NCBI RefSeq assembly: GCF_036195045.1
Contig: NZ_CP108100.1
Span: 7,750,001 to 7,814,000, forward strand
Source of the DNA: Streptomyces sp. NBC_00236
Lineage (GTDB): Bacteria; Actinomycetota; Actinomycetes; Streptomycetales; Streptomycetaceae
DNA: 64,000 nt
Reading direction: 5' to 3'
Shown piece after piece: positions 1-64,000 of the stretch. The notes beneath the pieces are model-generated. The model saw nothing but the letters and a program-made list of their open reading frames with translations. It ran no database searches and was not told where the DNA came from. The position numbers and the translations under genes are program-made. The first letter of the stretch is position 1; every line of letters begins with the position of its first letter.

Positions 1-90
1 CAGACCTCATGGGAGCGCGCCGTCGAGGCGTTGCACTTCCTGCTCTCGAACTGGCCGTCGGCGACCGGCGGGGCCGCGCGCGAGGAGTGA
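1..90 (+). CDS. 3' end of an unidentified CDS
   Basis: Frame 1 is open from the window edge to a TGA at 88-90 and gives 29 residues ending ALHFLLSNWPSATGGAAREE. Amino-acid composition and GC-rich third positions look coding, but there is too little sequence to name a family. It points toward the next gene, which is on the opposite strand and ends at 150, so the two converge with about 60 bp between them. I see no terminator hairpin in that gap. Confidence 0.4.
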   Translation, partial: QTSWERAVEALHFLLSNWPSATGGAAREE

Positions 91-149
91 ATGCCGTGGA
101 CGTGAACATGCCGCCGGCGCAGCGCGGTCGGACGCTCCGTGATGCGGTC

Positions 150-1424
150 TCACTCACCGAGAAGCCTGAGCACGCGGGGCCAGCCGTCCGCCTGTGCGTG
201 AGCGTTCCCGGCCGATGTCCCACCGAGGTCCATGTACCTGTTCGACAGCCGGTTCAGGGCGTAGTGGGCCGTGGGGCTGTAGGGGTACCAGCCGATGGCG
301 TGGCCCGCCTTCCTGTAGACCAGGGCCTCGCGCTGCCGGCCCGGGCGCGACTGCTCGTCCCCGATGCTGCGGGCGGCTTCGGCCGACTGCCAGAGCCGGT
401 CGTCATCACCCGCGATCGCCAGAACGCTGCCCTTCACGTTGCCGAGTGGAATCGGGGTGAGGTCGACCGGCTTGTTGTCCCTGGTCCATGCGATGCCATG
501 GGGGTAGCCCGGCGTGGTGTTCCGGGACGGGGCGTAGAGGACGACATCGCTGACGAGGCCGGGGTAGGCGTGGGCGAGAAGTTGGGCTGCCTCCGTCCCG
601 CGGGAGACTCCGATCACCGCAGGTTTGGCATTCCTCGTGCCGTGTTGCCGGTCCAGGAACCGCGCGGCCGTGGCGAAGTACTCCAGCCTGATGTTCTCCA
701 GGCTCTCCGGACGCCCCGGGCAGCCGAAGTAGCACAGGGCGAGGACGGGGTGCCCGTGGGAGGCGAGCAACGCGGCGGCGAGGCGGTTGCTGGTGCCGCC
801 CTCCGAGCCGCCGATGGTCAGGACCGGTGCACGTCGTGGCGAGTGGGGCGGCGGAAGGTAGAGGCTCCCGTACAGGCCGTTCATGGACCCGTGCAGGGCC
901 TGGTAGGTCGTGCCCTCGCTCATCCACGTGCGCGTCAACGCACGCGTCGCGATCTGCTTGCCGCCCGCCTTCACGGCGAGCGTCACCTTGTAGGACGCCT
1001 GCTGCTCCGGTGGTTTGGAGGCGAACGACTCCTTGCCCGAGCCTTTCTGATGTGACGTCATGGACCAGAACAGGCCCATGCCGTCCACGCCGCGGTAGGT
1101 GCCTGAACGTGATCGCGCACGGTTGAGGTCCACTGTTCCGGTGTCGTCCGCGGTGACGACGGCCCGGCTTGCCCATGGGGCACCCCGATAGTCCGCTGCG
1201 CCTGCGGTGACGGTGACCTCCTCGTGCGGATGCAGGCCCGAGACCCGGACCCGCACCGCGTCGTCCACGAGAGATTCCGCCCGGTCCACCTGGATGCGCG
1301 CCCGGGTGCTGTGCTCGGGCCCCGACGAACACGCGCCCGCACCTGACAGGCCCAGGCAGCACGCCACCGCGACTGCGCGAGTCCGCCACGCCGTTGCCCG
1401 GCCGTTCACACCCTTCGTTCTCAC
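150..1424 (-). CDS. Acyl-CoA thioesterase/BAAT-like alpha/beta hydrolase, probable lipoprotein
   Basis: About 424 residues. The N-terminal half (roughly 45-165) matches the acyl-CoA thioester hydrolase/BAAT N-terminal domain and the C-terminal half (roughly 185-400) the BAAT C-terminal alpha/beta hydrolase. Visible catalytic elements are the nucleophile elbow GVSRG (Ser near 274), an acidic AGDDDR loop (near 340) and GHAIGW (His near 375). A hydrophobic segment ending LSGAGAC near residue 32 suggests a signal sequence and perhaps lipidation, although the lipobox is imperfect. I chose the GTG at 1424 because GGGGG lies about 8 bases upstream; an in-frame ATG further upstream (1472) lacks a good ribosome site. 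Export argues against an intracellular CoA substrate, so the true acyl substrate is unknown. No operon partner is apparent. Confidence 0.75.
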   Translation of the reverse strand: MRTKGVNGRATAWRTRAVAVACCLGLSGAGACSSGPEHSTRARIQVDRAESLVDDAVRVRVSGLHPHEEVTVTAGAADYRGAPWASRAVVTADDTGTVDLNRARSRSGTYRGVDGMGLFWSMTSHQKGSGKESFASKPPEQQASYKVTLAVKAGGKQIATRALTRTWMSEGTTYQALHGSMNGLYGSLYLPPPHSPRRAPVLTIGGSEGGTSNRLAAALLASHGHPVLALCYFGCPGRPESLENIRLEYFATAARFLDRQHGTRNAKPAVIGVSRGTEAAQLLAHAYPGLVSDVVLYAPSRNTTPGYPHGIAWTRDNKPVDLTPIPLGNVKGSVLAIAGDDDRLWQSAEAARSIGDEQSRPGRQREALVYRKAGHAIGWYPYSPTAHYALNRLSNRYMDLGGTSAGNAHAQADGWPRVLRLLGE

Positions 1425-1561
1425 GATGTGCCCCCAACTGACGTCGCCGTATTGGCTGTACACGGAAACCAATCACGTGGACCGGGTTCCTCGCCGAGGA
1501 TCGGGCAACCGGAAGGCAGACTTTTCGAATTCTTGGGCCAGGAGAACCGCGAACCGCGAAA

Positions 1562-1597
1562 CCTCCGGCGGCGACGGTCGTCCGTCGCGGCCGGAGG
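1562..1597 (-). terminator. Rho-independent-type hairpin after the GH1 operon
   Basis: CCTCCGGC (1562-1569) pairs with GCCGGAGG (1590-1597), and inside it GCGACGG pairs with CCGTCGC around a TCGT tetraloop, with one G.G mismatch between the helices. It lies about 40 bp downstream of the GH1 stop codon on the minus strand. There is no U tract, as is usual in Streptomyces. Confidence 0.7.
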
Positions 1598-1638
1598 CTG
1601 CTGGATGGCAGGGGCGCCCCGACGCCCTCGCGGGGAGG

Positions 1639-3918
<2,280 letters not shown>

Positions 3919-3932
<14 letters not shown>

Positions 3933-4929
3933 CCTTCCTTCCGCGCGAGGTGATGAGCAGGTAGACGGCCGTCACGACCAGGAGGAACAGCAGCAGGAGC
4001 ACGGACATGGCGGATCCGGTGCCGAAGTTCCAGGTGACGAACGACGACTGGTAGATGTGGATCGAGATGAGGTCCGCGTTCTCGGGTGCCGCCTTGCCGA
4101 ACAGCACGTACGGGGTGTTGAAGTCGTTGAACGTCCACAGGAACAGGACGAGGACCAGGACCTGGTTGACCGGGCGCAGCGACGGCAGCGTGATCTTGCG
4201 GATCTGCTGCCAGATGCCGGCGCCGTCGATCGCGGAGGCTTCGTACAGCTCGCGCGGGATGTTCTGCAGCCCGGCCATCACGATGAGGAAGGCGAACGGC
4301 CAGCCCTTCCAGACCGAGACGACGATCAGCGCGTAGATGCTGTTGTCACCGATCAGCCAGAAGGACGGCTGGTCGGTCAGCCCGAGCTGGTCGTGGAGCA
4401 CGTGGTTGACCAGCCCGTTGTCCCGCTGGAACATGAACGCCCAGGTGATGACGGCCGCGTAGACCGGCAGGGCGTACGGGACGAGGAAGACCGCCCGAAG
4501 GAAACCGCGGCCGCGGAAGTTCTCCTGGAGCATGATCGCCGCCGTGACACCGAACAGCCACGCCAGGCCGACGGCGAAGAACGTGAAGACGCAGGTGACG
4601 AAGAACGAGTGGAGCAGCGCCTCGCCGATCGGGGCGTTGAAATCGACGGCGATCCTGTAGTTGTCGAGGCCGGTCCAGGGCGCTGCGCCCCAGTTGCCGA
4701 TGAAGAACTGAGTGAGCTGGCGGAAGCTCATCACGATCCCGATGATCATCGGGATCACATGGATGAGGAGTTCGAGCAGGACGGCCGGCAGGAGCAGGAG
4801 GTAGGGCAGTCCGCCCTGGCGGATCCGGTCGGGGATGCGCGGCAGTCTCCTGCGCGCACCCCCGGTGCCCCGGCTCGTCAACCTGTCCGACTTTTCGGTT
4901 CGGCTGTCGGTGGTCACGGTGGCGGTCAT
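3919..4929 (-). CDS. Sugar ABC transporter permease, first subunit (MalF type)
   Basis: 336 residues. A basic cytoplasmic N terminus of about 38 residues is followed by six membrane segments. The EAA loop reads YEASAIDGAGIWQQIRKITLP and is well conserved. The gene starts 10 bp after the binding-protein stop codon and overlaps the second permease by 14 bp. It forms the heterodimeric channel with that subunit. Specificity comes from the lipoprotein encoded just upstream. Confidence 0.92.
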
Positions 4930-4939
4930 GGAAGGTGCC

Positions 4940-6253
4940 TTACTGCTGCATCGTCTGCTGGGCCTTTTCGAGGCGCGCCTTGACGGATTCGGTGGTCACG
5001 GGGCGTCCGGCTGCGGCGTCGGCCCACAGCTCCTTGACCGCGGTGCCGACGGCCGTCTCGAACTGCGACTCGTTGGCCACCTGCGGCAGCGGGGCCGCGC
5101 TCTTGGCGAGCGTGTCGCGCAGGACCGCGAGGTCGGGCGCCGAGAACGCGGCGTCGGCCTGGGCGGTCTTGACCGGCGGGATGGACCCGTAGGTCTTGTT
5201 GAGCAGCTTCTGCTCGGCGTCGCTCGTCATGAACTTCACGAACTTCTTGGCACCGTCGATGTTCTTCGTGTTCTTGAACACCGCCATGTTGATGCCGGCG
5301 ACCATGGAGTTGACGTTCTTGCCCTGGCCGGGGGTGCCGGAGGCGACGGGAACGGGTGCCGCCCCCCAGTCCTCGGGCTTCATGCCCTGGGAGGCGAACG
5401 TCGAGGCAGCGGCCTGCCACAGCACCATCGCGGTCTTGCCCTTGGCGAAGTCCGTCAGGGACTGGTTCTGGGCGTACTCGGCGTTGCCCGGCGCGATGAT
5501 CTTGTCCTTGGCCATGAAGTCGATGTACTGCTTCACGGCCGCGACGGCACCGTCGGAGGTGAAGGTCGGCTTTCCGGCGGCGTCGAAGAAGTCCGCGCCG
5601 TGCTGCTGACCCAGGACGAAGGTCTGGTGGATGTTGTTGGAGAGGTTGGAGCCCTCCGCGCCCAGGCCCCACTTGCCGTTCCGGGAGAGCTTCTTGCCGT
5701 CCTCGACCAGCTCGTCCCAGGTGGCCGGGGGCTTGTCGATGCCCGCCTCGGCGAAGCTCTTCTTGTTGTAGTAGAGGGCGTACGCGAGTGAGTACAGCGG
5801 GACCGCGGAGGGGTCCTTGCCCTCCGCGCCCGCCGAGGCGACCGCGGAGTCGACGAAGCGGTCCCGGCCGCCGATCGCGTCGAAGTTCGCCTTGTCCCAG
5901 GGCAGCAGCGCCCCTGTCGCCTGGAGCGAGGCCGACCAGGTGTTGCCGATGTTCAGGACGTCCGGGCCCTGGCCGGACGTGGTGGCCGCGAGGATCCGGT
6001 TCAGCAGGTCGGCCCAGGGGACGACCTCCAGCTTGACCTTGATTCCGGTCTGCTCCTCGAACTTCTTCAGCTCGGGGGCCAGGATCTTCTTGTCGGCCTC
6101 GATGCTGGGGCCCTGGTTGGAGGCCCAGTAGGTGAGGGTCTTGGGCGAATCGTTGCTGCCGCCGCTCGATGACGTACCGCCTCCGCAGCCGGTGACTCCG
6201 GCGGCTATGGAGATCGCGAGGGTGGCGGCTGCTGCGGCTCTGATGGTGCGCAT
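4940..6253 (-). CDS. Extracellular sugar-binding lipoprotein of the ABC importer
   Basis: 437 residues, family 1 solute-binding protein. The signal sequence ends in a good lipobox, GVTGC, with the lipidated Cys at position 23, followed by a Gly/Ser-rich linker. The mature part begins TLTYWASNQGP and carries the usual PDVLNIGNTW and DELVEDGKKL features of oligosaccharide binders. It is the first gene of the four-gene minus-strand operon and should capture the sugar outside the membrane for the two permeases. The predicted ligand is a beta-linked glucose or galactose disaccharide, inferred only from the GH1 gene. Divergent transcription from a ROK regulator across 145 bp suggests sugar-responsive repression. 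Confidence 0.92.
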   Translation of the reverse strand: MRTIRAAAAATLAISIAAGVTGCGGGTSSSGGSNDSPKTLTYWASNQGPSIEADKKILAPELKKFEEQTGIKVKLEVVPWADLLNRILAATTSGQGPDVLNIGNTWSASLQATGALLPWDKANFDAIGGRDRFVDSAVASAGAEGKDPSAVPLYSLAYALYYNKKSFAEAGIDKPPATWDELVEDGKKLSRNGKWGLGAEGSNLSNNIHQTFVLGQQHGADFFDAAGKPTFTSDGAVAAVKQYIDFMAKDKIIAPGNAEYAQNQSLTDFAKGKTAMVLWQAAASTFASQGMKPEDWGAAPVPVASGTPGQGKNVNSMVAGINMAVFKNTKNIDGAKKFVKFMTSDAEQKLLNKTYGSIPPVKTAQADAAFSAPDLAVLRDTLAKSAAPLPQVANESQFETAVGTAVKELWADAAAGRPVTTESVKARLEKAQQTMQQ

Positions 6254-6312
6254 GCGGGATGGCCCCTTTCCGGGGAGGAAGTCCGCGTTCGGGAACCGAA
6301 CGACCTTCAGGA

Positions 6313-6335
6313 CTTAATTTATGACGTGATTTAAG
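6313..6335. promoter_or_regulatory. Palindromic AT-rich operator, probable ROK regulator site
   Basis: CTTAA at 6313-6317 and TTAAG at 6331-6335 bracket an imperfect dyad centred at 6324; 15 of 23 positions are symmetric when matched against the reverse complement. An AT-rich dyad with TTAA arms is unusual in this GC-rich region and resembles Mlc/NagC/XylR-type ROK operators. It sits between the divergent importer operon and the ROK gene and overlaps the importer -10 box. Confidence 0.55.
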
Positions 6336-6357
6336 AGGTGAGAGAATGTCGCGTCAA
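6329..6357 (-). promoter_or_regulatory. Predicted housekeeping promoter of the sugar importer operon
   Basis: On the minus strand TTGACG (6357-6352), a 17-base spacer and TTAAAT (6334-6329) form a plausible sigma-HrdB promoter. The start site would be near 6322, leaving a leader of about 70 bases. The -10 box lies inside the palindromic operator, which fits repression by steric block. Confidence 0.5.
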
Positions 6358-6398
6358 GTCCTGCGGTCGCGGTATGTTGCCGGGAAGGAAGGAGCCAC

Positions 6399-7757
6399 AT
6401 GGCTGAGCGCAACAGACGGACCGTGCGTGACCTGCGACGGGGCAACCGGGCGAGGGTATTGCAACGGTTGTATTTCGACGGCCCGCTGAGCCGCCAGGAG
6501 CTCGGCCCCGCGACGGGGCTGAGCTCAGGTTCCATCAGCAACGTCGTCGCGGAACTCTCCGCCGAGGGCCTTCTGGAGGAGGCCGGCGTCGTCGACTCCG
6601 ACGGCGGCCGCCCCCGCACCCTGCTGCGCGTCGCTCCCGGCGGCGGGCTCCTCATCGGCATCGACATCGGAGAGACACGGATCAGGGTCGAGCTCTTCGA
6701 TCTCGCCCTCACCGAACTCGCCCGCACCGAACGTCTGCTGGCCCAGCACGGCTACGACGTCGACCGCATCGTCGGGCACGTCCGGAGCGGGGTAGCCGAC
6801 GTACTGCGCGACGCCGGCGCCGATCCGGGCCGGCTTCTCGGCATCGGCATCGGCGTCCCCGGCATCATCGAACGCCACGCGCCGGACGGTTCGGTCGGTG
6901 ACGTGGGGTCCGTCGTCCACGGTCAGACCATCGGCTGGAGCGCCGTTCCCTTCGAGCGGCTGCTCCGCGACGCCGTCCGGATCCCGCCCGAGGTGCCGTT
7001 CTTCATCGACAACGGGGCCAAGACCCTCGGCCAGGCCGAGATGTGGTTCGGCGGCGGACGCGGCGCCGGCGTCTCCGCGGTCGCCCTCATCGGCTCCGGA
7101 GTCGGCGCCTGCGTCAACCACGGCGACCTGCTCGGAGAGGCCCGCAGCAGCACGGCCCTCGAATGGGGCCACACCACCGTGCAGTTGCGCGGCCGCCGCT
7201 GCCGGTGCGGGTCGATCGGCTGCCTGGAGGCGTACGCGGGCGCCGAGGCGATGCGCGAGCGCTGGCACGAGGCGGGCGGCCCACTGCCCGCCGACGCCGA
7301 CGACGAGACCGCGCTCGCCGCCCTGCTCGCCGCCGCCTACCCCGGTCCGGGCGGCGAACCCGACCCCCTGGCCGTCTCCCTTCTCGACGAGACGGCCGAA
7401 TGCCTGGGGGCGGCCCTGGGCGACCTCATCAACCTCTTCCTGCCCGAGCGCATCCTGCTCGGTGGGTGGGCGGGCCTGCTGATCGGACCGCATCTGCTGC
7501 CCGACATCCGCCGCTACGCACAGGAGTACGCGCTCCGCCACGCCGCGGCCCGCACCACGATCGAGCTGGGCCGCCTCGGCCCCGACGCGGTGACGGTGGG
7601 CGCCGCGACACTCCCGCTGTCCGACTTCCTGGCCCGGGGCGGCAGCCGCCCGTCCCCCGAGGCGCCGTCCGGCCCTTCGGCGCCGGGGTTCCGGACGGCC
7701 GTGGACGCGGTACGGGGGAGGGGGCGCGCGCGGTCGGTGTCGGACGCGACGGGGTGA
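6399..7757 (+). CDS. ROK-family transcriptional regulator
   Basis: 452 residues: an N-terminal winged helix (about 12-70, SRQELGPATGLSSGSISNVV), then the ROK sugar-kinase fold from about residue 83 (IGIDIGETRI). The ROK zinc signature is complete, with GH at 257-258, nine residues, then C268, C270 and C275 (CRCGSIGCLE). At the position of the catalytic Asp of ROK kinases (ND in active kinases) the sequence has NG at 205-206, so it is most likely a sensor without kinase activity. The start is supported by GGAAGGAG 6-7 bases upstream of the ATG. It is divergent from the sugar importer operon and presumably controls it and itself, with the imported sugar as inducer. The last 45 residues are Pro/Arg-rich and probably disordered. 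Confidence 0.88.
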   Translation: MAERNRRTVRDLRRGNRARVLQRLYFDGPLSRQELGPATGLSSGSISNVVAELSAEGLLEEAGVVDSDGGRPRTLLRVAPGGGLLIGIDIGETRIRVELFDLALTELARTERLLAQHGYDVDRIVGHVRSGVADVLRDAGADPGRLLGIGIGVPGIIERHAPDGSVGDVGSVVHGQTIGWSAVPFERLLRDAVRIPPEVPFFIDNGAKTLGQAEMWFGGGRGAGVSAVALIGSGVGACVNHGDLLGEARSSTALEWGHTTVQLRGRRCRCGSIGCLEAYAGAEAMRERWHEAGGPLPADADDETALAALLAAAYPGPGGEPDPLAVSLLDETAECLGAALGDLINLFLPERILLGGWAGLLIGPHLLPDIRRYAQEYALRHAAARTTIELGRLGPDAVTVGAATLPLSDFLARGGSRPSPEAPSGPSAPGFRTAVDAVRGRGRARSVSDATG

Positions 7758-7838
7758 GGCGGGGGCGGGCCGGGCCGGCCTGCCCGGCTGCGGCGCCCGC
7801 GCCGGGGCGCGGCGGTGGGGCCGAAGAGCCGGGTCCCC

Positions 7839-8405
7839 TTACGGCGAGGACGACGACCGGGACGTCGGGCGCCACGCGGCCGGCCAGGTCACGTCCCGGG
7901 CGACGGCTCCCGGCACGCCGAGGCTCGCCCGGGCGTGCTCCACGTAGCGGCTGCGCGCACTCCGGAACTCCTGGAACGCCTGATCCCAGTTCTGCTCGAC
8001 TTCTGTGGGGACACCCCGGGCCAGGGTCTCCAGCCGCCACAGGCAGTGGTCCAGCGTCTTGGACGCCGTGTTCGCCTCGGTGTCGCCGAGGAGCCCCAGC
8101 GTCTCGGAGAGGGCGGAACGGCGGGATTCCAGCTCGCCGAGTTCCGTGAGCACATCAGGAGTCGGTTCCAGCTTCATGGGTCCCGACACCAGACCCCGCG
8201 CCGCGGCGATCATGTGATAGCGGGCCGCCAGCTCCTTCACGGCGTGGGCGTACTCCGCATAGGCGGTCAGGCGGTGCTCGTCCCACCGCACCGCCTGCTG
8301 CCTCCGCCACCTCGCCCGCTCGTTCAGACTGCTCACCAGGAAGGACATGAGCCCTCCGAGGGCGACACCCACCAGGGGCAGTATCCGGTCGGTCAGACTC
8401 ACCAT
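7839..8405 (-). CDS. Membrane-anchored hypothetical protein
   Basis: 188 residues. One hydrophobic segment at the N terminus (about 8-25, ILPLVGVALGGLMSFLVSSL) is followed by a charged, mostly helical region with a WDEHRLTAYAEYAHAVKELA stretch and a Ser/Arg/Pro-rich C terminus. It looks like the widespread actinobacterial group of small single-pass proteins with a cytoplasmic helical domain; I know of no assigned function. The gene stands alone, convergent with the ROK regulator. The start could also be the GTG one codon later. Confidence 0.6.
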   Translation of the reverse strand: MVSLTDRILPLVGVALGGLMSFLVSSLNERARWRRQQAVRWDEHRLTAYAEYAHAVKELAARYHMIAAARGLVSGPMKLEPTPDVLTELGELESRRSALSETLGLLGDTEANTASKTLDHCLWRLETLARGVPTEVEQNWDQAFQEFRSARSRYVEHARASLGVPGAVARDVTWPAAWRPTSRSSSSP

Positions 8406-8522
8406 GGACCCCGATCACGTAGCGCAGCGTCCACCTGATCATTTCCGCTCGGGCCGGGCAGTGCAACACCCCTCAGGGCGGCGGGTGATGGCGGCGGACC
8501 TCCATGCGGGCCGGTGCCGGGC

Positions 8523-9617
8523 CTACGCCGAGTCCCGTACCACCAGTGCCGGTTCGAAGATCACCGAGGTCGTCGCGCCGTCCGGCTTCGACAGCCCGTC
8601 GATGAGCAGCCGGGCCATCTCGGCGGCCATCGCCTCGACCGGCTGGCGGATCGTGGTCAGCGGCGGCCGGCAGGCGGACGCCGCGCTGCTGTCGTCGAAG
8701 CCGATCACCGCGACGTCCTCGGGCACCCGCCGTCCCTGTTCCCGCAGCACATGGCAGGCGCCCGTCGCCATCAGGTCGTTGGCCGCGAACACCCCGTCCA
8801 GATCCGGGTGTTCGGCCAGCAGCCGCTCCATCGCGGCCTCGCCGCTCTCCTGGGTGAACTGCCCTTCCGCGATCGGGATGTACGGATGTCCGTGCTGCGC
8901 CAGCGTGTCGCGGAAACCGGCCAGCCGGTCCTGCCCGGCCGGCACGTCGAGCGGCCCGGTGATCGTCACGAGGCGGCGGCAGCCGCGGGCCAGCAGATGT
9001 TCGGCGGCCAGCCGTGCACCGTCCTGGTGGGCGAGGTCGACATAGCTGATCCGGACCGGCCGCGCGGGCCGCGCGTACAGCACCGCGGGCAGTCCGGCGT
9101 CCGTGAGCATGCCGGGCAGCGGGTCCTCCGCGTGCGTCGAGACGACCAGCGCGCCGTCCGCGCTGCCCTGGCGCAGGAACGAGACCACGTCCTCACGGGC
9201 CCGTGACGTCTCGGCGAACATCAGGACCGGGTGCATCCCGCGTGGCCGGAGGTAGTTGACCACCCCGGTCACCACCCGGCCGAAGAACGGGTCGGCGAAG
9301 ACCTGCGCGGTGAAGGACGACCCGCTCTCCGGATCGGCCGTGTCCGCGGCCGAACCGCCGTCGGCCGGTTCCGGGTCGACCCCGGCGCCCGACACCACCA
9401 GGGCGATGGCGTCGGTGCGCCGGGTCACCAGGGAGCGCGCCGCGCGGTTGGGTGCGTAGCCCGTGACGGAGACCGCTCGGCGCACGGCCTCCTGGATCAC
9501 CGGGTCGACATTGCGTACGCCGTTGATCACCCGGGAGACGGTGGCGCGGGAGACACCGGCCGCCCTCGCCACGTCCTCAAGGGTGGGTGTACCGGCCGAT
9601 CGTGGAGCATCCGTCAT
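8523..9617 (-). CDS. LacI-family transcriptional regulator of the GH3 gene
   Basis: 364 residues: an N-terminal LacI helix-turn-helix (about 11-35, TLEDVARAAGVSRATVSRVI) and a periplasmic-binding-protein-like effector domain, with the usual dimer-core and IGFDDSS motifs near the C terminus. An insertion of about 25 residues (DPEPADGGSAADTADPESG region) interrupts the start of the effector domain. The gene begins 8 bp after the GH3 stop and is probably cotranscribed with it. A perfect GGAGAGCGCTCTCC palindrome lies 22-35 bp upstream of its ATG, inside the GH3 3' end, and a longer copy precedes GH3. Autoregulation and control of GH3 are inferred from those sites. Confidence 0.9.
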   Translation of the reverse strand: MTDAPRSAGTPTLEDVARAAGVSRATVSRVINGVRNVDPVIQEAVRRAVSVTGYAPNRAARSLVTRRTDAIALVVSGAGVDPEPADGGSAADTADPESGSSFTAQVFADPFFGRVVTGVVNYLRPRGMHPVLMFAETSRAREDVVSFLRQGSADGALVVSTHAEDPLPGMLTDAGLPAVLYARPARPVRISYVDLAHQDGARLAAEHLLARGCRRLVTITGPLDVPAGQDRLAGFRDTLAQHGHPYIPIAEGQFTQESGEAAMERLLAEHPDLDGVFAANDLMATGACHVLREQGRRVPEDVAVIGFDDSSAASACRPPLTTIRQPVEAMAAEMARLLIDGLSKPDGATTSVIFEPALVVRDSA

Positions 9618-9625
9618 GAGCGCAT

Positions 9626-15050
<5,425 letters not shown>

Positions 15051-15197
15051 GATCTCCCTTCAAAGCCGCCGCGTCGTCGTCCCTGAGACGGCGATTCGGC
15101 CTACTGCTTTGGTAGTACGGGAGTGGTCCCGGTGTCCTCCTCCCGACGGTAGTCCTCCTCGCGGCCGACGTCAGAACGATCATCCCGCACGGGTACG

Positions 15198-15983
15198 GTG
15201 AACCGCGAGCCGCGGCACTGCCGGTGCCTGTGGCGTCACACCGGGTGGCCGGCGGATCGGGAGGCGGCAGCGCGATGGACGGGAACGAAGAGGCCGGTTC
15301 CGGGCGGGTTCTTCGCGTTGCGGACGGCCCCGGTGCCCGAGGGCGGGCATCTCGCGCTGGCACGGTTGTACGCGGGAGAGGACGCACCGCTCACGGGCCG
15401 CATCGACACCGTCGCGGCGCGGCTCGGGACGACCGAACGGCGCGTCGCCGCCTCCGTCGCGCATCTGGGGCTGGCCGCGCGGCTGTGGTCCACGACGCTC
15501 GGGCCGGCGGTCCTCTTGGGGGGCGTCCCCAGCCTGCGGGCCGAGGACCTGCACTGGGATCCCCGGCTGCCCGCCCCGGACGACCTGTGGTCCGACGGAC
15601 GAACCGTGATTCCGGGCTCGGCCGCCTGGATCCGGGACGTCGTCCAGTACGGCCATCTCGTCCCGCTCGCCGAGGCGGTGCGCCGGGACACCCCCGTGCC
15701 GATCCGGCTGCTGTGGGGCAATGCCGGATCCGCGCTGGCGGGAGCCGTGCGCCAACTGATGGTGTGGGCGCGGACCCATGGCAGGCCCGCCGTCGCCGCG
15801 CGCACCCGCGCCCTGGCCGCAGAACTGTTCGACCACCCGGATCTGCGCGGCACGGGCGCTCCGCACGGACCTGCCTTCCGCAGAAGCACCTGCTGCCTCT
15901 ACTACCGTGTGCCGGGCGGCGGGCTGTGCGGCGACTGCGTCTTCGACGAGGCGCCCCGCCGCTCGCCCGGGCGTCCCGGCTGA
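15198..15983 (+). CDS. FhuF-like (2Fe-2S) protein, probable ferric-siderophore reductase
   Basis: 261 residues. The C terminus has the FhuF-type cluster signature, CCLYYRVPGGGLCGDC (Cys-Cys, ten residues, Cys, two residues, Cys), which binds a [2Fe-2S] cluster. The rest fits the FhuF/IucA-like reductase fold, with the typical LWGNAGSALAGA segment before the cluster. Related proteins reduce iron in imported hydroxamate siderophores in the cytoplasm. The N-terminal 30 residues are Arg/Cys-rich and the ribosome site is poor, so the real start may be an internal GTG near 15340. No siderophore genes are adjacent. Confidence 0.78.
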   Translation: MNREPRHCRCLWRHTGWPADREAAARWTGTKRPVPGGFFALRTAPVPEGGHLALARLYAGEDAPLTGRIDTVAARLGTTERRVAASVAHLGLAARLWSTTLGPAVLLGGVPSLRAEDLHWDPRLPAPDDLWSDGRTVIPGSAAWIRDVVQYGHLVPLAEAVRRDTPVPIRLLWGNAGSALAGAVRQLMVWARTHGRPAVAARTRALAAELFDHPDLRGTGAPHGPAFRRSTCCLYYRVPGGGLCGDCVFDEAPRRSPGRPG

Positions 15984-16120
15984 GTAGGCGGAGCGGAAGC
16001 GCGACAGAGCCTTTCGGGTCTCTCTGGTGAGCGGTTCGGCACGTATGGCGGCATGAGAGCGGCCAACGGGCTACGAAGTCGACGGAGGACGGATTCATCT
16101 CTGCGACGAGGAGCTCGGGC

Positions 16121-16426
16121 ATGCGGCACGGCACTGAGAAGAAGACGGGTGCAGGGGCCGGTGCCCGCATTGCGAGGCCGATGGATGCGAGGCCCGGTAC
16201 CCGCGGCGTGAGGGCGATGGGGGCGGGGCCCCGTGCCCGCATTGCGATGACGACGGTCCGCTTTACGGGGGCGCTCGGTGTGAGGCCCGGTACCCGCGGC
16301 GCGAGGCCGATGGGGGCGGGGCCGGGTGCTCGCAACACGATGACGACGGCCCGCACCGCGGGGGCATTCGGCGCGGGGCCGGGTGTCCGCACCGCCAGGG
16401 CGATCGGTGCCACGCATGGTTCTTGA
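16121..16426 (+). CDS. Possible small repeat protein
   Basis: An ATG preceded by GAGGAG at good spacing opens a 101-residue frame made of about two and a half copies of a 31-residue unit rich in Gly, Ala, Arg and Met (PGTRGARPMGAGPGARNT type). It ends inside the start of the GAP-family gene. Codon third positions are less G/C-biased than in the neighbours, and the protein has no recognised domain, so it may equally be untranslated repeat DNA. Confidence 0.25.
   Translation: MRHGTEKKTGAGAGARIARPMDARPGTRGVRAMGAGPRARIAMTTVRFTGALGVRPGTRGARPMGAGPGARNTMTTARTAGAFGAGPGVRTARAIGATHGS
16190..16411. repeat. 93-bp tandem repeat, about 2.4 copies
   Basis: Unit 1 spans 16190-16282, unit 2 spans 16283-16375 and a partial unit spans 16376-16411. 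Each begins with a variant of GGCCCGGTACCCGCGGCG and contains GATGGGGGCGGGGCC and, in the full units, ATGACGACGG. A truncated copy of the start of the unit precedes 16190. The period of 93 is a multiple of three, so reading frames are kept. Confidence 0.75.
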
Positions 16427-17057
16427 TCTCGTCATCATCGGGCTCGTCATCAACCTCGGCCCTCTGCACAACAGCGCGTTCATCCTGCTGCTCTCCACAC
16501 CCCGTGGTGTACGCAAGGGGCTCGCGTTCGTCCTCGCCTGGCTCGGCTGCCTGGTCCTCGTGCTGGCCGCGGTGATCCTGCTGACCGGCGGCAAGCCGCC
16601 GGCGCCTCGCAGCGCCCCCTCCACGGCGGCCCTGGCGCTCAAACTGGCGCTGGGCCTCGGGATGGTGGTCTACGCGGAGAGCAAGCGGCGGCGGGGCAGC
16701 CGGCCGCACCGGTCTCCGAAGTGGCTGTCCCGGCTGGACAACGCCTCGCCGTGGACCGCGGCCGGCCTGGGCGTCGTCCTGCAGCCGTGGGGCCTCGTCG
16801 CCGCGGGAGCCGCCACGGTCGTTCAGGCGCACCTGTCCTCCGCCGGCTCGTACGTGGCGCTCTTCGTCTTCTGCCTGCTGGCGACCTCCGGCCTGTTGAC
16901 GATGCTGCTGTACGCGACGTTCCGGCCCACGGAGGCCAGGGCGAGGCTGGGCGCGCTGCGCGACTGGACGGAACGCCACCAGGACCAGGCGATCGTGACG
17001 CTCTCCCTGCTGGCGGGTCTGTGGCTGGTCGCCAAGAGCCTCTACCAACTCGTCTGA
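16416..17057 (+). CDS. GAP/Sap-family integral membrane protein
   Basis: About 213 residues with six hydrophobic segments. It begins MVLDLVIIGLVINLGPLHNSAFILLL, which matches the GAP (sulfolipid-addressing Sap-like, LysE-type) family; mycobacterial relatives help move glycolipids across the membrane. In this organism the cargo is unknown. I start at ATG 16416 because the 11 residues before it in frame (from 16383) are polar and encoded by the tandem repeat. No linked biosynthetic genes are visible. Confidence 0.72.
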   Translation: MVLDLVIIGLVINLGPLHNSAFILLLSTPRGVRKGLAFVLAWLGCLVLVLAAVILLTGGKPPAPRSAPSTAALALKLALGLGMVVYAESKRRRGSRPHRSPKWLSRLDNASPWTAAGLGVVLQPWGLVAAGAATVVQAHLSSAGSYVALFVFCLLATSGLLTMLLYATFRPTEARARLGALRDWTERHQDQAIVTLSLLAGLWLVAKSLYQLV

Positions 17058-17239
17058 TCCACGCCACTGCCAGAGGTCTTCCGGGCATACCCAAGGGCGG
17101 CGTGGTGATCCGGTCCGCGCCGCGGTTCAGAGGGCTCTGACGTGGGCTCTTCGGGTGTTCCTCCGCTCCGCACCTGGGCTTGTCATGGACCTGGACAGCG
17201 CCGCATCCGGCGTGCTGTCATGCCAACTGCCATTCCTTC

Positions 17240-17263
17240 CAACGTTGTACATCGTGTTGCAAC
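17240..17263. promoter_or_regulatory. CAACGTTG operator upstream of the GH2 gene
   Basis: CAACGTTG (17240-17247) is palindromic and is followed 8 bases on by the inverted palindrome GTTGCAAC (17256-17263). The same CAACGTTG core is the centre of the perfect palindrome upstream of the GH92 gene. The site lies 33-56 bp before the GTG start. Confidence 0.5.
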
Positions 17264-17295
17264 GAGCCGCCACCCTTCCTCACCAAGGAGGATCC

Positions 17296-19896
17296 GTGCG
17301 CATCGACAAGAGACTGATTCTGTTCCTGGCAGCTGTCGTGGGAGCCGCCGGTCTGTCCGCCGTACCAGCCGCTTCGGCGGCCGGCCAGGACCCCGCAGCC
17401 GCCTCCGAAGTGCAGGGGCTGAAGGGGGAGTACTACACCCAGTCCGCCCCGGGGGCCTTCGACTTCGGGACGCTCAAGGCCACCGGCTTCGACCCCTCCA
17501 TCGACTTCCCGACCCTGGAGTCGCGGCTGAGCTCGGCCACCGGGCAGGCCGACGACGCCAGCATCCGGTGGACCGGGAAGATCGTCCCGGAGAAGTCCGG
17601 CGCCCATACGTTCTCCATGATCGGGGACAACGGCTTCCGCCTCTGGATCGACGGAAAGCCGGTCATCGACCACTGGGTCGACGACTGGGAGAAGGAACAG
17701 ACCTCCCAGCCGGTCGAGTTGACCGCAGGGACCGCCTACGACTTCAAGGTCGAGTACTTCGAGCACGTGGGCGGTTCCAACCTCCACTTGAAGTGGACCG
17801 AACCGGGCGGCACCAAGGTGCCCGTACCGCAGTCCGCCTTCCGGCTGCCGGACGACTTCGCGTACGACGGCGCCATCGGCGCCACCGTGCTCGCCGACGG
17901 CCGCACCCTCAAGCTCGACTTCGCCCAGAAGCTCGGCGCCCTTCCGGCCGGCCTGGTGAACCACCTCGACGCCGTGATCGGCGGGGCCGAGTGGCCGCTC
18001 GGGGCGGTCGAGGCGGACCCGGCCGACCCGCGAAGCCTGACCGTCGCCCTCAAGGAGCCGGTCGTCGGGAACAAGGCCGGTGACGCCAAGGGCCTGGCCG
18101 ACATCCGCTACGACGGGGACGGCGCACTGGCCGGCGAGGACGGCACGCAGGTCGGCGCCTTCTGGGCCAGCGGGTCCAACCGCTCCACGTACCAGCTCCG
18201 CACCGCATGGGCCGATGAGGTCGGACCGAAGAACGCTCTGCCGGAGTACCCGCGCCCGCAGCTCACCCGCGACAACTGGCAAAACCTCAACGGTTCCTGG
18301 GAGTTCGCCGCGGCGAAGCCGGGGGAACAGCCGCCGGTCGGCAAGAAGCTCGGCGAGAAGATCCTCGTTCCGTACCCGGTCGAGTCACAGCTCTCCGGCA
18401 TCGAACGGCACGAGGACCGTATGTGGTACCGCCGGACCTTCACCGTCCCGAAGAACTGGAAGGTCGGCCCGGCGCGGCGGCTCCAGCTGAACTTCGGCGC
18501 GGTTGACTGGCAGTCCGAGGTGTACGTCAACGGGCACAAGGTCACCGAACACAAGGGCGGCTACGACAAGTTCAGCGCCGACGTCACCGACGCGCTCAAG
18601 CCCGGCCGCACCCAGGAGCTGATCGTCGGCGTCTACGACCCGACCGATGCCCAGGACGGCGAGAACCCGCCGATGGGCAAGCAGCGCCTGGACCCGAGCG
18701 GGATCTGGTACACGCCGTCCTCCGGTATCTGGCAGACCGTCTGGATGGAGCCGGTCGCGGCCGACCACGCGGACTCGCTGAAGCTCACCCCGGACGTCGC
18801 GGGCGAGAGCGTCGCCGTCGAGGTGCGCGGAGTGCGGGACGGCGTGCCGGTCACGGCAACCGCGTACGACGGCAGGCGCAAGGTGGGAACGGTCTCCGGG
18901 CGCACCGGGTCGGCCCTGAAGGTGCCCGTACCCGACCCGCACCTGTGGTCCGCGGACGATCCGCACCTCTACCGGCTCAAGGTCACGGTCGGATCCGACC
19001 GGGTCGGCAGCTACTTCGGCATGCGGTCCGTCGCCGTCGAGAAGGTGAACGGAACCCCGCGCACCATGCTCAACGGCAAGCCCGTCTTCATGATGGCCAC
19101 CCTCGACCAGGGATTCTGGCCGGACGGGCTGCACACCGCTCCCACCGACGAGGCGCTCGCGTACGACCTGAAGATGCACAAGGCCATGGGGTTCAACTCG
19201 GTCCGCAAGCACATCAAGGTCGAGCCCGACCGCTGGTTCTACTGGGCGGACAAGCTGGGCCTGATGGTCTGGCAGGACATGCCGGCGATGAACACCGTCA
19301 ACCCGTCGGCCGCCGCCCGCGCCGAGTACGAGCACGAGATGAAGGAGATGATCGACGAACACGCCGGCCACCCGTCCATCGTCATGTGGGTGACCTTCAA
19401 CGAGGGCTGGGGCCAGTACGACGAGGCCCGGATCGCCGACCAGGCCAAGGCCTGGGACCCGACGCGCCTGGTCAACAGCATGTCCGGGATCAACCTGGGA
19501 GTCGACGGCGGGACCGGGGACATCATTGACGAGCACGGCTACCCGAGCCCCGCGCTGCCGAAGCCGGACGGCCGACGGGCCCTGATGAGCGGCGAGTACG
19601 GTGGGCTCGGACTCGCGGTGCCCGGCCACGCCTGGGCGGTGCAGCAGTCGTACATCGCGGTCGACCCGGCCACCTACACCGACGACTACCTGGCCAAGCT
19701 CGACGAGGTGCACGCGCTGGCCTGCAAGGGCGGCAACGGTGCGGTGTACACGCAGATCTCCGATGTGGAGGGTGAGCTGAACGGTCTGCTCACCTATGAC
19801 CGCAAGGTCGTCAAGCCCGATGTGAAGCGAGTCCACGACGCCCAACAGGCACTGATCCGCGATGCGTCGAAGGACGTCGTCGCGGGCTGCCCGTAG
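17296..19896 (+). CDS. Secreted PA14-GH2 glycoside hydrolase
   Basis: 866 residues from the GTG at 17296, chosen because AAGGAGG sits 4 bases upstream. Signal peptide 1-30 (ends PAASAAG). A PA14 carbohydrate-binding domain covers about 42-175 (LKGEYYTQ to LKWTEPGG). The GH2 sugar-binding, sandwich and TIM-barrel domains follow from about 315. The acid/base Glu is in WVTFNEGWG (E703) and the nucleophile in LMSGEYGG (E767). GH2 enzymes are beta-galactosidases, beta-mannosidases or beta-glucuronidases; I cannot choose from sequence alone. It precedes a GH92 alpha-mannosidase with a shared operator motif, so a role in trimming mannose-rich glycans, for instance as a beta-mannosidase, is plausible. 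A strong terminator separates the two genes. Confidence 0.9.
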   Translation: MRIDKRLILFLAAVVGAAGLSAVPAASAAGQDPAAASEVQGLKGEYYTQSAPGAFDFGTLKATGFDPSIDFPTLESRLSSATGQADDASIRWTGKIVPEKSGAHTFSMIGDNGFRLWIDGKPVIDHWVDDWEKEQTSQPVELTAGTAYDFKVEYFEHVGGSNLHLKWTEPGGTKVPVPQSAFRLPDDFAYDGAIGATVLADGRTLKLDFAQKLGALPAGLVNHLDAVIGGAEWPLGAVEADPADPRSLTVALKEPVVGNKAGDAKGLADIRYDGDGALAGEDGTQVGAFWASGSNRSTYQLRTAWADEVGPKNALPEYPRPQLTRDNWQNLNGSWEFAAAKPGEQPPVGKKLGEKILVPYPVESQLSGIERHEDRMWYRRTFTVPKNWKVGPARRLQLNFGAVDWQSEVYVNGHKVTEHKGGYDKFSADVTDALKPGRTQELIVGVYDPTDAQDGENPPMGKQRLDPSGIWYTPSSGIWQTVWMEPVAADHADSLKLTPDVAGESVAVEVRGVRDGVPVTATAYDGRRKVGTVSGRTGSALKVPVPDPHLWSADDPHLYRLKVTVGSDRVGSYFGMRSVAVEKVNGTPRTMLNGKPVFMMATLDQGFWPDGLHTAPTDEALAYDLKMHKAMGFNSVRKHIKVEPDRWFYWADKLGLMVWQDMPAMNTVNPSAAARAEYEHEMKEMIDEHAGHPSIVMWVTFNEGWGQYDEARIADQAKAWDPTRLVNSMSGINLGVDGGTGDIIDEHGYPSPALPKPDGRRALMSGEYGGLGLAVPGHAWAVQQSYIAVDPATYTDDYLAKLDEVHALACKGGNGAVYTQISDVEGELNGLLTYDRKVVKPDVKRVHDAQQALIRDASKDVVAGCP

Positions 19897-19910
19897 GTCC
19901 GACCTTTTGA

Positions 19911-19953
19911 GGCCGCTGTGGTCCGTCCCAGCATGGGACGGACCACAGCGGCC
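19911..19953 (+). terminator. Strong terminator hairpin after GH2
   Basis: GGCCGCTGTGGTCCGTCCC (19911-19929) and its exact complement (19935-19953) form a 19-bp perfect stem with a five-base loop, 14 bp after the GH2 stop codon. GH92 therefore needs its own promoter, and one is visible just downstream. Confidence 0.88.
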
Positions 19954-19964
19954 GGTCCGCCCCC

Positions 19965-19993
19965 TTGACGCGGATCAACGGGGAACCAAGAAT
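19965..19993 (+). promoter_or_regulatory. Predicted promoter of the GH92 gene
   Basis: TTGACG (19965-19970), a 17-base spacer and AAGAAT (19988-19993) fit a housekeeping promoter. The start site would fall near 20000, directly before the operator at 20005-20016. Confidence 0.5.
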
Positions 19994-20004
19994 GATCGCG
20001 CTCT

Positions 20005-20016
20005 GACAACGTTGTC
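20005..20016. promoter_or_regulatory. GACAACGTTGTC operator of the GH92 gene
   Basis: A perfect 12-base palindrome sits between the predicted start site and the AAAGGAG ribosome site, the usual place for LacI-family repression. The core matches the palindrome upstream of GH2. No regulator gene for it lies next to either enzyme. Confidence 0.65.
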
Positions 20017-20031
20017 CAAAGGAGTATCCCC

Positions 20032-22383
20032 ATGCACCGGATCCCACGGCCGCGCCTGCGCGGCCCGGCGGCCGCACTCGCCGCCGCCGCGCTCCTGGGC
20101 GGTGTCCTCACCATCGGGGCCACGGCCCAGGCCGCGCCCCGGACCGACGGCCGGCTGACCGACCTGGTCAACCCGTTCATCGGTACCCAGAACGAGGGCA
20201 ACACCTATCCCGGCGCCTCCGTGCCGTTCGGCATGGTGCAGCTCTCCCCGGACACCGGCCACAACACCGGGTACGACTACGGCGAGAACCACATCCGCGG
20301 CTTCTCCTCGGTCCATCTCTCCGGCGTCGGCTGCGGGCTGGGCGGCGACCTGCCGACCCTGCCCACCACCGGCGACGTCACCGAGACCGACTATGCGAAG
20401 TACGCGGCCGAGTTCAGCCACGACGACGAGAAGGCGAGCCCCGGCTACTACAAGGTCGGGCTCAAGACCGGGATCGACGCGGAGCTGACCGCGACGCAGC
20501 GCACCGGGGTGCAGCGCTACACGTTCCCGGCCACCGACAAGGCCAACGTCCTGCTCAACGCGGGCCAGTCGCTGCACCGGACGCTGTCGTCCGAGGTCGA
20601 GATCCTGGACAACCGCACCGTACGGACCGCGATCAAGGGCAGTGGCTTCTGCCAGGACACCAAGCCGTACACGGTCTACACGGTCACCCACTTCGACCGG
20701 CCGTTCACCACGTCCGGCACGTGGAACGGCGACACCGTCACCGAGGGCACGAAGAAGTCCTCGGCCACAGACGCCCGCAACGGCGCCTGGCTGCGGTTCG
20801 ACACCACCGAGGACCGCACCGTCGAGGCCACCACGGCCCTGAGCTACGTCGACGCCAAGGGCGCCGCGCTCAACCTCCGCGCCGAGGGCGGCCACAGCTT
20901 CGACCGCGTCGAGCGCGCCGCACAGCGCAGCTGGGAGGAGCGCCTCGAAGGCGTGAAGGCCCAGGGCGGCAGCGACGAGCTGCGCCGCACCTTCTACTCC
21001 TCGCTCTACCGGTCCTTCCTCGCGCCCAACGTCGGCAGCGACGTCGACGGCCGCTACACCGGCTGGGACCAGAAGACCCACCGGGCACAAGGATTCACCT
21101 ACTACCAGAACTGGTCGCTCTGGGACACCTACCGCACCCAGGCACAGCTCCTCTCGCTGCTCGCCCCGCGCGAGTCGCGCGACATGGCGATATCCGTCCT
21201 GCGGATCGACGCCGAGAGCGGCTGGCTGCCCAAGTGGGGCTACGGCACGGTCGAGACGAACATCATGACCGGTGACCCGGTCACCCCCTTCCTCACCAAC
21301 GCCTACCAGCAGGGCCTGTTGAAGGGGTACGAGGAGGAGGCGTACCGCGCGCTGAGGAAGAACGCCGACGGAGTGCCGGCCACCGACTCCGCACCGGTGG
21401 GCCGCGAGGCCAACGTCGAGTACCTGAAGGAGGGCTTCGCCCCGTACATCAAGGACCGGCCGCACGCCAAGCCCGGCGACTCCGACTACGACCACGGCGC
21501 CTCCGCCACCCTGGAGTACGCCCTGTCCGACGGCATGCTCGCCGAGATGGCCCGCGACCTCGGCCACGACGCCGACGCCGCCCGCTACGACGCGCGCGCC
21601 CAGAACTACCGGAAGATCTTCGACGCCTCGACCGGCTTCTTCCGCGCCCGTGACGCCTCCGGCGCCTTCACCGGCCCGGCCGACCCCGCGCAGAGCGAGG
21701 GCTTCCACGAGGGCACGTCCTGGCAGTACCAGTGGATGGTTCCGCAGGACATTCCCGGCATGGTCGATCTGATCGGCGGCAAGGACGCCGCCAACCAGCG
21801 CCTCGACTCCTTCTTCGCGTACGACAAGCTCCTCGCCGACCCGGCGAAGACCGCGCGCGAGGTGTGGGTCAACGGACCGTACGCGTACTACAACGCCGAC
21901 AAGTACAACCCGCAGAACGAGCCCGACCTCATCGCCCCGTACACCTACCTCTCCACCGGTCAGCCGTGGAAGACGACCGATGTGGTGCACGCCGCCCTGA
22001 CGCTCTTCACCAACGGTCCGACCGGGATGACGGGCAACGACGACCTCGGCACCATGTCCGCCTGGATGGTGCTCTCCTCGATCGGTGTCTTCCCGGTCCA
22101 GCCGGGCACCGACACCTGGGGTCTGTCCACGCCCGCCTTCGAGCGCGTCGACATCAAGCTCGACCGCCGGTACTACCCGCGCGGATCGCTCACCGTGAGC
22201 GCGCCCGGAGCCTCCGACACCGACCGCTACATCCAGTCGGCGCGGCTCGACGGTGCGCAGCAGTCGCGCACCTACCTCACCACGGACGACATCCGCTCGG
22301 CCCGCTCGCTCACCTTCACCGTGGGCAGCGAGCCGTCGGCCTGGGGCACCTCGCCCGAGGACGCCCCGCCCGCGCTGGGCTGA
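20032..22383 (+). CDS. Secreted GH92 alpha-mannosidase
   Basis: 783 residues: signal peptide to about 34 (ends AQAA), then a complete two-domain GH92 enzyme. Family hallmarks are VNPFIGTQNEGNTYPGASVP near the N terminus, HLSGVGCG, EGTSWQYQWMVPQD and GNDDLGTMSAWMV toward the C terminus. GH92 enzymes are calcium-dependent exo-alpha-mannosidases that attack alpha-1,2, 1,3, 1,4 or 1,6 linkages of high-mannose N-glycans and yeast mannan. No extra binding module is attached. The start codon has AAAGGAG at 7-8 bases. Together with the PA14-GH2 gene it forms a two-enzyme secreted set for mannose-containing polymers, with the shared CAACGTTG operator suggesting common control. Confidence 0.94.
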   Translation: MHRIPRPRLRGPAAALAAAALLGGVLTIGATAQAAPRTDGRLTDLVNPFIGTQNEGNTYPGASVPFGMVQLSPDTGHNTGYDYGENHIRGFSSVHLSGVGCGLGGDLPTLPTTGDVTETDYAKYAAEFSHDDEKASPGYYKVGLKTGIDAELTATQRTGVQRYTFPATDKANVLLNAGQSLHRTLSSEVEILDNRTVRTAIKGSGFCQDTKPYTVYTVTHFDRPFTTSGTWNGDTVTEGTKKSSATDARNGAWLRFDTTEDRTVEATTALSYVDAKGAALNLRAEGGHSFDRVERAAQRSWEERLEGVKAQGGSDELRRTFYSSLYRSFLAPNVGSDVDGRYTGWDQKTHRAQGFTYYQNWSLWDTYRTQAQLLSLLAPRESRDMAISVLRIDAESGWLPKWGYGTVETNIMTGDPVTPFLTNAYQQGLLKGYEEEAYRALRKNADGVPATDSAPVGREANVEYLKEGFAPYIKDRPHAKPGDSDYDHGASATLEYALSDGMLAEMARDLGHDADAARYDARAQNYRKIFDASTGFFRARDASGAFTGPADPAQSEGFHEGTSWQYQWMVPQDIPGMVDLIGGKDAANQRLDSFFAYDKLLADPAKTAREVWVNGPYAYYNADKYNPQNEPDLIAPYTYLSTGQPWKTTDVVHAALTLFTNGPTGMTGNDDLGTMSAWMVLSSIGVFPVQPGTDTWGLSTPAFERVDIKLDRRYYPRGSLTVSAPGASDTDRYIQSARLDGAQQSRTYLTTDDIRSARSLTFTVGSEPSAWGTSPEDAPPALG

Positions 22384-22391
22384 GTCTGGAT

Positions 22392-22421
22392 GTGGGGCGG
22401 GCGGCGTCCCGCCCGCCCCAC
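22392..22421 (+). terminator. Terminator between GH92 and the convergent ATPase gene
   Basis: GTGGGGCGGGCGG (22392-22404) pairs perfectly with CCGCCCGCCCCAC (22409-22421) around CGTC. It begins 8 bp after the GH92 stop and 12 bp separate it from the next gene on the other strand, so it may serve both. Confidence 0.8.
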
Positions 22422-22432
22422 GGCTCTGCCGC

Positions 22433-22888
22433 TCAGCTGCTCAGCTCGAACTCGGCCCGGATGCGCTTGCCCACCGGCACCCGCTCGGCGGTCAGCCGGT
22501 CGCAGATCGCCACGACGATCTCCATGCCGTGGCCGCCGGGGCGCGTCGGGTCGGGGGAGTAGAACAACGGGAGCGCCGTGCTGCTGTCGTACACCGTGAC
22601 GCTGACACGCTCCGCGGTGCCCTCCAGCTCCAACAGGTACGGGCCCTGGCTGTAGCGGTCCGCATTGGTGACCAGTTCGCTCACCGCCAGCATCAGATCG
22701 CTGCGGGTGTGCTCCCCGAACACCGCGAGCCACTCGGCGGCCAGCCGCGCCAGGAAGTGGTCGGCCAGGGCCCGGGCCTGCGCGATGCAGCCGGGTTCGC
22801 CGTCGAACACCTTGGCGCTGTGCAAGACCTCCGTGGGCGGCTCCCCTTCGGGAAAGCCGGCCGGCCGGGAGGTGACCTTTTCGTTCAT
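22433..22888 (-). CDS. RsbW-like ATP-binding anti-sigma/regulatory protein
   Basis: 151 residues consisting of one HATPase_c domain of the SpoIIAB/RsbW class. The N box is AVSELVTNADRYS and the G box is GGHGMEIV. The signature lacks a histidine-kinase dimerisation domain. Streptomyces encode dozens of these; they bind anti-anti-sigma factors or sigma factors and respond to PP2C phosphatases. It lies downstream of a histidine kinase and a receiver-PP2C protein on the same strand, with 106 bp between, so the three may form one partner-switching pathway. No STAS-domain partner is seen in the window. Confidence 0.85.
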   Translation of the reverse strand: MNEKVTSRPAGFPEGEPPTEVLHSAKVFDGEPGCIAQARALADHFLARLAAEWLAVFGEHTRSDLMLAVSELVTNADRYSQGPYLLELEGTAERVSVTVYDSSTALPLFYSPDPTRPGGHGMEIVVAICDRLTAERVPVGKRIRAEFELSS

Positions 22889-22994
22889 GTGCTCCCGCCA
22901 GGGCGACGCAGGGGAGGTCGTTGACCATGTCTCGGCGTCCGCCTACCCGGCATCGGCCGTCCCACTCCGGTTGGAGGCCGGCAGATATCGGAGT

Positions 22995-24659
22995 TCATCC
23001 GGTACCTCCCGGCAGAACGGCCGACGGGCCGGAGGCGCGCAGATCCGCCGTGGTGCGGACGGGAGCCTCCGCCACGACGGGCAGCGTGAAGCGGACCCGG
23101 GTACCGGCCGAGGGCGCCGGTTCGAGCAGGATGTGGCCGCCGTGGAACTCGATGATCTTGCGGCACAGGGCGAGTCCGATCCCCGTCCCTCCGTACTCGT
23201 CGCGGCCGTGCAGCCGCTGGAAGATCACGAACACCTGCTCCGCGGCCTCCGGCGCGATCCCGATGCCGTTGTCCGTCACCGTGAAGTGCCATGTGTCGCC
23301 CTCGCGCCCGCACCCGATCTCGATCCGGCACGGCACATCGGGACGGCGGAACTTCACCGCGTTGCCGATCAGGTTCTGCCACACCATGGACAGTGTCGTC
23401 GCGTCGCCGGTGACCTCGGGCAGCGGGGCGTCCCGGACGACCGTCGCCCCGGACTCCTCGACCACGAGCGCCAGATTGGCCAGCGCCCGGTCCAGACAGC
23501 GGTCGAGCCCGACGGTCCGCCACTGGTCGTGGACCCGGCCGACCCTGGAGAACGTCAGCAGGTCGTTGATGAGCACCTGCATCCGCTTGGCACCGTCCAC
23601 CGCGAAGTCGATGTACTGGCGCGCGCGGTCGTCCAGCTCGTCGGCGTACCGTTTCTCCAGCAGCCGGCAGAACGACGCGACCTTGCGCAGCGGCTCCTGG
23701 AGATCGTGCGAGGCCACGTAGGCGAACTGCTCCAGCTCCGCATTGGACCGCCGCAGCTCCTGCGCCTGCCCGTCCAGCAGCGCCTCGCGCTCCCGCGACT
23801 CGGCGAGCTCGTCCACGATGCGCCGGCGCATGTCCTCGACCGCGGCCGCCACCGCCCGCACGTCCGACGGGCCGCGGACCTCGATCCGGTTGCCGAAGGC
23901 CCCGGCACGCACCCGGTCCGACGCGGCGCTCAGCCGGTTCAGCGGCCGGCCCACCAGCCGGTGCAGCAGCAGGCTCAGCGAGATCACGGCCAGCAGCAGG
24001 CCGACGACCAGCGCGAGCGCCACCTGGTCCCGGGTGGTGCGGGCGTCGTCGAGATCGGCACGGGCCCGGTCGCGCGCGGTGTCGAGGTGGGCCTGCTGAG
24101 CGGTGTACAGCCGGCGCAGCGTGTCGAACTCGTCGTTGCTGCGCCGGATGGGAAGCGAGGACTCGGACGCCGGACCGTCGCTGCGGACAGCGGCGATCAA
24201 CGGCTCGGCGTGCCGGGCGCGCCAGTTGCGCGCGGCCTCCTCGATCCTTGCCAGGTCCCGGCCGAACGGCTGCTCGTCACCGACCAGCGCCCGGACCCGG
24301 GCCAGCCTGACTACCTCGGCCCGCCTCCCCGCCTCGTACGGCTGAAGGAAGAAGTCGTCCCCGGTGAGGGCGAAGCCGCGGATCCCCGTCTCCTGGTCGA
24401 GCAGGGCGTTCTGCAACTGGAAGGAGGAGGAGCGGGCCGGCTGGATGCGGTCCACCAGCTCCGTCGTACGGTCGGATATCCGGGACAGTACGAGACCGCC
24501 GACGACCAGGGCGCCGCAGACGACGAGGACGAAGCCGCCGAGGATGAGATGGACCCGGTTCTGGACCGACAGGCGTGCGACGAGGCCGGGGCGGTGGGGA
24601 TCGGTCGAAGGGGCGGTCCTCGGCAGTGGCCGGCGACCCGACGGGCGCGGACGGTTCAC
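22995..24659 (-). CDS. CHASE3-HAMP sensor histidine kinase
   Basis: 554 residues starting with a GTG whose last bases are the stop of the upstream gene (GTGA overlap at 24656-24659). A first membrane segment (about 30-55) is followed by a CHASE3 sensor domain (about 60-205, with the TGIRGFALTGDDFFLQPY signature), a second membrane segment, HAMP, and a HisKA domain with the phosphorylated His in ASHDLQEPLRK, as in phytochrome-type kinases. The ATPase domain shows WQNLIGNAVKF, DNGIGI and GGTGIGLALC. The ligand is unknown; CHASE3 domains sense extracellular signals. Coupled translation with the receiver-PP2C gene makes that protein the likely phosphate acceptor. Confidence 0.9.
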   Translation of the reverse strand: MNRPRPSGRRPLPRTAPSTDPHRPGLVARLSVQNRVHLILGGFVLVVCGALVVGGLVLSRISDRTTELVDRIQPARSSSFQLQNALLDQETGIRGFALTGDDFFLQPYEAGRRAEVVRLARVRALVGDEQPFGRDLARIEEAARNWRARHAEPLIAAVRSDGPASESSLPIRRSNDEFDTLRRLYTAQQAHLDTARDRARADLDDARTTRDQVALALVVGLLLAVISLSLLLHRLVGRPLNRLSAASDRVRAGAFGNRIEVRGPSDVRAVAAAVEDMRRRIVDELAESREREALLDGQAQELRRSNAELEQFAYVASHDLQEPLRKVASFCRLLEKRYADELDDRARQYIDFAVDGAKRMQVLINDLLTFSRVGRVHDQWRTVGLDRCLDRALANLALVVEESGATVVRDAPLPEVTGDATTLSMVWQNLIGNAVKFRRPDVPCRIEIGCGREGDTWHFTVTDNGIGIAPEAAEQVFVIFQRLHGRDEYGGTGIGLALCRKIIEFHGGHILLEPAPSAGTRVRFTLPVVAEAPVRTTADLRASGPSAVLPGGTG

Positions 24660-25924
24660 CGCTCGCTCCTGTCCGCCCAGCCCAGATGGAGCACGGCCAC
24701 GTCGTCGGCGAGACCGCCGTACGGTGTCGCGGCCTCGGATGCCTCGGTGACCAGCGCGTCGACGAACGGGCGGGCGCCGAGCGCCCCGTGCCGACGGGCC
24801 ATGGCCAGCAGCCCGTCCTCGCCCAGACGGGTCCGGGGCCCGGTACGGCCCTCGAAGAGTCCGTCGGTGAACAGCACGATCCGCCCGTCCTCCGGCAGCG
24901 CCACCTCGGACCTCGCCCACCGGCCCTCGCCCGGCAGTACGCCCAGCGCCATGCCCGGCTCCGGCTCCACCCAACGCACCGCCGTCCCGCTGCGCAGGAG
25001 CATCCCCGGGTGACCGGCCCTGACCACGTCGACGACGCCCCGCTCCGGCCGGAAGGCCAGCGAGGTGACCGTGGCGAAGAGATGGGGGTCGGACCGCTCG
25101 GCGACCAGGATCTCCTCCAGGATGCGGATCTGGTCGAGATGACCGGTCGCGCACAGCACCGCCGTGCGCCAGGCCACCCGCAGACATACCCCCAGCGCCG
25201 CCTCCGCGGCCCCGTGCCCCGACACATCGCCGATCACCGCGTGCACCGTGCCGTCGGACGTCTGCACCACGTCGTAGAAGTCGCCGCTCAGCAGCGCGTG
25301 GGCCCGCCCCGGTTCGTACCGCGCCACCGCCTCGAAGCTGTCGTCGTGCAGCAACGGCACCGGCAGCAGACCGCGCTCCAGCCGGGCGTTCTCCTGGGCC
25401 ATCAGCCGGTTGGCACGCAGCGCCCCCGCCGCCCGCTCCACCTGCTTGCGCTGGAGCGCGTACCGCACCGAGCGGCCCAGCGCCTGCGGATCGAGCCGCC
25501 CCTTGACCAGGTAGTCCTGGGCACCGGTGGCCACGGCCGACAGTCCGGTGTCCGCCTCGGCGGTGCCCGTCAGCACCACGACGGCGGCGTCCGGCGCCGA
25601 CTCGACGAGCTGGGTGACGGCGTCCAGCCCGTGCACATCGGGAAGGTGGAGGTCGAGCAGCACACAGCAGGGCGTACGACAGGCCGCCAGGAAGCGGCGC
25701 GCTTCGGCGAGCGTCCTGCACCAGGTCAGTGCCGAGTCCAGCTCGCCGTCCGCGAGCATCTCCTCCACCAGCAGCGCGTCGCCCGCGTCGTCCTCCACCA
25801 GGAGGATCACGGCGTCCACGTTCCATACCGAACCACTCCCCGTGGGGAGCACGGAGTGCTGTGCGGGGACGGAGGCGGCGCGGACCGGGAACGGTTCGCG
25901 CCCGCTCACAGGGAGTTCCGTCAC
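24656..25924 (-). CDS. Response regulator receiver fused to PP2C (RsbU/SpoIIE) phosphatase
   Basis: About 422 residues. The receiver domain (about 38-155) has acidic VEDD, phospho-acceptor Asp in LLDLHLPD and the conserved Lys in DYLVKG. A short coiled linker leads to a PP2C domain (about 200-420) with SGDFYDV, GDVSGHG, LFTDGL and DDVAVL metal-binding motifs. Phosphorylation by the coupled CHASE3 kinase would switch on dephosphorylation of an anti-anti-sigma factor. I take the GTG at 25924 because GAGGGG lies 6-7 bases upstream; an in-frame ATG at 26038 would add a basic, unlikely N terminus. Confidence 0.9.
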   Translation of the reverse strand: MTELPVSGREPFPVRAASVPAQHSVLPTGSGSVWNVDAVILLVEDDAGDALLVEEMLADGELDSALTWCRTLAEARRFLAACRTPCCVLLDLHLPDVHGLDAVTQLVESAPDAAVVVLTGTAEADTGLSAVATGAQDYLVKGRLDPQALGRSVRYALQRKQVERAAGALRANRLMAQENARLERGLLPVPLLHDDSFEAVARYEPGRAHALLSGDFYDVVQTSDGTVHAVIGDVSGHGAAEAALGVCLRVAWRTAVLCATGHLDQIRILEEILVAERSDPHLFATVTSLAFRPERGVVDVVRAGHPGMLLRSGTAVRWVEPEPGMALGVLPGEGRWARSEVALPEDGRIVLFTDGLFEGRTGPRTRLGEDGLLAMARRHGALGARPFVDALVTEASEAATPYGGLADDVAVLHLGWADRSER

Positions 25925-26116
25925 ATCCCACCCCTCGCCCGGACGGCGCCGGGCCCCGCGCCGTATCGCTGCGAAGCATATGTGACCGAAGCGTGGAGGA
26001 AAGGGCCGGTGCGGGGCCCGCCCGGGGGGCCTTCTCACCGATGCGGAGCAGTGCCGGGCTCATGGCAAACTTGACCGGGGCGTTCGCCACGAGGGACACA
26101 TGACAGAGGAACGGCA

Positions 26117-27601
26117 ATGACGGTGACAGAGGACAGCCCGGAGATCGCGCCCGGAATCGAGGAGTTCGGTCCCGGAATCGACCCGGAGCGGCTGGCCGTC
26201 TGTCTGGGTGTGCTCGACGAGCTCGACTCCATCGAGGTCGACCACCCGGACGCCATCGCCGTACGCCGTGCCACCGCCGGTGTCTACCGCACGGTGAAGC
26301 AGCGCCGCCGCCAGGAGCGCCGCGCCGCGAAGACCGCGCACGACAAGGCGGTGACCGAGGCGACCGCGACCGGTTCGGCCGAGCGCATCGACGACGAGAC
26401 CCAGGGCGTGCTGCCCTCGTCCTCCGCCGCCTCAGAGATCGCCGGCGTCCTCCAGCGACCGAGGTCCTGCTACATCTGCAAGACGCGGTACGTCGAGGTG
26501 GACGCCTTCTACCACCAGCTCTGCCAGGACTGCGCCCGCGAGAACCGCGCCCGGCGCGACGCGCGCACCGACCTCACCGGCCGCCGGGCCCTGCTCACCG
26601 GCGGGCGCGCCAAGATCGGCATGTACATCGCGCTGCGGCTGCTCCGCGACGGTGCGCACACCACGATCACCACCCGCTTCCCCAACGACGCGATCCGCCG
26701 CTTCAAGGCGATGCCGGACAGCGACGAGTGGATCCACCGCCTGAAGATCGTCGGCATCGACCTGCGCGACCCCGCCCAGGTCGTCGCGCTCGCCGACTCG
26801 GTGGCCGCCGAGGGCCCGCTGGACATCCTGATCAACAACGCGGCGCAGACGGTCCGCCGCTCCCCGCAGGCGTACAGCGAACTGCTCGGCGCCGAGTCGG
26901 CCCCGCTGCCCGCGGGCGAGCTGCCGGCCGCCGAAGTGATCGGCACCTTCGGCAGCGGCACCGTCGACCGCGTGGCCGCGCTGCCCGCCGCCCGCAAGGA
27001 GGGGCTGAGCGCGCAGGACGTCACCGAGCTCGCCCTCGTGACCGGGTCGGCGTCGCCGGCGCGCATCGCCGCGGGCACCGCGATCGACGCGGGCGGGCTC
27101 GTCCCGGACCTGCACCACACCAACAGCTGGATCCAGACAGTCGACGAGGTCGAGCCGATCGAGCTGCTGGAAGTCCAGCTCTGCAACTCCACCGCGCCGT
27201 TCATCCTGATCAGCAGGCTCCGCCCGGCGATGGCCGCGACCGCCGCCAAGCACTCCTACGTGGTCAACGTCTCCGCGATGGAAGGCGTGTTCGGCCGCGG
27301 CTACAAGGGCGCGGGCCACCCGCACACCAACATGGCCAAGGCCGCGCTGAACATGCTGACCCGCACCAGCGCCCAGGAGATGTTCGAGAAGGACGGCATC
27401 CTGATGACCGCGGTCGACACCGGGTGGATCACCGACGAGCGCCCGCACCCCGACAAGATGCGCCTCGCCGAGGAGGGCTTCCACGCCCCTCTGGACCTGG
27501 TCGACGGCGCCGCGCGCGTCTACGACCCGATCGTCCGCGGCGAAGCCGGCGAGGCGATGTACGGCTGCTTCCTCAAGGACTACGCGCCTGCCAACTGGTA
27601 G
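26117..27601 (+). CDS. Zinc-ribbon/short-chain dehydrogenase fusion protein
   Basis: 494 residues. Residues 1-110 are helical, acidic then basic. A four-Cys zinc-ribbon motif follows (C118, C121, C136, C139). From about 153 comes an SDR Rossmann domain with a modified cofactor loop TGGRAKIG and the NNAA motif at 240-243, then an insert of about 105 residues before the catalytic region. There, Ser386 is present (NVSAMEG), but the YxxxK motif reads TNMAK, so the catalytic Tyr is Thr404 while Lys408 remains. Related proteins occur in actinobacteria with no known role that I can name. A strong terminator follows. It is monocistronic and divergent from the receiver-PP2C operon. Confidence 0.8.
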   Translation: MTVTEDSPEIAPGIEEFGPGIDPERLAVCLGVLDELDSIEVDHPDAIAVRRATAGVYRTVKQRRRQERRAAKTAHDKAVTEATATGSAERIDDETQGVLPSSSAASEIAGVLQRPRSCYICKTRYVEVDAFYHQLCQDCARENRARRDARTDLTGRRALLTGGRAKIGMYIALRLLRDGAHTTITTRFPNDAIRRFKAMPDSDEWIHRLKIVGIDLRDPAQVVALADSVAAEGPLDILINNAAQTVRRSPQAYSELLGAESAPLPAGELPAAEVIGTFGSGTVDRVAALPAARKEGLSAQDVTELALVTGSASPARIAAGTAIDAGGLVPDLHHTNSWIQTVDEVEPIELLEVQLCNSTAPFILISRLRPAMAATAAKHSYVVNVSAMEGVFGRGYKGAGHPHTNMAKAALNMLTRTSAQEMFEKDGILMTAVDTGWITDERPHPDKMRLAEEGFHAPLDLVDGAARVYDPIVRGEAGEAMYGCFLKDYAPANW

Positions 27602-27633
27602 CACTCCGCAGCGCAGGCGCTGCGTTCGGTCGC

Positions 27634-27671
27634 AAGACCCGGCCCGGGAAGTCCTCCGGGCCGGGTCTTTT
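27634..27671 (+). terminator. Terminator after the zinc-ribbon SDR gene
   Basis: AAGACCCGGCCCGG (27634-27647) pairs perfectly with CCGGGCCGGGTCTT (27656-27669) around an eight-base loop and is followed by TT, giving a run of four T. This is a classical intrinsic terminator. Confidence 0.9.
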
Positions 27672-27951
27672 CGCTCCATGGTGGCTGAAAGTGACCCAGG
27701 GCACACGTTCCATCGAGCATGGACGCGCTCGTTTGGTTACTCTGAGGGGAACGGACGCCACCAAGGGATCCACGAAGGTTCCTCGGCCGTCCTGGGACAG
27801 GCTCGTCAACCGGGCCGCCGTCCCGCCCCGTACCCGGCGCCACCGCGACCGAACAGATCCTGCCCTGCCCCGCACCGTGGGCGGTCGACCACCGGTTATG
27901 ACGCCGGAACGTCGGACGCGCCGGGGGCTACGCGACACAAAGGAGTGCGCG
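27672..27951. other. Gene-free leader region before the 58-residue gene
   Basis: No frame here has convincing coding character apart from read-through shadows. It should hold the promoter of the small gene at 27952. I see no strong palindrome or riboswitch-like fold. Confidence 0.4.
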
Positions 27952-28128
27952 GTGACGACACCAGAACTGACGAAGCACGACCAGCGACCGGCCGAACGGT
28001 ACGGAGAGCGGGCCCGCAGGCCCGAGAAGCTCCGCAACATCGAGGTCTGGGCCAGGTCCGCGCCGATCCGGCTGGCCGGCTACGAGGACGACCTCGCCGA
28101 GCCGCACATCCTGCCCGGCGTCGACTGA
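27952..28128 (+). CDS. Small conserved-looking hypothetical protein (58 aa)
   Basis: GTG start preceded by AAAGGAG at 7 bases; the frame ends at TGA 28126-28128. The product is hydrophilic, highly charged (TKHDQRPAERYGERARRPEK) and ends LAEPHILPGVD. It has no membrane segment, Cys pair or recognised domain. The strong ribosome site, GC3 and a dedicated downstream terminator support a real gene. The function is unknown. Confidence 0.6.
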   Translation: MTTPELTKHDQRPAERYGERARRPEKLRNIEVWARSAPIRLAGYEDDLAEPHILPGVD

Positions 28129-28139
28129 GTGCTTCCCGT

Positions 28140-28185
28140 CCGAGCTCCGGCCCGTACCCCGAACAGGGGCGGGGCCGGAGCTCGG
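28140..28185. terminator. Bidirectional terminator between the 58-aa gene and crcB
   Basis: CCGAGCTCCGGCCC (28140-28153) pairs with GGGCCGGAGCTCGG (28172-28185), and CCCC/GGGG inside the loop can extend the helix. It lies between convergent genes, 11 bp after one stop and 23 bp from the other. Confidence 0.85.
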
Positions 28186-28208
28186 CCGTGCCGTGGCGCT
28201 CACCGCGG

Positions 28209-28583
28209 TCAGAAGACCGCGTTCGCCACGGCGGCCCCGGCGAACGAGAGCCCCACGCCCGCGCAGACGGTGAGGAGCAGGTATCCGCCCGCCAGGCCCA
28301 CCCGGCGGGCGGACGTCAGGGTGAGCAACTCGTAGGAGAACGTCGACCACGTCGACAGTGCTCCGCAGAATCCTGTCGCGAGGAGCAGGTTCAGCCGCGT
28401 TCCCAGGTCGCCGTCGGTCGCCGCCTCCGCGACGAAGCCCAGGATCAGGGCGGCACCGGCGTTGGCCGCGAAGGTGCCCCACGGGAAAGCGGTGTGGAAG
28501 CGGAACTTCGCGTCCACACCGAGCAGATAGCGCAGCGGCGCGCCCACCAGCCCGCCGGCGAGTACGAGCAGCCAGTCGGTCAT
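28209..28583 (-). CDS. crcB: Fluoride channel subunit CrcB/Fluc (second copy)
   Basis: 124 residues and four membrane segments, the full length of a Fluc subunit. It carries the early RYLLG motif and the GFCGALSTWSTF motif around the central membrane break. Fluc proteins form dual-topology dimers that let fluoride leave the cytoplasm. The ATG overlaps the stop of the first crcB as ATGA, so the two are coupled. Paired genes usually give obligate heterodimers with fixed opposite orientations. No fluoride riboswitch is recognisable upstream of the pair. Confidence 0.92.
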   Translation of the reverse strand: MTDWLLVLAGGLVGAPLRYLLGVDAKFRFHTAFPWGTFAANAGAALILGFVAEAATDGDLGTRLNLLLATGFCGALSTWSTFSYELLTLTSARRVGLAGGYLLLTVCAGVGLSFAGAAVANAVF

Positions 28584-29050
28584 CGGGCCTCGCTCCCCGC
28601 GCCGTAGGAACGCCCGAAGGCGGCATGGGTGGCGAACGCGCCCGCGGTCACCGCGGCCAGTGCGGCCACCACGGTCAGCAGCAGACAGCCGACCGCGTAA
28701 CCGGGCTGATGGTTCTCGAACAACTCCCGCACGTTGTCCGTGTAGTGCGAGAACGAGGTGAACCCACCCAGCACACCGGTGCCCAGCAGCGGACTGATCA
28801 GCCGGGGCGCATCGGGGAAGCGCAGTTTCAGGGTGACCATCAGCACACCCATCAAGAAACACCCCACCGTGTTGACCAGCAGGATCGTCCACGGGAAGGC
28901 CGTGGTGCCGGTCGGCCAGAGGCGCTCGGCGCCGTACCGGGCGGCGGCTCCCGCCGCGCCGCCGACCGCGACGGCCGCCACGACCGACAGCTGCACCCCG
29001 GGGTGGTGGTCGGGGTGGCTGTGGCGGTGCAACTCCATCTTGATCGACAT
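28580..29050 (-). CDS. crcB: Fluoride channel subunit CrcB/Fluc (first copy)
   Basis: 156 residues: a His-rich N-terminal extension (MELHRHSHPDHH) of about 20 residues, then four membrane segments with AARYGAERLW, NTVGCFLMG and GVLGGFTSFSHYTDN. The last motif replaces the usual STFS Ser/Thr pattern with TSFSHY, a difference expected between the two halves of a heterodimeric Fluc. It may start at ATG 29050 or 29038. It is divergent from the urea transporter gene. Confidence 0.9.
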   Translation of the reverse strand: MSIKMELHRHSHPDHHPGVQLSVVAAVAVGGAAGAAARYGAERLWPTGTTAFPWTILLVNTVGCFLMGVLMVTLKLRFPDAPRLISPLLGTGVLGGFTSFSHYTDNVRELFENHQPGYAVGCLLLTVVAALAAVTAGAFATHAAFGRSYGAGSEAR

Positions 29051-29157
29051 CCCGTGAATCTACGGAGCCTGCCGCCGCTGCCCGGCCGGAGCGCGCGACG
29101 GCGGCGGCATGCGTACCCGTCCGGAGCAGTCCGGAAGGCACACAACGCGACAACCGG

Positions 29158-30204
29158 GTGACCCCATGTCTTGATTGGGGGGTTCGTTTCTTCCTGCCCG
29201 CAGTACGGAAGAACGCCGCCGCCGAGTCGCTGGAGCCAGTCTTGTCCCTCGTCGAGCCGGAAATCGTCCGGCGGCTTGAGAAACGTCAGCCGTCCGCATA
29301 CATCCTTGCCTCCCTGCGAGGTGTCGGACAGGTCGACCTCCAGCCCGGACTGCTGACCGGCGCCGCGATCCTCATTGCGCTGTGGGTCTCGGGCTGGGAG
29401 ACCGGCCTCTTCGCCACCCTCGGCACGCTGATCGCCACCGCGACCGCCTACGTCCTCGCTGTCGACCGGGCGGGTATCGCGCTCGGACTCCAGGGATACG
29501 CCGGCTGCCTCACGGGCATCGCCCTCGTCTCCTCGCTGGGCAACCATCCGGCCACCTACGTGCTGACCGTCGTCGGCGCCATCATGTGCACGATTCTGAT
29601 GGCCGCGCTGGGCACCTTCCTCGCCCCCTTCGGGCTCACGCCCCTGACCGCGCCGTTCTGCCTGGTCTCCGGAGTGATGGTGCTGGGAGCCCCCTCGTTC
29701 GAGCGGGTCTGGCACGGAGCCCCGGCCGCCGTGTCCAGCACGACCAGCGGGGACACCGCACTGTCGTGGAACGACCTCTGGCACGCGTTCTTCAACAACG
29801 TCTCGCAGATCTTCCTGGTCGAGAGCTGGTACGTCGGGCTGATCATGCTCGTCGGGCTCGCCCTGGCCGGCCTGCGCGTCGTTCTCTACGCGGCGGCAGG
29901 AAGCGTGATGGGGATCGTCGCCGCCTGGGCGCTGGGTGCACCCACGGCGCTGATCGCCAGCGGCATCTACGGATACAACGCGGTGCTCGTGGCCATCGCC
30001 ATCGGTGCCGTCTTCCTGGCCAACAACGTCTGGACGGGGGTCTACGCCCTGTTCGGCGCGGCGGCGACCACCGGCCTGACCGCGTCGCTGACGTCCTTCT
30101 TCAAATCGTTCGGCGGCCACACCTTCACCTGGCCGTTCATCCTCACCACCTGGGTGTTGATGGCGGCCGTACCCCTGCTGCCGCGCCTGCGCCGGAGCGA
30201 GTGA
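29158..30204 (+). CDS. Urea transporter (UT family)
   Basis: About 348 residues. After a polar N terminus of about 45 residues there are ten membrane segments in two repeats, with the bacterial UT patterns [13 protein letters not shown] and [12 protein letters not shown] that line the urea pore. It is a channel-like facilitator of urea entry and directly precedes the urease operon on the same strand, so its role here is clear. The start is uncertain: GTG at 29158 has no good ribosome site, and a TTG near 29242 preceded by GGAG would remove the extra N terminus. The following ureA is 64 bp downstream. Confidence 0.88.
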
Positions 30205-30268
30205 CGGCTCCCGGCCGGCACCGGACCTGCTGCCCTCAGCCCGTACATCACCGAGGAAGGTACTGACG

Positions 30269-30574
30269 ATGAACCTCGCACCTCGCGAGATCGACAAACT
30301 GCTGGTCTACGTCGTGGCCGACCTGGCCCGCAAGCGCCAGGGCCGCGGCCTCAAGCTCAACTACAGCGAGTCGGTCGCGCTGATCACCGAGGCGATCCTC
30401 GAAGCGGCCCGTGACGGCAAGAGCGTCGCGGACTGCATGGAGCTGGGCCGCCATGTCGTGGGTGAGGCCGACACGATGGACGGTGTACGGGAGATGCTCG
30501 GCCTGCTGCAGGTCGAGGCGTCCTTCGTGGACGGGACCAAGCTCGTGTCCTGCCACGACCCCATCGGCGGCTGA
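30269..30574 (+). CDS. ureA: Urease subunit gamma
   Basis: 101 residues, the standard UreA length, with [34 protein letters not shown] and [16 protein letters not shown] typical of the family. It forms the structural ABC trimer of urease with UreB and UreC. GAGGAAGG upstream gives a strong translation start. First structural gene of the operon; the CbiX-like gene begins 3 bp after its stop. Confidence 0.97.
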
Positions 30575-30577
30575 CCC

Positions 30578-31615
30578 GTGGCCGAGCCCGTTGCCGTCAT
30601 CGCAGTGTGCGGTCACGAAGCCGCCTACGGGCGTGCGCTGGACGGCGTCGTGGACGGCGGGGTCAGCATCGTGTCCAGCGGGCGCGAACTGTTCCGGAGC
30701 ATCGCCGCGCACGGGCGCCGGAACAGCGAGACCGTCGTCGTTCCCATGACGCTCGGCCGCGACCCCGAACTCGTCGCGGACACCGCCCGGACGCTGCGCG
30801 CCGTACCCGCCGGCGAGCGGGGTTCCACCGTGCTCGCCGAGCCGTTCGGCACCTCCCAGCACCTGGTCGCGTGGCTGCGGGCGGCGGCGGGCCGGGTACC
30901 CGAGGCCTCCGCGCTGCTGCTCACCGCACCGTCCGGGGACCCGTTCGAGGACGCCGAGCTCTACCGGATCGCCGCGCTCGTACGGCGCTACGGCCGCAAC
31001 GGCCTCGTCGAGGTGGCGTTCACCGGGGGAGACCCGGACCCGGCCGAGGGCATCCGGCGGTGCAGGCTGCTCGGCGCGCGGCGGGTGACGCTGGTCCCGG
31101 CCGCGTTCGCGCTGCCGGATGTGCCCGAGGCCGGATCGGTGCCCGTCGACCGGGCGGATCCGCTCATCCCGGCGTCGGCACTGCGACGCGTCCTCGGAGA
31201 GCGGGTCGCCGACGCCCGACGGCGTTGGCGCGAGCACGGGGACGACGGCGTCGCGGCCGGCCTGACCGCGGCGGAGAACCACGGTCACTCCCACACGCAC
31301 CCGCCGGGCGAGGGACACGAGCACGGGCACGGTCCGGGCCACTCGCACGACCACAGCCACGATGCGGGCCACTCGCACGGGCACGACCACAGCCACGAGC
31401 ACAGCCACTCGCACGGGCACGACCACAGCCACGAAGCGGGCCACTCGCACGAGCACAGCCACGACCACAGCCACGAAGCGGGCCACTCGCACGAGCACAG
31501 CCACGACCGTGACCACGATCCGGGCCACCCGCACGCGCACGGTCCCGGCCCCCTGCACACGCACCACCACCCGTCCGCCCCCGGCGCGGACCGAGTCGTC
31601 AGGAGCATCGCATGA
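30578..31615 (+). CDS. CbiX/sirohydrochlorin-chelatase-like protein with His-rich tail, inserted in the urease operon
   Basis: 345 residues. Residues 1-215 resemble the CbiX/SirB class II chelatase fold: an opening beta strand with VCGHEAAYG, where family members have a metal-binding HGS, and a later [14 protein letters not shown] segment that lacks the second metal-binding His of the family. Residues 230-335 are a tail with about 40 His in HSH, HDH and HEH repeats, built to hold many metal ions. The gene lies 3 bp after ureA and overlaps ureB as ATGA, so it is an integral operon member. The operon has no ureE, the usual nickel chaperone, which also carries a His-rich C terminus. I infer nickel storage or delivery to urease; a chelatase acting on a tetrapyrrole is the alternative, made less likely by the altered active site. 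Confidence 0.85.
31277..31571. repeat. Imperfect short tandem repeats encoding the His-rich tail
   Basis: Runs of GCCACTCGCACGAGCACAGC-like units recur with a 6-base substructure (CAC every second codon). At least three near-identical blocks of about 36-45 bp encode [14 protein letters not shown]. Such repeats can expand or contract by slippage, so tail length may vary between strains. Confidence 0.8.
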
Positions 31616-32070
31616 CGTTCCGTCAGAAATATCTGTACGGCAAGGGCCCCATCGAGCTCAACGCGGGCCGCCGCACGGTGAAGCTCACCGTGAGCAACAC
31701 CGGTGACCGCGCCGTTCAGGTCGGTTCCCACTACCACTTCTTCGAGGTCAACTCGGCCCTGTCGTTCGACCGCCAGAAGGCGCTGGGCATGCACCTCAAC
31801 ATCGCCGCCGGCACCTCCGTGCGGATCGAGCCCGGCGGTTCGCGCGAGGTGGAACTGTGCGCGTACGGCGGCACCGGGCGTCTCGTCGGCTTCAGCGGAC
31901 TGCTCAACGGCAGCCTCGCCTCCCATCCCGCCCGCGTCGAGGCCGTCCGCAAGGCCATCGAGCAGGGCTTCGAGGGAGCGCAGGGCACCCCTGACGCCAA
32001 GCCGAGGCGCGCCGGCAAGGAATCCAAGGGCTCCAAGGCCACCAACGAGAAGAAAAAGGGTTCGCGCTGA
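31612..32070 (+). CDS. ureB: Urease subunit beta with Lys-rich C-terminal extension
   Basis: 152 residues. Residues 1-105 are a normal UreB ([25 protein letters not shown] and LVGFSG motifs). The remaining 45 residues form an unusual extension, first amphipathic then very basic ([20 protein letters not shown]). Typical UreB is about 100-110 residues long. ATGA overlap with the His-rich gene and a one-base overlap with ureC indicate coupled translation. Confidence 0.95.
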
Positions 32071-33794
32071 TGCCCATCCTGCCCCGCAAGCAGTACACCG
32101 ACATGTTCGGGCCGACGGTCGGCGACCGGTTCCACCTGGCCGACACCAACCTCATCGTCGAGGTCGAGAAGGACTACAGCGAGGGCCAGTACGGCGACGA
32201 GGTCCTCTACGGCGGCGGCAAGACCATGCGCGACGGCATGGCCTCCGACCCGCAGGCCACCGCTGCCCAGGGCGCACTCGACACCGTCATCACCAACGTG
32301 GTCGTGATCGACCCGATGGTCGGCGTCGTCAAGTGCGACATCGGCATCAAGGACGGCTTCATCGTCGGCATCGGCAAGTCCGGCAACCCGCAGACGCAGA
32401 ACAGCGTCGACCCGGACCTGGTCATCGGGCCGGGCACGGAAGCCATCGCGGGCGAGCACCTCATCGCCACCGCGGGTGCCATCGACACCCACGTCCACCT
32501 GATCGCCCCGCAACAGGCCGAGCAGGCGCTGACCAACGGCATCACCACGCTGATCGGCGGTGGCACCGGTCCTTCGGACGGTTCCAACGGCACCACCTGT
32601 ACCCCCGGCCCGTACAACATCGGCAAGCTGCTCCAGGCGGCCGAGTCCATGCCGGTCAACCTCGGCATCATGGGCAAGGGCAACGGCAGCCTTCCGGAGG
32701 CGCTCAACGAGCAGGTCGTCGCCGGTGCCTGCGGGCTCAAGGTGCACGAGGACTGGGGCGCCACCCCGGCCGTCATCGACAACGCGCTGAACGTCGCCGA
32801 CCGGTACGACGTCCAGGTCTCCATCCACACGGACAGCCTGAACGAGGGCGGCTTCTTCGAGGACACCCGCTCCGCGATCGACGGCCGGGCCATCCACACG
32901 TTCCACAGCGAGGGAGCGGGCGGCGGTCACGCCCCGGACATCCTGCGCATCGCCGGCGAGCCGAACGTCCTGCCGTCCTCCACCAACCCGACGCTGCCGT
33001 ACACCGTGAACTCGGTGGACGAGCTCCTCGACATGGTCATGGTCTGTCACCACCTCAGCCATGACATCCCCGAGGACGTGTCCTTCGCCGACAGCCGGGT
33101 CCGGGCCGAGACGATCGCCGCCGAGTCGGTGCTGCACGACCTCGGTGTGATCAGCATCTTCTCCTCCGACTCCCAGGCCATGGGCCGCATCGGCGAGTCC
33201 GTCACCCGCGCCTTCCAGACCGCGCACCACTGCAAGGACAAGCTGGGCACGCTGGAGGGCGACTCGGCCCGCAACGACAACCAGCGGGTCCTGCGCTACC
33301 TCGCCAAGGTCACCATCAACCCGGCCATCGCCTCCGGCATCTCCGACCACGTGGGATCGATCGAGAAGGGCAAGCTCGCCGACATCGTGCTCTGGCCCAT
33401 CCACTCCTTCGGCGCCAAGCCGAAGATGGTGATCAAGGGCGGCATCATCTCCTGGGCACAGATGGGCGACCCCAACGCCTCGCTGCCGACCCCGCAGCCC
33501 GTCATCTACCGGCCGATGTTCGGCCAGTACGGCAAGGCGATGCAGGCGACTCACGCCACCTTCATGTCCCAGGCGGCCATCGCCGCCGGGGTCCCGGCCG
33601 AACTCGGCCTGGAACGCACGGTCCTGCCGGTGCGCCGCACCCGCACCATCGGCAAGCACAACATGGTCCGCAACGACGCCCTGCCCGACATCAAGGTCGA
33701 CCCGGAGACGTTCAAGGTCACGCTCAACGGCAAGGTCGCCACCATCGACCCGGCCGAGAAGCTGCCCCTCAACCACCTCTACTTCCTGGTCTAG
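32070..33794 (+). CDS. ureC: Urease subunit alpha (catalytic)
   Basis: 574 residues, full length. The nickel ligands are in place: H141 and H143 (DTHVHL), carbamylated K224 ([10 protein letters not shown]), H253 (SIHTDS), H279 and D367 (SSDSQAMGR). The mobile flap Cys is C326 (MVCHHLSHD). It converts urea to ammonia and carbamate with a bi-nickel site assembled by UreD, UreF and UreG, all encoded next. It starts on the ATG overlapping the ureB stop by one base. Confidence 0.98.
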
Positions 33795-33799
33795 GGCCG

Positions 33800-34552
33800 A
33801 TGTACCGCGATGAGCGTGACACCGCCAAAGACACCGTGGCCACGGTGAACGGGATCGGCACGGGTACGGGTCTGGGGCCGCTGCTGGTCAGCCTCCAGCT
33901 GACCGACTCCGCGTTCCCCAGCGGCTTCTACACGCTGTCGCACAGCCTGGAGGGCTTCGCGCAGGCCGGGGCCGTCGACTCCGGCAGCCTGCCGCTCCTG
34001 CTGGAGGACCTGCTGCTGCACGGTGTAGGTCCCGCCGATGCCACCGCGCTCGCCCTCGCCCACCGTGCGACGGCGGCCGGTGACCCGGCGGCGGTCGTCC
34101 GGATCGACGAGCATCTCCTGGCCACCAAACTGGGCCGGGAGATGCGCCAGGCCGCCACCCGGACCGGACGCCAGCTCCTGGACCTGGGCCAGGAGGTGTA
34201 CGGCCGGCCGGAGATCGGCGACTACTTCGACCGGGTCGTACGGAGTGAGGCCCCCGGAACGCAGGCGGTGGCCGCAGGAGTCATCTACGCGGCGACGGGC
34301 GTTCCGGTCCGGCAGGCCGTCGCCGCGGACCTGTTCGCCTTCTGCGTCAGCTTCGCGGGCGCCGCGCTGCGGCTGCGGCTGACCGACCACCGCACGACGC
34401 AGACCCTGATCCGGGGCGCCGCACCCGTCATCGAGAAGACCGTCGAGGCCGCGCTGCGGCGCGAGCTCGACGACGTCGGCGCCACCGTATTCGCCTCGGA
34501 CATCATGTCGGGCCGTCATGAACGCGCCGAGGCACGGCTCTTCGCCAGCTGA
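33800..34552 (+). CDS. ureF: Urease accessory protein UreF
   Basis: 250 residues with an N-terminal extension of about 27 residues, then the conserved LQLTDSAFPSGFYTLSHSLE motif and an all-helical body ending in the FASDIMSGRHE region. UreF bridges UreD and UreG during nickel insertion and stimulates GTP-dependent activation. It starts 5 bp after ureC; the true start might be an internal GTG that removes part of the polar extension. Confidence 0.94.
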   Translation: MYRDERDTAKDTVATVNGIGTGTGLGPLLVSLQLTDSAFPSGFYTLSHSLEGFAQAGAVDSGSLPLLLEDLLLHGVGPADATALALAHRATAAGDPAAVVRIDEHLLATKLGREMRQAATRTGRQLLDLGQEVYGRPEIGDYFDRVVRSEAPGTQAVAAGVIYAATGVPVRQAVAADLFAFCVSFAGAALRLRLTDHRTTQTLIRGAAPVIEKTVEAALRRELDDVGATVFASDIMSGRHERAEARLFAS

Positions 34553-34584
34553 AATCCACCCCGAACCACACAGGGAGCAGCACC

Positions 34585-35205
34585 ATGGACGACAACGTAC
34601 TGCGGGTCGGCATCGGCGGACCGGTCGGATCGGGCAAGACCGCGCTGATCGAGGCGCTGGTTCCGATGCTGATCGAACGAGGCCACCGTCCCGCCGTCAT
34701 CACCAACGACATCTACACGCAGGAGGACGCCCAGCACGTCCGCCGCACGCTGGCCGGGGTCCTGGAACCCGAGCGGGTCGTCGGTGTCGAGACGGGGGCC
34801 TGCCCGCACACCGCCGTGCGCGACGACCCCACGATGAACCTGGCGGCCGGCGCGGAGATGCTGGAGCGCTTCCCGGACACCGACACGCTCCTCTACGAGT
34901 CCGGCGGCGACAACCTCACGCTCACCTTCAGCCCGGCGCTCGTGGACCTATTCATCTTCGTCCTGGACACGGCGGAGGGCGAGAAGATGCCCCGTAAGCG
35001 CGGGCCCGGAATCACCGACTCCGACCTTCTCGTCATCAACAAGATCGACATCGCGAAGTACGTGCGCACGGACATCAACGTCATGGAGTCCGACGCCCAC
35101 CGCGTACGCGACAACCGCCCCGTCGTCCTCACCGACTGCCTCACCGGCCAGGGCATCGACGAGATCGCGGTGTACCTCGAATCGCGCCGCAAGGTGCTGA
35201 TCTGA
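34585..35205 (+). CDS. ureG: Urease accessory GTPase UreG
   Basis: 206 residues, SIMIBI GTPase with P-loop GPVGSGKT (12-19), the nickel-binding CPH motif (TGACPHTAVRDD), and NKID for guanine recognition. It hydrolyses GTP to hand nickel to apo-urease as a dimer. It has no His-rich N-terminal extension, unlike plant and some bacterial UreG, so nickel buffering must come from elsewhere. The ATG follows AGGGAG at good spacing. Confidence 0.97.
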   Translation: MDDNVLRVGIGGPVGSGKTALIEALVPMLIERGHRPAVITNDIYTQEDAQHVRRTLAGVLEPERVVGVETGACPHTAVRDDPTMNLAAGAEMLERFPDTDTLLYESGGDNLTLTFSPALVDLFIFVLDTAEGEKMPRKRGPGITDSDLLVINKIDIAKYVRTDINVMESDAHRVRDNRPVVLTDCLTGQGIDEIAVYLESRRKVLI

Positions 35206-35206
35206 C

Positions 35207-36166
35207 GTGCGGCTCGCCCCGTACCGGCCCCGTGCCGACCGGCTCGCCGAGACGTACTACACCGCGGTCCGCGTCCCCCCGGACGTGGCGGCCCTGGCCT
35301 CCGTGCCGGACACGCTGGCCCCGGGCTCCCCGGCCAAGGTCGGCATCCTCGACCTGGCCTTCGCGGTACGGGGCGAGCGCACCGAACTCGTCGAGCGCTA
35401 CCAGAAGACACCCCTGCAGATCATGCGGCCGCTGTGGATCGACCCCGAACTGCCCGGGATGAGCTACGTCTACATGATGGCGACCGGCGGCGGGATCGCC
35501 CAGGCCGACCGCTACCGGATGGACTTCCGCTGCGGCCCTGACACCCAGGTCCACCTGACCACGCAGGCCGCGACCAAGATCTTCCGGATGGAACACGACT
35601 ACGCGAGCCAGCGGGTGCATCTGACGGCGGAGGCCGGGAGCTATGTCGAGTACCTGCCGGACCCGCTGATCCCGTTCAAGGACGCCCGCTTCTACCAGCG
35701 GACCGAGGTGGTCGTCGCCCCGGGCGCCACCGTCGTCGTCGGTGACACGTTCACCGCAGGGCGGCTCGCCCGCGGTGAACGGCACGCCTACCGGGTGCTC
35801 GCCACCGACCTGCACATCAGCCGGCCCGACGGCACGCTGCTCGCCGTGGACACCCTGCGTCTGGCTCCGGGGAGGAGCGGCGAGGGAGTCCTGGGGCCGG
35901 GCGTGTTCGCCGGTCACGACCACGTCGCCTCACTGTTCGCCGTGACCGACCGTGTCCCCGCCACCGAACTCGCCGACGCCCTGCACGACGCCCTCGCGGA
36001 GCTGGGCGTCCTGTACGGGGTGAGCGTCCTGCCCCGGGACTGCGGCGCATGGGTGCGGGTGCTGGACGACAGCCCGATCCGGACCGCCGCCGCACACGAG
36101 GCCGTCCGCCAGGCCGTCCGCCGCCTGCTCACCGGCCACCCGGCCCCCGACCTGCGCAAGCCCTGA
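35207..36166 (+). CDS. ureD: Urease accessory protein UreD
   Basis: 319 residues with the UreD/UreH signature HLTTQAATKIFRM, YLPDPLIPFKDARFYQ and the C-terminal VLYGVSVLPRD segment. UreD binds apo-urease and provides the tunnel through which nickel reaches the active site. GTG start one base after the ureG stop. It completes the F-G-D accessory set; ureE is absent. Confidence 0.94.
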   Translation: MRLAPYRPRADRLAETYYTAVRVPPDVAALASVPDTLAPGSPAKVGILDLAFAVRGERTELVERYQKTPLQIMRPLWIDPELPGMSYVYMMATGGGIAQADRYRMDFRCGPDTQVHLTTQAATKIFRMEHDYASQRVHLTAEAGSYVEYLPDPLIPFKDARFYQRTEVVVAPGATVVVGDTFTAGRLARGERHAYRVLATDLHISRPDGTLLAVDTLRLAPGRSGEGVLGPGVFAGHDHVASLFAVTDRVPATELADALHDALAELGVLYGVSVLPRDCGAWVRVLDDSPIRTAAAHEAVRQAVRRLLTGHPAPDLRKP

Positions 36167-36195
36167 CCCCCACCGACCCACACGAGGATCCGCCG

Positions 36196-37545
36196 ATGAA
36201 CACCGCTCCCGCGCCGATGCCGGCCGCGTACGACTCCGGGGACACCGCCTGGCTCCTCGCCGCCACCGCCATGGTGCTGTTGATGACGCCCGGCCTCGCC
36301 TTCTTCTACGGCGGCATGGTGCGCACCCGCCATGTGCTCATGATGATCAAGATGAGCTTCGCCGCGCTGGCGTTCGGCACCCTCGTCTGGTGGGTCATCG
36401 GGTACACGCTGGCGTTCGGGCCCGATGTCGGCGGCGCCGGAATCATCGGGAACCTCGACCACGTGTTCATGCACGACATCGAGCTGAACACGCTGACCGG
36501 GGCGATCCCCACGTACGTCTACAGCACCTTCCAGATGGGCTTCGCCATCATCACGGTGGCGCTGGTCAGCGGATCGATCGCGGACCGCGCCACGATGAGG
36601 GGGTGGCTCGTCTTCGTCGTGCTGTGGCTGCTCATCGTCTACATCCCCATCGCGCACTGGGTGTTCGACACGGACGGCTGGATCGTGAAGCACCTCGGCG
36701 CCCTCGACTTCGCCGGCGGTCTGCCGGTGGAACTCAACTCCGGCGTCGCCGGTCTGGCCGTCGCCCTCGTCCTGCGCGCGCCGCGCGACTTCGCCCGCCG
36801 CGAGGAGCGCCCCAACAACATTCCGCTCGTGGTCATCGGCGTGGGCCTGCTCTGGTTCGGCTGGTTCGGCTTCAACTCCGGTTCCGCGCTGACCGACCAG
36901 GGAACCGCCGCCGCGGCCTTCATCAACACCCAGCTCGGGGCCGCCGGAGCCATGGTCACCTGGCCGCTGGTGGAGAAGTGGCGCACCGGCAAGGTCACCA
37001 CCATGGGCGTCGTCTCGTCCGCCGTCGCGGGCATGGTCGCCATCACCCCGGCCTGCGGTGAGATCGACACGCTCGGCGCGGTCATCACCGGCCTCGTCGT
37101 CGGCGCGGTCTGCGCCTTCGCGATCACGCTCAAGTTCCGCTTCAACGTGGACGACACGCTCGACGTGGTGGGCGTGCACGGCGTCGGAGGGCTGATCGGC
37201 CTGATCATGGTCGGACTCTTCGCCACCGCGCGCATCAGCGGCAAGGAAGGGCTCTTCTACGGAGGAGGCTGGGGGCTGCTCGGCAAGCAGCTCGTCGCCA
37301 TCGTCTCCGTGATCGCCTTCTCGTTCATCCTCACCTGGCTCATCGCCAAGGCCGTGGACCTGACCGTCGGATTCCGTGCCAAGGAGGAGTACGCGACCGT
37401 CCCCGGCGAGGAGGAGGAGCGCGCGTACGACTTCCAGACCGCCGAGCGCCTCGGCGCCCTGGTCTCCGGCAAGCCGGCGTCCGAGGACGACGAACTCGTC
37501 CAGCAGATCAGCTCGTTGCTGCGTTCCCGCGAGGGCGGCCGGTAG
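36196..37545 (+). CDS. amt: Ammonium channel Amt with a His-to-Glu twin-His variant
   Basis: 449 residues, eleven membrane segments. Family motifs GVHGVGG, WFGWFGFN and FYGGMVRTR are present. The second pore His is H328. At the position of the first pore His (E. coli AmtB H168, in GGTVVHIN) the sequence is GGLPVELN, so Glu179 replaces it. Yeast Mep1 and Mep3 carry the same substitution and transport with altered pH dependence and speed. The C-terminal tail of about 65 residues is acidic. It follows ureD by 29 bp on the same strand, so ammonium from urease could be exported or recaptured here. ATG chosen for the GAGGATC ribosome site. No glnK gene is adjacent. Confidence 0.93.
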   Translation: MNTAPAPMPAAYDSGDTAWLLAATAMVLLMTPGLAFFYGGMVRTRHVLMMIKMSFAALAFGTLVWWVIGYTLAFGPDVGGAGIIGNLDHVFMHDIELNTLTGAIPTYVYSTFQMGFAIITVALVSGSIADRATMRGWLVFVVLWLLIVYIPIAHWVFDTDGWIVKHLGALDFAGGLPVELNSGVAGLAVALVLRAPRDFARREERPNNIPLVVIGVGLLWFGWFGFNSGSALTDQGTAAAAFINTQLGAAGAMVTWPLVEKWRTGKVTTMGVVSSAVAGMVAITPACGEIDTLGAVITGLVVGAVCAFAITLKFRFNVDDTLDVVGVHGVGGLIGLIMVGLFATARISGKEGLFYGGGWGLLGKQLVAIVSVIAFSFILTWLIAKAVDLTVGFRAKEEYATVPGEEEERAYDFQTAERLGALVSGKPASEDDELVQQISSLLRSREGGR

Positions 37546-38953
37546 CCGGGCCCGGCGGGGTCGGGTGCAGGAACTCCCGTACATAGGTGCGGTGCCACCA
37601 GCACCCGGTGTCCCGCAGTTCGCGCCAGGTCGTGTACCGGTAGCGGTACACCCTGGCGCGGACGTGTGCCGGCGGCGCACCCGGGAACGGGTTGTGGCGC
37701 AGCAGCCGCAGCGTGTCCCGGTCGTTGTCCAGCAGCCGCTCCACGAACGGCCCGAACCAGGGGCGGGCGTACGCGGGCGAGAGCGCCGCGAACCACATCA
37801 TCCAGTCGAGCCGCAGATGGTACGGGGCGAACTGGCGCGGCAGCCGGCGCGGATCGCCCGGCTTGCCCCGGAAGCCGTACTCCCGCCAGACCGTCCCCGG
37901 GCGGATCACCGCCTCGTCGGTGCCCTCGACCACCACCTCCATCCGGACGCGGCTGATGCTGCCGAAGGCGCCGTACGTGTTGACCAGGTGCAGCGGGTCG
38001 AAGGACCGGTTCATGATCTGCCGGCGCGACAGGAGGTTGCGGGCCGGGCGATAGCTGAGGACCACGACCAGGGCCGTGACGGCGATGACCACCACCTCGT
38101 ACCAGAGCGGCGCACCGGCCTGCGCGGGCGGCTCGGTGACCGGGGACCAGTCCACGGCCGACAGGGCGAGGGCGATCGTCAGCCAGTTGAGCCAGGCGAA
38201 GTTGCCCGACAGCACGAGCCAGAGCTGCGTGAGGACCATCAGCAGCGCCGCCGCGCTCGCCACCGGCTGCGGGGTGAAGAGCAGCACCGGCACGAGGAGC
38301 TGCGTCACATGGTTGGCCGCCACCTCGGCCCGGTGCACGGGGCGGGGGAGGTGGTGGAAGAACCAGCTCAGCGGGCCCGGCATCGGCTGGGTCTCGTGGT
38401 GGAAGTACAGGCACGTCAGCTTGCGCCAGCACGCGTCGCCGCGGATCTTGATCAGTCCCGCGCCGAACTCCACCCGGAACAGCACCCAGCGCAGCAGCCA
38501 CAGCACGAGCACCGGCGGCGCCGTGTGCGCGTTGCCGAGGAAGACGGCGAGGAACCCCGTCTCCAGGAGCAACGACTCCCAGCCGAAGCCGTACCACGTA
38601 CCACCGACCTGCACGATCGACAGATACAGCGCCCAGGGCAGGGCCCACAGGACCATGGCCCCCCACAGGGGTACGAAACGGTCCGTACCCGCGAGCAGCG
38701 CGACGGCGAGCGCACAGCCGAACCAGGCGACCAGGGCGAAGAACCGGTCGGAGTAGTGCAGGCGGAACAGGCCCGGGGCGGTGCGCCAGTCCGTCCGGCG
38801 CAGGACCTCGGGGGCGGGCAGCATGCCGCGCTCGCCGATCAGCGCCCGGAACTGGAGCGCGGCGGTGAGGAAGGCGGCCAGATAGATGACGGCCAGGGCC
38901 TTCTGGAAGAGGAGCCGGCCGAGCCAGTACCCGTCTGCGGTGAACCAGTCCAT
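37508..38953 (-). CDS. Lipase maturation factor family membrane protein
   Basis: 481 residues with eight or more membrane segments in the first 330 and a soluble C-terminal domain. GWESLLLETGFLAVFLG, FGAGLIKIRGD and the downstream MWFAALSPAYARPWF match the LMF1/LMF2 family, whose animal members assist folding of secreted lipases. The bacterial role is unproven. Its 3' end overlaps the amt 3' end by 38 bp on the other strand. A Pro/Arg tail ends the protein. Confidence 0.88.
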   Translation of the reverse strand: MDWFTADGYWLGRLLFQKALAVIYLAAFLTAALQFRALIGERGMLPAPEVLRRTDWRTAPGLFRLHYSDRFFALVAWFGCALAVALLAGTDRFVPLWGAMVLWALPWALYLSIVQVGGTWYGFGWESLLLETGFLAVFLGNAHTAPPVLVLWLLRWVLFRVEFGAGLIKIRGDACWRKLTCLYFHHETQPMPGPLSWFFHHLPRPVHRAEVAANHVTQLLVPVLLFTPQPVASAAALLMVLTQLWLVLSGNFAWLNWLTIALALSAVDWSPVTEPPAQAGAPLWYEVVVIAVTALVVVLSYRPARNLLSRRQIMNRSFDPLHLVNTYGAFGSISRVRMEVVVEGTDEAVIRPGTVWREYGFRGKPGDPRRLPRQFAPYHLRLDWMMWFAALSPAYARPWFGPFVERLLDNDRDTLRLLRHNPFPGAPPAHVRARVYRYRYTTWRELRDTGCWWHRTYVREFLHPTPPGPATGRPRGNAATS

Positions 38954-38987
38954 CGCTTCCAGTATCGGCCCGTCGCTCCGCGGCGTC

Positions 38988-39512
38988 TCACTCCTGTGGT
39001 GCGTGTCCCTCCCTGACGATCCGGCGCAGCGTGCGGCCGAGCCGGCGCGCGTACCACCGCTGCGCCACCGGCACGAACGGTCCGGCGATGCGGGTGTACC
39101 AGCGTGCGGGCCGGCTGAACGCCATCACGGTGAACGTGACCGTGCCGTCGTCCGCGAGCTCGGCCACGAAGCACTCCTCGCCGCACTCGGGGTGGCGGGG
39201 GAGCGTTCCGTACGCGAATCCGATGCGTTCGGGACCGTACTCGGCCCAGACGACGCGGCACGGCGCGGTCAACCGGAACGGGCCGGCCCCCAGCGCCACC
39301 CGAACGGAGGCACCGGGCTCGGCGCGTGGCGCGGAGGCCCTGACCCGCGTCCCGGAGACGCGGTGCATACGGAATTCGGTGATCGCGGCGCCCGCGGCCT
39401 CGAAGTCGGCACGACCGTGTCCGATCCGGGTGCGGTGGTGCAGATGGTGGTAGCCGTCGGGGAGTGGGCCGAGCCGGGTGCTGCCCGCCTCCGGATACGT
39501 GAGGGTGCTCAT
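38988..39512 (-). CDS. DUF1990 family protein
   Basis: 174 residues, compact beta-rich domain of the DUF1990 type (YAYGTLP-like FAYGTLPRHPECGEECF and FSRPARWYTRIAGP motifs). No signal or membrane segment. ATG overlaps the YndJ stop as ATGA, so it is the second gene of a two-gene operon; the same pairing occurs in other bacteria. The biochemical function is unknown; the fold is thought to resemble lipid-binding domains, which is inference. Confidence 0.82.
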   Translation of the reverse strand: MSTLTYPEAGSTRLGPLPDGYHHLHHRTRIGHGRADFEAAGAAITEFRMHRVSGTRVRASAPRAEPGASVRVALGAGPFRLTAPCRVVWAEYGPERIGFAYGTLPRHPECGEECFVAELADDGTVTFTVMAFSRPARWYTRIAGPFVPVAQRWYARRLGRTLRRIVREGHAPQE

Positions 39513-40387
39513 GCGGTCCTTCCTTCGTGGGTTCCTTCGCGGGTTTCTTCATGGGCGGAACGGGGGTTCAGGCGTTGCCAGGCGAGCACCGAGCAGAGCG
39601 CGAAGCCCAGCGCGTTGCCCACGCCGTGGGTGGCGGCCATCCAGGTCAGAGTGGGGTGCGGGAGGCCGGTGGCCTCGCCCAGGGCCCAGCTCAGTGCCAG
39701 CGCCATGGTCGCCGCGAGCACGGCGGCCGAGGCGGCGAGCAGCAGCCCGGTGGTCCGGTCGCGGGCCGCGGGCCTGACCGTGCGCCAGGTCAGGAGAGCG
39801 ACGGTCCACATGCCTGCTGTCAGGACCACTGCCCCCGCGAGTTCGGCCCAGTCGCCGATGAAGTAGCCGGTCAGGACGAGCAGGGTGCCCAGCGGAACGC
39901 TCAGCGCCGCGAACCGCCCCGCCGCGCTGTCGACCACGCGGCCGACCAGTCCGGCGACCAGAGCGGCGGCGAATCCGGCGAAGTGGAAGTGCGGCACGGT
40001 CAGCGCCAGGATTCCGAGGCCGAAGCCGAACAGCGGACGCCCCGAGCGCTCGGCGACCAGCGCGACGGCGGAGACGGCCGGGGCCGACAGGGCAGTGAGC
40101 AGGGCGATCTCGGCGGGTGCTGTGCGCCATGACAGCAGCGGACCGGGGCGCCGGACGATTCGGGCCGGGGCATGCAGGGCGAGGAGTACGGCGCCCAGTC
40201 CGTACCCGAGGGCCAGGACGGTGGCCAGGGGGCCGCGCGGCAGCCAGAGGGCAACGGCACCCGGCACGGCGAAGACCAGCCACAGCCGCCGTATCCGGTC
40301 CAGGTCGGGGGCATCCGCCAGCCGCAGTCCGGAGGGCACGATCACCAGCATGCCCAGCATCACGATCAGACCCACCAGGACCGACAC
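39509..40387 (-). CDS. YndJ-like integral membrane protein
   Basis: 292 residues with eight or nine membrane segments and the conserved LTVPHFHFAGF and THGVGNALGF histidine motifs of the YndJ family. The clustered His residues inside predicted helices suggest a metal or haem site, but no function is known. It starts with GTG at 40387. Transcription should come from the TTGAAC/TAGAGT promoter bracketed by two identical palindromes, so the pair is tightly repressed by a factor not encoded here. Confidence 0.82.
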   Translation of the reverse strand: MSVLVGLIVMLGMLVIVPSGLRLADAPDLDRIRRLWLVFAVPGAVALWLPRGPLATVLALGYGLGAVLLALHAPARIVRRPGPLLSWRTAPAEIALLTALSAPAVSAVALVAERSGRPLFGFGLGILALTVPHFHFAGFAAALVAGLVGRVVDSAAGRFAALSVPLGTLLVLTGYFIGDWAELAGAVVLTAGMWTVALLTWRTVRPAARDRTTGLLLAASAAVLAATMALALSWALGEATGLPHPTLTWMAATHGVGNALGFALCSVLAWQRLNPRSAHEETREGTHEGRTA

Positions 40388-40403
40388 CCTTCAGCCCCCC
40401 CTT

Positions 40404-40419
40404 CTTGAACGCGTTCAAG
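40404..40419. promoter_or_regulatory. Operator copy 1, CTTGAACGCGTTCAAG
   Basis: Perfect 16-base palindrome lying just downstream of the predicted start site of the YndJ-DUF1990 operon. Identical to copy 2, with centres 44 bp apart. The symmetric TTGAACGCGTTCAA form is typical of TetR-family operators. Confidence 0.75.
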
Positions 40420-40433
40420 CGATGGTGGTGCTG

Positions 40434-40462
40434 ACTCTAGAGGCTTTCTTGAACGCGTTCAA
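40434..40462 (-). promoter_or_regulatory. Promoter of the YndJ-DUF1990 operon
   Basis: On the minus strand, TTGAAC (40462-40457), a 17-base spacer and TAGAGT (40439-40434) form an excellent sigma-HrdB promoter. The -35 hexamer is part of operator copy 2. Confidence 0.7.
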
Positions 40463-40463
40463 G
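40448..40463. promoter_or_regulatory. Operator copy 2, CTTGAACGCGTTCAAG
   Basis: Identical perfect palindrome overlapping the -35 box. Binding here would block sigma contact, and copy 1 would block clearance. It also lies about 120 bp upstream of the divergent DUF6777 lipoprotein gene and could influence it. Confidence 0.75.
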
Positions 40464-40585
40464 GTGATGGCGGCGTGATGTCCGGAACCGCGGGCACACC
40501 GTGCGGCCCCGGCTTGCGGGGGAGGGGGAACTGCGGCAGACATGAGAGACCACCAGTGACCGGTGACCAGGCAGGAGACCTCTTC

Positions 40586-41782
40586 GTGCACGCACCGACA
40601 CGCATGCGCCGCGCCGTGCTCGCCGTACTGTCCACCGGCATCCTCGTCACCGCGGGCTGCGCCCGGGAGGCCGGGGGCGGCGGACCCGGCACCGAAGGGA
40701 CGGCGGACGCCGGCGAGGTGCTCCTCCAGCCGGCCGCCGCGCAGGGGCCCGACCCCTTCACCAGGTCCACGGTGGACCCGGCCGGCGCCGCGCCGGCCGT
40801 GCCCCGCACGACCCCGCCCGGGACACCCCCGCCCGGCGACGGAACGCCGCGCACCCTCCCCGGTTCGACCCCCGGCCTCTACGGCGGCACCCGCTCGGTT
40901 GCCTCCTGCGACGTCGGACAGCAGATCCGCTTCCTCGCGGCCGACCCGGTCAGGGAAGCGGCCTTCGCGCAGGCTGCGGGCGTGCCCCGGGCCGGTGTTC
41001 CGGACTTTCTGCGCGGCCTGACCCCCGTGGTCCTGCGCGCCGACACCCGGGTGGGCAACCACGGCTTCCGTACGGGTTCGACCACCACGTTCCAGTCCGT
41101 GCTCCAGGCCGGAACCGCTGTGATGGTGGACGGTCATGGCCTCCCGCGCGTCCGCTGCGCCTGCGGCAACCCGCTGAGCCGGCCCGCCGGCGGGGGAGAC
41201 GTGGAGGGCGGGCGGGGCGAGAAGTGGGCGGGGTACGACCCGGCGAGGACCGTCGTCGTCGCACCCGCCCCGAAGGCGGTTGCGGACCTGGTCATCGTGG
41301 ACGCCGACCACAACAGCTGGATGGCGCGTGAGGTCGGGGACGAGGGTGCTCGTGACCGCACCCCCGAAGTGCCGCCGCCCTACGCCCCCGGCACCGACAT
41401 CACCCGCCCGCTGCCCGACCCGCCTCCGGCGAGGTCCAAGGAGCCGAAGCCGCCGACGAAGCCGATCCCGTCGCGCTCCACCCCCGGGCCCGGGGACTGC
41501 CCGACACCCGTTGCCCCGACCCCGCCGGGCGAGGCGGTCGCGGCGACGAAGGAGCCGACCGGTGCGCCGGTGCGGGTGCCGACGAACTGCCCGACGCCGA
41601 CCGGCCTCCCGTCCGACGGCCCGACCGAGGGGTACCCGGAGCTCCCGACGGACGAGCCGACCGGTGCCCCCGCCGACCCGGACGAGCCGCCGCAGGACCT
41701 GGTGCCGCCCATGACCGACGAGCCCCAGACCTCCATCCGACTTCCGTGGCAGGACGACACGGAAGCATCCGTCGACGGTTGA
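40586..41782 (+). CDS. DUF6777-type lipoprotein with Pro/Thr-rich C terminus
   Basis: 398 residues from the GTG at 40586, chosen for AGGAGA 8-9 bases upstream. The signal sequence ends in lipobox LVTAGC. The middle domain (about 85-255) contains the CDV...FL, VGNHGFR and VRCACGNPLS segments, with four Cys, that I associate with actinobacterial DUF6777; the similarity is from memory. Residues 270-398 are a Pro/Thr/Asp-rich tail with repeated TEPTGAP-like phrases, probably a wall-spanning stalk. No function is known. Confidence 0.72.
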   Translation: MHAPTRMRRAVLAVLSTGILVTAGCAREAGGGGPGTEGTADAGEVLLQPAAAQGPDPFTRSTVDPAGAAPAVPRTTPPGTPPPGDGTPRTLPGSTPGLYGGTRSVASCDVGQQIRFLAADPVREAAFAQAAGVPRAGVPDFLRGLTPVVLRADTRVGNHGFRTGSTTTFQSVLQAGTAVMVDGHGLPRVRCACGNPLSRPAGGGDVEGGRGEKWAGYDPARTVVVAPAPKAVADLVIVDADHNSWMAREVGDEGARDRTPEVPPPYAPGTDITRPLPDPPPARSKEPKPPTKPIPSRSTPGPGDCPTPVAPTPPGEAVAATKEPTGAPVRVPTNCPTPTGLPSDGPTEGYPELPTDEPTGAPADPDEPPQDLVPPMTDEPQTSIRLPWQDDTEASVDG

Positions 41783-41966
41783 GCGGCCGCGCGACCGATA
41801 TCGCGGGGCTGCTCGGCTTCGCGTCCCCGGACAGCTCCCCCCGCTGGTTCCGCGGCTGGGAACCGGCCTCAGTGCCTGGCGTCACCAGCCGGCTTCTTCA
41901 CGGTGGTCCCGGCGATCCGGGGGAAGCGAGCCGCCGGGGTGGTGACGGGAGGCACGGGCCCGGCTC

Positions 41967-43271
41967 TCAGCCCCTGCGAACGGGCGGCGGCGTCCAGTGG
42001 CCGTCGAGGGCCTGACGGTGGGGTGCGTACAGGCGCAGTGTGATGCCGAGGGGCCCGAGCGGGGCGGGAAGCCAGTTGGTCCGGCGGTCGGGGCCGGGAT
42101 CGGTGTGGCTGATGTGGATGTCCAGAGACCCGTCGGGGTTGTAGTCCAGCGGGTCGCGGTCGCCGAGGGCGAAGCGGTCGAGTTCGTTGGGGGCCTGGAA
42201 GCCCTCGGCGTCGTACATGGTGAGCGACCAGAACGCGGCGACCGGCGGGAGGCGGTCGGCCTCGAAGTGCAGGACGTAATCGCGCTCACCCGTGAGCGGC
42301 TCGCCGTCGGCGTCGGCGGTGAGCAGCGGGTATACGGCGTCCTCGGGCGGGTTGGCGCCGAGGCCGACCAGGGTGACCACGGCACGCCGGAAGTAGGCGT
42401 TGCCGTAGACGCCGATGGTCTGGAGGACACTGGCCCAGCCGTTGTGCTGGGCGCCGAGCCGCGACCGGGCAGCGTGCATCTGTCGCAGGGCTTCCTCGGT
42501 ACCGGCCGAGATCTCGGCCTGCTGGGCCGCCGTGAAGGCTTCCGCGTCGAAGGCCTGTCCGGGGATGATGCCGAGGCCGGCGATGCGGGCCAGCACCGAG
42601 AAGTCGGTAGGGTGCGGTTCGTTCACGCGCAGGGCCTCGGCGGCCCGGGCGAAGAAGTCGACGCCGGTGAGCCCGTTGACCAGGCTGAGGGGTTCGGTGT
42701 CCGTGTCCACGCCGGGGTCGGGCCGGTGCTCCACCGGCGTCAGCGGTGTGAGGCGGAAGCCGTCCTGGACGGCGTGGACCGCCTGGTAGTCGGCCGGGCC
42801 GTTGGTCTGGGTACGGCCGATGATCCACGCGTGCGGTGTCGGTGCGTGGATCACCTGGGCGTCCGCGGGGGGCCGGCCGGTCCATCCGGGACCGACGATC
42901 AGGTACTCCTGTGCTCCGGTGCCGGTGGTGCGTTTGCCCGGCACGGCGAAGACATCGGTCCACATGTCCAGCATCGGCAACAGGAAGTACCGGTCGCCGG
43001 TGTCGGCGACGGACAGGCGGACGGGCCCCGCCGTCAGGTCCACCCAGGCGCTGGAGTAAAGGGTGTCGAAGTTCGGCCGTACCACGGCGCGGAAATCCGC
43101 CGTCGGGAACGCGCGCATGTGATGGAACCGGTTCGGCGGCCCGAACGCGGGCTTCACGCCGGCCGGCAGGGCAGCGGCCTGCCGCCTGGAGATGTCCATC
43201 GTCACCAGCGGATAGAGGTACCAGTACGCCTCGCGGCTCAGTGTCCGAAGGTCATCAGCCAGCTTGCTCAT
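41967..43271 (-). CDS. DUF1254/DUF1214 domain protein
   Basis: 434 residues without signal peptide. The N-terminal DUF1254 domain has YWYLYPLVTMD and VVRPNFDTLYSSAWVDL; the C-terminal DUF1214 domain has YVLHFEADRLPPVAAFWSLTMYD. Members are widespread and unassigned. The ATG has AGGAG at about 9 bases and is preferred to upstream in-frame starts. It lies 222 bp upstream of, and on the same strand as, nothing obvious; the carotenoid oxygenase gene precedes it on the minus strand and could be co-regulated. Confidence 0.85.
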   Translation of the reverse strand: MSKLADDLRTLSREAYWYLYPLVTMDISRRQAAALPAGVKPAFGPPNRFHHMRAFPTADFRAVVRPNFDTLYSSAWVDLTAGPVRLSVADTGDRYFLLPMLDMWTDVFAVPGKRTTGTGAQEYLIVGPGWTGRPPADAQVIHAPTPHAWIIGRTQTNGPADYQAVHAVQDGFRLTPLTPVEHRPDPGVDTDTEPLSLVNGLTGVDFFARAAEALRVNEPHPTDFSVLARIAGLGIIPGQAFDAEAFTAAQQAEISAGTEEALRQMHAARSRLGAQHNGWASVLQTIGVYGNAYFRRAVVTLVGLGANPPEDAVYPLLTADADGEPLTGERDYVLHFEADRLPPVAAFWSLTMYDAEGFQAPNELDRFALGDRDPLDYNPDGSLDIHISHTDPGPDRRTNWLPAPLGPLGITLRLYAPHRQALDGHWTPPPVRRG

Positions 43272-43493
43272 GTGAGGCTCCTGTGTCCGATACCGGTTGT
43301 CCGACGGCACGACGGCCGCCCGGCTACAAGCTCGCACGGGCGGTGCAGGGAGGCGACGCAGCGACTGCCGGCTTACGCCATCGGGGTGATCCGGCCCCGT
43401 GAGGGAGGTGCGACGCCGATCGTGCCCGGGACCTGCCTCCGTACCGGTCAGAGGCACCGGTGCGAGCGTCGCCACCCCATGTGGTCCGGACCT

Positions 43494-44927
43494 TCATTCC
43501 TGTGTCGGCAGCCAGTTGCCGTGCAGCCCCAGCGGGACCCTTACCGGGATCCGCACCCGGGCGACCGGGCCGGAGGCGGGATCCTCGGCGGGGATGACGA
43601 GCAGCCAACTGGTGTCGTCGGTACGGTCGGTGGCGTACGTCATCCAGTGGCCGCCCTCGCCCGGCGCGGTGCCGGGCGAGGGGGCGAAGACCGGTTCGCC
43701 GACGGACAGATCCCCGGCCCGCCACACCGTGCTCGTACCCGACGTGTCCCTTCCGTCGTACCAGCGCAGCGCGTCGAACTCGCCCGGGAGCAGATCCGGG
43801 TTCCCGGAATCGGAGGCTACGGCGAGCTGTTGGTGACGCCGGCCGATCAAGCGGTCGTCGGTACGGGGAAGTTCCATTCTGGCGTCGTCCAGCATCGTCC
43901 GGCGCATCGTGCCGGCGACGGGATCGATGACCGCGCGCACCAGACCGGCGGTGTTGGGCGCCTGTGCGGGGTCCGGCGCGCCCATGGACAGGCGGGACCA
44001 CTGCACGTAGTCCAGCACCACATCACTGCCCTCGGGCCCGGTGTCGTACGCGTTGACCGTGTGCCACAGCCAGAAGGCCTCGTCCGAAGCCCATCGCACA
44101 GGGCCGCCGTCGCGGGGGACCAGGGCCACGCGGGTGCCGCGCTCCGGCCGCCAGTCGATCATGGATCCACCGCTCATCGCGGCGGCGATGTCGAAGAACA
44201 CCGGCGCCAGCGCGATCACCAGGAAACTGGCGGTGAGGGCCATGTCGTGGATCATCATCGGTTCGTCGAGTCCGTCGATCGTCGTGGGACCGCGGGCGAC
44301 GGAGCCATCGGGGGCGATGGCCGACCAGGTGAGGTACGGGGGTTCCAGGCCGTAGCAGAAGACCAGCATCTCGCCGGTGAGCGGGTCGATCTTCGGGTGG
44401 GCGGTGATGCCGGCCGGCAGTGCCCCGCCGAACGTCTCCTTTCCGGCCGTCTCCAGTTCCGGCGTGATCAGGAAGGGGCAGTCAGATTCCGCGAGTGCCA
44501 GCAGCCGTCCCGCGTGGCGGACCACATTGATGTCCGGAAGATCGCGGAACGTACCGGCCAACTCCGGTTCCACGTCCGGGACCTGAGGCATGATCATTGA
44601 TTCGATCCCACCCCACAGCGCCCGCCCCGCACGTTCCTCGGCCAGCACGGCGGGTGTGCGGACGAAACGGTTGCGGTACCGGGCCTGACCGCCGGAGATC
44701 CACACCCCGTGCAGCATTCCGTCCCCGTCGATCGGGTAGAGGAACGAACCGATGGGGCTGAAGCGGGGGTTGGGACCGTTGCGCAGGAAAAGCCCGTCGA
44801 GCTCGTCGGGCAGTTCGCCCGTCACCTGGAGCTCCGCCTCGTCCACCTCGTCGGTCACCGGGGCGAAACGGCCGGAGAGATGGACGACGCGGGCCGGGTC
44901 GAAGGCCTGCTGGGCGTGTGCGGCCAT
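43494..44927 (-). CDS. Carotenoid cleavage dioxygenase
   Basis: 477 residues, full length for the carotenoid oxygenase (RPE65/CCD) family. All four iron-binding His are visible: H177 (GITAHPKID), H227 (MMIHDM), H289 (LWHTVN) and H469 (LGLHGNW). FLRNGPNP and DGDGMLHG are also intact. These non-haem iron enzymes split carotenoids or stilbene-type substrates with oxygen. No carotenoid biosynthesis genes are nearby, so the substrate is open; lignostilbene-type substrates are also possible in soil actinomycetes. AGGGGAGG upstream sets the start. Confidence 0.93.
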   Translation of the reverse strand: MAAHAQQAFDPARVVHLSGRFAPVTDEVDEAELQVTGELPDELDGLFLRNGPNPRFSPIGSFLYPIDGDGMLHGVWISGGQARYRNRFVRTPAVLAEERAGRALWGGIESMIMPQVPDVEPELAGTFRDLPDINVVRHAGRLLALAESDCPFLITPELETAGKETFGGALPAGITAHPKIDPLTGEMLVFCYGLEPPYLTWSAIAPDGSVARGPTTIDGLDEPMMIHDMALTASFLVIALAPVFFDIAAAMSGGSMIDWRPERGTRVALVPRDGGPVRWASDEAFWLWHTVNAYDTGPEGSDVVLDYVQWSRLSMGAPDPAQAPNTAGLVRAVIDPVAGTMRRTMLDDARMELPRTDDRLIGRRHQQLAVASDSGNPDLLPGEFDALRWYDGRDTSGTSTVWRAGDLSVGEPVFAPSPGTAPGEGGHWMTYATDRTDDTSWLLVIPAEDPASGPVARVRIPVRVPLGLHGNWLPTQE

Positions 44928-45122
44928 GGTGGCCTCCCCTTGCCGGGCGTGGGCGCCTCTGAATGCGTGCCGTGCCGATCCTTCATTGAATCTCCGGCCC
45001 GCAGCCGCTGCAACGTGGGCCCGGGGGCGCGGAGATACGGCTGCGGAGATGCGGAGGGCGAGGCCCGGCTTCACCATGGAGAAAGCGGCAGAGTGCCGCG
45101 GGACATGCCCCGGAGGTGTCCG

Positions 45123-45719
45123 GTGGCCCCATCCAATTCCGGGCGGCGGACCGGGAATCTGTTCTTCGCGTTCGCCCCGTGGATCATCTTCGCCGTCATC
45201 GCCTCGCCCAGTACCTGGGAGTATGCGGCGCTGGCCGGTCTCGTCGCGGCCGTCGTCCTCAACCTCCCGGACCTGCGGCGGGGTTCGTTCAAGGTGCTTG
45301 AGGTCACCGGCATCGTCTTCTTCGCCGTCCTCAGCGTCCTCGCGCTCTTCCTGAACACCCAGGACCTCTCCTGGGTGGAGCGGTACGCACAGGTGCTGTC
45401 CAGCTCGGTGGTCGCCGTGGTGGCGCTCGGCTCGCTGGCGTTCGTCCCGTTCACCGAGCAGTACGCGCGGGAGACCACCCCTCGCGAGGTGTGGGGCACA
45501 CCCGTCTTCCGGCATGTGAACCGGGTGCTGACCCTGCTCTGGGGAGGGGTCTTCGCCGCGACCGCCCTGCTGGGCCTGGTCGCGGTGCACACGTCGTCCG
45601 GCGCCGACTGGTACAACTGGATCATCCCCGTGATCCTGCTGGTCCTGGCGGTCCGGTTCACGGAGCGCTATCCGGACCGGGTGCGTGAACGGTCCCGGAG
45701 CGCGCGCGCCGCCTCCTGA
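45123..45719 (+). CDS. Integral membrane protein, unknown
   Basis: 198 residues from a GTG with GGAGG 7 bases upstream. Five hydrophobic segments (FFAFAPWIIFAVIAS, AALAGLVAAVVLNL, VTGIVFFAVLSVLALF, SVVAVVALGSLAFV, LLWGGVFAATALLGL) and one more near the C terminus. WxxP-FxEQYARE between segments 4 and 5 is distinctive. I do not recognise the family. The gene is divergent from the carotenoid oxygenase. Confidence 0.72.
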   Translation: MAPSNSGRRTGNLFFAFAPWIIFAVIASPSTWEYAALAGLVAAVVLNLPDLRRGSFKVLEVTGIVFFAVLSVLALFLNTQDLSWVERYAQVLSSSVVAVVALGSLAFVPFTEQYARETTPREVWGTPVFRHVNRVLTLLWGGVFAATALLGLVAVHTSSGADWYNWIIPVILLVLAVRFTERYPDRVRERSRSARAAS

Positions 45720-45780
45720 CCGACACCGCCTCGGGAAGCAGGTGCCGGGTCTGCCCGCACCAGCCGGGGCCCGTGGTGAC

Positions 45781-45916
45781 CATGTGGTGCCGAACCTCGT
45801 CGCGCAGGCCTGGAACCACTGCAACGGCAGCCTCAAGCACCACCTGGTCGCCGAGCCGGGACGGTTCCAGGAACGGGACCTTCGGCGACTACGTCAAGGC
45901 GCCGCAGGGCCGCTGA
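45781..45916 (+). pseudogene. Possible degenerate gene tail
   Basis: One frame reads HVVPNLVAQAWNHCNGSLKH and on through HLVAEPG with coding-like composition, then the sequence continues sensibly only after a shift to a second frame, NGTFGDYVKAPQGR followed by TGA. No start or complete frame exists. It looks like the 3' remnant of a gene with an indel, but the stretch is short. Confidence 0.22.
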
Positions 45917-45927
45917 TGCCGCCGTAA

Positions 45928-45974
45928 CGGTGAAGGCCCCGGAACACCGTTCGGGCGTTCCGGGGCCTTCACCG
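45928..45974. terminator. Terminator at the end of the FprA-like gene
   Basis: CGGTGAAGGCCCCGGAAC (45928-45945) pairs perfectly with its complement at 45957-45974 across an 11-base loop. It ends 5 bp from the reductase stop codon and lies between opposed transcripts. Confidence 0.88.
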
Positions 45975-45979
45975 TGGTG

Positions 45980-47347
45980 TCAGTTGCCGGGCTCCGAGGC
46001 GTCCAGCATGGCTTCGCGCTCCACGACCTTGACCCGCTCGCGGCCCTGCGGCTCGCCCAGGGCGCGCTCGTGCGCGTCCAGGCGGTACCAGCCCTCACGG
46101 GTGGTGTACCGGACGCCGCGCGACTCCAGGAACTCGGTCACGGCCCCCGGCTCGGGCTGTGCCGGGGCGGGCAGCCGGCCGGTGGTGTGGTCCTCCAGCA
46201 GGCAGGCGACCGTTTCGTTGGCGTCGCCCTTGGTGTGACCGATCAGGCCGATCGGGCCCCGCTTGATCCAGCCGGTGACGTACACCGACTCCATCGGCTC
46301 GCCGCCGGCCAGAACCCGTCCGGCGGCGTGCGGAACCGTGCCGGACGCGACGTCGAAGGGGAGCTTGGGCAGCTCCTGGGAGTAGTAGCCGACCGCGCGG
46401 TAGACGCTCTGCACGTCCCAGTCCTTGAACTGGCCGGTGCCCTTCACATTGCCGGTGCCGTCCAGCTCGGTGCGCTCGGTCCGCAGGCCGACGACGCTGC
46501 CGTCCTCGCCGAGGATCTCCACGGGGGACTCGAAGAAGTGCAGGAAGAGCTTGTGCGGCCGGTCGCCGACGTCGCGGATCGCCCAGTTCTCCAGCGTGGA
46601 GGCGACCATGTTGGCCTGCTTGTTGCCGCGGCGGGTCTCGATCGAGCCCGCGTCGTAGTCGATGTCCTCGGGGTTGACGATGACCTCGATGTTCGGCGAG
46701 TGGTCCAGCTCCCGCAGCTCCATCGGGCTGAACTTGGCCTGAGCGGGACCGCGCCGCCCGAAGACGTGCACCTCCAGCGCCTTGTTGGCCTTCAGGCCGT
46801 CGTAGACGTTGGCGGGGATCTCGGTCGGCAGCAGCTCGTCGGCGGTCTTGGCGAGGATGCGGGCGACGTCAAGGGCCACGTTGCCGACACCCAGGACGGC
46901 GACCTTCTCGGCCTCCAGCGGCCAGGTGCGCGCCACGTCCGGGTGACCGTCGTACCAGGAGACGAACTCGGCGGCACCGTGCGAGCCGTCCAGGTCACTC
47001 CCCGGTATGTCGAGGGCGCGGTCCGCGTCGGCGCCGGTGGAGAAGATCACCGCGTCGTAGAAGGTCCGCAGCTCGTCCAGGCCGATGTCGTTCGGGTAGT
47101 CGACGTTCCCGAAGAGGCGGATCTGGGGCTTGTCCAGGACCTGGTGCAGCGCCTGCACGATGCCCTTGATCCGCGGGTGGTCCGGAGCCACGCCGTAACG
47201 GATCAGGCCGAAGGGGGCGGGCATCCGCTCGAACAGGTCGATGGAGACGCCCGGGTCGGTGGCGGCATCGGATTTGAGCAGCGCGTCCGCTGCGTAGATT
47301 CCGGCGGGGCCGGCACCGACGATGGCTACGCGGACGGGGCGTGTCAT
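45980..47347 (-). CDS. FprA-like ferredoxin/adrenodoxin-type NADP+ reductase
   Basis: 455 residues. FAD-binding VAIVGAGPAGIYAADALL at the N terminus, RYGVAPDHPRIK, then the NADP-binding VLGVGNVALDVARIL, and the C-terminal YVTGWIKRGPIGLIGHTKGD motif. This matches mycobacterial FprA and mitochondrial adrenodoxin reductase, which pass electrons from NADPH to ferredoxins serving P450s and other enzymes. The chosen ATG (47347) is followed directly by the Rossmann strand; an upstream GTG would add 26 unlikely residues. No ferredoxin or P450 gene is adjacent. Confidence 0.94.
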   Translation of the reverse strand: MTRPVRVAIVGAGPAGIYAADALLKSDAATDPGVSIDLFERMPAPFGLIRYGVAPDHPRIKGIVQALHQVLDKPQIRLFGNVDYPNDIGLDELRTFYDAVIFSTGADADRALDIPGSDLDGSHGAAEFVSWYDGHPDVARTWPLEAEKVAVLGVGNVALDVARILAKTADELLPTEIPANVYDGLKANKALEVHVFGRRGPAQAKFSPMELRELDHSPNIEVIVNPEDIDYDAGSIETRRGNKQANMVASTLENWAIRDVGDRPHKLFLHFFESPVEILGEDGSVVGLRTERTELDGTGNVKGTGQFKDWDVQSVYRAVGYYSQELPKLPFDVASGTVPHAAGRVLAGGEPMESVYVTGWIKRGPIGLIGHTKGDANETVACLLEDHTTGRLPAPAQPEPGAVTEFLESRGVRYTTREGWYRLDAHERALGEPQGRERVKVVEREAMLDASEPGN

Positions 47348-47632
47348 GGCGAGCTGTTCCTTAGGACGAACGAGCAGGAGCGGGGCGGGCCGTGGTAAGG
47401 CTTGGCTTACTCCACCCCGACGCACACGTTAGCCGCTGCCCCTGCCCCCTTTCGGGGCGGGTCGGCGTTCTGCGGCGATTTCCGGCGCCCCGCACCTTTG
47501 CCGGACGGGGGGATCCCGCGGAATCTCCGGGAAATCGGCTCCTTCGAGCGGCTCGGAAATGTGTTCCATCGCACGTTCACCTGGTGGACGGCTCACTCGA
47601 AGAATCGGACAAATAGTGGCAGAGTGACCCAC

Positions 47633-49699
47633 ATGGATGATCGGGTAGCGGGTGCCCTGTCACTCCCGGACGACTGGCCCGCCCACCCGGACCTCAGTCT
47701 CGCCCTGAACCGTATGGGCAGCTTCGACTGGGACCTGGACAGCGGCCTCATGCACATGGAACAGGCGGCCCTCGACGTGTTCGACCTGAGGGGCGACGAG
47801 TACGACAACAAGCCGACGACGCTCGGAACACGGGTGCCGCCGGACGAGGGCGTACGCCTGGACGCCATGGTCACTCAGGCGCTCAAGTCCGGCCGGAAGA
47901 ACTACGGGGCGTACTTCCGCATTCTGCGGCGTGACGGCACCCTCCAATGGACGCACACCCAGGGTTTCGTCCAGCGCGACGCCACCGGGCGGCCGCGCCG
48001 CATCATCGGGATCGTCCGCGACGCCACGCAGGAGCTGGCCGACGCCACCGCCCGCCACGAACTGGACGAGGAGCGGCGGCGGCGGACCAGCCTGGTGGAC
48101 GCCACCACCGCCGCGCTGGCCCACGCCCGTACGGTCCAGGACGTCATCAACGTGCTCAAGAACTCCCAGGGACTGGCCCATCTGGGGGCGACCAGTCTGG
48201 TCATGGGGCTGATCGAGGCCGGGCGCATCCACCTGGTGGCCGACGGACCCGAAGGCGCCTTCGTGCCGGGCACCCGGTACACACGGACGGACGACCAGTA
48301 CCCGATGAGCGAGGTCGTGCGCACGCTCGGTCCCCGCTTCATCGAGTCCGCCGAGGACTTCGCGGACTCGTATCCGGTCCTGTGGCCCCACATCAGCCAT
48401 CTGGGCATCACCTCGGCCGCCTATCTGCCGCTGATCGCCCAGGCCCGCCCCATCGGTGCCCTCGGCCTCCTGTACAGCGACAAGAACGGATTCACCGGCG
48501 ACGAACGCAATCTGCTGGTCGCCCTCGGCAGCTCCATCGCCCAGAGCCTCCAGCGCGCCATGCTGTACGAGCAGGAGCACGACCTCGCCGAGGGCCTCCA
48601 GCAGGCGATGCTGCCGCGCCGCATCCCCGACGTGCCGGGAGCGCAGATCGCCGTGCGCTACCGCTCGGCCCGGCTGGGCCGGGACATCGGCGGCGACTGG
48701 TACGACGTCATCCCGCTGCCCGGCGGCCGGGTCGGCACGGTCATCGGGGACGTCCAGGGCCACGACACCCACGCCGCCGCCGTCATGGGTCAGCTGCGCA
48801 TCGTGCTGCGGGCGTACGCGGCCGAGGGGCACAGCCCCGCCACGGTCATGGCGCGGGCCTCCGTCTTCCTGCACGAGCTGGACACCGACCGCTTCGCGAC
48901 CTGCACCTACGCCGAGGCGGACCTGACCACGGGTGTGGTGCAGGTGGTCCGGGCCGGTCATGTCGACCCCCTGGTGCGCGAAGCCGACGGGAGCTGTCGC
49001 AAGCTCCTGGTCGACGGCGGGCTCCCGCTGGGGCTCTCCGCCGAGTTCGGGCGGCTGGAGTACCCGGTCAGCACGGTCGAGCTGGACCCCGGGCAGACCA
49101 TGGTGCTGTTCACCGACGGCCTGGTGGAGCTGCCGGGCGCCGATCTCGACGAGGGCATGCAGCTGCTCACCGCCATGATCCGGAACGGCCCGGCGGACCT
49201 CCAGCGCCTGGCCGACCGGCTCTGCGAATCGGTCGACGAACGCGGCGGCGAGGACGATGTGGCGGTGCTGCTGCTGCGCCGCAAGGCCGCCCACGCCCCG
49301 CAGCCGGGGGGCCGGCTCCAGCAGCACGTGGGACAGAACGACCCGGAGGCGCTCAGCTCGGCGCGGCACATGATCCGTGCGGCGGTGCGGGCGTGGGGTG
49401 CGAAGGAGCGGGCCGACGAGGTGGAGCTGGCCGCCGACGAGCTGACGACCAACGCCCTGATGCACACCGACGGCGGCGCGATCGTCACGATCCGGGTCCT
49501 GACCGGGCCGGAACGGCGTCTGCGCGTCGATGTGGAGGACCGGTCCAGCGCGCTGCCGCGCCGCCGGGACGCGGGCGATTCGGGGGTCTCGGGCCGCGGG
49601 CTGATGCTCGTCGACCGGCTGGCGGACGCCTGGGGCGTCGAATCCCGGGGCACCGGCAAGTGCGTCTGGTGCGAGTTCGTCATCCCGCCACGCGACTGA
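47633..49699 (+). CDS. PAS-GAF-PP2C phosphatase with C-terminal RsbW-like ATPase domain
   Basis: About 688 residues combining a PAS domain (about 20-130, YFRILRRDGTLQWTHTQG), a GAF domain (about 150-320), a SpoIIE/RsbU PP2C domain (about 345-560; IGGDWYDV, GDVQGHD, LFTDGLVE, GEDDVAVLLL) and an HATPase_c domain of anti-sigma type (about 580-688; LAADELTTNALMHT, GRGLMLVDRLA). One protein thus carries both opposing activities of a partner-switching module. The signal is probably small molecule, redox or light. Start may be ATG 47633 or GTG 47624; neither has a strong ribosome site. It is divergent from the FprA-like reductase across 285 bp, which could make reductase status relevant, a guess. 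Confidence 0.9.
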   Translation: MDDRVAGALSLPDDWPAHPDLSLALNRMGSFDWDLDSGLMHMEQAALDVFDLRGDEYDNKPTTLGTRVPPDEGVRLDAMVTQALKSGRKNYGAYFRILRRDGTLQWTHTQGFVQRDATGRPRRIIGIVRDATQELADATARHELDEERRRRTSLVDATTAALAHARTVQDVINVLKNSQGLAHLGATSLVMGLIEAGRIHLVADGPEGAFVPGTRYTRTDDQYPMSEVVRTLGPRFIESAEDFADSYPVLWPHISHLGITSAAYLPLIAQARPIGALGLLYSDKNGFTGDERNLLVALGSSIAQSLQRAMLYEQEHDLAEGLQQAMLPRRIPDVPGAQIAVRYRSARLGRDIGGDWYDVIPLPGGRVGTVIGDVQGHDTHAAAVMGQLRIVLRAYAAEGHSPATVMARASVFLHELDTDRFATCTYAEADLTTGVVQVVRAGHVDPLVREADGSCRKLLVDGGLPLGLSAEFGRLEYPVSTVELDPGQTMVLFTDGLVELPGADLDEGMQLLTAMIRNGPADLQRLADRLCESVDERGGEDDVAVLLLRRKAAHAPQPGGRLQQHVGQNDPEALSSARHMIRAAVRAWGAKERADEVELAADELTTNALMHTDGGAIVTIRVLTGPERRLRVDVEDRSSALPRRRDAGDSGVSGRGLMLVDRLADAWGVESRGTGKCVWCEFVIPPRD

Positions 49700-49834
49700 T
49701 CCGCCTGGCCGTTCCCCGGAACTGCACACTACTGAAAAGTAACAGAACGTAACATGTCTGTACTTGACCGTAACCGACCGCGCGAGATTGACTGCGGTTT
49801 TGTCAGTCTTCGTCTTCCATGACATGAGGACCCG

Positions 49835-51220
49835 TTGGGCACTGAGCTACTGGCACCTCTCGATCTGGCCTTCTGGCACCTCGAGTCCGATGCGCACCCC
49901 ATGCACCTCGGTGCGCTCGCCGTCTTCGCGCCGGACGGTGACCGCCCCCCGGGCCCCGACGCCCTTCTCGAACTGCTCGGAACCCGGGCCGCCGCCATTC
50001 CCCGGCTCCGGATGCGGGTGCGTGACGTGCTGCTGCCCGTCGGCGGCGCGGCCTGGTCGGTGGACAAGGACTTCGACGTCCACCGGCACGTCAAGCGGGT
50101 GCGGCTGCCCGAGGCGGCGACCGCCGGTGAGGGCGAGGCCGGTTTCATGGCCGCCGCCACCCTGCTCGCGGGCGAACTGATGGAACAGCCGCTGCGCCGA
50201 GGGCTGCCGCCCTGGCAGATGTACCTCATCGAAGGTGCCCCGGACGGTCCGTTCGCCGTGCTCGTCAAGCTTCACCACGCGCTCGCCGACGGCATGCGAG
50301 CGGTCGCCATCGGCGCCGGGATCTTCGACGAGATCGCCTCGGCCGCGGGCCGGGGCCGGCCGGGACCCGCGGCCGGCCGGGTCCGCCCCGTGCCGCCGCG
50401 CTCCTGGATGCCAGGCCCCCGACAGGTCGCCGGACTCGCCCTCGGCCGGATCGAGGACCTCGGCCGCGCCTTCGGCGTCGGGGCCTCGCTCGTACGGGCC
50501 AGTCGCCTCGATCTGCGCGGCGCGCCCGCCCTCAGCGCCAGTTCCTCCGGCACCCGGCGCCTCGCCACGGCCGATCTCGACCTCGCATCCGTGCGGCGGA
50601 TCCGCCGGGCGGCGGGCGGTACCGGCAACGACGTGCTGCTCGCGGTCGTGGCGGGTGCGCTGCGCCGCTGGATGCTGGAACGAGGCGAACCGCTGCCGGG
50701 TTCCGACCCGCGCGCCCTGGTCCCCGTCTCCCGTCGCCGGCCGGGCGGCACGGCCGCGGCCACCGGAAACCGGCTCTCTGCCTATCTGCTGGGCCTCCCC
50801 GTCTCCGAACCCGACCCCTGGGAGCGGCTGCGGGCCGTCCGCGGTGCCATGGACCGCAACAAGGCCGCGGGGCCGCTGCGCGGGGCCGGAGCGGTCGCGG
50901 TCCTCGCCGACCAACTGCCCTCGCTGGCCCACCGCTTCGGTGCGCCGCTGGCCGGGAGCGCCGCCCGGATGCTCTTCGACGTACTGGTCACCAGCGTGCC
51001 GCTGCCGCGTTCGGCCCTGTCACTGGGCGGCTGCCCGCTGCGGGCGCTCTACCCGATGGCGCCGCTGGCCCGCGGCCAGTCGCTGGCCGTCGCGCTGACC
51101 ACGTACGGCGGCACGGTGCAGATCGGCCTGGTGGCCGACGGCAAGGCGCTGCCCGACCTGGAGCGGCTGGGCCGCTGTGCCGAGGACGAGGTCTCCGAAC
51201 TGCTGACGCTGCTGCCCTGA
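49835..51220 (+). CDS. Wax ester synthase/diacylglycerol acyltransferase (WS/DGAT)
   Basis: 461 residues with the catalytic HHxxxDG motif as LHHALADG (H147, H148, D152), and the C-terminal SVPLPRSALSLGGCPLRALYPMAPL region of the family. These enzymes make triacylglycerol or wax esters at the membrane from acyl-CoA. TTG start with GAGGA 6-8 bases upstream. In the short leader (49735-49790) GTAAC occurs three times in an AT-richer stretch, a possible regulator site. Confidence 0.9.
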   Translation: MGTELLAPLDLAFWHLESDAHPMHLGALAVFAPDGDRPPGPDALLELLGTRAAAIPRLRMRVRDVLLPVGGAAWSVDKDFDVHRHVKRVRLPEAATAGEGEAGFMAAATLLAGELMEQPLRRGLPPWQMYLIEGAPDGPFAVLVKLHHALADGMRAVAIGAGIFDEIASAAGRGRPGPAAGRVRPVPPRSWMPGPRQVAGLALGRIEDLGRAFGVGASLVRASRLDLRGAPALSASSSGTRRLATADLDLASVRRIRRAAGGTGNDVLLAVVAGALRRWMLERGEPLPGSDPRALVPVSRRRPGGTAAATGNRLSAYLLGLPVSEPDPWERLRAVRGAMDRNKAAGPLRGAGAVAVLADQLPSLAHRFGAPLAGSAARMLFDVLVTSVPLPRSALSLGGCPLRALYPMAPLARGQSLAVALTTYGGTVQIGLVADGKALPDLERLGRCAEDEVSELLTLLP

Positions 51221-51354
51221 GCACGGCCCTATAGATCGGACAGATCAGCGAGCAATTGCCACCACTGATGTCCTCCTGGGTGTTGACGTGCCCAAGTGAT
51301 CCGATGAATATTCGCTGTGTGCAGGAAGCGATCTTCGGGGAGGGCGGCGGACAC

Positions 51355-52338
51355 ATGCGGCGCAACAGGCTGGGAAACAGCGCGGTCGAGATCACCGAGC
51401 TGTCCTTCGGAGCGGCCGCCATCGGCAATCTCTTCAGCGCCGTGGAGCCCGCACAGGCCGCGGCAGCCGTCGACGCGGCCTGGGACGAGGGCGTGCGCCA
51501 CTTCGACACCGCGCCGCACTACGGGCTCGGTCTCTCGGAGCGACGGCTGGGCGAGGCCCTGCGTTCCCGGCCCCGCGACGCGTACGTGCTCTCCACCAAA
51601 GTGGGGAGGGTGCTCGATCCGCTGCCCGGCGGCGGGGCCGCCGCGTCCGAAACGCTCTCCGAGGGCTTCGCCGTCCGTGCGACGCACCGCAGGCGCTGGG
51701 ACTTCAGCGCCGCAGGCGTCCGCCGGAGCATCGAGGACAGTCTGGAGCGCCTCGGCCTCGACCGCATCGACATCGCCTACCTCCACGACCCGGACGACCA
51801 CGCGGAAGCCGCCTTCGGCGAGGCCTACCCGGAGCTGGAGAAGCTGCGGGCCGAAGGGCTGATCGGGGCCATCGGGGCCGGAATGAACCAGACCGCGATG
51901 CTCACCCGCTTCGTCGTCGAGACCGACGTCGACGTGGTGCTCTGCGCCGGCCGCTACACCCTCCTCGACCAGTCAGCCCTGAGCGATCTGCTGCCCGCGG
52001 CCGCCGCCCGCGGCCGCAGTGTCGTCGTCGGCGGCGTCTTCAACTCCGGCCTCCTCGCCGACCCGCGCCCCGGCGCGACGTACGACTACGCCGCCGCACC
52101 GCTGAGCCTCCTGGACCGGGCCCTTCGCCTGAAGGCCGTCACCGAGGGCCACGGCGTGCCGCTGCGCGCCGCGGCCCTGCACTACCCGCTCAGCCACCCG
52201 GCGGTCGCCGGCGTGCTCGTGGGCACCCGGTCACCCGACGAGGTGCGCGACGCCGCCGCCCTCCTCCGCCAGGAGATACCTGACGCCCTCTGGGACGACC
52301 TGCGTGCCGAGGCCCTGCTGACCGAGAACGGACACTGA
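51355..52338 (+). CDS. Aldo/keto reductase, probable L-fucose-type sugar dehydrogenase
   Basis: 327 residues, AKR fold with the tetrad D51, Y56, K82 (FDTAPHYG, STKVGR) and a His in IAYLHDPDD. The form matches bacterial L-fucose/D-arabinose dehydrogenases that oxidise the sugar to the lactone with NADP. The next two genes, a sugar mutarotase and a lactonase-like amidohydrolase, follow with one-base gaps, so the enzyme almost certainly starts an oxidative deoxysugar pathway. Start chosen at ATG 51355. The later enzymes (dehydratase, aldolase) are not in the window. Confidence 0.88.
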   Translation: MRRNRLGNSAVEITELSFGAAAIGNLFSAVEPAQAAAAVDAAWDEGVRHFDTAPHYGLGLSERRLGEALRSRPRDAYVLSTKVGRVLDPLPGGGAAASETLSEGFAVRATHRRRWDFSAAGVRRSIEDSLERLGLDRIDIAYLHDPDDHAEAAFGEAYPELEKLRAEGLIGAIGAGMNQTAMLTRFVVETDVDVVLCAGRYTLLDQSALSDLLPAAAARGRSVVVGGVFNSGLLADPRPGATYDYAAAPLSLLDRALRLKAVTEGHGVPLRAAALHYPLSHPAVAGVLVGTRSPDEVRDAAALLRQEIPDALWDDLRAEALLTENGH

Positions 52339-52339
52339 C

Positions 52340-52651
52340 ATGCGGATCGCCCTGCACACCAAGGTCCGTGCGGACCGCATAGCCGAGTACGAGGCCGCCC
52401 ACCGCGAGGTCCCGGCCGAACTGACCCGGGCGATCCGGGCGGCGGGAGCCACCTCCTGGACGATCTGGCGCAGCGGCACCGACCTGTTCCACGTCATCGA
52501 GTGCGACGACTACGCCCGGCTCCTCGCCGAACTGGAGCAACTCCCCGTCAACGTCACGTGGCAGGCCAGGATGGCCGAACTCCTCGACGTCGCGCACGAC
52601 TACTCGTCGGACGGGGCCGAAGCGGGCCTCCCGGTCGCCTGGGAGCTGTGA
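52340..52651 (+). CDS. L-rhamnose/L-fucose mutarotase-like protein
   Basis: 103 residues of the RhaM/FucU-like dimeric alpha/beta barrel family: MRIALHTKVR, YEAAHREVPAEL, WTIWRSGTDLFHVIE and the closing pattern with PVNVTWQARM. It interconverts sugar anomers, supplying the beta-form to the dehydrogenase. Starts one base after the AKR stop and ends one base before the lactonase gene. Confidence 0.88.
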   Translation: MRIALHTKVRADRIAEYEAAHREVPAELTRAIRAAGATSWTIWRSGTDLFHVIECDDYARLLAELEQLPVNVTWQARMAELLDVAHDYSSDGAEAGLPVAWEL

Positions 52652-52652
52652 G

Positions 52653-53510
52653 ATGACCGCCCGTCCCCGCATCGTCGATGCCCACCACCATGTGTGGGAC
52701 CTCTCGGTACGCGACCAGGACTGGATCACCGGAGAGGAACTGGCGCCCCTGCGCCGTGACTTCACCCTCGCCGACCTGGAGCCGGAGGCGCGGGCCAACG
52801 GCGTGTCCGCGACCGTGCTCGTCCAGACCGTCACGCTCCCGGAGGAGACCCCCGAGTTCCTCGCGCTCGCCCACGGCAGCGGCCTGGTCGCCGGCGTCGT
52901 GGGCTGGAGCGACCTCACCGCCCCGGACGTCGCCGACGCCCTGGCCGCCCTGCGCGAGCTTCCCGGAGGTGACCGGCTCGTCTCGCTCCGCCACCAGGTG
53001 CAGGGCGAACCCGACCCCCGGTGGCTGCTGCGCCCGGACGTACAGCGCGGACTGGCCGCCGTGGCCGACGCCGGACTCGTCTACGACCTGGTGGTCCGGC
53101 CCCACCAGCTGCCCGCCGCCGTCCGCGCCGCCGAACTGCTGCCCGGGCTCACCTTCGTACTCGACCACGCCGGCAAGCCGCAGATCGCCACCGGGCAGCA
53201 GCACCCCTGGGCCGACGACCTGAGGGCGCTCGCCGCCCTCCCCAACACCGTGTGCAAACTCTCCGGCCTGGTCACCGAGGCGGACCCGCACGACTGGACC
53301 GTCAAGGACCTGCGCCCGTACGCCGGCACGGTCCTCGACGCCTTCGGGCCCGGCCGGCTGATGTTCGGCTCGGACTGGCCGGTGTGCCGGCTCGCGGCCA
53401 CGTACACCGAGGTCGTCGAGACCGCGCTGGCGCTCCTCGGCGGCCTCGCGGACGACGAGCGGGACGCCGTCCTCGCCACCACGGCCGAGCGCGTGTACGG
53501 CCTCCGGTAG
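52653..53510 (+). CDS. Amidohydrolase, probable L-fuconolactonase
   Basis: 285 residues, amidohydrolase-2 TIM barrel with the metal motif DAHHHVWD (9-16), LDHAGKP and FGSDWPVC. In related operons this family opens L-fucono-1,5-lactone to L-fuconate. It is the third gene of the AKR-mutarotase-lactonase set, coupled with a one-base gap. Confidence 0.88.
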   Translation: MTARPRIVDAHHHVWDLSVRDQDWITGEELAPLRRDFTLADLEPEARANGVSATVLVQTVTLPEETPEFLALAHGSGLVAGVVGWSDLTAPDVADALAALRELPGGDRLVSLRHQVQGEPDPRWLLRPDVQRGLAAVADAGLVYDLVVRPHQLPAAVRAAELLPGLTFVLDHAGKPQIATGQQHPWADDLRALAALPNTVCKLSGLVTEADPHDWTVKDLRPYAGTVLDAFGPGRLMFGSDWPVCRLAATYTEVVETALALLGGLADDERDAVLATTAERVYGLR

Positions 53511-53544
53511 GCGCCGGGGCGCGGGCTGCGGCAGGCTGGGAACC

Positions 53545-54405
53545 ATGCCCGAACTGCCGGAAGTCGAAGCCCTGCGGGTCTTCCTCGACGACCACCTGGT
53601 CGGCAGGGAGATCGACCGTGTCCTGCCGCTCGCCATCAGCGTCCTCAAGACGTACGACCCACCGCTCACCGCCCTGCACGGCGGTACGGTCACGGGCGTC
53701 CGGCGGCACGGCAAGTTCCTCGACATCGCCGTGGGCCCGCTGCACCTGGTCACCCACCTCGCCCGGGCCGGCTGGCTGCACTGGAAGGACAGCTTCCCCG
53801 CCACTCCGCCGCGCCCCGGAAAGGGCCCCCTGGCGCTGCGTGCCGTCCTCACCGACGGCGACGGCTTCGACCTGACCGAGGCCGGGACCACCAAACGCCT
53901 CGCCGTGTACCTGGTGAACGATCCGGCCGCGATCCCCGGGATCGCCCGCCTGGGCCCCGACCCGCTCGACGCGGCCTTCGACCGGGACGCCTTCGCCGCG
54001 CTGCTCGAAGGCGAACGCCGCCAGATCAAGGGCGCCCTGCGCGACCAGTCCCTCATCGCCGGCATCGGCAACGCCTACAGCGACGAGATCCTGCACGTCG
54101 CGAGGATGTCGCCCTTCAAACTCACCGCGCACCTCACCGACGACGAGATCACCCGGCTCCACACGGCTCTGCGCACCACTCTGAACGACGCCGTCACCCG
54201 CTCCAGCGGACTGGCGGCCGGACGCCTCAAGGCCGAGAAGAAGAGCGGCATGCGCGTCCACGGGCGCACCGGCCAGGCCTGCCCGGTCTGCGGGGACACC
54301 ATCCGCGAGGTGTCGTTCAGCGACTCCTCGCTGCAGTACTGCCCGACCTGCCAGACCGGTGGCAAGCCGCTGGCCGACCGGCGCCTCTCCAAGCTGCTCA
54401 AGTAG
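53545..54405 (+). CDS. Fpg/Nei family DNA glycosylase/AP lyase
   Basis: 286 residues. The catalytic N terminus is PELPEVE (Pro2, Glu3 after Met removal). The helix-two-turn-helix contains LIAGIGNAYSDEIL and the C-terminal zinc finger has CPVCGDTIREVSF and YCPTCQTGG. It removes oxidised bases and nicks the abasic site. Distinction between Fpg and Nei cannot be settled by eye. It follows the fucose genes by 34 bp, an arrangement probably fortuitous. Confidence 0.93.
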   Translation: MPELPEVEALRVFLDDHLVGREIDRVLPLAISVLKTYDPPLTALHGGTVTGVRRHGKFLDIAVGPLHLVTHLARAGWLHWKDSFPATPPRPGKGPLALRAVLTDGDGFDLTEAGTTKRLAVYLVNDPAAIPGIARLGPDPLDAAFDRDAFAALLEGERRQIKGALRDQSLIAGIGNAYSDEILHVARMSPFKLTAHLTDDEITRLHTALRTTLNDAVTRSSGLAAGRLKAEKKSGMRVHGRTGQACPVCGDTIREVSFSDSSLQYCPTCQTGGKPLADRRLSKLLK

Positions 54406-54411
54406 CACGCC

Positions 54412-55053
54412 TCAGCGGGTGAGCCGCAGCAGCGGCCGGCCCGCCGCCGTCCGCACCTCGAAGCGGGCGATGTCCCCGGGCCGCAGGGCCGCGCCCCCGT
54501 CGAGCCGGAGCGGCGCCTCGCCCGGGCCGGCCGACGACCACGTGGCGACGGTCTCCTCGTCCCCGTCCCGCCCCACCGCGACCAGCGAGCAGACCCCGGA
54601 CTCAGGCACCCCCGACACCTCCAGCCCGACATCGGCGCCCCACTCGCGCGCCCCCGCCGTCACGACGGCCGCCATCCCGGAACCCCGGTCCACGGCCGCC
54701 CACCGCCCGCTGCCGGACCCCTCGCCGGGCACCACGAACGGCGCCCCTGCCACGAGCACCACGGCCGCCGCCCCCAGGACCAGGCGCCGCCGCCGCGTCC
54801 TGCGCCGCCCGGCCGCCACCTCCTCCGTGGCCCGCCGCACCAGACCGGGACCGGCGCACGCCACGGGGGCGACGCCCGGAGGCGTCAGCCGGGCGTACCG
54901 CCCGAGAACGGCCGTCACCCCGCCGAACTCGACCACGGCGCCCGCACACAGGGGACAGCCCTCCAGATGCTCCTCGAAACGGAAGGCGTCGGCGGCGCCG
55001 AGCACACCCAGGACGTAGGCGCCGACATCGCGACGGTGTTGCGGGCTGCACAT
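54412..55053 (-). CDS. Anti-sigma factor-like membrane protein with ZAS zinc motif
   Basis: About 213 residues. The zinc-binding motif is HLEGCPLC (H29, C33, C36) with H6 nearby, followed by a membrane segment (about 93-112, RRLVLGAAAVVLVAGAPFVV) and an extracytoplasmic domain of about 100 residues. That is the layout of ECF anti-sigma factors of the RskA/RsrA type. No sigma gene is adjacent, so the partner is unknown. Several starts are possible between 55104 and 55053; I use ATG 55053. It is convergent with the Fpg gene with 6 bp between. Confidence 0.72.
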   Translation of the reverse strand: MCSPQHRRDVGAYVLGVLGAADAFRFEEHLEGCPLCAGAVVEFGGVTAVLGRYARLTPPGVAPVACAGPGLVRRATEEVAAGRRRTRRRRLVLGAAAVVLVAGAPFVVPGEGSGSGRWAAVDRGSGMAAVVTAGAREWGADVGLEVSGVPESGVCSLVAVGRDGDEETVATWSSAGPGEAPLRLDGGAALRPGDIARFEVRTAAGRPLLRLTR

Positions 55054-55134
55054 GCCGTCCCGTACGGAAACAGCCCGTGAATCACTCAGCACACCCCCCT
55101 GCACAGCGCCGTACAGGCCCTAAACTCCGGCCTC

Positions 55135-55887
55135 ATGCTCCGCGTACTCGCCGTCGACGACGAAGAACCCGCTCTGGAGGAACTCCTGTACCTCCTGCGC
55201 GCCGATCCCCGGATCCGCAGCGCCGAGGGAGCCACCGGCGCCACCGAGGCGCTGCGGCGCATCGGCAGCGCCGTCGAAGCCGGGCCGGACGACCCCGCCG
55301 CCATCGACGTCGTCTTCCTCGACATCCACATGGCGGGCCTCACCGGACTCGACGTCGCCCAGTTGCTGGCCGGGTTCGCCGCGCCCCCGCTCATCGTCTT
55401 CGTCACCGCCCACGAGGGCTTCGCCGTGCACGCCTTCGACCTGAAGGCCGTCGACTACGTCCTCAAGCCGGTGCGCCGCGAACGCCTCGCCGAGGCGGTG
55501 CGCCGCGTCGCCGAACAGGTCGGCGGCCGCTCCGCACCCGCGCACGACAGCGCGCACGACCAGATTCCCGTCGAACTCGGCGGTGTCATCCGCTTCATCC
55601 CGATCGACGACATCGCGTACGCCGAGGCGCAGGGCGACTACGCCCGGCTGCACACCGCCACCGGCAGCCACCTCGTCCGCGTCCCCCTGACCACCCTGGA
55701 GGAGCGCTGGCGCACCCGCGGGTTCGTCCGCATCCACCGCCGCCACCTGGTGGCGCTCGGGCGGATCGACGAACTGCGCCTGGACGCGGGCAGCATGAGC
55801 GTGCGCATCGGCACCGCGGAGCTTGCCGTCAGCCGCCGCCACACCCGCGCGCTGCGCGATCTCCTGATGCGGCAGACCGGCCGCTGA
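55135..55887 (+). CDS. LytTR-type response regulator
   Basis: 250 residues: a receiver domain with acidic pocket D8-D9, phosphorylated D63 (FLDIHMAG) and K110 (YVLKP), then a LytTR DNA-binding domain (about 145-248, RFIPIDDIAYAEAQGDYARL, RIHRRHLV). It begins an operon with a small membrane protein, an SSS symporter and a LytS-like kinase, so it probably activates its own transporter genes, as BtsR and YpdB do in E. coli. Confidence 0.92.
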   Translation: MLRVLAVDDEEPALEELLYLLRADPRIRSAEGATGATEALRRIGSAVEAGPDDPAAIDVVFLDIHMAGLTGLDVAQLLAGFAAPPLIVFVTAHEGFAVHAFDLKAVDYVLKPVRRERLAEAVRRVAEQVGGRSAPAHDSAHDQIPVELGGVIRFIPIDDIAYAEAQGDYARLHTATGSHLVRVPLTTLEERWRTRGFVRIHRRHLVALGRIDELRLDAGSMSVRIGTAELAVSRRHTRALRDLLMRQTGR

Positions 55888-55900
55888 CCAGCGTCTACCC

Positions 55901-55933
55901 GCACCCGGACCCCTTCCCAGCGGGGTCGGGTGC
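55901..55933 (+). promoter_or_regulatory. Hairpin between the LytTR gene and the symporter genes
   Basis: GCACCC and GACCCC (one bulged G) pair with GGGGTC and GGGTGC around an eight-base loop. It begins 13 bp after the LytTR stop and ends 19 bp before the next start. It may act as a partial terminator or RNA-stability element between regulator and transporter. Confidence 0.5.
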
Positions 55934-55951
55934 TGCGTACACTCCGGCCCC

Positions 55952-56314
55952 ATGTCCGCAGAGCCAACGCCCCGGCGTGAAGTGGTGACGGGGGAGCCCC
56001 GCCGGGTGCGTCCGCTGCCGCGCTACCGCACCCAGTCGGAGATCGACGAGCAGACCGCGCTCGGCGGCGCCTACGTCCGCTCGCTGATGCGCAGCCAGCT
56101 GCGCGCCGGACTCACCGCGTTCACCGGCCTCGCCGTCGTCGTCGGTACCCTGCCCCTCGTCTTCGAGGCCCTGCACAGCTCCGCCGTCGTCTGGGGCGTC
56201 CTCGGCTTCGCCGCCTACCCGCCGCTGACGCTGCTCGCCTGGTGGTACGTGCGCCGGGCCGAGCGCAACGAGCGCGACTTCGCCCGGCTCGTGGAAGGCC
56301 GCCCCGCACAGTGA
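55952..56314 (+). CDS. DUF485-like small membrane protein
   Basis: 120 residues with two membrane segments (about 54-72, 78-98) after a 50-residue basic, cytoplasmic part. The EQTALGGAYVRSLMRSQLR segment and the downstream symporter match the DUF485 partners of ActP-type acetate permeases. It overlaps the SSS gene as GTGA. Role: probable accessory subunit. Confidence 0.75.
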   Translation: MSAEPTPRREVVTGEPRRVRPLPRYRTQSEIDEQTALGGAYVRSLMRSQLRAGLTAFTGLAVVVGTLPLVFEALHSSAVVWGVLGFAAYPPLTLLAWWYVRRAERNERDFARLVEGRPAQ

Positions 56315-57792
56315 GCCGCACGTACGCGGTGGCGGCCGTCGCCTCCGTCGTCCTCGCCACCGTCCTCGTCGGCGGGTTCGGGCTGCGCATCTCGCGCACC
56401 ACCTCCGACTTCTACGTCGCCTCGCGCACCGTACGGCCCCGGCTGAACGCGGCCGCGATCAGCGGCGAGTACCTCTCCGCCGCCTCGTTCCTCGGCATCG
56501 CGGGCCTGGTGCTCGTCCACGGACCCGACATGCTCTGGTACCCGGTCGGCTACACCGCCGGGTATCTGGTGCTGCTCGTCTTCGTCGCGGCCCCGCTGCG
56601 CCGCTCGGGGGCGTACACCCTGCCGGACTTCGCCGAGGGGCGCCTCGAATCCCGGCAGGTGCGCAGACTCGTCAGCGTCCTGGTCGTCGGCGCCGGCTGG
56701 CTCTATCTCGTCCCGCAGCTCCAGGGCGCCGGACTCACGCTCAAGATCCTGACGGGGGCGCCCGGCTGGCTCGGTGACGTCCTCGTCGCCTCCGTCGTCG
56801 TCCTCGCCGTCGCCGCGGGCGGGATGCGCTCCATCACCTTCGTCCAGGTCTTCCAGTACTGGCTGAAGCTGACCGCCCTCCTCGTCCCCGCCCTCTTCCT
56901 GGTGCTCGCCTGGCAGGGCGACGGGCGGCCCCGCGTCACGTTCGACGAGCAGCTCTCCGTCTTCCGCGCCGACCATCCGCTGTACGCCACCTACGGGCTC
57001 ATCGTCGCCACGTTCCTCGGCACCATGGGCCTGCCGCACGTCGTCGTCCGCTTCTACACCAGCCCCAACGGCCGCGACGCCCGCCGCACCACCGTCGCCG
57101 TCCTCGCCCTGATCGGCGTCTTCTACCTGCTGCCGCCCGTCTACGGAGCCCTCGGCCGGCTGTACGCACCCGAGCTCATCCACGGAGGCGACGCGGACGC
57201 CGCCGTACTGCTGCTCCCCGGCCGGGTCATCGGCGGGCTCGGCGGCGATCTGCTCGGCGCGCTCATCGCCGGCGGCGCCTTCGCCGCGTTCCTGTCGACG
57301 GCCTCCGGACTGACGATGGCCGTCGCCGGCGTCATCACCCAGGACGTCCTGCCCTCGCGCGGCGTACGGCACTTCCGGCTGGCCACCGTCCTTGCCATCT
57401 CCGTCCCGCTGGCCGGGTCGCTGATCGTCAGCCGGGTACCGGTCGCCGACTCGGTCGGGATGGCGTTCGCCGTGTCCGCGTCGTCCTTCTGCCCGCTGCT
57501 GGTCCTCGGCATCTGGTGGCGCCGGCTCACCCCGCCCGGAGCGGTGGCGGGACTCGTCCTGGGCGGCGGCTCCGCCCTGCTCTCCGTCGCCATCACCGTC
57601 AGCGGGGCGGTACGGCCCCCCGGCTGGCCGCACGCCCTGCTCGCCTGGCCCGCCGTCTGGTCCGTCCCCGTCGGCTTCCTCGCCATGATCCTGGTCTCGC
57701 TCGCCACCCCGGGGCGGATACCCGCCGGCACCAACGCCGCCATGACCCGATTCCACCTGCCCGAGGCACTCACCACCGGGAGGCACCGGTGA
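56311..57792 (+). CDS. Sodium:solute symporter (SSS, ActP-like cation/acetate symporter)
   Basis: 493 residues, twelve or thirteen membrane segments. GEYLSAASFLGIAGLV and TMGLPHVVVRFYTSPN are characteristic of the cation/acetate symporter ActP group. The GTG overlaps the DUF485 stop, and its own stop overlaps the kinase start. It should carry a short carboxylate such as acetate or pyruvate with sodium or protons. Sandwiched between its regulator and kinase, it may also report transport to the kinase. Confidence 0.92.
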   Translation: MSRTYAVAAVASVVLATVLVGGFGLRISRTTSDFYVASRTVRPRLNAAAISGEYLSAASFLGIAGLVLVHGPDMLWYPVGYTAGYLVLLVFVAAPLRRSGAYTLPDFAEGRLESRQVRRLVSVLVVGAGWLYLVPQLQGAGLTLKILTGAPGWLGDVLVASVVVLAVAAGGMRSITFVQVFQYWLKLTALLVPALFLVLAWQGDGRPRVTFDEQLSVFRADHPLYATYGLIVATFLGTMGLPHVVVRFYTSPNGRDARRTTVAVLALIGVFYLLPPVYGALGRLYAPELIHGGDADAAVLLLPGRVIGGLGGDLLGALIAGGAFAAFLSTASGLTMAVAGVITQDVLPSRGVRHFRLATVLAISVPLAGSLIVSRVPVADSVGMAFAVSASSFCPLLVLGIWWRRLTPPGAVAGLVLGGGSALLSVAITVSGAVRPPGWPHALLAWPAVWSVPVGFLAMILVSLATPGRIPAGTNAAMTRFHLPEALTTGRHR

Positions 57793-58979
57793 CCGGGGCC
57801 GGATACGCCGTCATCGTGCTCCTCGTGCTGCTGCTGTTCGGCGGCGGCCTGCTGACCGGCCGGCGCACCGCACGCCCCGTCCGCACCAGCGACGTCGGCA
57901 CACCGGTCGAACACGCCACGTTCGAGACCCTGCACACCGCCTCGCTCGCCGCGCCCCCGCTGCGCGCCGGGCTGACCGAGGAGAGCGCCCGCAGATCGTC
58001 CCGCCGCCTGCGTTCGCTGCTCGGCACCGACGCCCTGTGCCTCACCGACCGGGACCGGATCCTGGTCTGGGACGGCGAGGGCGACCACCACGGCCGGCAC
58101 ATCATGGACCAGGTACGGGACGTCCTCGCCACCGGCCGCGACACCGCCTTCCGCAGCGAGTGCGACGACCTGGACTGCCCGCTGCGCTGGGCCGTCGCCG
58201 TGCCGCTCACCGTCGACCACCGGGTCCTCGGCACCCTGATCGCCTACGCCCCGCGCGAGTCGGCGGTCCTGGCGAGGGCGGCGGGCGAGGTCGCGCGCTG
58301 GGTCTGCGTACAACTGGAACTCGCCGAGCTCGACCGCTCGCGCACCCAGCTCATCGAGGCCGAGATCAGGGCCCTGCGCGCACAGATCTCCCCGCACTTC
58401 ATCTTCAACTCACTGGCCGCCATCGCCTCGTTCGTCCGCACCGACCCCGAGCAGGCCCGTGAGCTCCTCCTGGAGTTCGCCGACTTCACCCGCTACTCGT
58501 TCCGCAGCCACGGCGACTTCACCACCCTCGCCGACGAACTGCACTCCATCGACCAGTACCTGGCCCTCGTCCGGGCCCGGTTCGGCGAACGCCTCTCGGT
58601 CACGCTCCAGGTCGCCCCCGAGGTGCTGCCCGTCGCCCTGCCCTTCCTCTGCCTCCAGCCCCTGGTCGAGAACGCCGTCAAACACGGGCTCGAAGGGGCC
58701 GTCACCTCCAGCCGCATCACCATCAGCGCGCTGGACGCCGGCTCCGAGGCCGAGGTGGTCATCGAGGACGACGGCACCGGCATGGACCCGGAACGCCTGC
58801 GTCACATCCTGCGCGGCGAAGGCGGGAAGTCCACGGGCATCGGCCTGCTGAACGTCGACGAACGGCTGCGACAGGTGTACGGGGACGACTACGGGCTCGT
58901 CATCGAGACGGGCATCGGCGCCGGCATGCGCATCACGGTGCGGCTGCCGAAGTACCGGGCCGGGGTGCACGGTTCCTGA
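57789..58979 (+). CDS. LytS-like sensor histidine kinase
   Basis: 396 residues. One membrane segment (about 6-22), a GAF-like domain (about 55-175), a His_kinase domain with the phosphorylated H203 in ISPHFIFNSL and an ATPase domain with VENAVKHG, DDGTGM and GIGLLNVDERL. The five-segment sensor of LytS is missing; sensing must use the GAF domain or the symporter. The GTG overlaps the symporter stop as GTGA. Partner of the LytTR regulator at the operon start. Confidence 0.9.
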   Translation: MTGAGYAVIVLLVLLLFGGGLLTGRRTARPVRTSDVGTPVEHATFETLHTASLAAPPLRAGLTEESARRSSRRLRSLLGTDALCLTDRDRILVWDGEGDHHGRHIMDQVRDVLATGRDTAFRSECDDLDCPLRWAVAVPLTVDHRVLGTLIAYAPRESAVLARAAGEVARWVCVQLELAELDRSRTQLIEAEIRALRAQISPHFIFNSLAAIASFVRTDPEQARELLLEFADFTRYSFRSHGDFTTLADELHSIDQYLALVRARFGERLSVTLQVAPEVLPVALPFLCLQPLVENAVKHGLEGAVTSSRITISALDAGSEAEVVIEDDGTGMDPERLRHILRGEGGKSTGIGLLNVDERLRQVYGDDYGLVIETGIGAGMRITVRLPKYRAGVHGS

Positions 58980-58998
58980 ATCGGTGGCGGCGCCCCCC

Positions 58999-59048
58999 GT
59001 ACGGGCGGATCCCCGGTACGGGCGGATCCCCGGTACGGGCGGATCCCT
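58999..59048. repeat. 17-bp direct repeat, three copies
   Basis: GTACGGGCGGATCCCCG occurs at 58999-59015 and 59016-59032 and almost intact at 59033-59048. It fills the gap between the LytS-like gene and the convergent hypothetical gene; the last copy touches that gene's stop codon. Confidence 0.85.
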
Positions 59049-59575
59049 CAGTACAGGTGGATCGAGAGGTGCCCCAGCGGCAGTCCCAGCTGCCAGGCAG
59101 GTGTCCAGACCTGGGCGGCCGCCCGCTCCTCCTCCGGCTCCCCGGAGCTGTCGGCCGGCTCCCACGGCGGCGGACCGAGCGCGTCCAGGTCGGCCGCCAG
59201 GAGTTCGGTGTCCTCCAGCCACCGCCAGGCCGCACGGGCCAGGGCCAGATCAGGCCCGGTGTCGCCCGCCTCCTCCAGCGCGTCGAGCCGCGCGCAGACC
59301 CAGCCCCGCCACGGGGCTCCGTACGCGGTCAGCAGCCGCAGCTCGTCCACCCGGGCGGACGGGAGGGAGCCGGCCACCGCACCGTCGGAGAGGAACACGG
59401 TCAGGGCGAGCGCATCGCGCCCCGCCCGGTACTCCAGCGTCGCCGGCTCCATCAGCTCGCCGGTCCGCAGCAGTTCGTCGGCGATGTACTCCGCGTACAT
59501 CCAGGCCATCGGGATCCGCAGCCCGCCGCCACTGGATCCGTCTTGACGTTCCGGACGCATCCGGTCTCGCCCCAT
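59048..59575 (-). CDS. Conserved-looking hypothetical protein
   Basis: 175 residues, acidic, without membrane segment or signal. Aromatic-rich IPMAWMYAEYIADELLRTGE and ALARAAWRWLEDTELLAADL suggest a folded helical protein; a disordered PPWEPADSSGEPEEE stretch separates the last 22 residues. No family recognised. An alternative start is the ATG five codons in (59560). Confidence 0.62.
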   Translation of the reverse strand: MGRDRMRPERQDGSSGGGLRIPMAWMYAEYIADELLRTGELMEPATLEYRAGRDALALTVFLSDGAVAGSLPSARVDELRLLTAYGAPWRGWVCARLDALEEAGDTGPDLALARAAWRWLEDTELLAADLDALGPPPWEPADSSGEPEEERAAAQVWTPAWQLGLPLGHLSIHLY

Positions 59576-59684
59576 TCCGTTCTCGGTACGGCCCTACACG
59601 CAGCATTGAACCGGGGGAGCGCGCCCCGCGTGGCCAGAAGGACAGGATCCGTCGGACCCGATCCGTCACAGATACGAGGTTGCG

Positions 59685-59882
59685 ATGACCGGCCACCCGG
59701 AGGAGGGACCCCACATGCGGCAGTTGCTCGGCGCCTACGTCCTGGACGCGCTACCGGCCGCGGAGGCGTGCACCGTCGCCCGGCATCTCCAGAACTGCGA
59801 CCGGTGCGCCGCCGACTACGCGGCGGTCGCGGAGGCGGCGGCCCTGCTGCCGCTGCTCACCGAGGAGGACCTGCTGGAGTAA
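59685..59882 (+). CDS. Small zinc-finger anti-sigma factor
   Basis: 65 residues forming a single ZAS-type domain: LGAYVLDALPAAEACTVARHLQNCDRCAADY contains the HxxxCxxC ligands (His, Cys, Cys). Short proteins of this type bind ECF sigma factors directly in the cytoplasm. Its last 67 bp overlap the 3' end of the ECF sigma gene on the other strand, an unusual arrangement for a cognate pair. GAGG lies upstream of the ATG. Confidence 0.7.
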   Translation: MTGHPEEGPHMRQLLGAYVLDALPAAEACTVARHLQNCDRCAADYAAVAEAAALLPLLTEEDLLE

Positions 59883-60385
59883 CCGGGGAGGTTACGGGAG
59901 AGCAGGCGCAGGGCGTAATAGGAGCGGGACTTCACCGTGCCGGCGGGTATCCCCAGCACCTCGGCGGTCTCGCCCACGCTCAGCCCCCGGAAGTAGATCT
60001 GGACGAGCACGGCCCGGTGCTCCGGGCTGAGGGTGCGGACCGCCTCGCGCACATCGAGCGCGGACACCGCGGACTCCGCGGTGTCCTCCCGGCCCGGGGC
60101 GCTCTCCAGCACCGCGTCGCTGACCTCGGCCGGCCGGGCCAGCCGCGACCTGCGGGCGTCGATCGCCAGCCGGCGGCCCACGGTGAACAGCCACGGCCGC
60201 ATCGACTCGTAGGGTCCGTCGAAGGCCTCCGGGTGCTGCCAGGCCCGGACCAGCGTCTCCTGGAGGAGATCCTCGGCCCGCTGCCGGTCGCCGAAGGTCA
60301 GACCGAGCAGGAAGTGGAAGAGAGCGGGTCCGTGCTCACGCTGCAGATCCGCGAGTGCCCGCTCATCGGTCGTCGTCGTGGTCAT
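59816..60385 (-). CDS. ECF-family RNA polymerase sigma factor
   Basis: 189 residues. Region 2 (AEDLLQETLVRAWQH, RPWLFTVGRRLAID) and region 4 (LSPEHRAVLVQIYFRGLSVG, ETAEVLGIPAGTVKSRSYYALRLL) are complete; region 3 is absent, as in group 4 factors. The protein ends in a Ser/Ala-rich tail encoded by the overlap with the zinc-finger gene. ATG 60385 has GGAAGGG 8 bases upstream. Confidence 0.93.
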   Translation of the reverse strand: MTTTTTDERALADLQREHGPALFHFLLGLTFGDRQRAEDLLQETLVRAWQHPEAFDGPYESMRPWLFTVGRRLAIDARRSRLARPAEVSDAVLESAPGREDTAESAVSALDVREAVRTLSPEHRAVLVQIYFRGLSVGETAEVLGIPAGTVKSRSYYALRLLSRNLPGYSSRSSSVSSGSRAAASATAA

Positions 60386-60560
60386 GGTGAACGCCCTTCC
60401 CCGCGGAGGTCCCTGCCGCCTCGCTGCTGACTGGCGTATACGAACGCATTCACGCCCCGGGGAACAGGACAAACGCGGCCCCGTGCGACGAGCGGTCGCA
60501 CGGAGCGGCGAATGGTGCGGTGAACGGTCGGGCGGCGATGCCGGGGCCGGGGGAGGGGGG

Positions 60561-61022
60561 TTACGGGACCACGGTGACGGGCCAGCGCCCGGCCTTCACC
60601 AGGCGTACGGCCACCGAGCCGATGAACCGGTGCCCCGCCGACTCGGACGCGCCCACCACGACGGCGTCCGCCTTGAGCTCGTCCGCCGCCGTCACCAGAC
60701 CGTTGTACGGATCACCGCGGAAGGTGTGGAACTCCCAGCGCACATCCCATATGTCCTTCATGCGCTCGGTCGACTCCCGGATCTCGTTCACCAGGCCCTC
60801 CGCCACATCCCCCGTCGCATCGCCGACCGGAGCACCGAGCGCGGCACCCGCGGTCAGCACGGGCTGGACGTAGACGAGGGCGAGCATGGCCCGCTGCCGG
60901 CGGGCGAGACCTGCTGCATACGCGGCGGCGCGCATGGAGGAATCGGAACCGTCGAGGCCCGCGACGATCACCTTGGGGCCGTCTGTGCCACGTTCGAACT
61001 GGTGGGGCTGCTGGTCTGTCAC
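60561..61022 (-). CDS. Universal stress protein (UspA family)
   Basis: 153 residues, one Usp domain: VIVAGLDGSDSSMRAAAYAA at the start and ADAVVVGASESAGHRFIGSVAVRLVKAGRWPVTVVP with the ATP-binding G-2x-G-9x-G-S/T pattern at the end. The role is stress or dormancy-linked, partner unknown. No operon. Confidence 0.92.
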   Translation of the reverse strand: MTDQQPHQFERGTDGPKVIVAGLDGSDSSMRAAAYAAGLARRQRAMLALVYVQPVLTAGAALGAPVGDATGDVAEGLVNEIRESTERMKDIWDVRWEFHTFRGDPYNGLVTAADELKADAVVVGASESAGHRFIGSVAVRLVKAGRWPVTVVP

Positions 61023-61168
61023 GGCAGTGAGGCTATCGGCTCTTCCGGACGCCCCTGTGCCGGGCTCCCGAGTGCCCCGGCGCGCTGCTGCCGGATGCGC
61101 GGACGCGCTCCCTCCATTGGGTGCAAAACCCTCCGTGACCGGTGTCGTTGAGAGGGGTGACAGAGCGG

Positions 61169-62032
61169 ATGTGCGAGCAGTTGGTCATGAAGAACGATCA
61201 GATGCCGCCGATGCGCAGAACGCTGCTGAGGCTGGCGGCCGGGCTGGGCGCCGCCACTGTCGTGCGCCTGGTCGCGGCGGACTCCGCGGGCGCCCCGTTC
61301 CGGCGTCCCGCGCCGTCGTCGGCCGTGGCCGCCGGTCCGCAGGCAGCCGCCCTGCGGACCCGGCCGCTGGCCTACCGGCTGAGGCCCATGACCGCGGACA
61401 GCCCGCCCCACTACCGGCCGGCCGTGCCACCGGTCCGCACCCGCCCCTTCGAGGAGCTGCCGGACATCGGCCGGGCCATGGTGCTGAGCTTCGACGACGG
61501 ACCCGACCCGCTCTACACCCCGCACATCCTGGACACCCTGCGCAAGCACGACGTACGGGCCATGTTCTTCCTCTGCGGGGAGATGGCCCACGACAACGAG
61601 GACCTGGTGCGCAGGATCGCCGACGAGGGGCACACCGTCGGCAACCACTCCTGGACCCACCCGCTCGTCACCAAGCTCTCCCGGTCCGGCGTCACCGACG
61701 AACTGGGCCGTACCAGCGAGGTGATCGAGAAGATCACCGGCGCTCCGCCGCTCTGGTACCGGGCCCCGTACGGGGCGTGGAACCGGAACTCGTTCGAGAT
61801 CGGGGCGGCGATGGGAATGGAGCCGATGGCCTGGACGGTGGACACCCTGGACTGGACCGTGCCGGGCACCGACAGCATCGTCCGCCGGGTCAGGGAGGGA
61901 GCGGCCCCCGGGGTGGTGGTGCTCTCGCACGACGCGGGCGGCAACCGTTCGCAGAGCGTGTCGGCGCTGCGCCGCTATCTGCCGGAACTGCTGGACGACG
62001 GATACCGGATCACGGTGCCGCAGCGGCGCTGA
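61169..62032 (+). CDS. Secreted polysaccharide deacetylase (CE4/NodB)
   Basis: About 287 residues. An N-terminal twin-arginine-like signal (MRRTLLRLAAGLGAATVV) leads to a linker and a NodB domain with SFDDGPDP, GNHSWTHP, RAPYGAWN and the late LSHDAGG. The two Asp and two His bind the metal for removing acetyl groups from chitin, peptidoglycan or another polymer. The start could be 61157, 61169 or 61187. A clear terminator follows. Confidence 0.9.
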   Translation: MCEQLVMKNDQMPPMRRTLLRLAAGLGAATVVRLVAADSAGAPFRRPAPSSAVAAGPQAAALRTRPLAYRLRPMTADSPPHYRPAVPPVRTRPFEELPDIGRAMVLSFDDGPDPLYTPHILDTLRKHDVRAMFFLCGEMAHDNEDLVRRIADEGHTVGNHSWTHPLVTKLSRSGVTDELGRTSEVIEKITGAPPLWYRAPYGAWNRNSFEIGAAMGMEPMAWTVDTLDWTVPGTDSIVRRVREGAAPGVVVLSHDAGGNRSQSVSALRRYLPELLDDGYRITVPQRR

Positions 62033-62039
62033 GGTGGGA

Positions 62040-62082
62040 CGACTGCTGCCGGGAGGCGGTGTCCGTCCCCCGGCAGCAGTCG
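62040..62082 (+). terminator. Terminator after the deacetylase gene
   Basis: CGACTGCTGCCGGG (62040-62053) pairs with CCCGGCAGCAGTCG (62069-62082), 14 perfect pairs and a 15-base loop, 8 bp after the stop. It also lies downstream of the sortase on the other strand. Confidence 0.85.
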
Positions 62083-62138
62083 CGAACAGGCCTCATCGGC
62101 CGCAGCGGCCCAAGAGGCCTCCGCCGGCCTCATCGGCC

Positions 62139-62798
62139 TCAGCGGGTTTCGACCAGGCGGGCGAAGGCCACCACGTTGCCGTCGTAACCGTTCGCCTTCG
62201 TGTATCCGCCGCCGCAGGTGATGACCCGCAGTTCCGCCTGTCCCGTGTCGCCGTACACCCGGGCGCCGGGGAAGTCGTTCTTGGAGAACACCTCGACTCC
62301 GTAGACCTCGAACACGGCGATACGGTCGTCACTGCGGGCGACCTCGACGCGGTTGCCCTTCTTCAGCGAGCCGAGTCCGTAGAACACGGCGGGGCCAGCC
62401 TGGTTGTCGACGTGACCGACGATGACGGAGGTGCCGAGCTGCCCCGGCGCGATGCCGTTCTGGTACCAGCCGGCCAGGTTGGGGTCCTGCGGGGGCGGTG
62501 TCTCGATCCAGCCGTTCGCGTCGAGGTTCACGTCGACCACCGGTGCGTCGACCCCGATCGAGGGGATGGCCACGCGTGCGACGGGCGCGTACGCCAGCGG
62601 CTTCACGGCCGGGCCGGCCACCGGGGTCCCCGGGGCGATCTTCTGGTGGCCCACCGATGTGGCGGCGACCGGCTGCGGCGGACCGGGTGAGAGGTCCGCT
62701 CCGTTCCGCATCAACGCGAGACCGGTGAGCATCGCCAGTGCGAGTGCGCCCCACGGCGAGTGTCTGATCCGTTCTGGGCGCCAGTTGTCCCGGCCCAT
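62139..62798 (-). CDS. Class F sortase
   Basis: 219 residues. A basic cytoplasmic start, one membrane segment (about 15-31) and a Pro-rich linker lead to a sortase domain with H129 (IVGHVDN), the catalytic C195 (RVITCGGGY) and R214 (FARLVE). This group is class F in actinobacteria; its sorting motif is poorly known. GGGAGAA precedes the ATG. The neighbouring genes encode proteins with a common C-terminal GG-G-GS, membrane segment, poly-Arg ending, which are good candidate partners. Confidence 0.92.
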   Translation of the reverse strand: MGRDNWRPERIRHSPWGALALAMLTGLALMRNGADLSPGPPQPVAATSVGHQKIAPGTPVAGPAVKPLAYAPVARVAIPSIGVDAPVVDVNLDANGWIETPPPQDPNLAGWYQNGIAPGQLGTSVIVGHVDNQAGPAVFYGLGSLKKGNRVEVARSDDRIAVFEVYGVEVFSKNDFPGARVYGDTGQAELRVITCGGGYTKANGYDGNVVAFARLVETR

Positions 62799-63111
62799 GG
62801 TTCTCCCTTCGTCGCGACGAGGGGAACGCTAGGCGCGGGTCGGCCGGGCGGCATTCAGGGAGGCGCGAACGGGTGGCGGCGACCCGGCGGGCTGCTTATC
62901 GGAGTAGCGGCCGGAGAAAACTTCTGACGGTCTGTGACCTGCGGGTCCATCAGGTTCACGGGTGTTCGCCCGGTGTGTCGGATCACCGGGGTGGAGCAGT
63001 CCCGAAATGCGGTGGATCAAGGATCTGGTGAGGGTTCGTCATGGGAGGCGTTCTCGTCGAACCATCCCGGTGCACAGAGCTCCGGGGCGCTTCCCGCTGG
63101 AGGTTCGAACG
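62799..63111. other. Divergent intergenic region between sortase and GGN-repeat gene
   Basis: 313 bp with no convincing gene. It must carry promoters for both flanking genes. I see no strong palindrome. GAAAACTT at about 62916 is the only AT-rich run. Confidence 0.4.
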
Positions 63112-63771
63112 ATGCGTGCTACACGCGCTCTCGTTGTCGCCGCGACCGCCGTCGCCGCCCTCGGGCTCGGTGCCCCGATGGCCGCAGCCGGTGGAGACGT
63201 CGGGAACGGCCAGAACAACGGCAACAGCCAGAACGACTGGAACGACCCGGGCGACTGGGACAACGGAGACGGCAACGGCAACGGAGGCAACGGAGGCAAC
63301 GGCGGAAACGGCGGAAACGGCGGGAACGGCGGGAACGGCGGGAACGGCGGGAACGGCGGGAACGGCCGCAACAACGGTCCGAACAACGTGACCGTCGACC
63401 CCGAGCGCGTCCACCAGGGCGCGGCCATGCAGGTCAGCGCCGAGGGCTGCGGCCGTGGCGGCAGCGTCTCGTCCAACGCGTTCCGCACCACGAGGCTTTC
63501 GGCGGGCCGGGTCGGCCACGCCCGGGTCCGGATCTTCAACGACGCGACGCCCGGCTCCTACAACCTGACGGTGCGCTGCGACGGCACCGACCGGACGGCC
63601 GGACACCGCTTCACCGTGCTCAACAGCCGTGGCGCGCAGGGCGGCTTCGGCGGCTCGATGGCCGCGAGCCCGGCGGAGATGGGCGTCGGAGCGGGCCTGG
63701 CCGCCTCGGCGGCCCTCGGCGGAGGCATGTACTTCATGCGCCGCCGGAGGACGGGCAATGGGGCGATCTGA
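63112..63771 (+). CDS. Secreted Gly/Asn-repeat protein with sortase-like C-terminal anchor
   Basis: 219 residues from ATG 63112 (GGAGG upstream). Signal peptide 1-27 (ends PMAAAG), a low-complexity region of nine GGN repeats (about 58-84), a beta-rich domain of about 85 residues with one Cys pair (EGCGRGGS and VRCDGT), and a C terminus reading AQGGFGGSMA, a hydrophobic segment (about 184-208) and MRRRRTGNGAI. This is the shape of a wall-sorting signal but without LPXTG. The partial minus-strand gene at the window end has the same ending (VQGGLGGSID, segment, RRRK). The class F sortase next door may process both. Confidence 0.85.
   Translation: MRATRALVVAATAVAALGLGAPMAAAGGDVGNGQNNGNSQNDWNDPGDWDNGDGNGNGGNGGNGGNGGNGGNGGNGGNGGNGGNGRNNGPNNVTVDPERVHQGAAMQVSAEGCGRGGSVSSNAFRTTRLSAGRVGHARVRIFNDATPGSYNLTVRCDGTDRTAGHRFTVLNSRGAQGGFGGSMAASPAEMGVGAGLAASAALGGGMYFMRRRRTGNGAI
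63283..63363. repeat. 9-bp tandem repeat, nine copies (GGN codons)
   Basis: Copies of GGAGGCAAC, GGCGGAAAC and GGCGGGAAC run without interruption in the secreted protein gene, encoding (GGN)9. The last five are identical, which suggests recent expansion. Confidence 0.92.
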
Positions 63772-63803
63772 CCGTAAGGACGCACCCACCGGCCCGATAA
63801 CCG

Positions 63804-63842
63804 AAGTCGCCCCGAGTCCTCCAAGAGGACCCGGGGCGACTT
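63804..63842. terminator. Bidirectional terminator between the convergent sorted-protein genes
   Basis: AAGTCGCCCCG (63804-63814) pairs with CGGGGCGACTT (63832-63842), and GTCCTC (63816-63821) with GAGGAC (63825-63830), with one A.C mismatch between and a CAA loop; a T run follows. Confidence 0.88.
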
Positions 63843-63863
63843 TCGTTCCGCCGGCGGTGCCGG

Positions 63864-64000
63864 TCAGTGCGAGCGGCTCTCCTTGCGCCGCCGCACCACG
63901 AAGACGGTGCCGGTGGCGGCGGCCACGGCCAGCGCGGTGCCGGCCACGATCTCGCCGGTGTCCATGCTGTCGATGCTGCCGCCGAGACCGCCCTGCACAC
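63864..64000 (-). CDS. Partial CDS: C-terminal membrane-anchor end of a sorted-type protein
   Basis: The frame reads VQGGLGGSIDSMDTGEIVAG, a hydrophobic stretch (ALAVAAATGTVFVV), RRRKESRSH and stop; it runs off the window. The GGLGGS, hydrophobic segment, RRRK order repeats the C terminus of the GGN protein at 63112. It is therefore a second candidate class F sortase substrate or related membrane-anchored secreted protein. Confidence 0.75.
   Translation of the reverse strand, partial: VQGGLGGSIDSMDTGEIVAGTALAVAAATGTVFVVRRRKESRSH

Follow-up and report, generated by a model that had tools for sequence, protein, structure and literature searches.

Organization of the urease locus

The window, that is, the whole stretch of 64,000 nucleotides analysed here (Streptomyces sp. 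NBC_00236, contig NZ_CP108100.1, positions 7,750,001 to 7,814,000), carries a urease operon whose genes all lie on the forward strand. The operon comprises a urea transporter gene (29158-30204; PF03253, E 1.5e-81; the start is uncertain), ureA for the gamma subunit (30269-30574; PF00547, and PRK13241 over its cut-off), a gene for a 345-aa CbiX-like, His-tailed protein designated CBX here (30578-31615; an ORF with a marginal Pfam CbiX match and an hhalign match), ureB for the beta subunit (31612-32070; PF00699), ureC for the alpha subunit (32070-33794; PF00449, and TIGR01792 over its cut-off), the accessory genes ureF (33800-34552; PF01730), ureG (34585-35205; TIGR00101 over its cut-off, and the sequence itself) and ureD (35207-36166; PF01774), and the ammonium transporter gene amt (36196-37545; PF00909, and TIGR00836 over its cut-off). 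This one-strand order with the 345-aa gene between ureA and ureB, described in a first-pass annotation, is confirmed by the ORFs and by Pfam and NCBIfam matches, and so are, in the sequence, the 3-bp gap after ureA and the ATGA overlap with ureB that it had noted.

The CBX gene begins with GTG, 3 bp past the ureA stop codon. Its 3' end and the overlap with the ureB start contain a Shine-Dalgarno-like AGGAG (31601-31615, forward strand), and this element with the overlap is likely, from the nucleotide sequence, to be the reason why the C-terminal RSxA of CBX is often conserved. The third-position GC, 0.90 in the part coding for the domain and 0.91 in that coding for the tail, is typical of a real gene. 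The predicted two-lobed chelatase-like domain comprises residues 1-224 (30578-31249, forward strand), as judged by an AlphaFold2 model and by alignment of both halves to CbiX; the model, made of residues 1-245, has a mean pLDDT of 92.1 and a pTM of 0.88, with alpha/beta structure in both halves. Residues 225-345 (31250-31612, forward strand) constitute a His-rich tail with 40 His. The first-pass estimate of about 40 His in the last 115 residues was accurate, because 40 are counted there and 4 in the first 230 residues, giving 44 in the whole protein.

The genome search that the annotation had proposed shows that the arrangement is recurrent. A ureA match lies directly upstream of CBX in 51 of 57 related loci (in L051 it covers only the first 19 residues), and, apart from 7 of these 51 that end with the contig, ureB is the next gene in 43 of the remaining 44. 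L051 keeps CBX, ureF, ureG and ureD beside its 19-residue ureA stub, and ureB and ureC were undetected. In 249 genomes of the family Streptomycetaceae, CBX lies upstream of 51 of the 59 ureC genes of the CBX-operon type, 3 of the other 8 being at contig ends; conversely, 3 of 54 strong CBX places are without a downstream ureC of that type (the stand-alone L174 and L175, and one contig end). Chance placement of CBX is ruled out by the ureA and ureB flanks and by the linkage to this ureC type. The loci come from Streptomyces, Kitasatospora, Mangrovactinospora, Catenulispora, Cellulomonas, Oerskovia, Arthrobacter, Microterricola, Sanguibacter and Mumia. In addition, 6 of the 42 loci longer than 14 kb carry a gene for a NicO-like nickel permease, placed between ureD and the urea transporter gene (Pfam was used to check three of the six); NicO-like matches were also obtained at 3 of 82 non-CBX loci, whose flanks were shorter.

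Relationship of CBX to CbiX chelatases

Judged by profile comparison, CBX is a homologue of the two-domain CbiX chelatases (CbiX-L, class II). Its hhalign comparison with a true CbiX gives a probability of 98.2 and an E value of 4.4e-14 over 217 columns covering both lobes. The Pfam CbiX profile (PF01903) is marginal, scoring 20.9 bits with the full protein (cut-off 22) and 22.4 bits with residues 1-245, and it matches 35 of 47 CBX relatives at E≤0.1. Among PDB sequences, phmmer with the CBX domain gave chance matches only. With a CBX profile the matches were a designed TIM barrel (E 6.6e-05, regarded as fortuitous), one chain of CbiX (E 0.11) and, at E 5.1 and 6.3, two sequences of sirohydrochlorin cobaltochelatase. 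The NCBIfam search of CBX gave a single match, far below its cut-off.

The active site is only partly kept. In the profile alignment, H13 of CBX (codons of H13 and E14, 30614-30619, forward strand) is aligned with H36, the first catalytic His of the true CbiX; of the 62 aligned rows of CBX and its relatives all have E14 and 61 have H13, and L045, with Y at position 13, has 7 tail His. On the other hand, H102, the second catalytic His of CbiX, faces E64 (30767-30769, forward strand), in a column that is variable among the relatives and is not His, so that the second active-site His is missing as first reported. At the matching first position of the C-terminal lobe there is such a His neither in CBX (TAPSGDP) nor in the true CbiX (VGRGSTDP). 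The FIEL segment of CbiX, where we presume a Glu metal ligand to lie as in SirB and CfbA, falls in an alignment gap, and the profile alignment is weak there. Three true CbiX proteins, each with both catalytic His, are encoded elsewhere in the genome.

CBX therefore resembles CbiX-L in its homology over both lobes and in the first catalytic His, and differs from it in the loss of the second, in the gap at the Glu segment, in its urease context and in an extra His, H95 (30860-30862, forward strand), which is invariant in the urease-linked copies compared. A further difference is the CxxC motif, which is present in 120 of 120 relatives of true CbiX among the matches listed and is absent from the 62 CBX relatives at the loci and from 119 of 120 database relatives of CBX among the matches listed. 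One database relative of CBX among the 120 matches listed does bear CxxC. The database search with CBX matched 315 proteins, and most of those named among the 120 listed are called sirohydrochlorin chelatase or CbiX. CfbA, the nickel sirohydrochlorin chelatase of coenzyme F430 synthesis, is comparable in that a class II chelatase fold is used with nickel (PMC11301274), but it is an active homodimeric chelatase with two catalytic His per subunit, whereas CBX is two-lobed and has one of them.

The His-rich tail and relatives outside urease operons

The first part of the tail, 17 residues long, is common to many of the aligned Streptomyces relatives. In complete, unmasked urease-linked copies (the tail of L044 is masked) the tail has 24 to 350 residues and 7 to 75 His. 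The 40 His in 115 residues suggest that CBX may bind Ni(II), and His-rich tails also bind Zn, Co and Cu. C-terminal His-rich tails are found on one true CbiX of the genome and its relatives, and on the CbiX-L of B. megaterium (PMC7689651), where, according to the same source, the tail is dispensable for cobalt insertion and is proposed to serve metal storage and delivery. Because true CbiX proteins also bear such tails, that of CBX was probably inherited and enlarged rather than newly added.

Eight relatives stand alone outside urease operons and form two separate clades inside the urease-linked sequences, although the contigs of L055 and L073 are short (6.5 and 8.1 kb) and urease could lie farther off there. 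They have no His-rich tail, with at most 4 tail His, and H95 is found in 0 of these 8 rows versus 54 of 54 urease-linked rows.

UreE and the His-stretch of UreG

The first-pass annotation had placed CBX in the operon in place of ureE. Its premise was borne out, as no match to UreE_N (PF02814), the profile searched for, was found in the 8.33-Mb genome, and CBX itself gave no UreE match in Pfam at E≤1. Nevertheless, UreE_N was found in 0 of the 249 Streptomycetaceae genomes sampled, 238 of which have urease, and in 8 of 394 genomes of a class-wide sample, one of them below cut-off; moreover, the same genome carries another two urease operons that include accessory genes (L011 and L012), and these show neither UreE nor CBX. 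A plain replacement of ureE by CBX is thus ruled out. Since UreE_N was found in none of the sampled family genomes and L011 and L012 show neither protein, CBX stands where a His-stretch of UreG would be expected.

A rule that urease operons have either UreE or a UreG His-stretch was put in print in 2009, with B. japonicum and Frankia CcI3 named as two exceptions (Haas et al. 2009, PMC2770081). The UreG of the present operon has a short N terminus (MDDNVLRVGIG before the P-loop) and no His-stretch. Of 61 scored operons that lack both UreE and CBX, 60 have the stretch, and the single exception, L112, is owed to the choice of start, an upstream ATG giving a His-bearing one. The stretch occurs in 0 of 44 scored CBX operons and in 0 of 9 UreG beside UreE (3 scored by the fixed rule and 6 read by eye, the start in L178 being ambiguous). 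In 43 of the 44 CBX loci UreG begins 11 residues before the P-loop, and in the other, L043, the start chosen by the rule lies 53 residues before it, still without His. These counts leave aside 31 of 139 loci without the UreG motif. Of the 31, 13 are CBX loci (7 cut by contig ends and 6 stand-alone) and 18 are not, a single family (f63) supplying 12 of the 18; when the pattern was relaxed, UreG turned up in three of these non-CBX loci (L096, L142 and L164, all with UreE) and not in the other 15. Few independent transitions lie behind the contrast, because the CBX operons form one clade.

Of the five true CBX-less operons of this urease type, three have a His-rich UreG N terminus (HHHDHD-like, read by eye). 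In the other two, L168 and L171, UreG bears no such stretch and CBX is absent too, so the module is not always present. Their genomes hold 4 and 3 urease alpha genes, respectively, and other urease operons might therefore help in trans. By eye, a stretch of L171 resembles a CBX remnant, and the loss there may accordingly be recent. Two ureC trees, both rooted at midpoint only, disagree on the sister group of the CBX clade: the first, built from 119 of 126 rows after omission of seven close CBX rows, joined CBX with some UreE operons with a support of only 85, and the careful one (53 chosen rows) placed those operons on the other side from CBX.

CBX thus has features in common with two known systems. 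Like UreE, it is encoded in the urease operon beside a UreG without His-stretch, and a His-bearing C terminus occurs in the two actinobacterial UreE read; UreE, however, belongs to another family and follows ureC in L086, L087 and L179, while CBX lies between ureA and ureB. In the UreG His-stretch systems, of which M. tuberculosis UreG is an example, a His-rich stretch likewise stands in for UreE (Haas et al. 2009, PMC2770081), but in those systems the GTPase itself carries the stretch, whereas in the present operon a separate chelatase-like protein carries it and UreG does not.

Proposed role of CBX

The first-pass proposal that CBX serves urease as a nickel store or metallochaperone, built on a retired chelatase (CbiX-L) fold, is quite probably right on present sequence evidence; it gains from the UreG without His-stretch and from the loss of H95 and of the tail outside urease operons, and loses its part about ureE. 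Binding of nickel by CBX and its handover are what we infer. The operons L168 and L171 and the locus L051 weigh against the proposal, as do the other metals that His-rich tails bind and the small number of transitions behind the UreG contrast. Through translational coupling CBX would be made together with UreA and UreB, its tail would buffer Ni(II), and nickel would move from the tail to a tighter site within the domain (H13 together with E14 or H95 may form it), from which CBX would pass it to the UreG/UreF/UreD complex; it is proposed that for this reason UreG would need no His-stretch and the operon no UreE. In its fullest form, to which we give a probability of roughly 0.45, this reading makes CBX a third class of urease metallochaperone, in which a retired chelatase of the B12 pathway has become a dedicated nickel donor, H95 marks a newly gained place for nickel to bind or for UreG to dock, and CBX has displaced the UreG His-stretch, itself the displacer of UreE; one operon lineage would then have entrusted the His-rich nickel function to three different proteins in turn.

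His-rich nickel stores are a known idea, and CBX might be a passive nickel sink whose tail only protects or stores, without directed handover to UreG, the domain being a scaffold. The wide variation in tail length and His number is buffer-like and fits such a sink, but the conservation of H13 and E14 outside the tail does not, and H95, tracking urease linkage, hints at a site or at contact with some partner in the urease system; we regard the sink as the less probable reading. A role with another metal or in assembly of the urease subunits, for example as a co-translational chaperone between UreA and UreB, is unlikely: the position between two structural genes, overlapping ureB, with the accessory genes instead downstream, speaks for it, but it would leave unexplained both the UreG without His-stretch beside CBX and the His tail with its absence outside urease operons.

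That CBX still works as a sirohydrochlorin chelatase, serving siroheme, cobalamin or a nickel tetrapyrrole, and lies in the operon by accident is very improbable. Its homology to CbiX and database names such as sirohydrochlorin chelatase point that way, and class II chelatases can use Ni (PMC11301274). An active chelatase was nevertheless rejected as unlikely on the profile alignment with CbiX, in which another residue stands at the second catalytic His and the Glu segment lies in a gap; furthermore, the genome already has three CbiX with both His, and the gene is tied to urease.

No earlier report of a CBX-type urease protein was found in literature searches. Many urease operons are without UreE, and the UreG His-stretch was the proposed answer to how these acquire nickel; CBX looks like a new kind of answer, a third solution beside UreE and the UreG His-stretch. 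The database entries named sirohydrochlorin chelatase or CbiX may, as these results suggest, be misnamed, and in CBX a metal-insertion enzyme looks to have been turned into a metal carrier.

Urease operon and the CBX gene

The urease operon proposed in the first-pass annotation is complete in the window, as judged by open reading frames and domain matches, and comprises a urea transporter gene, ureA, CBX, ureB, ureC, ureF, ureG, ureD and amt, all on the plus strand (29158-37545). CBX (30578-31615, plus strand) encodes a His-tailed CbiX-like protein of 345 amino acids and, as originally read, starts 3 bp past ureA and shares an ATGA overlap with ureB at its end. The protein contains 44 His residues, 40 of them within the last 115 residues, and third-position GC is typical of a real gene in both the domain and the tail. 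UreB (152 amino acids) also has an extension, a Lys-rich tail (31921-32070) past the beta-subunit domain, which stops at residue 100. Downstream of the operon are an LMF1 lipase maturation factor-like gene and a YndJ-like gene (37511-38953 and 39509-40384, respectively, minus strand). The genome (8.33 Mb, one contig) carries four urease alpha genes and, outside the operon, three two-domain CbiX genes.

CBX as a chelatase homologue

The Pfam CbiX match to CBX itself is marginal, but 35 of 47 relatives reach E ≤ 0.1. Against a profile of true CbiX proteins, in which those encoded in this genome (three) were combined with five relatives, CBX aligns over 217 columns across both lobes (probability 98.2, E 4.4e-14), and the structure predicted for residues 1-245, of high confidence (mean pLDDT 92.1), is alpha/beta in both halves. 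The catalytic His and Glu of chelatases are treated in the accessible part of PMC11301274, and the catalytic His pairs in that of PMC7689651. CBX retains the first catalytic His as H13, and the second is indeed missing, as had been noticed from the sequence: E64 stands at that column, which is variable across relatives, and the segment with the expected Glu ligand falls in a gap of the profile alignment. Both His are retained in all three true CbiX proteins of the genome. CxxC occurs in none of the 62 CBX relatives from the loci, in one of the 120 CBX database relatives listed and in all 120 true CbiX relatives listed.

One true CbiX of this genome likewise has a C-terminal His-rich tail, and among the matches listed the median number of His in the last 60 residues is 13 in its relatives and 16 in CBX relatives. 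CbiX-L of B. megaterium is also His-tailed; according to the accessible text of PMC7689651, removal of this tail leaves cobalt insertion unaffected, and a role in storage and delivery has been proposed. The simplest history would be that CBX descends from a CbiX-L whose tail was retained and enlarged while the chemistry was lost.

Distribution and synteny

A genome scan for CBX relatives gave 57 loci, from Streptomycetaceae, Catenulisporaceae, Cellulomonadaceae, Micrococcaceae, Microbacteriaceae, Sanguibacteraceae and Nocardioidaceae. Six, all from Catenulispora, have no urease in the locus DNA examined, whereas at each of the remaining 51 CBX is directly preceded by a ureA match. Seven of these 51 stop at a contig end, and ureB comes next in 43 of the 44 that do not. 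The sole exception is L051, where ureA is reduced to its first 19 residues and ureB and ureC were not detected; CBX, ureF, ureG, ureD and amt are retained there (8894-12500 of that locus), and the same genome carries a second, complete CBX operon (L043). In 249 Streptomycetaceae genomes, ureC of the CBX type, that is, 70-100% identical to ureC of the window, was found in 59 copies in 54 genomes, 51 of them with CBX upstream. The other eight comprise three at contig ends (one of these is cut within CBX) and five truly CBX-less operons.

UreE and the His-rich stretch of UreG

In other systems UreE donates nickel to UreG, as stated in the accessible part of PMC7055735. The first-pass annotation read CBX as standing in for ureE, and, in agreement with a missing ureE, the whole 8.33-Mb genome has no UreE_N match; neither UreE nor CBX was found in its two other accessory-bearing urease operons. 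However, CBX is not a direct replacement of UreE in Streptomycetaceae, because UreE_N occurs in 0 of 249 genomes of the family, while urease alpha occurs in 238 of 249 sampled in the same way. Class-wide, eight of 394 genomes gave a UreE_N match, which in one case fell below the cut-off.

According to the accessible text of Haas et al. (PMC2770081), genomes with ureG and without ureE bear a His-rich motif on UreG, with two exceptions. Under a fixed rule (two or more His between the chosen start and the P-loop, or four or more in the last 40 residues; 31 of 139 loci unscorable), 60 of 61 scored operons that lack both UreE and CBX carry such a stretch, compared with 0 of 44 scored CBX operons and 0 of three scored UreE operons; UreG is also short in six further UreE operons read by eye. 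The one stretch-less case of the 61 (L112) hinges on the start chosen. Beside CBX, the chosen start lies 11 residues ahead of the P-loop in 43 of 44 operons, most commonly as MDDNVLRVGIG (16) or MSENVLRIGIG (8); in the remaining operon, L043, a more distant start was picked, still without His. Urease operons of one family, f63 (L092, L094, L116-L118 and others), gave no UreG motif in the locus DNA examined. These operons may add to the exceptions, or their ureG may be encoded elsewhere.

The five CBX-less operons bear on the order of events. Three of them (L169, L170 and L173) have an HHHDHD-like N-terminal stretch on UreG, which is absent from all 44 scored CBX operons, and the other two (L168 and L171) have UreG without it; by eye, the ureA-ureB interval of L171 contains a stretch that looks like the C terminus of the CBX domain. 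A careful ureC tree recovers the CBX type as a single clade (100/100), in which L173 is the earliest branch (99/97), followed by L169 (92/91), and L168 and L171 are nested among CBX operons; a quick tree, whose first branches are unresolved, pairs L170 with L169 (99). Both the UreG pattern and this branching order fit an ancestral UreG stretch that would have been lost at the arrival of CBX, with CBX lost later in some lineages. Loss of CBX followed by regain of the stretch is also conceivable, and the independent transitions are few, perhaps two or three.

Stand-alone relatives

Eight CBX relatives are not part of a urease operon; six of them come from Catenulispora (L053, L054, L055, L063, L071 and L073) and two (L174 and L175) from one other genus of Streptomycetaceae. 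They form two clades, each within urease-linked sequences in a midpoint-rooted tree. All 54 urease-linked rows have H95 and none of the eight stand-alone ones does, L (five) or Q (three) taking its place, and the stand-alone tails have at most four His. Since H13 and E14 are retained in these proteins, H95 and the tail are the two features which track urease. Genes presumably for trehalose-phosphate synthase/phosphatase are near several Catenulispora loci, and an aromatic acid exporter-like gene is also near L063.

Nickel and fluoride neighbours

Between ureD and the urea transporter gene, CBX operons from Arthrobacter, Microterricola and Sanguibacter carry a gene for a NicO-like nickel permease (Pfam-checked at L057:14616-15806, L064:14577-15755 and L070:14397-15491; near 14.6 kb in L060, L066 and L067). 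Such a gene is found in six of 42 CBX loci over 14 kb vs three of 82 non-CBX loci (match anywhere). Two CrcB genes (PF02537; window 28212-29050, minus strand), which we take to encode fluoride channels, lie back to back with the operon, and 35 of 42 CBX-type loci over 14 kb have CrcB-like genes nearby, as against 0 of 82 other urease loci, which have shorter flanks. Urease is inhibited by fluoride, so the CrcB pair may protect it. The same genome has an additional divergent urease gene set (L013:6737-9102), with ureC 47% identical to that of the window and on a long branch of the ureC tree, no accessory gene matched in the 16 kb of locus DNA examined and, next to it, presumably an agmatine deiminase gene.

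Proposed role in nickel delivery

No paper on the CBX gene was found by title or abstract start among open-licence papers, and none of the accessible passages on CbiX in PMC2667541 and PMC4531530 locates its gene within a urease operon. In the most likely mechanism, translational coupling would match CBX output to that of UreA and UreB. The His tail would gather Ni(II), a tighter site in the domain would hold it, and the domain would hand nickel to UreG. CBX would fill the nickel-delivery part that UreE plays elsewhere, as described in the accessible text of PMC7055735.
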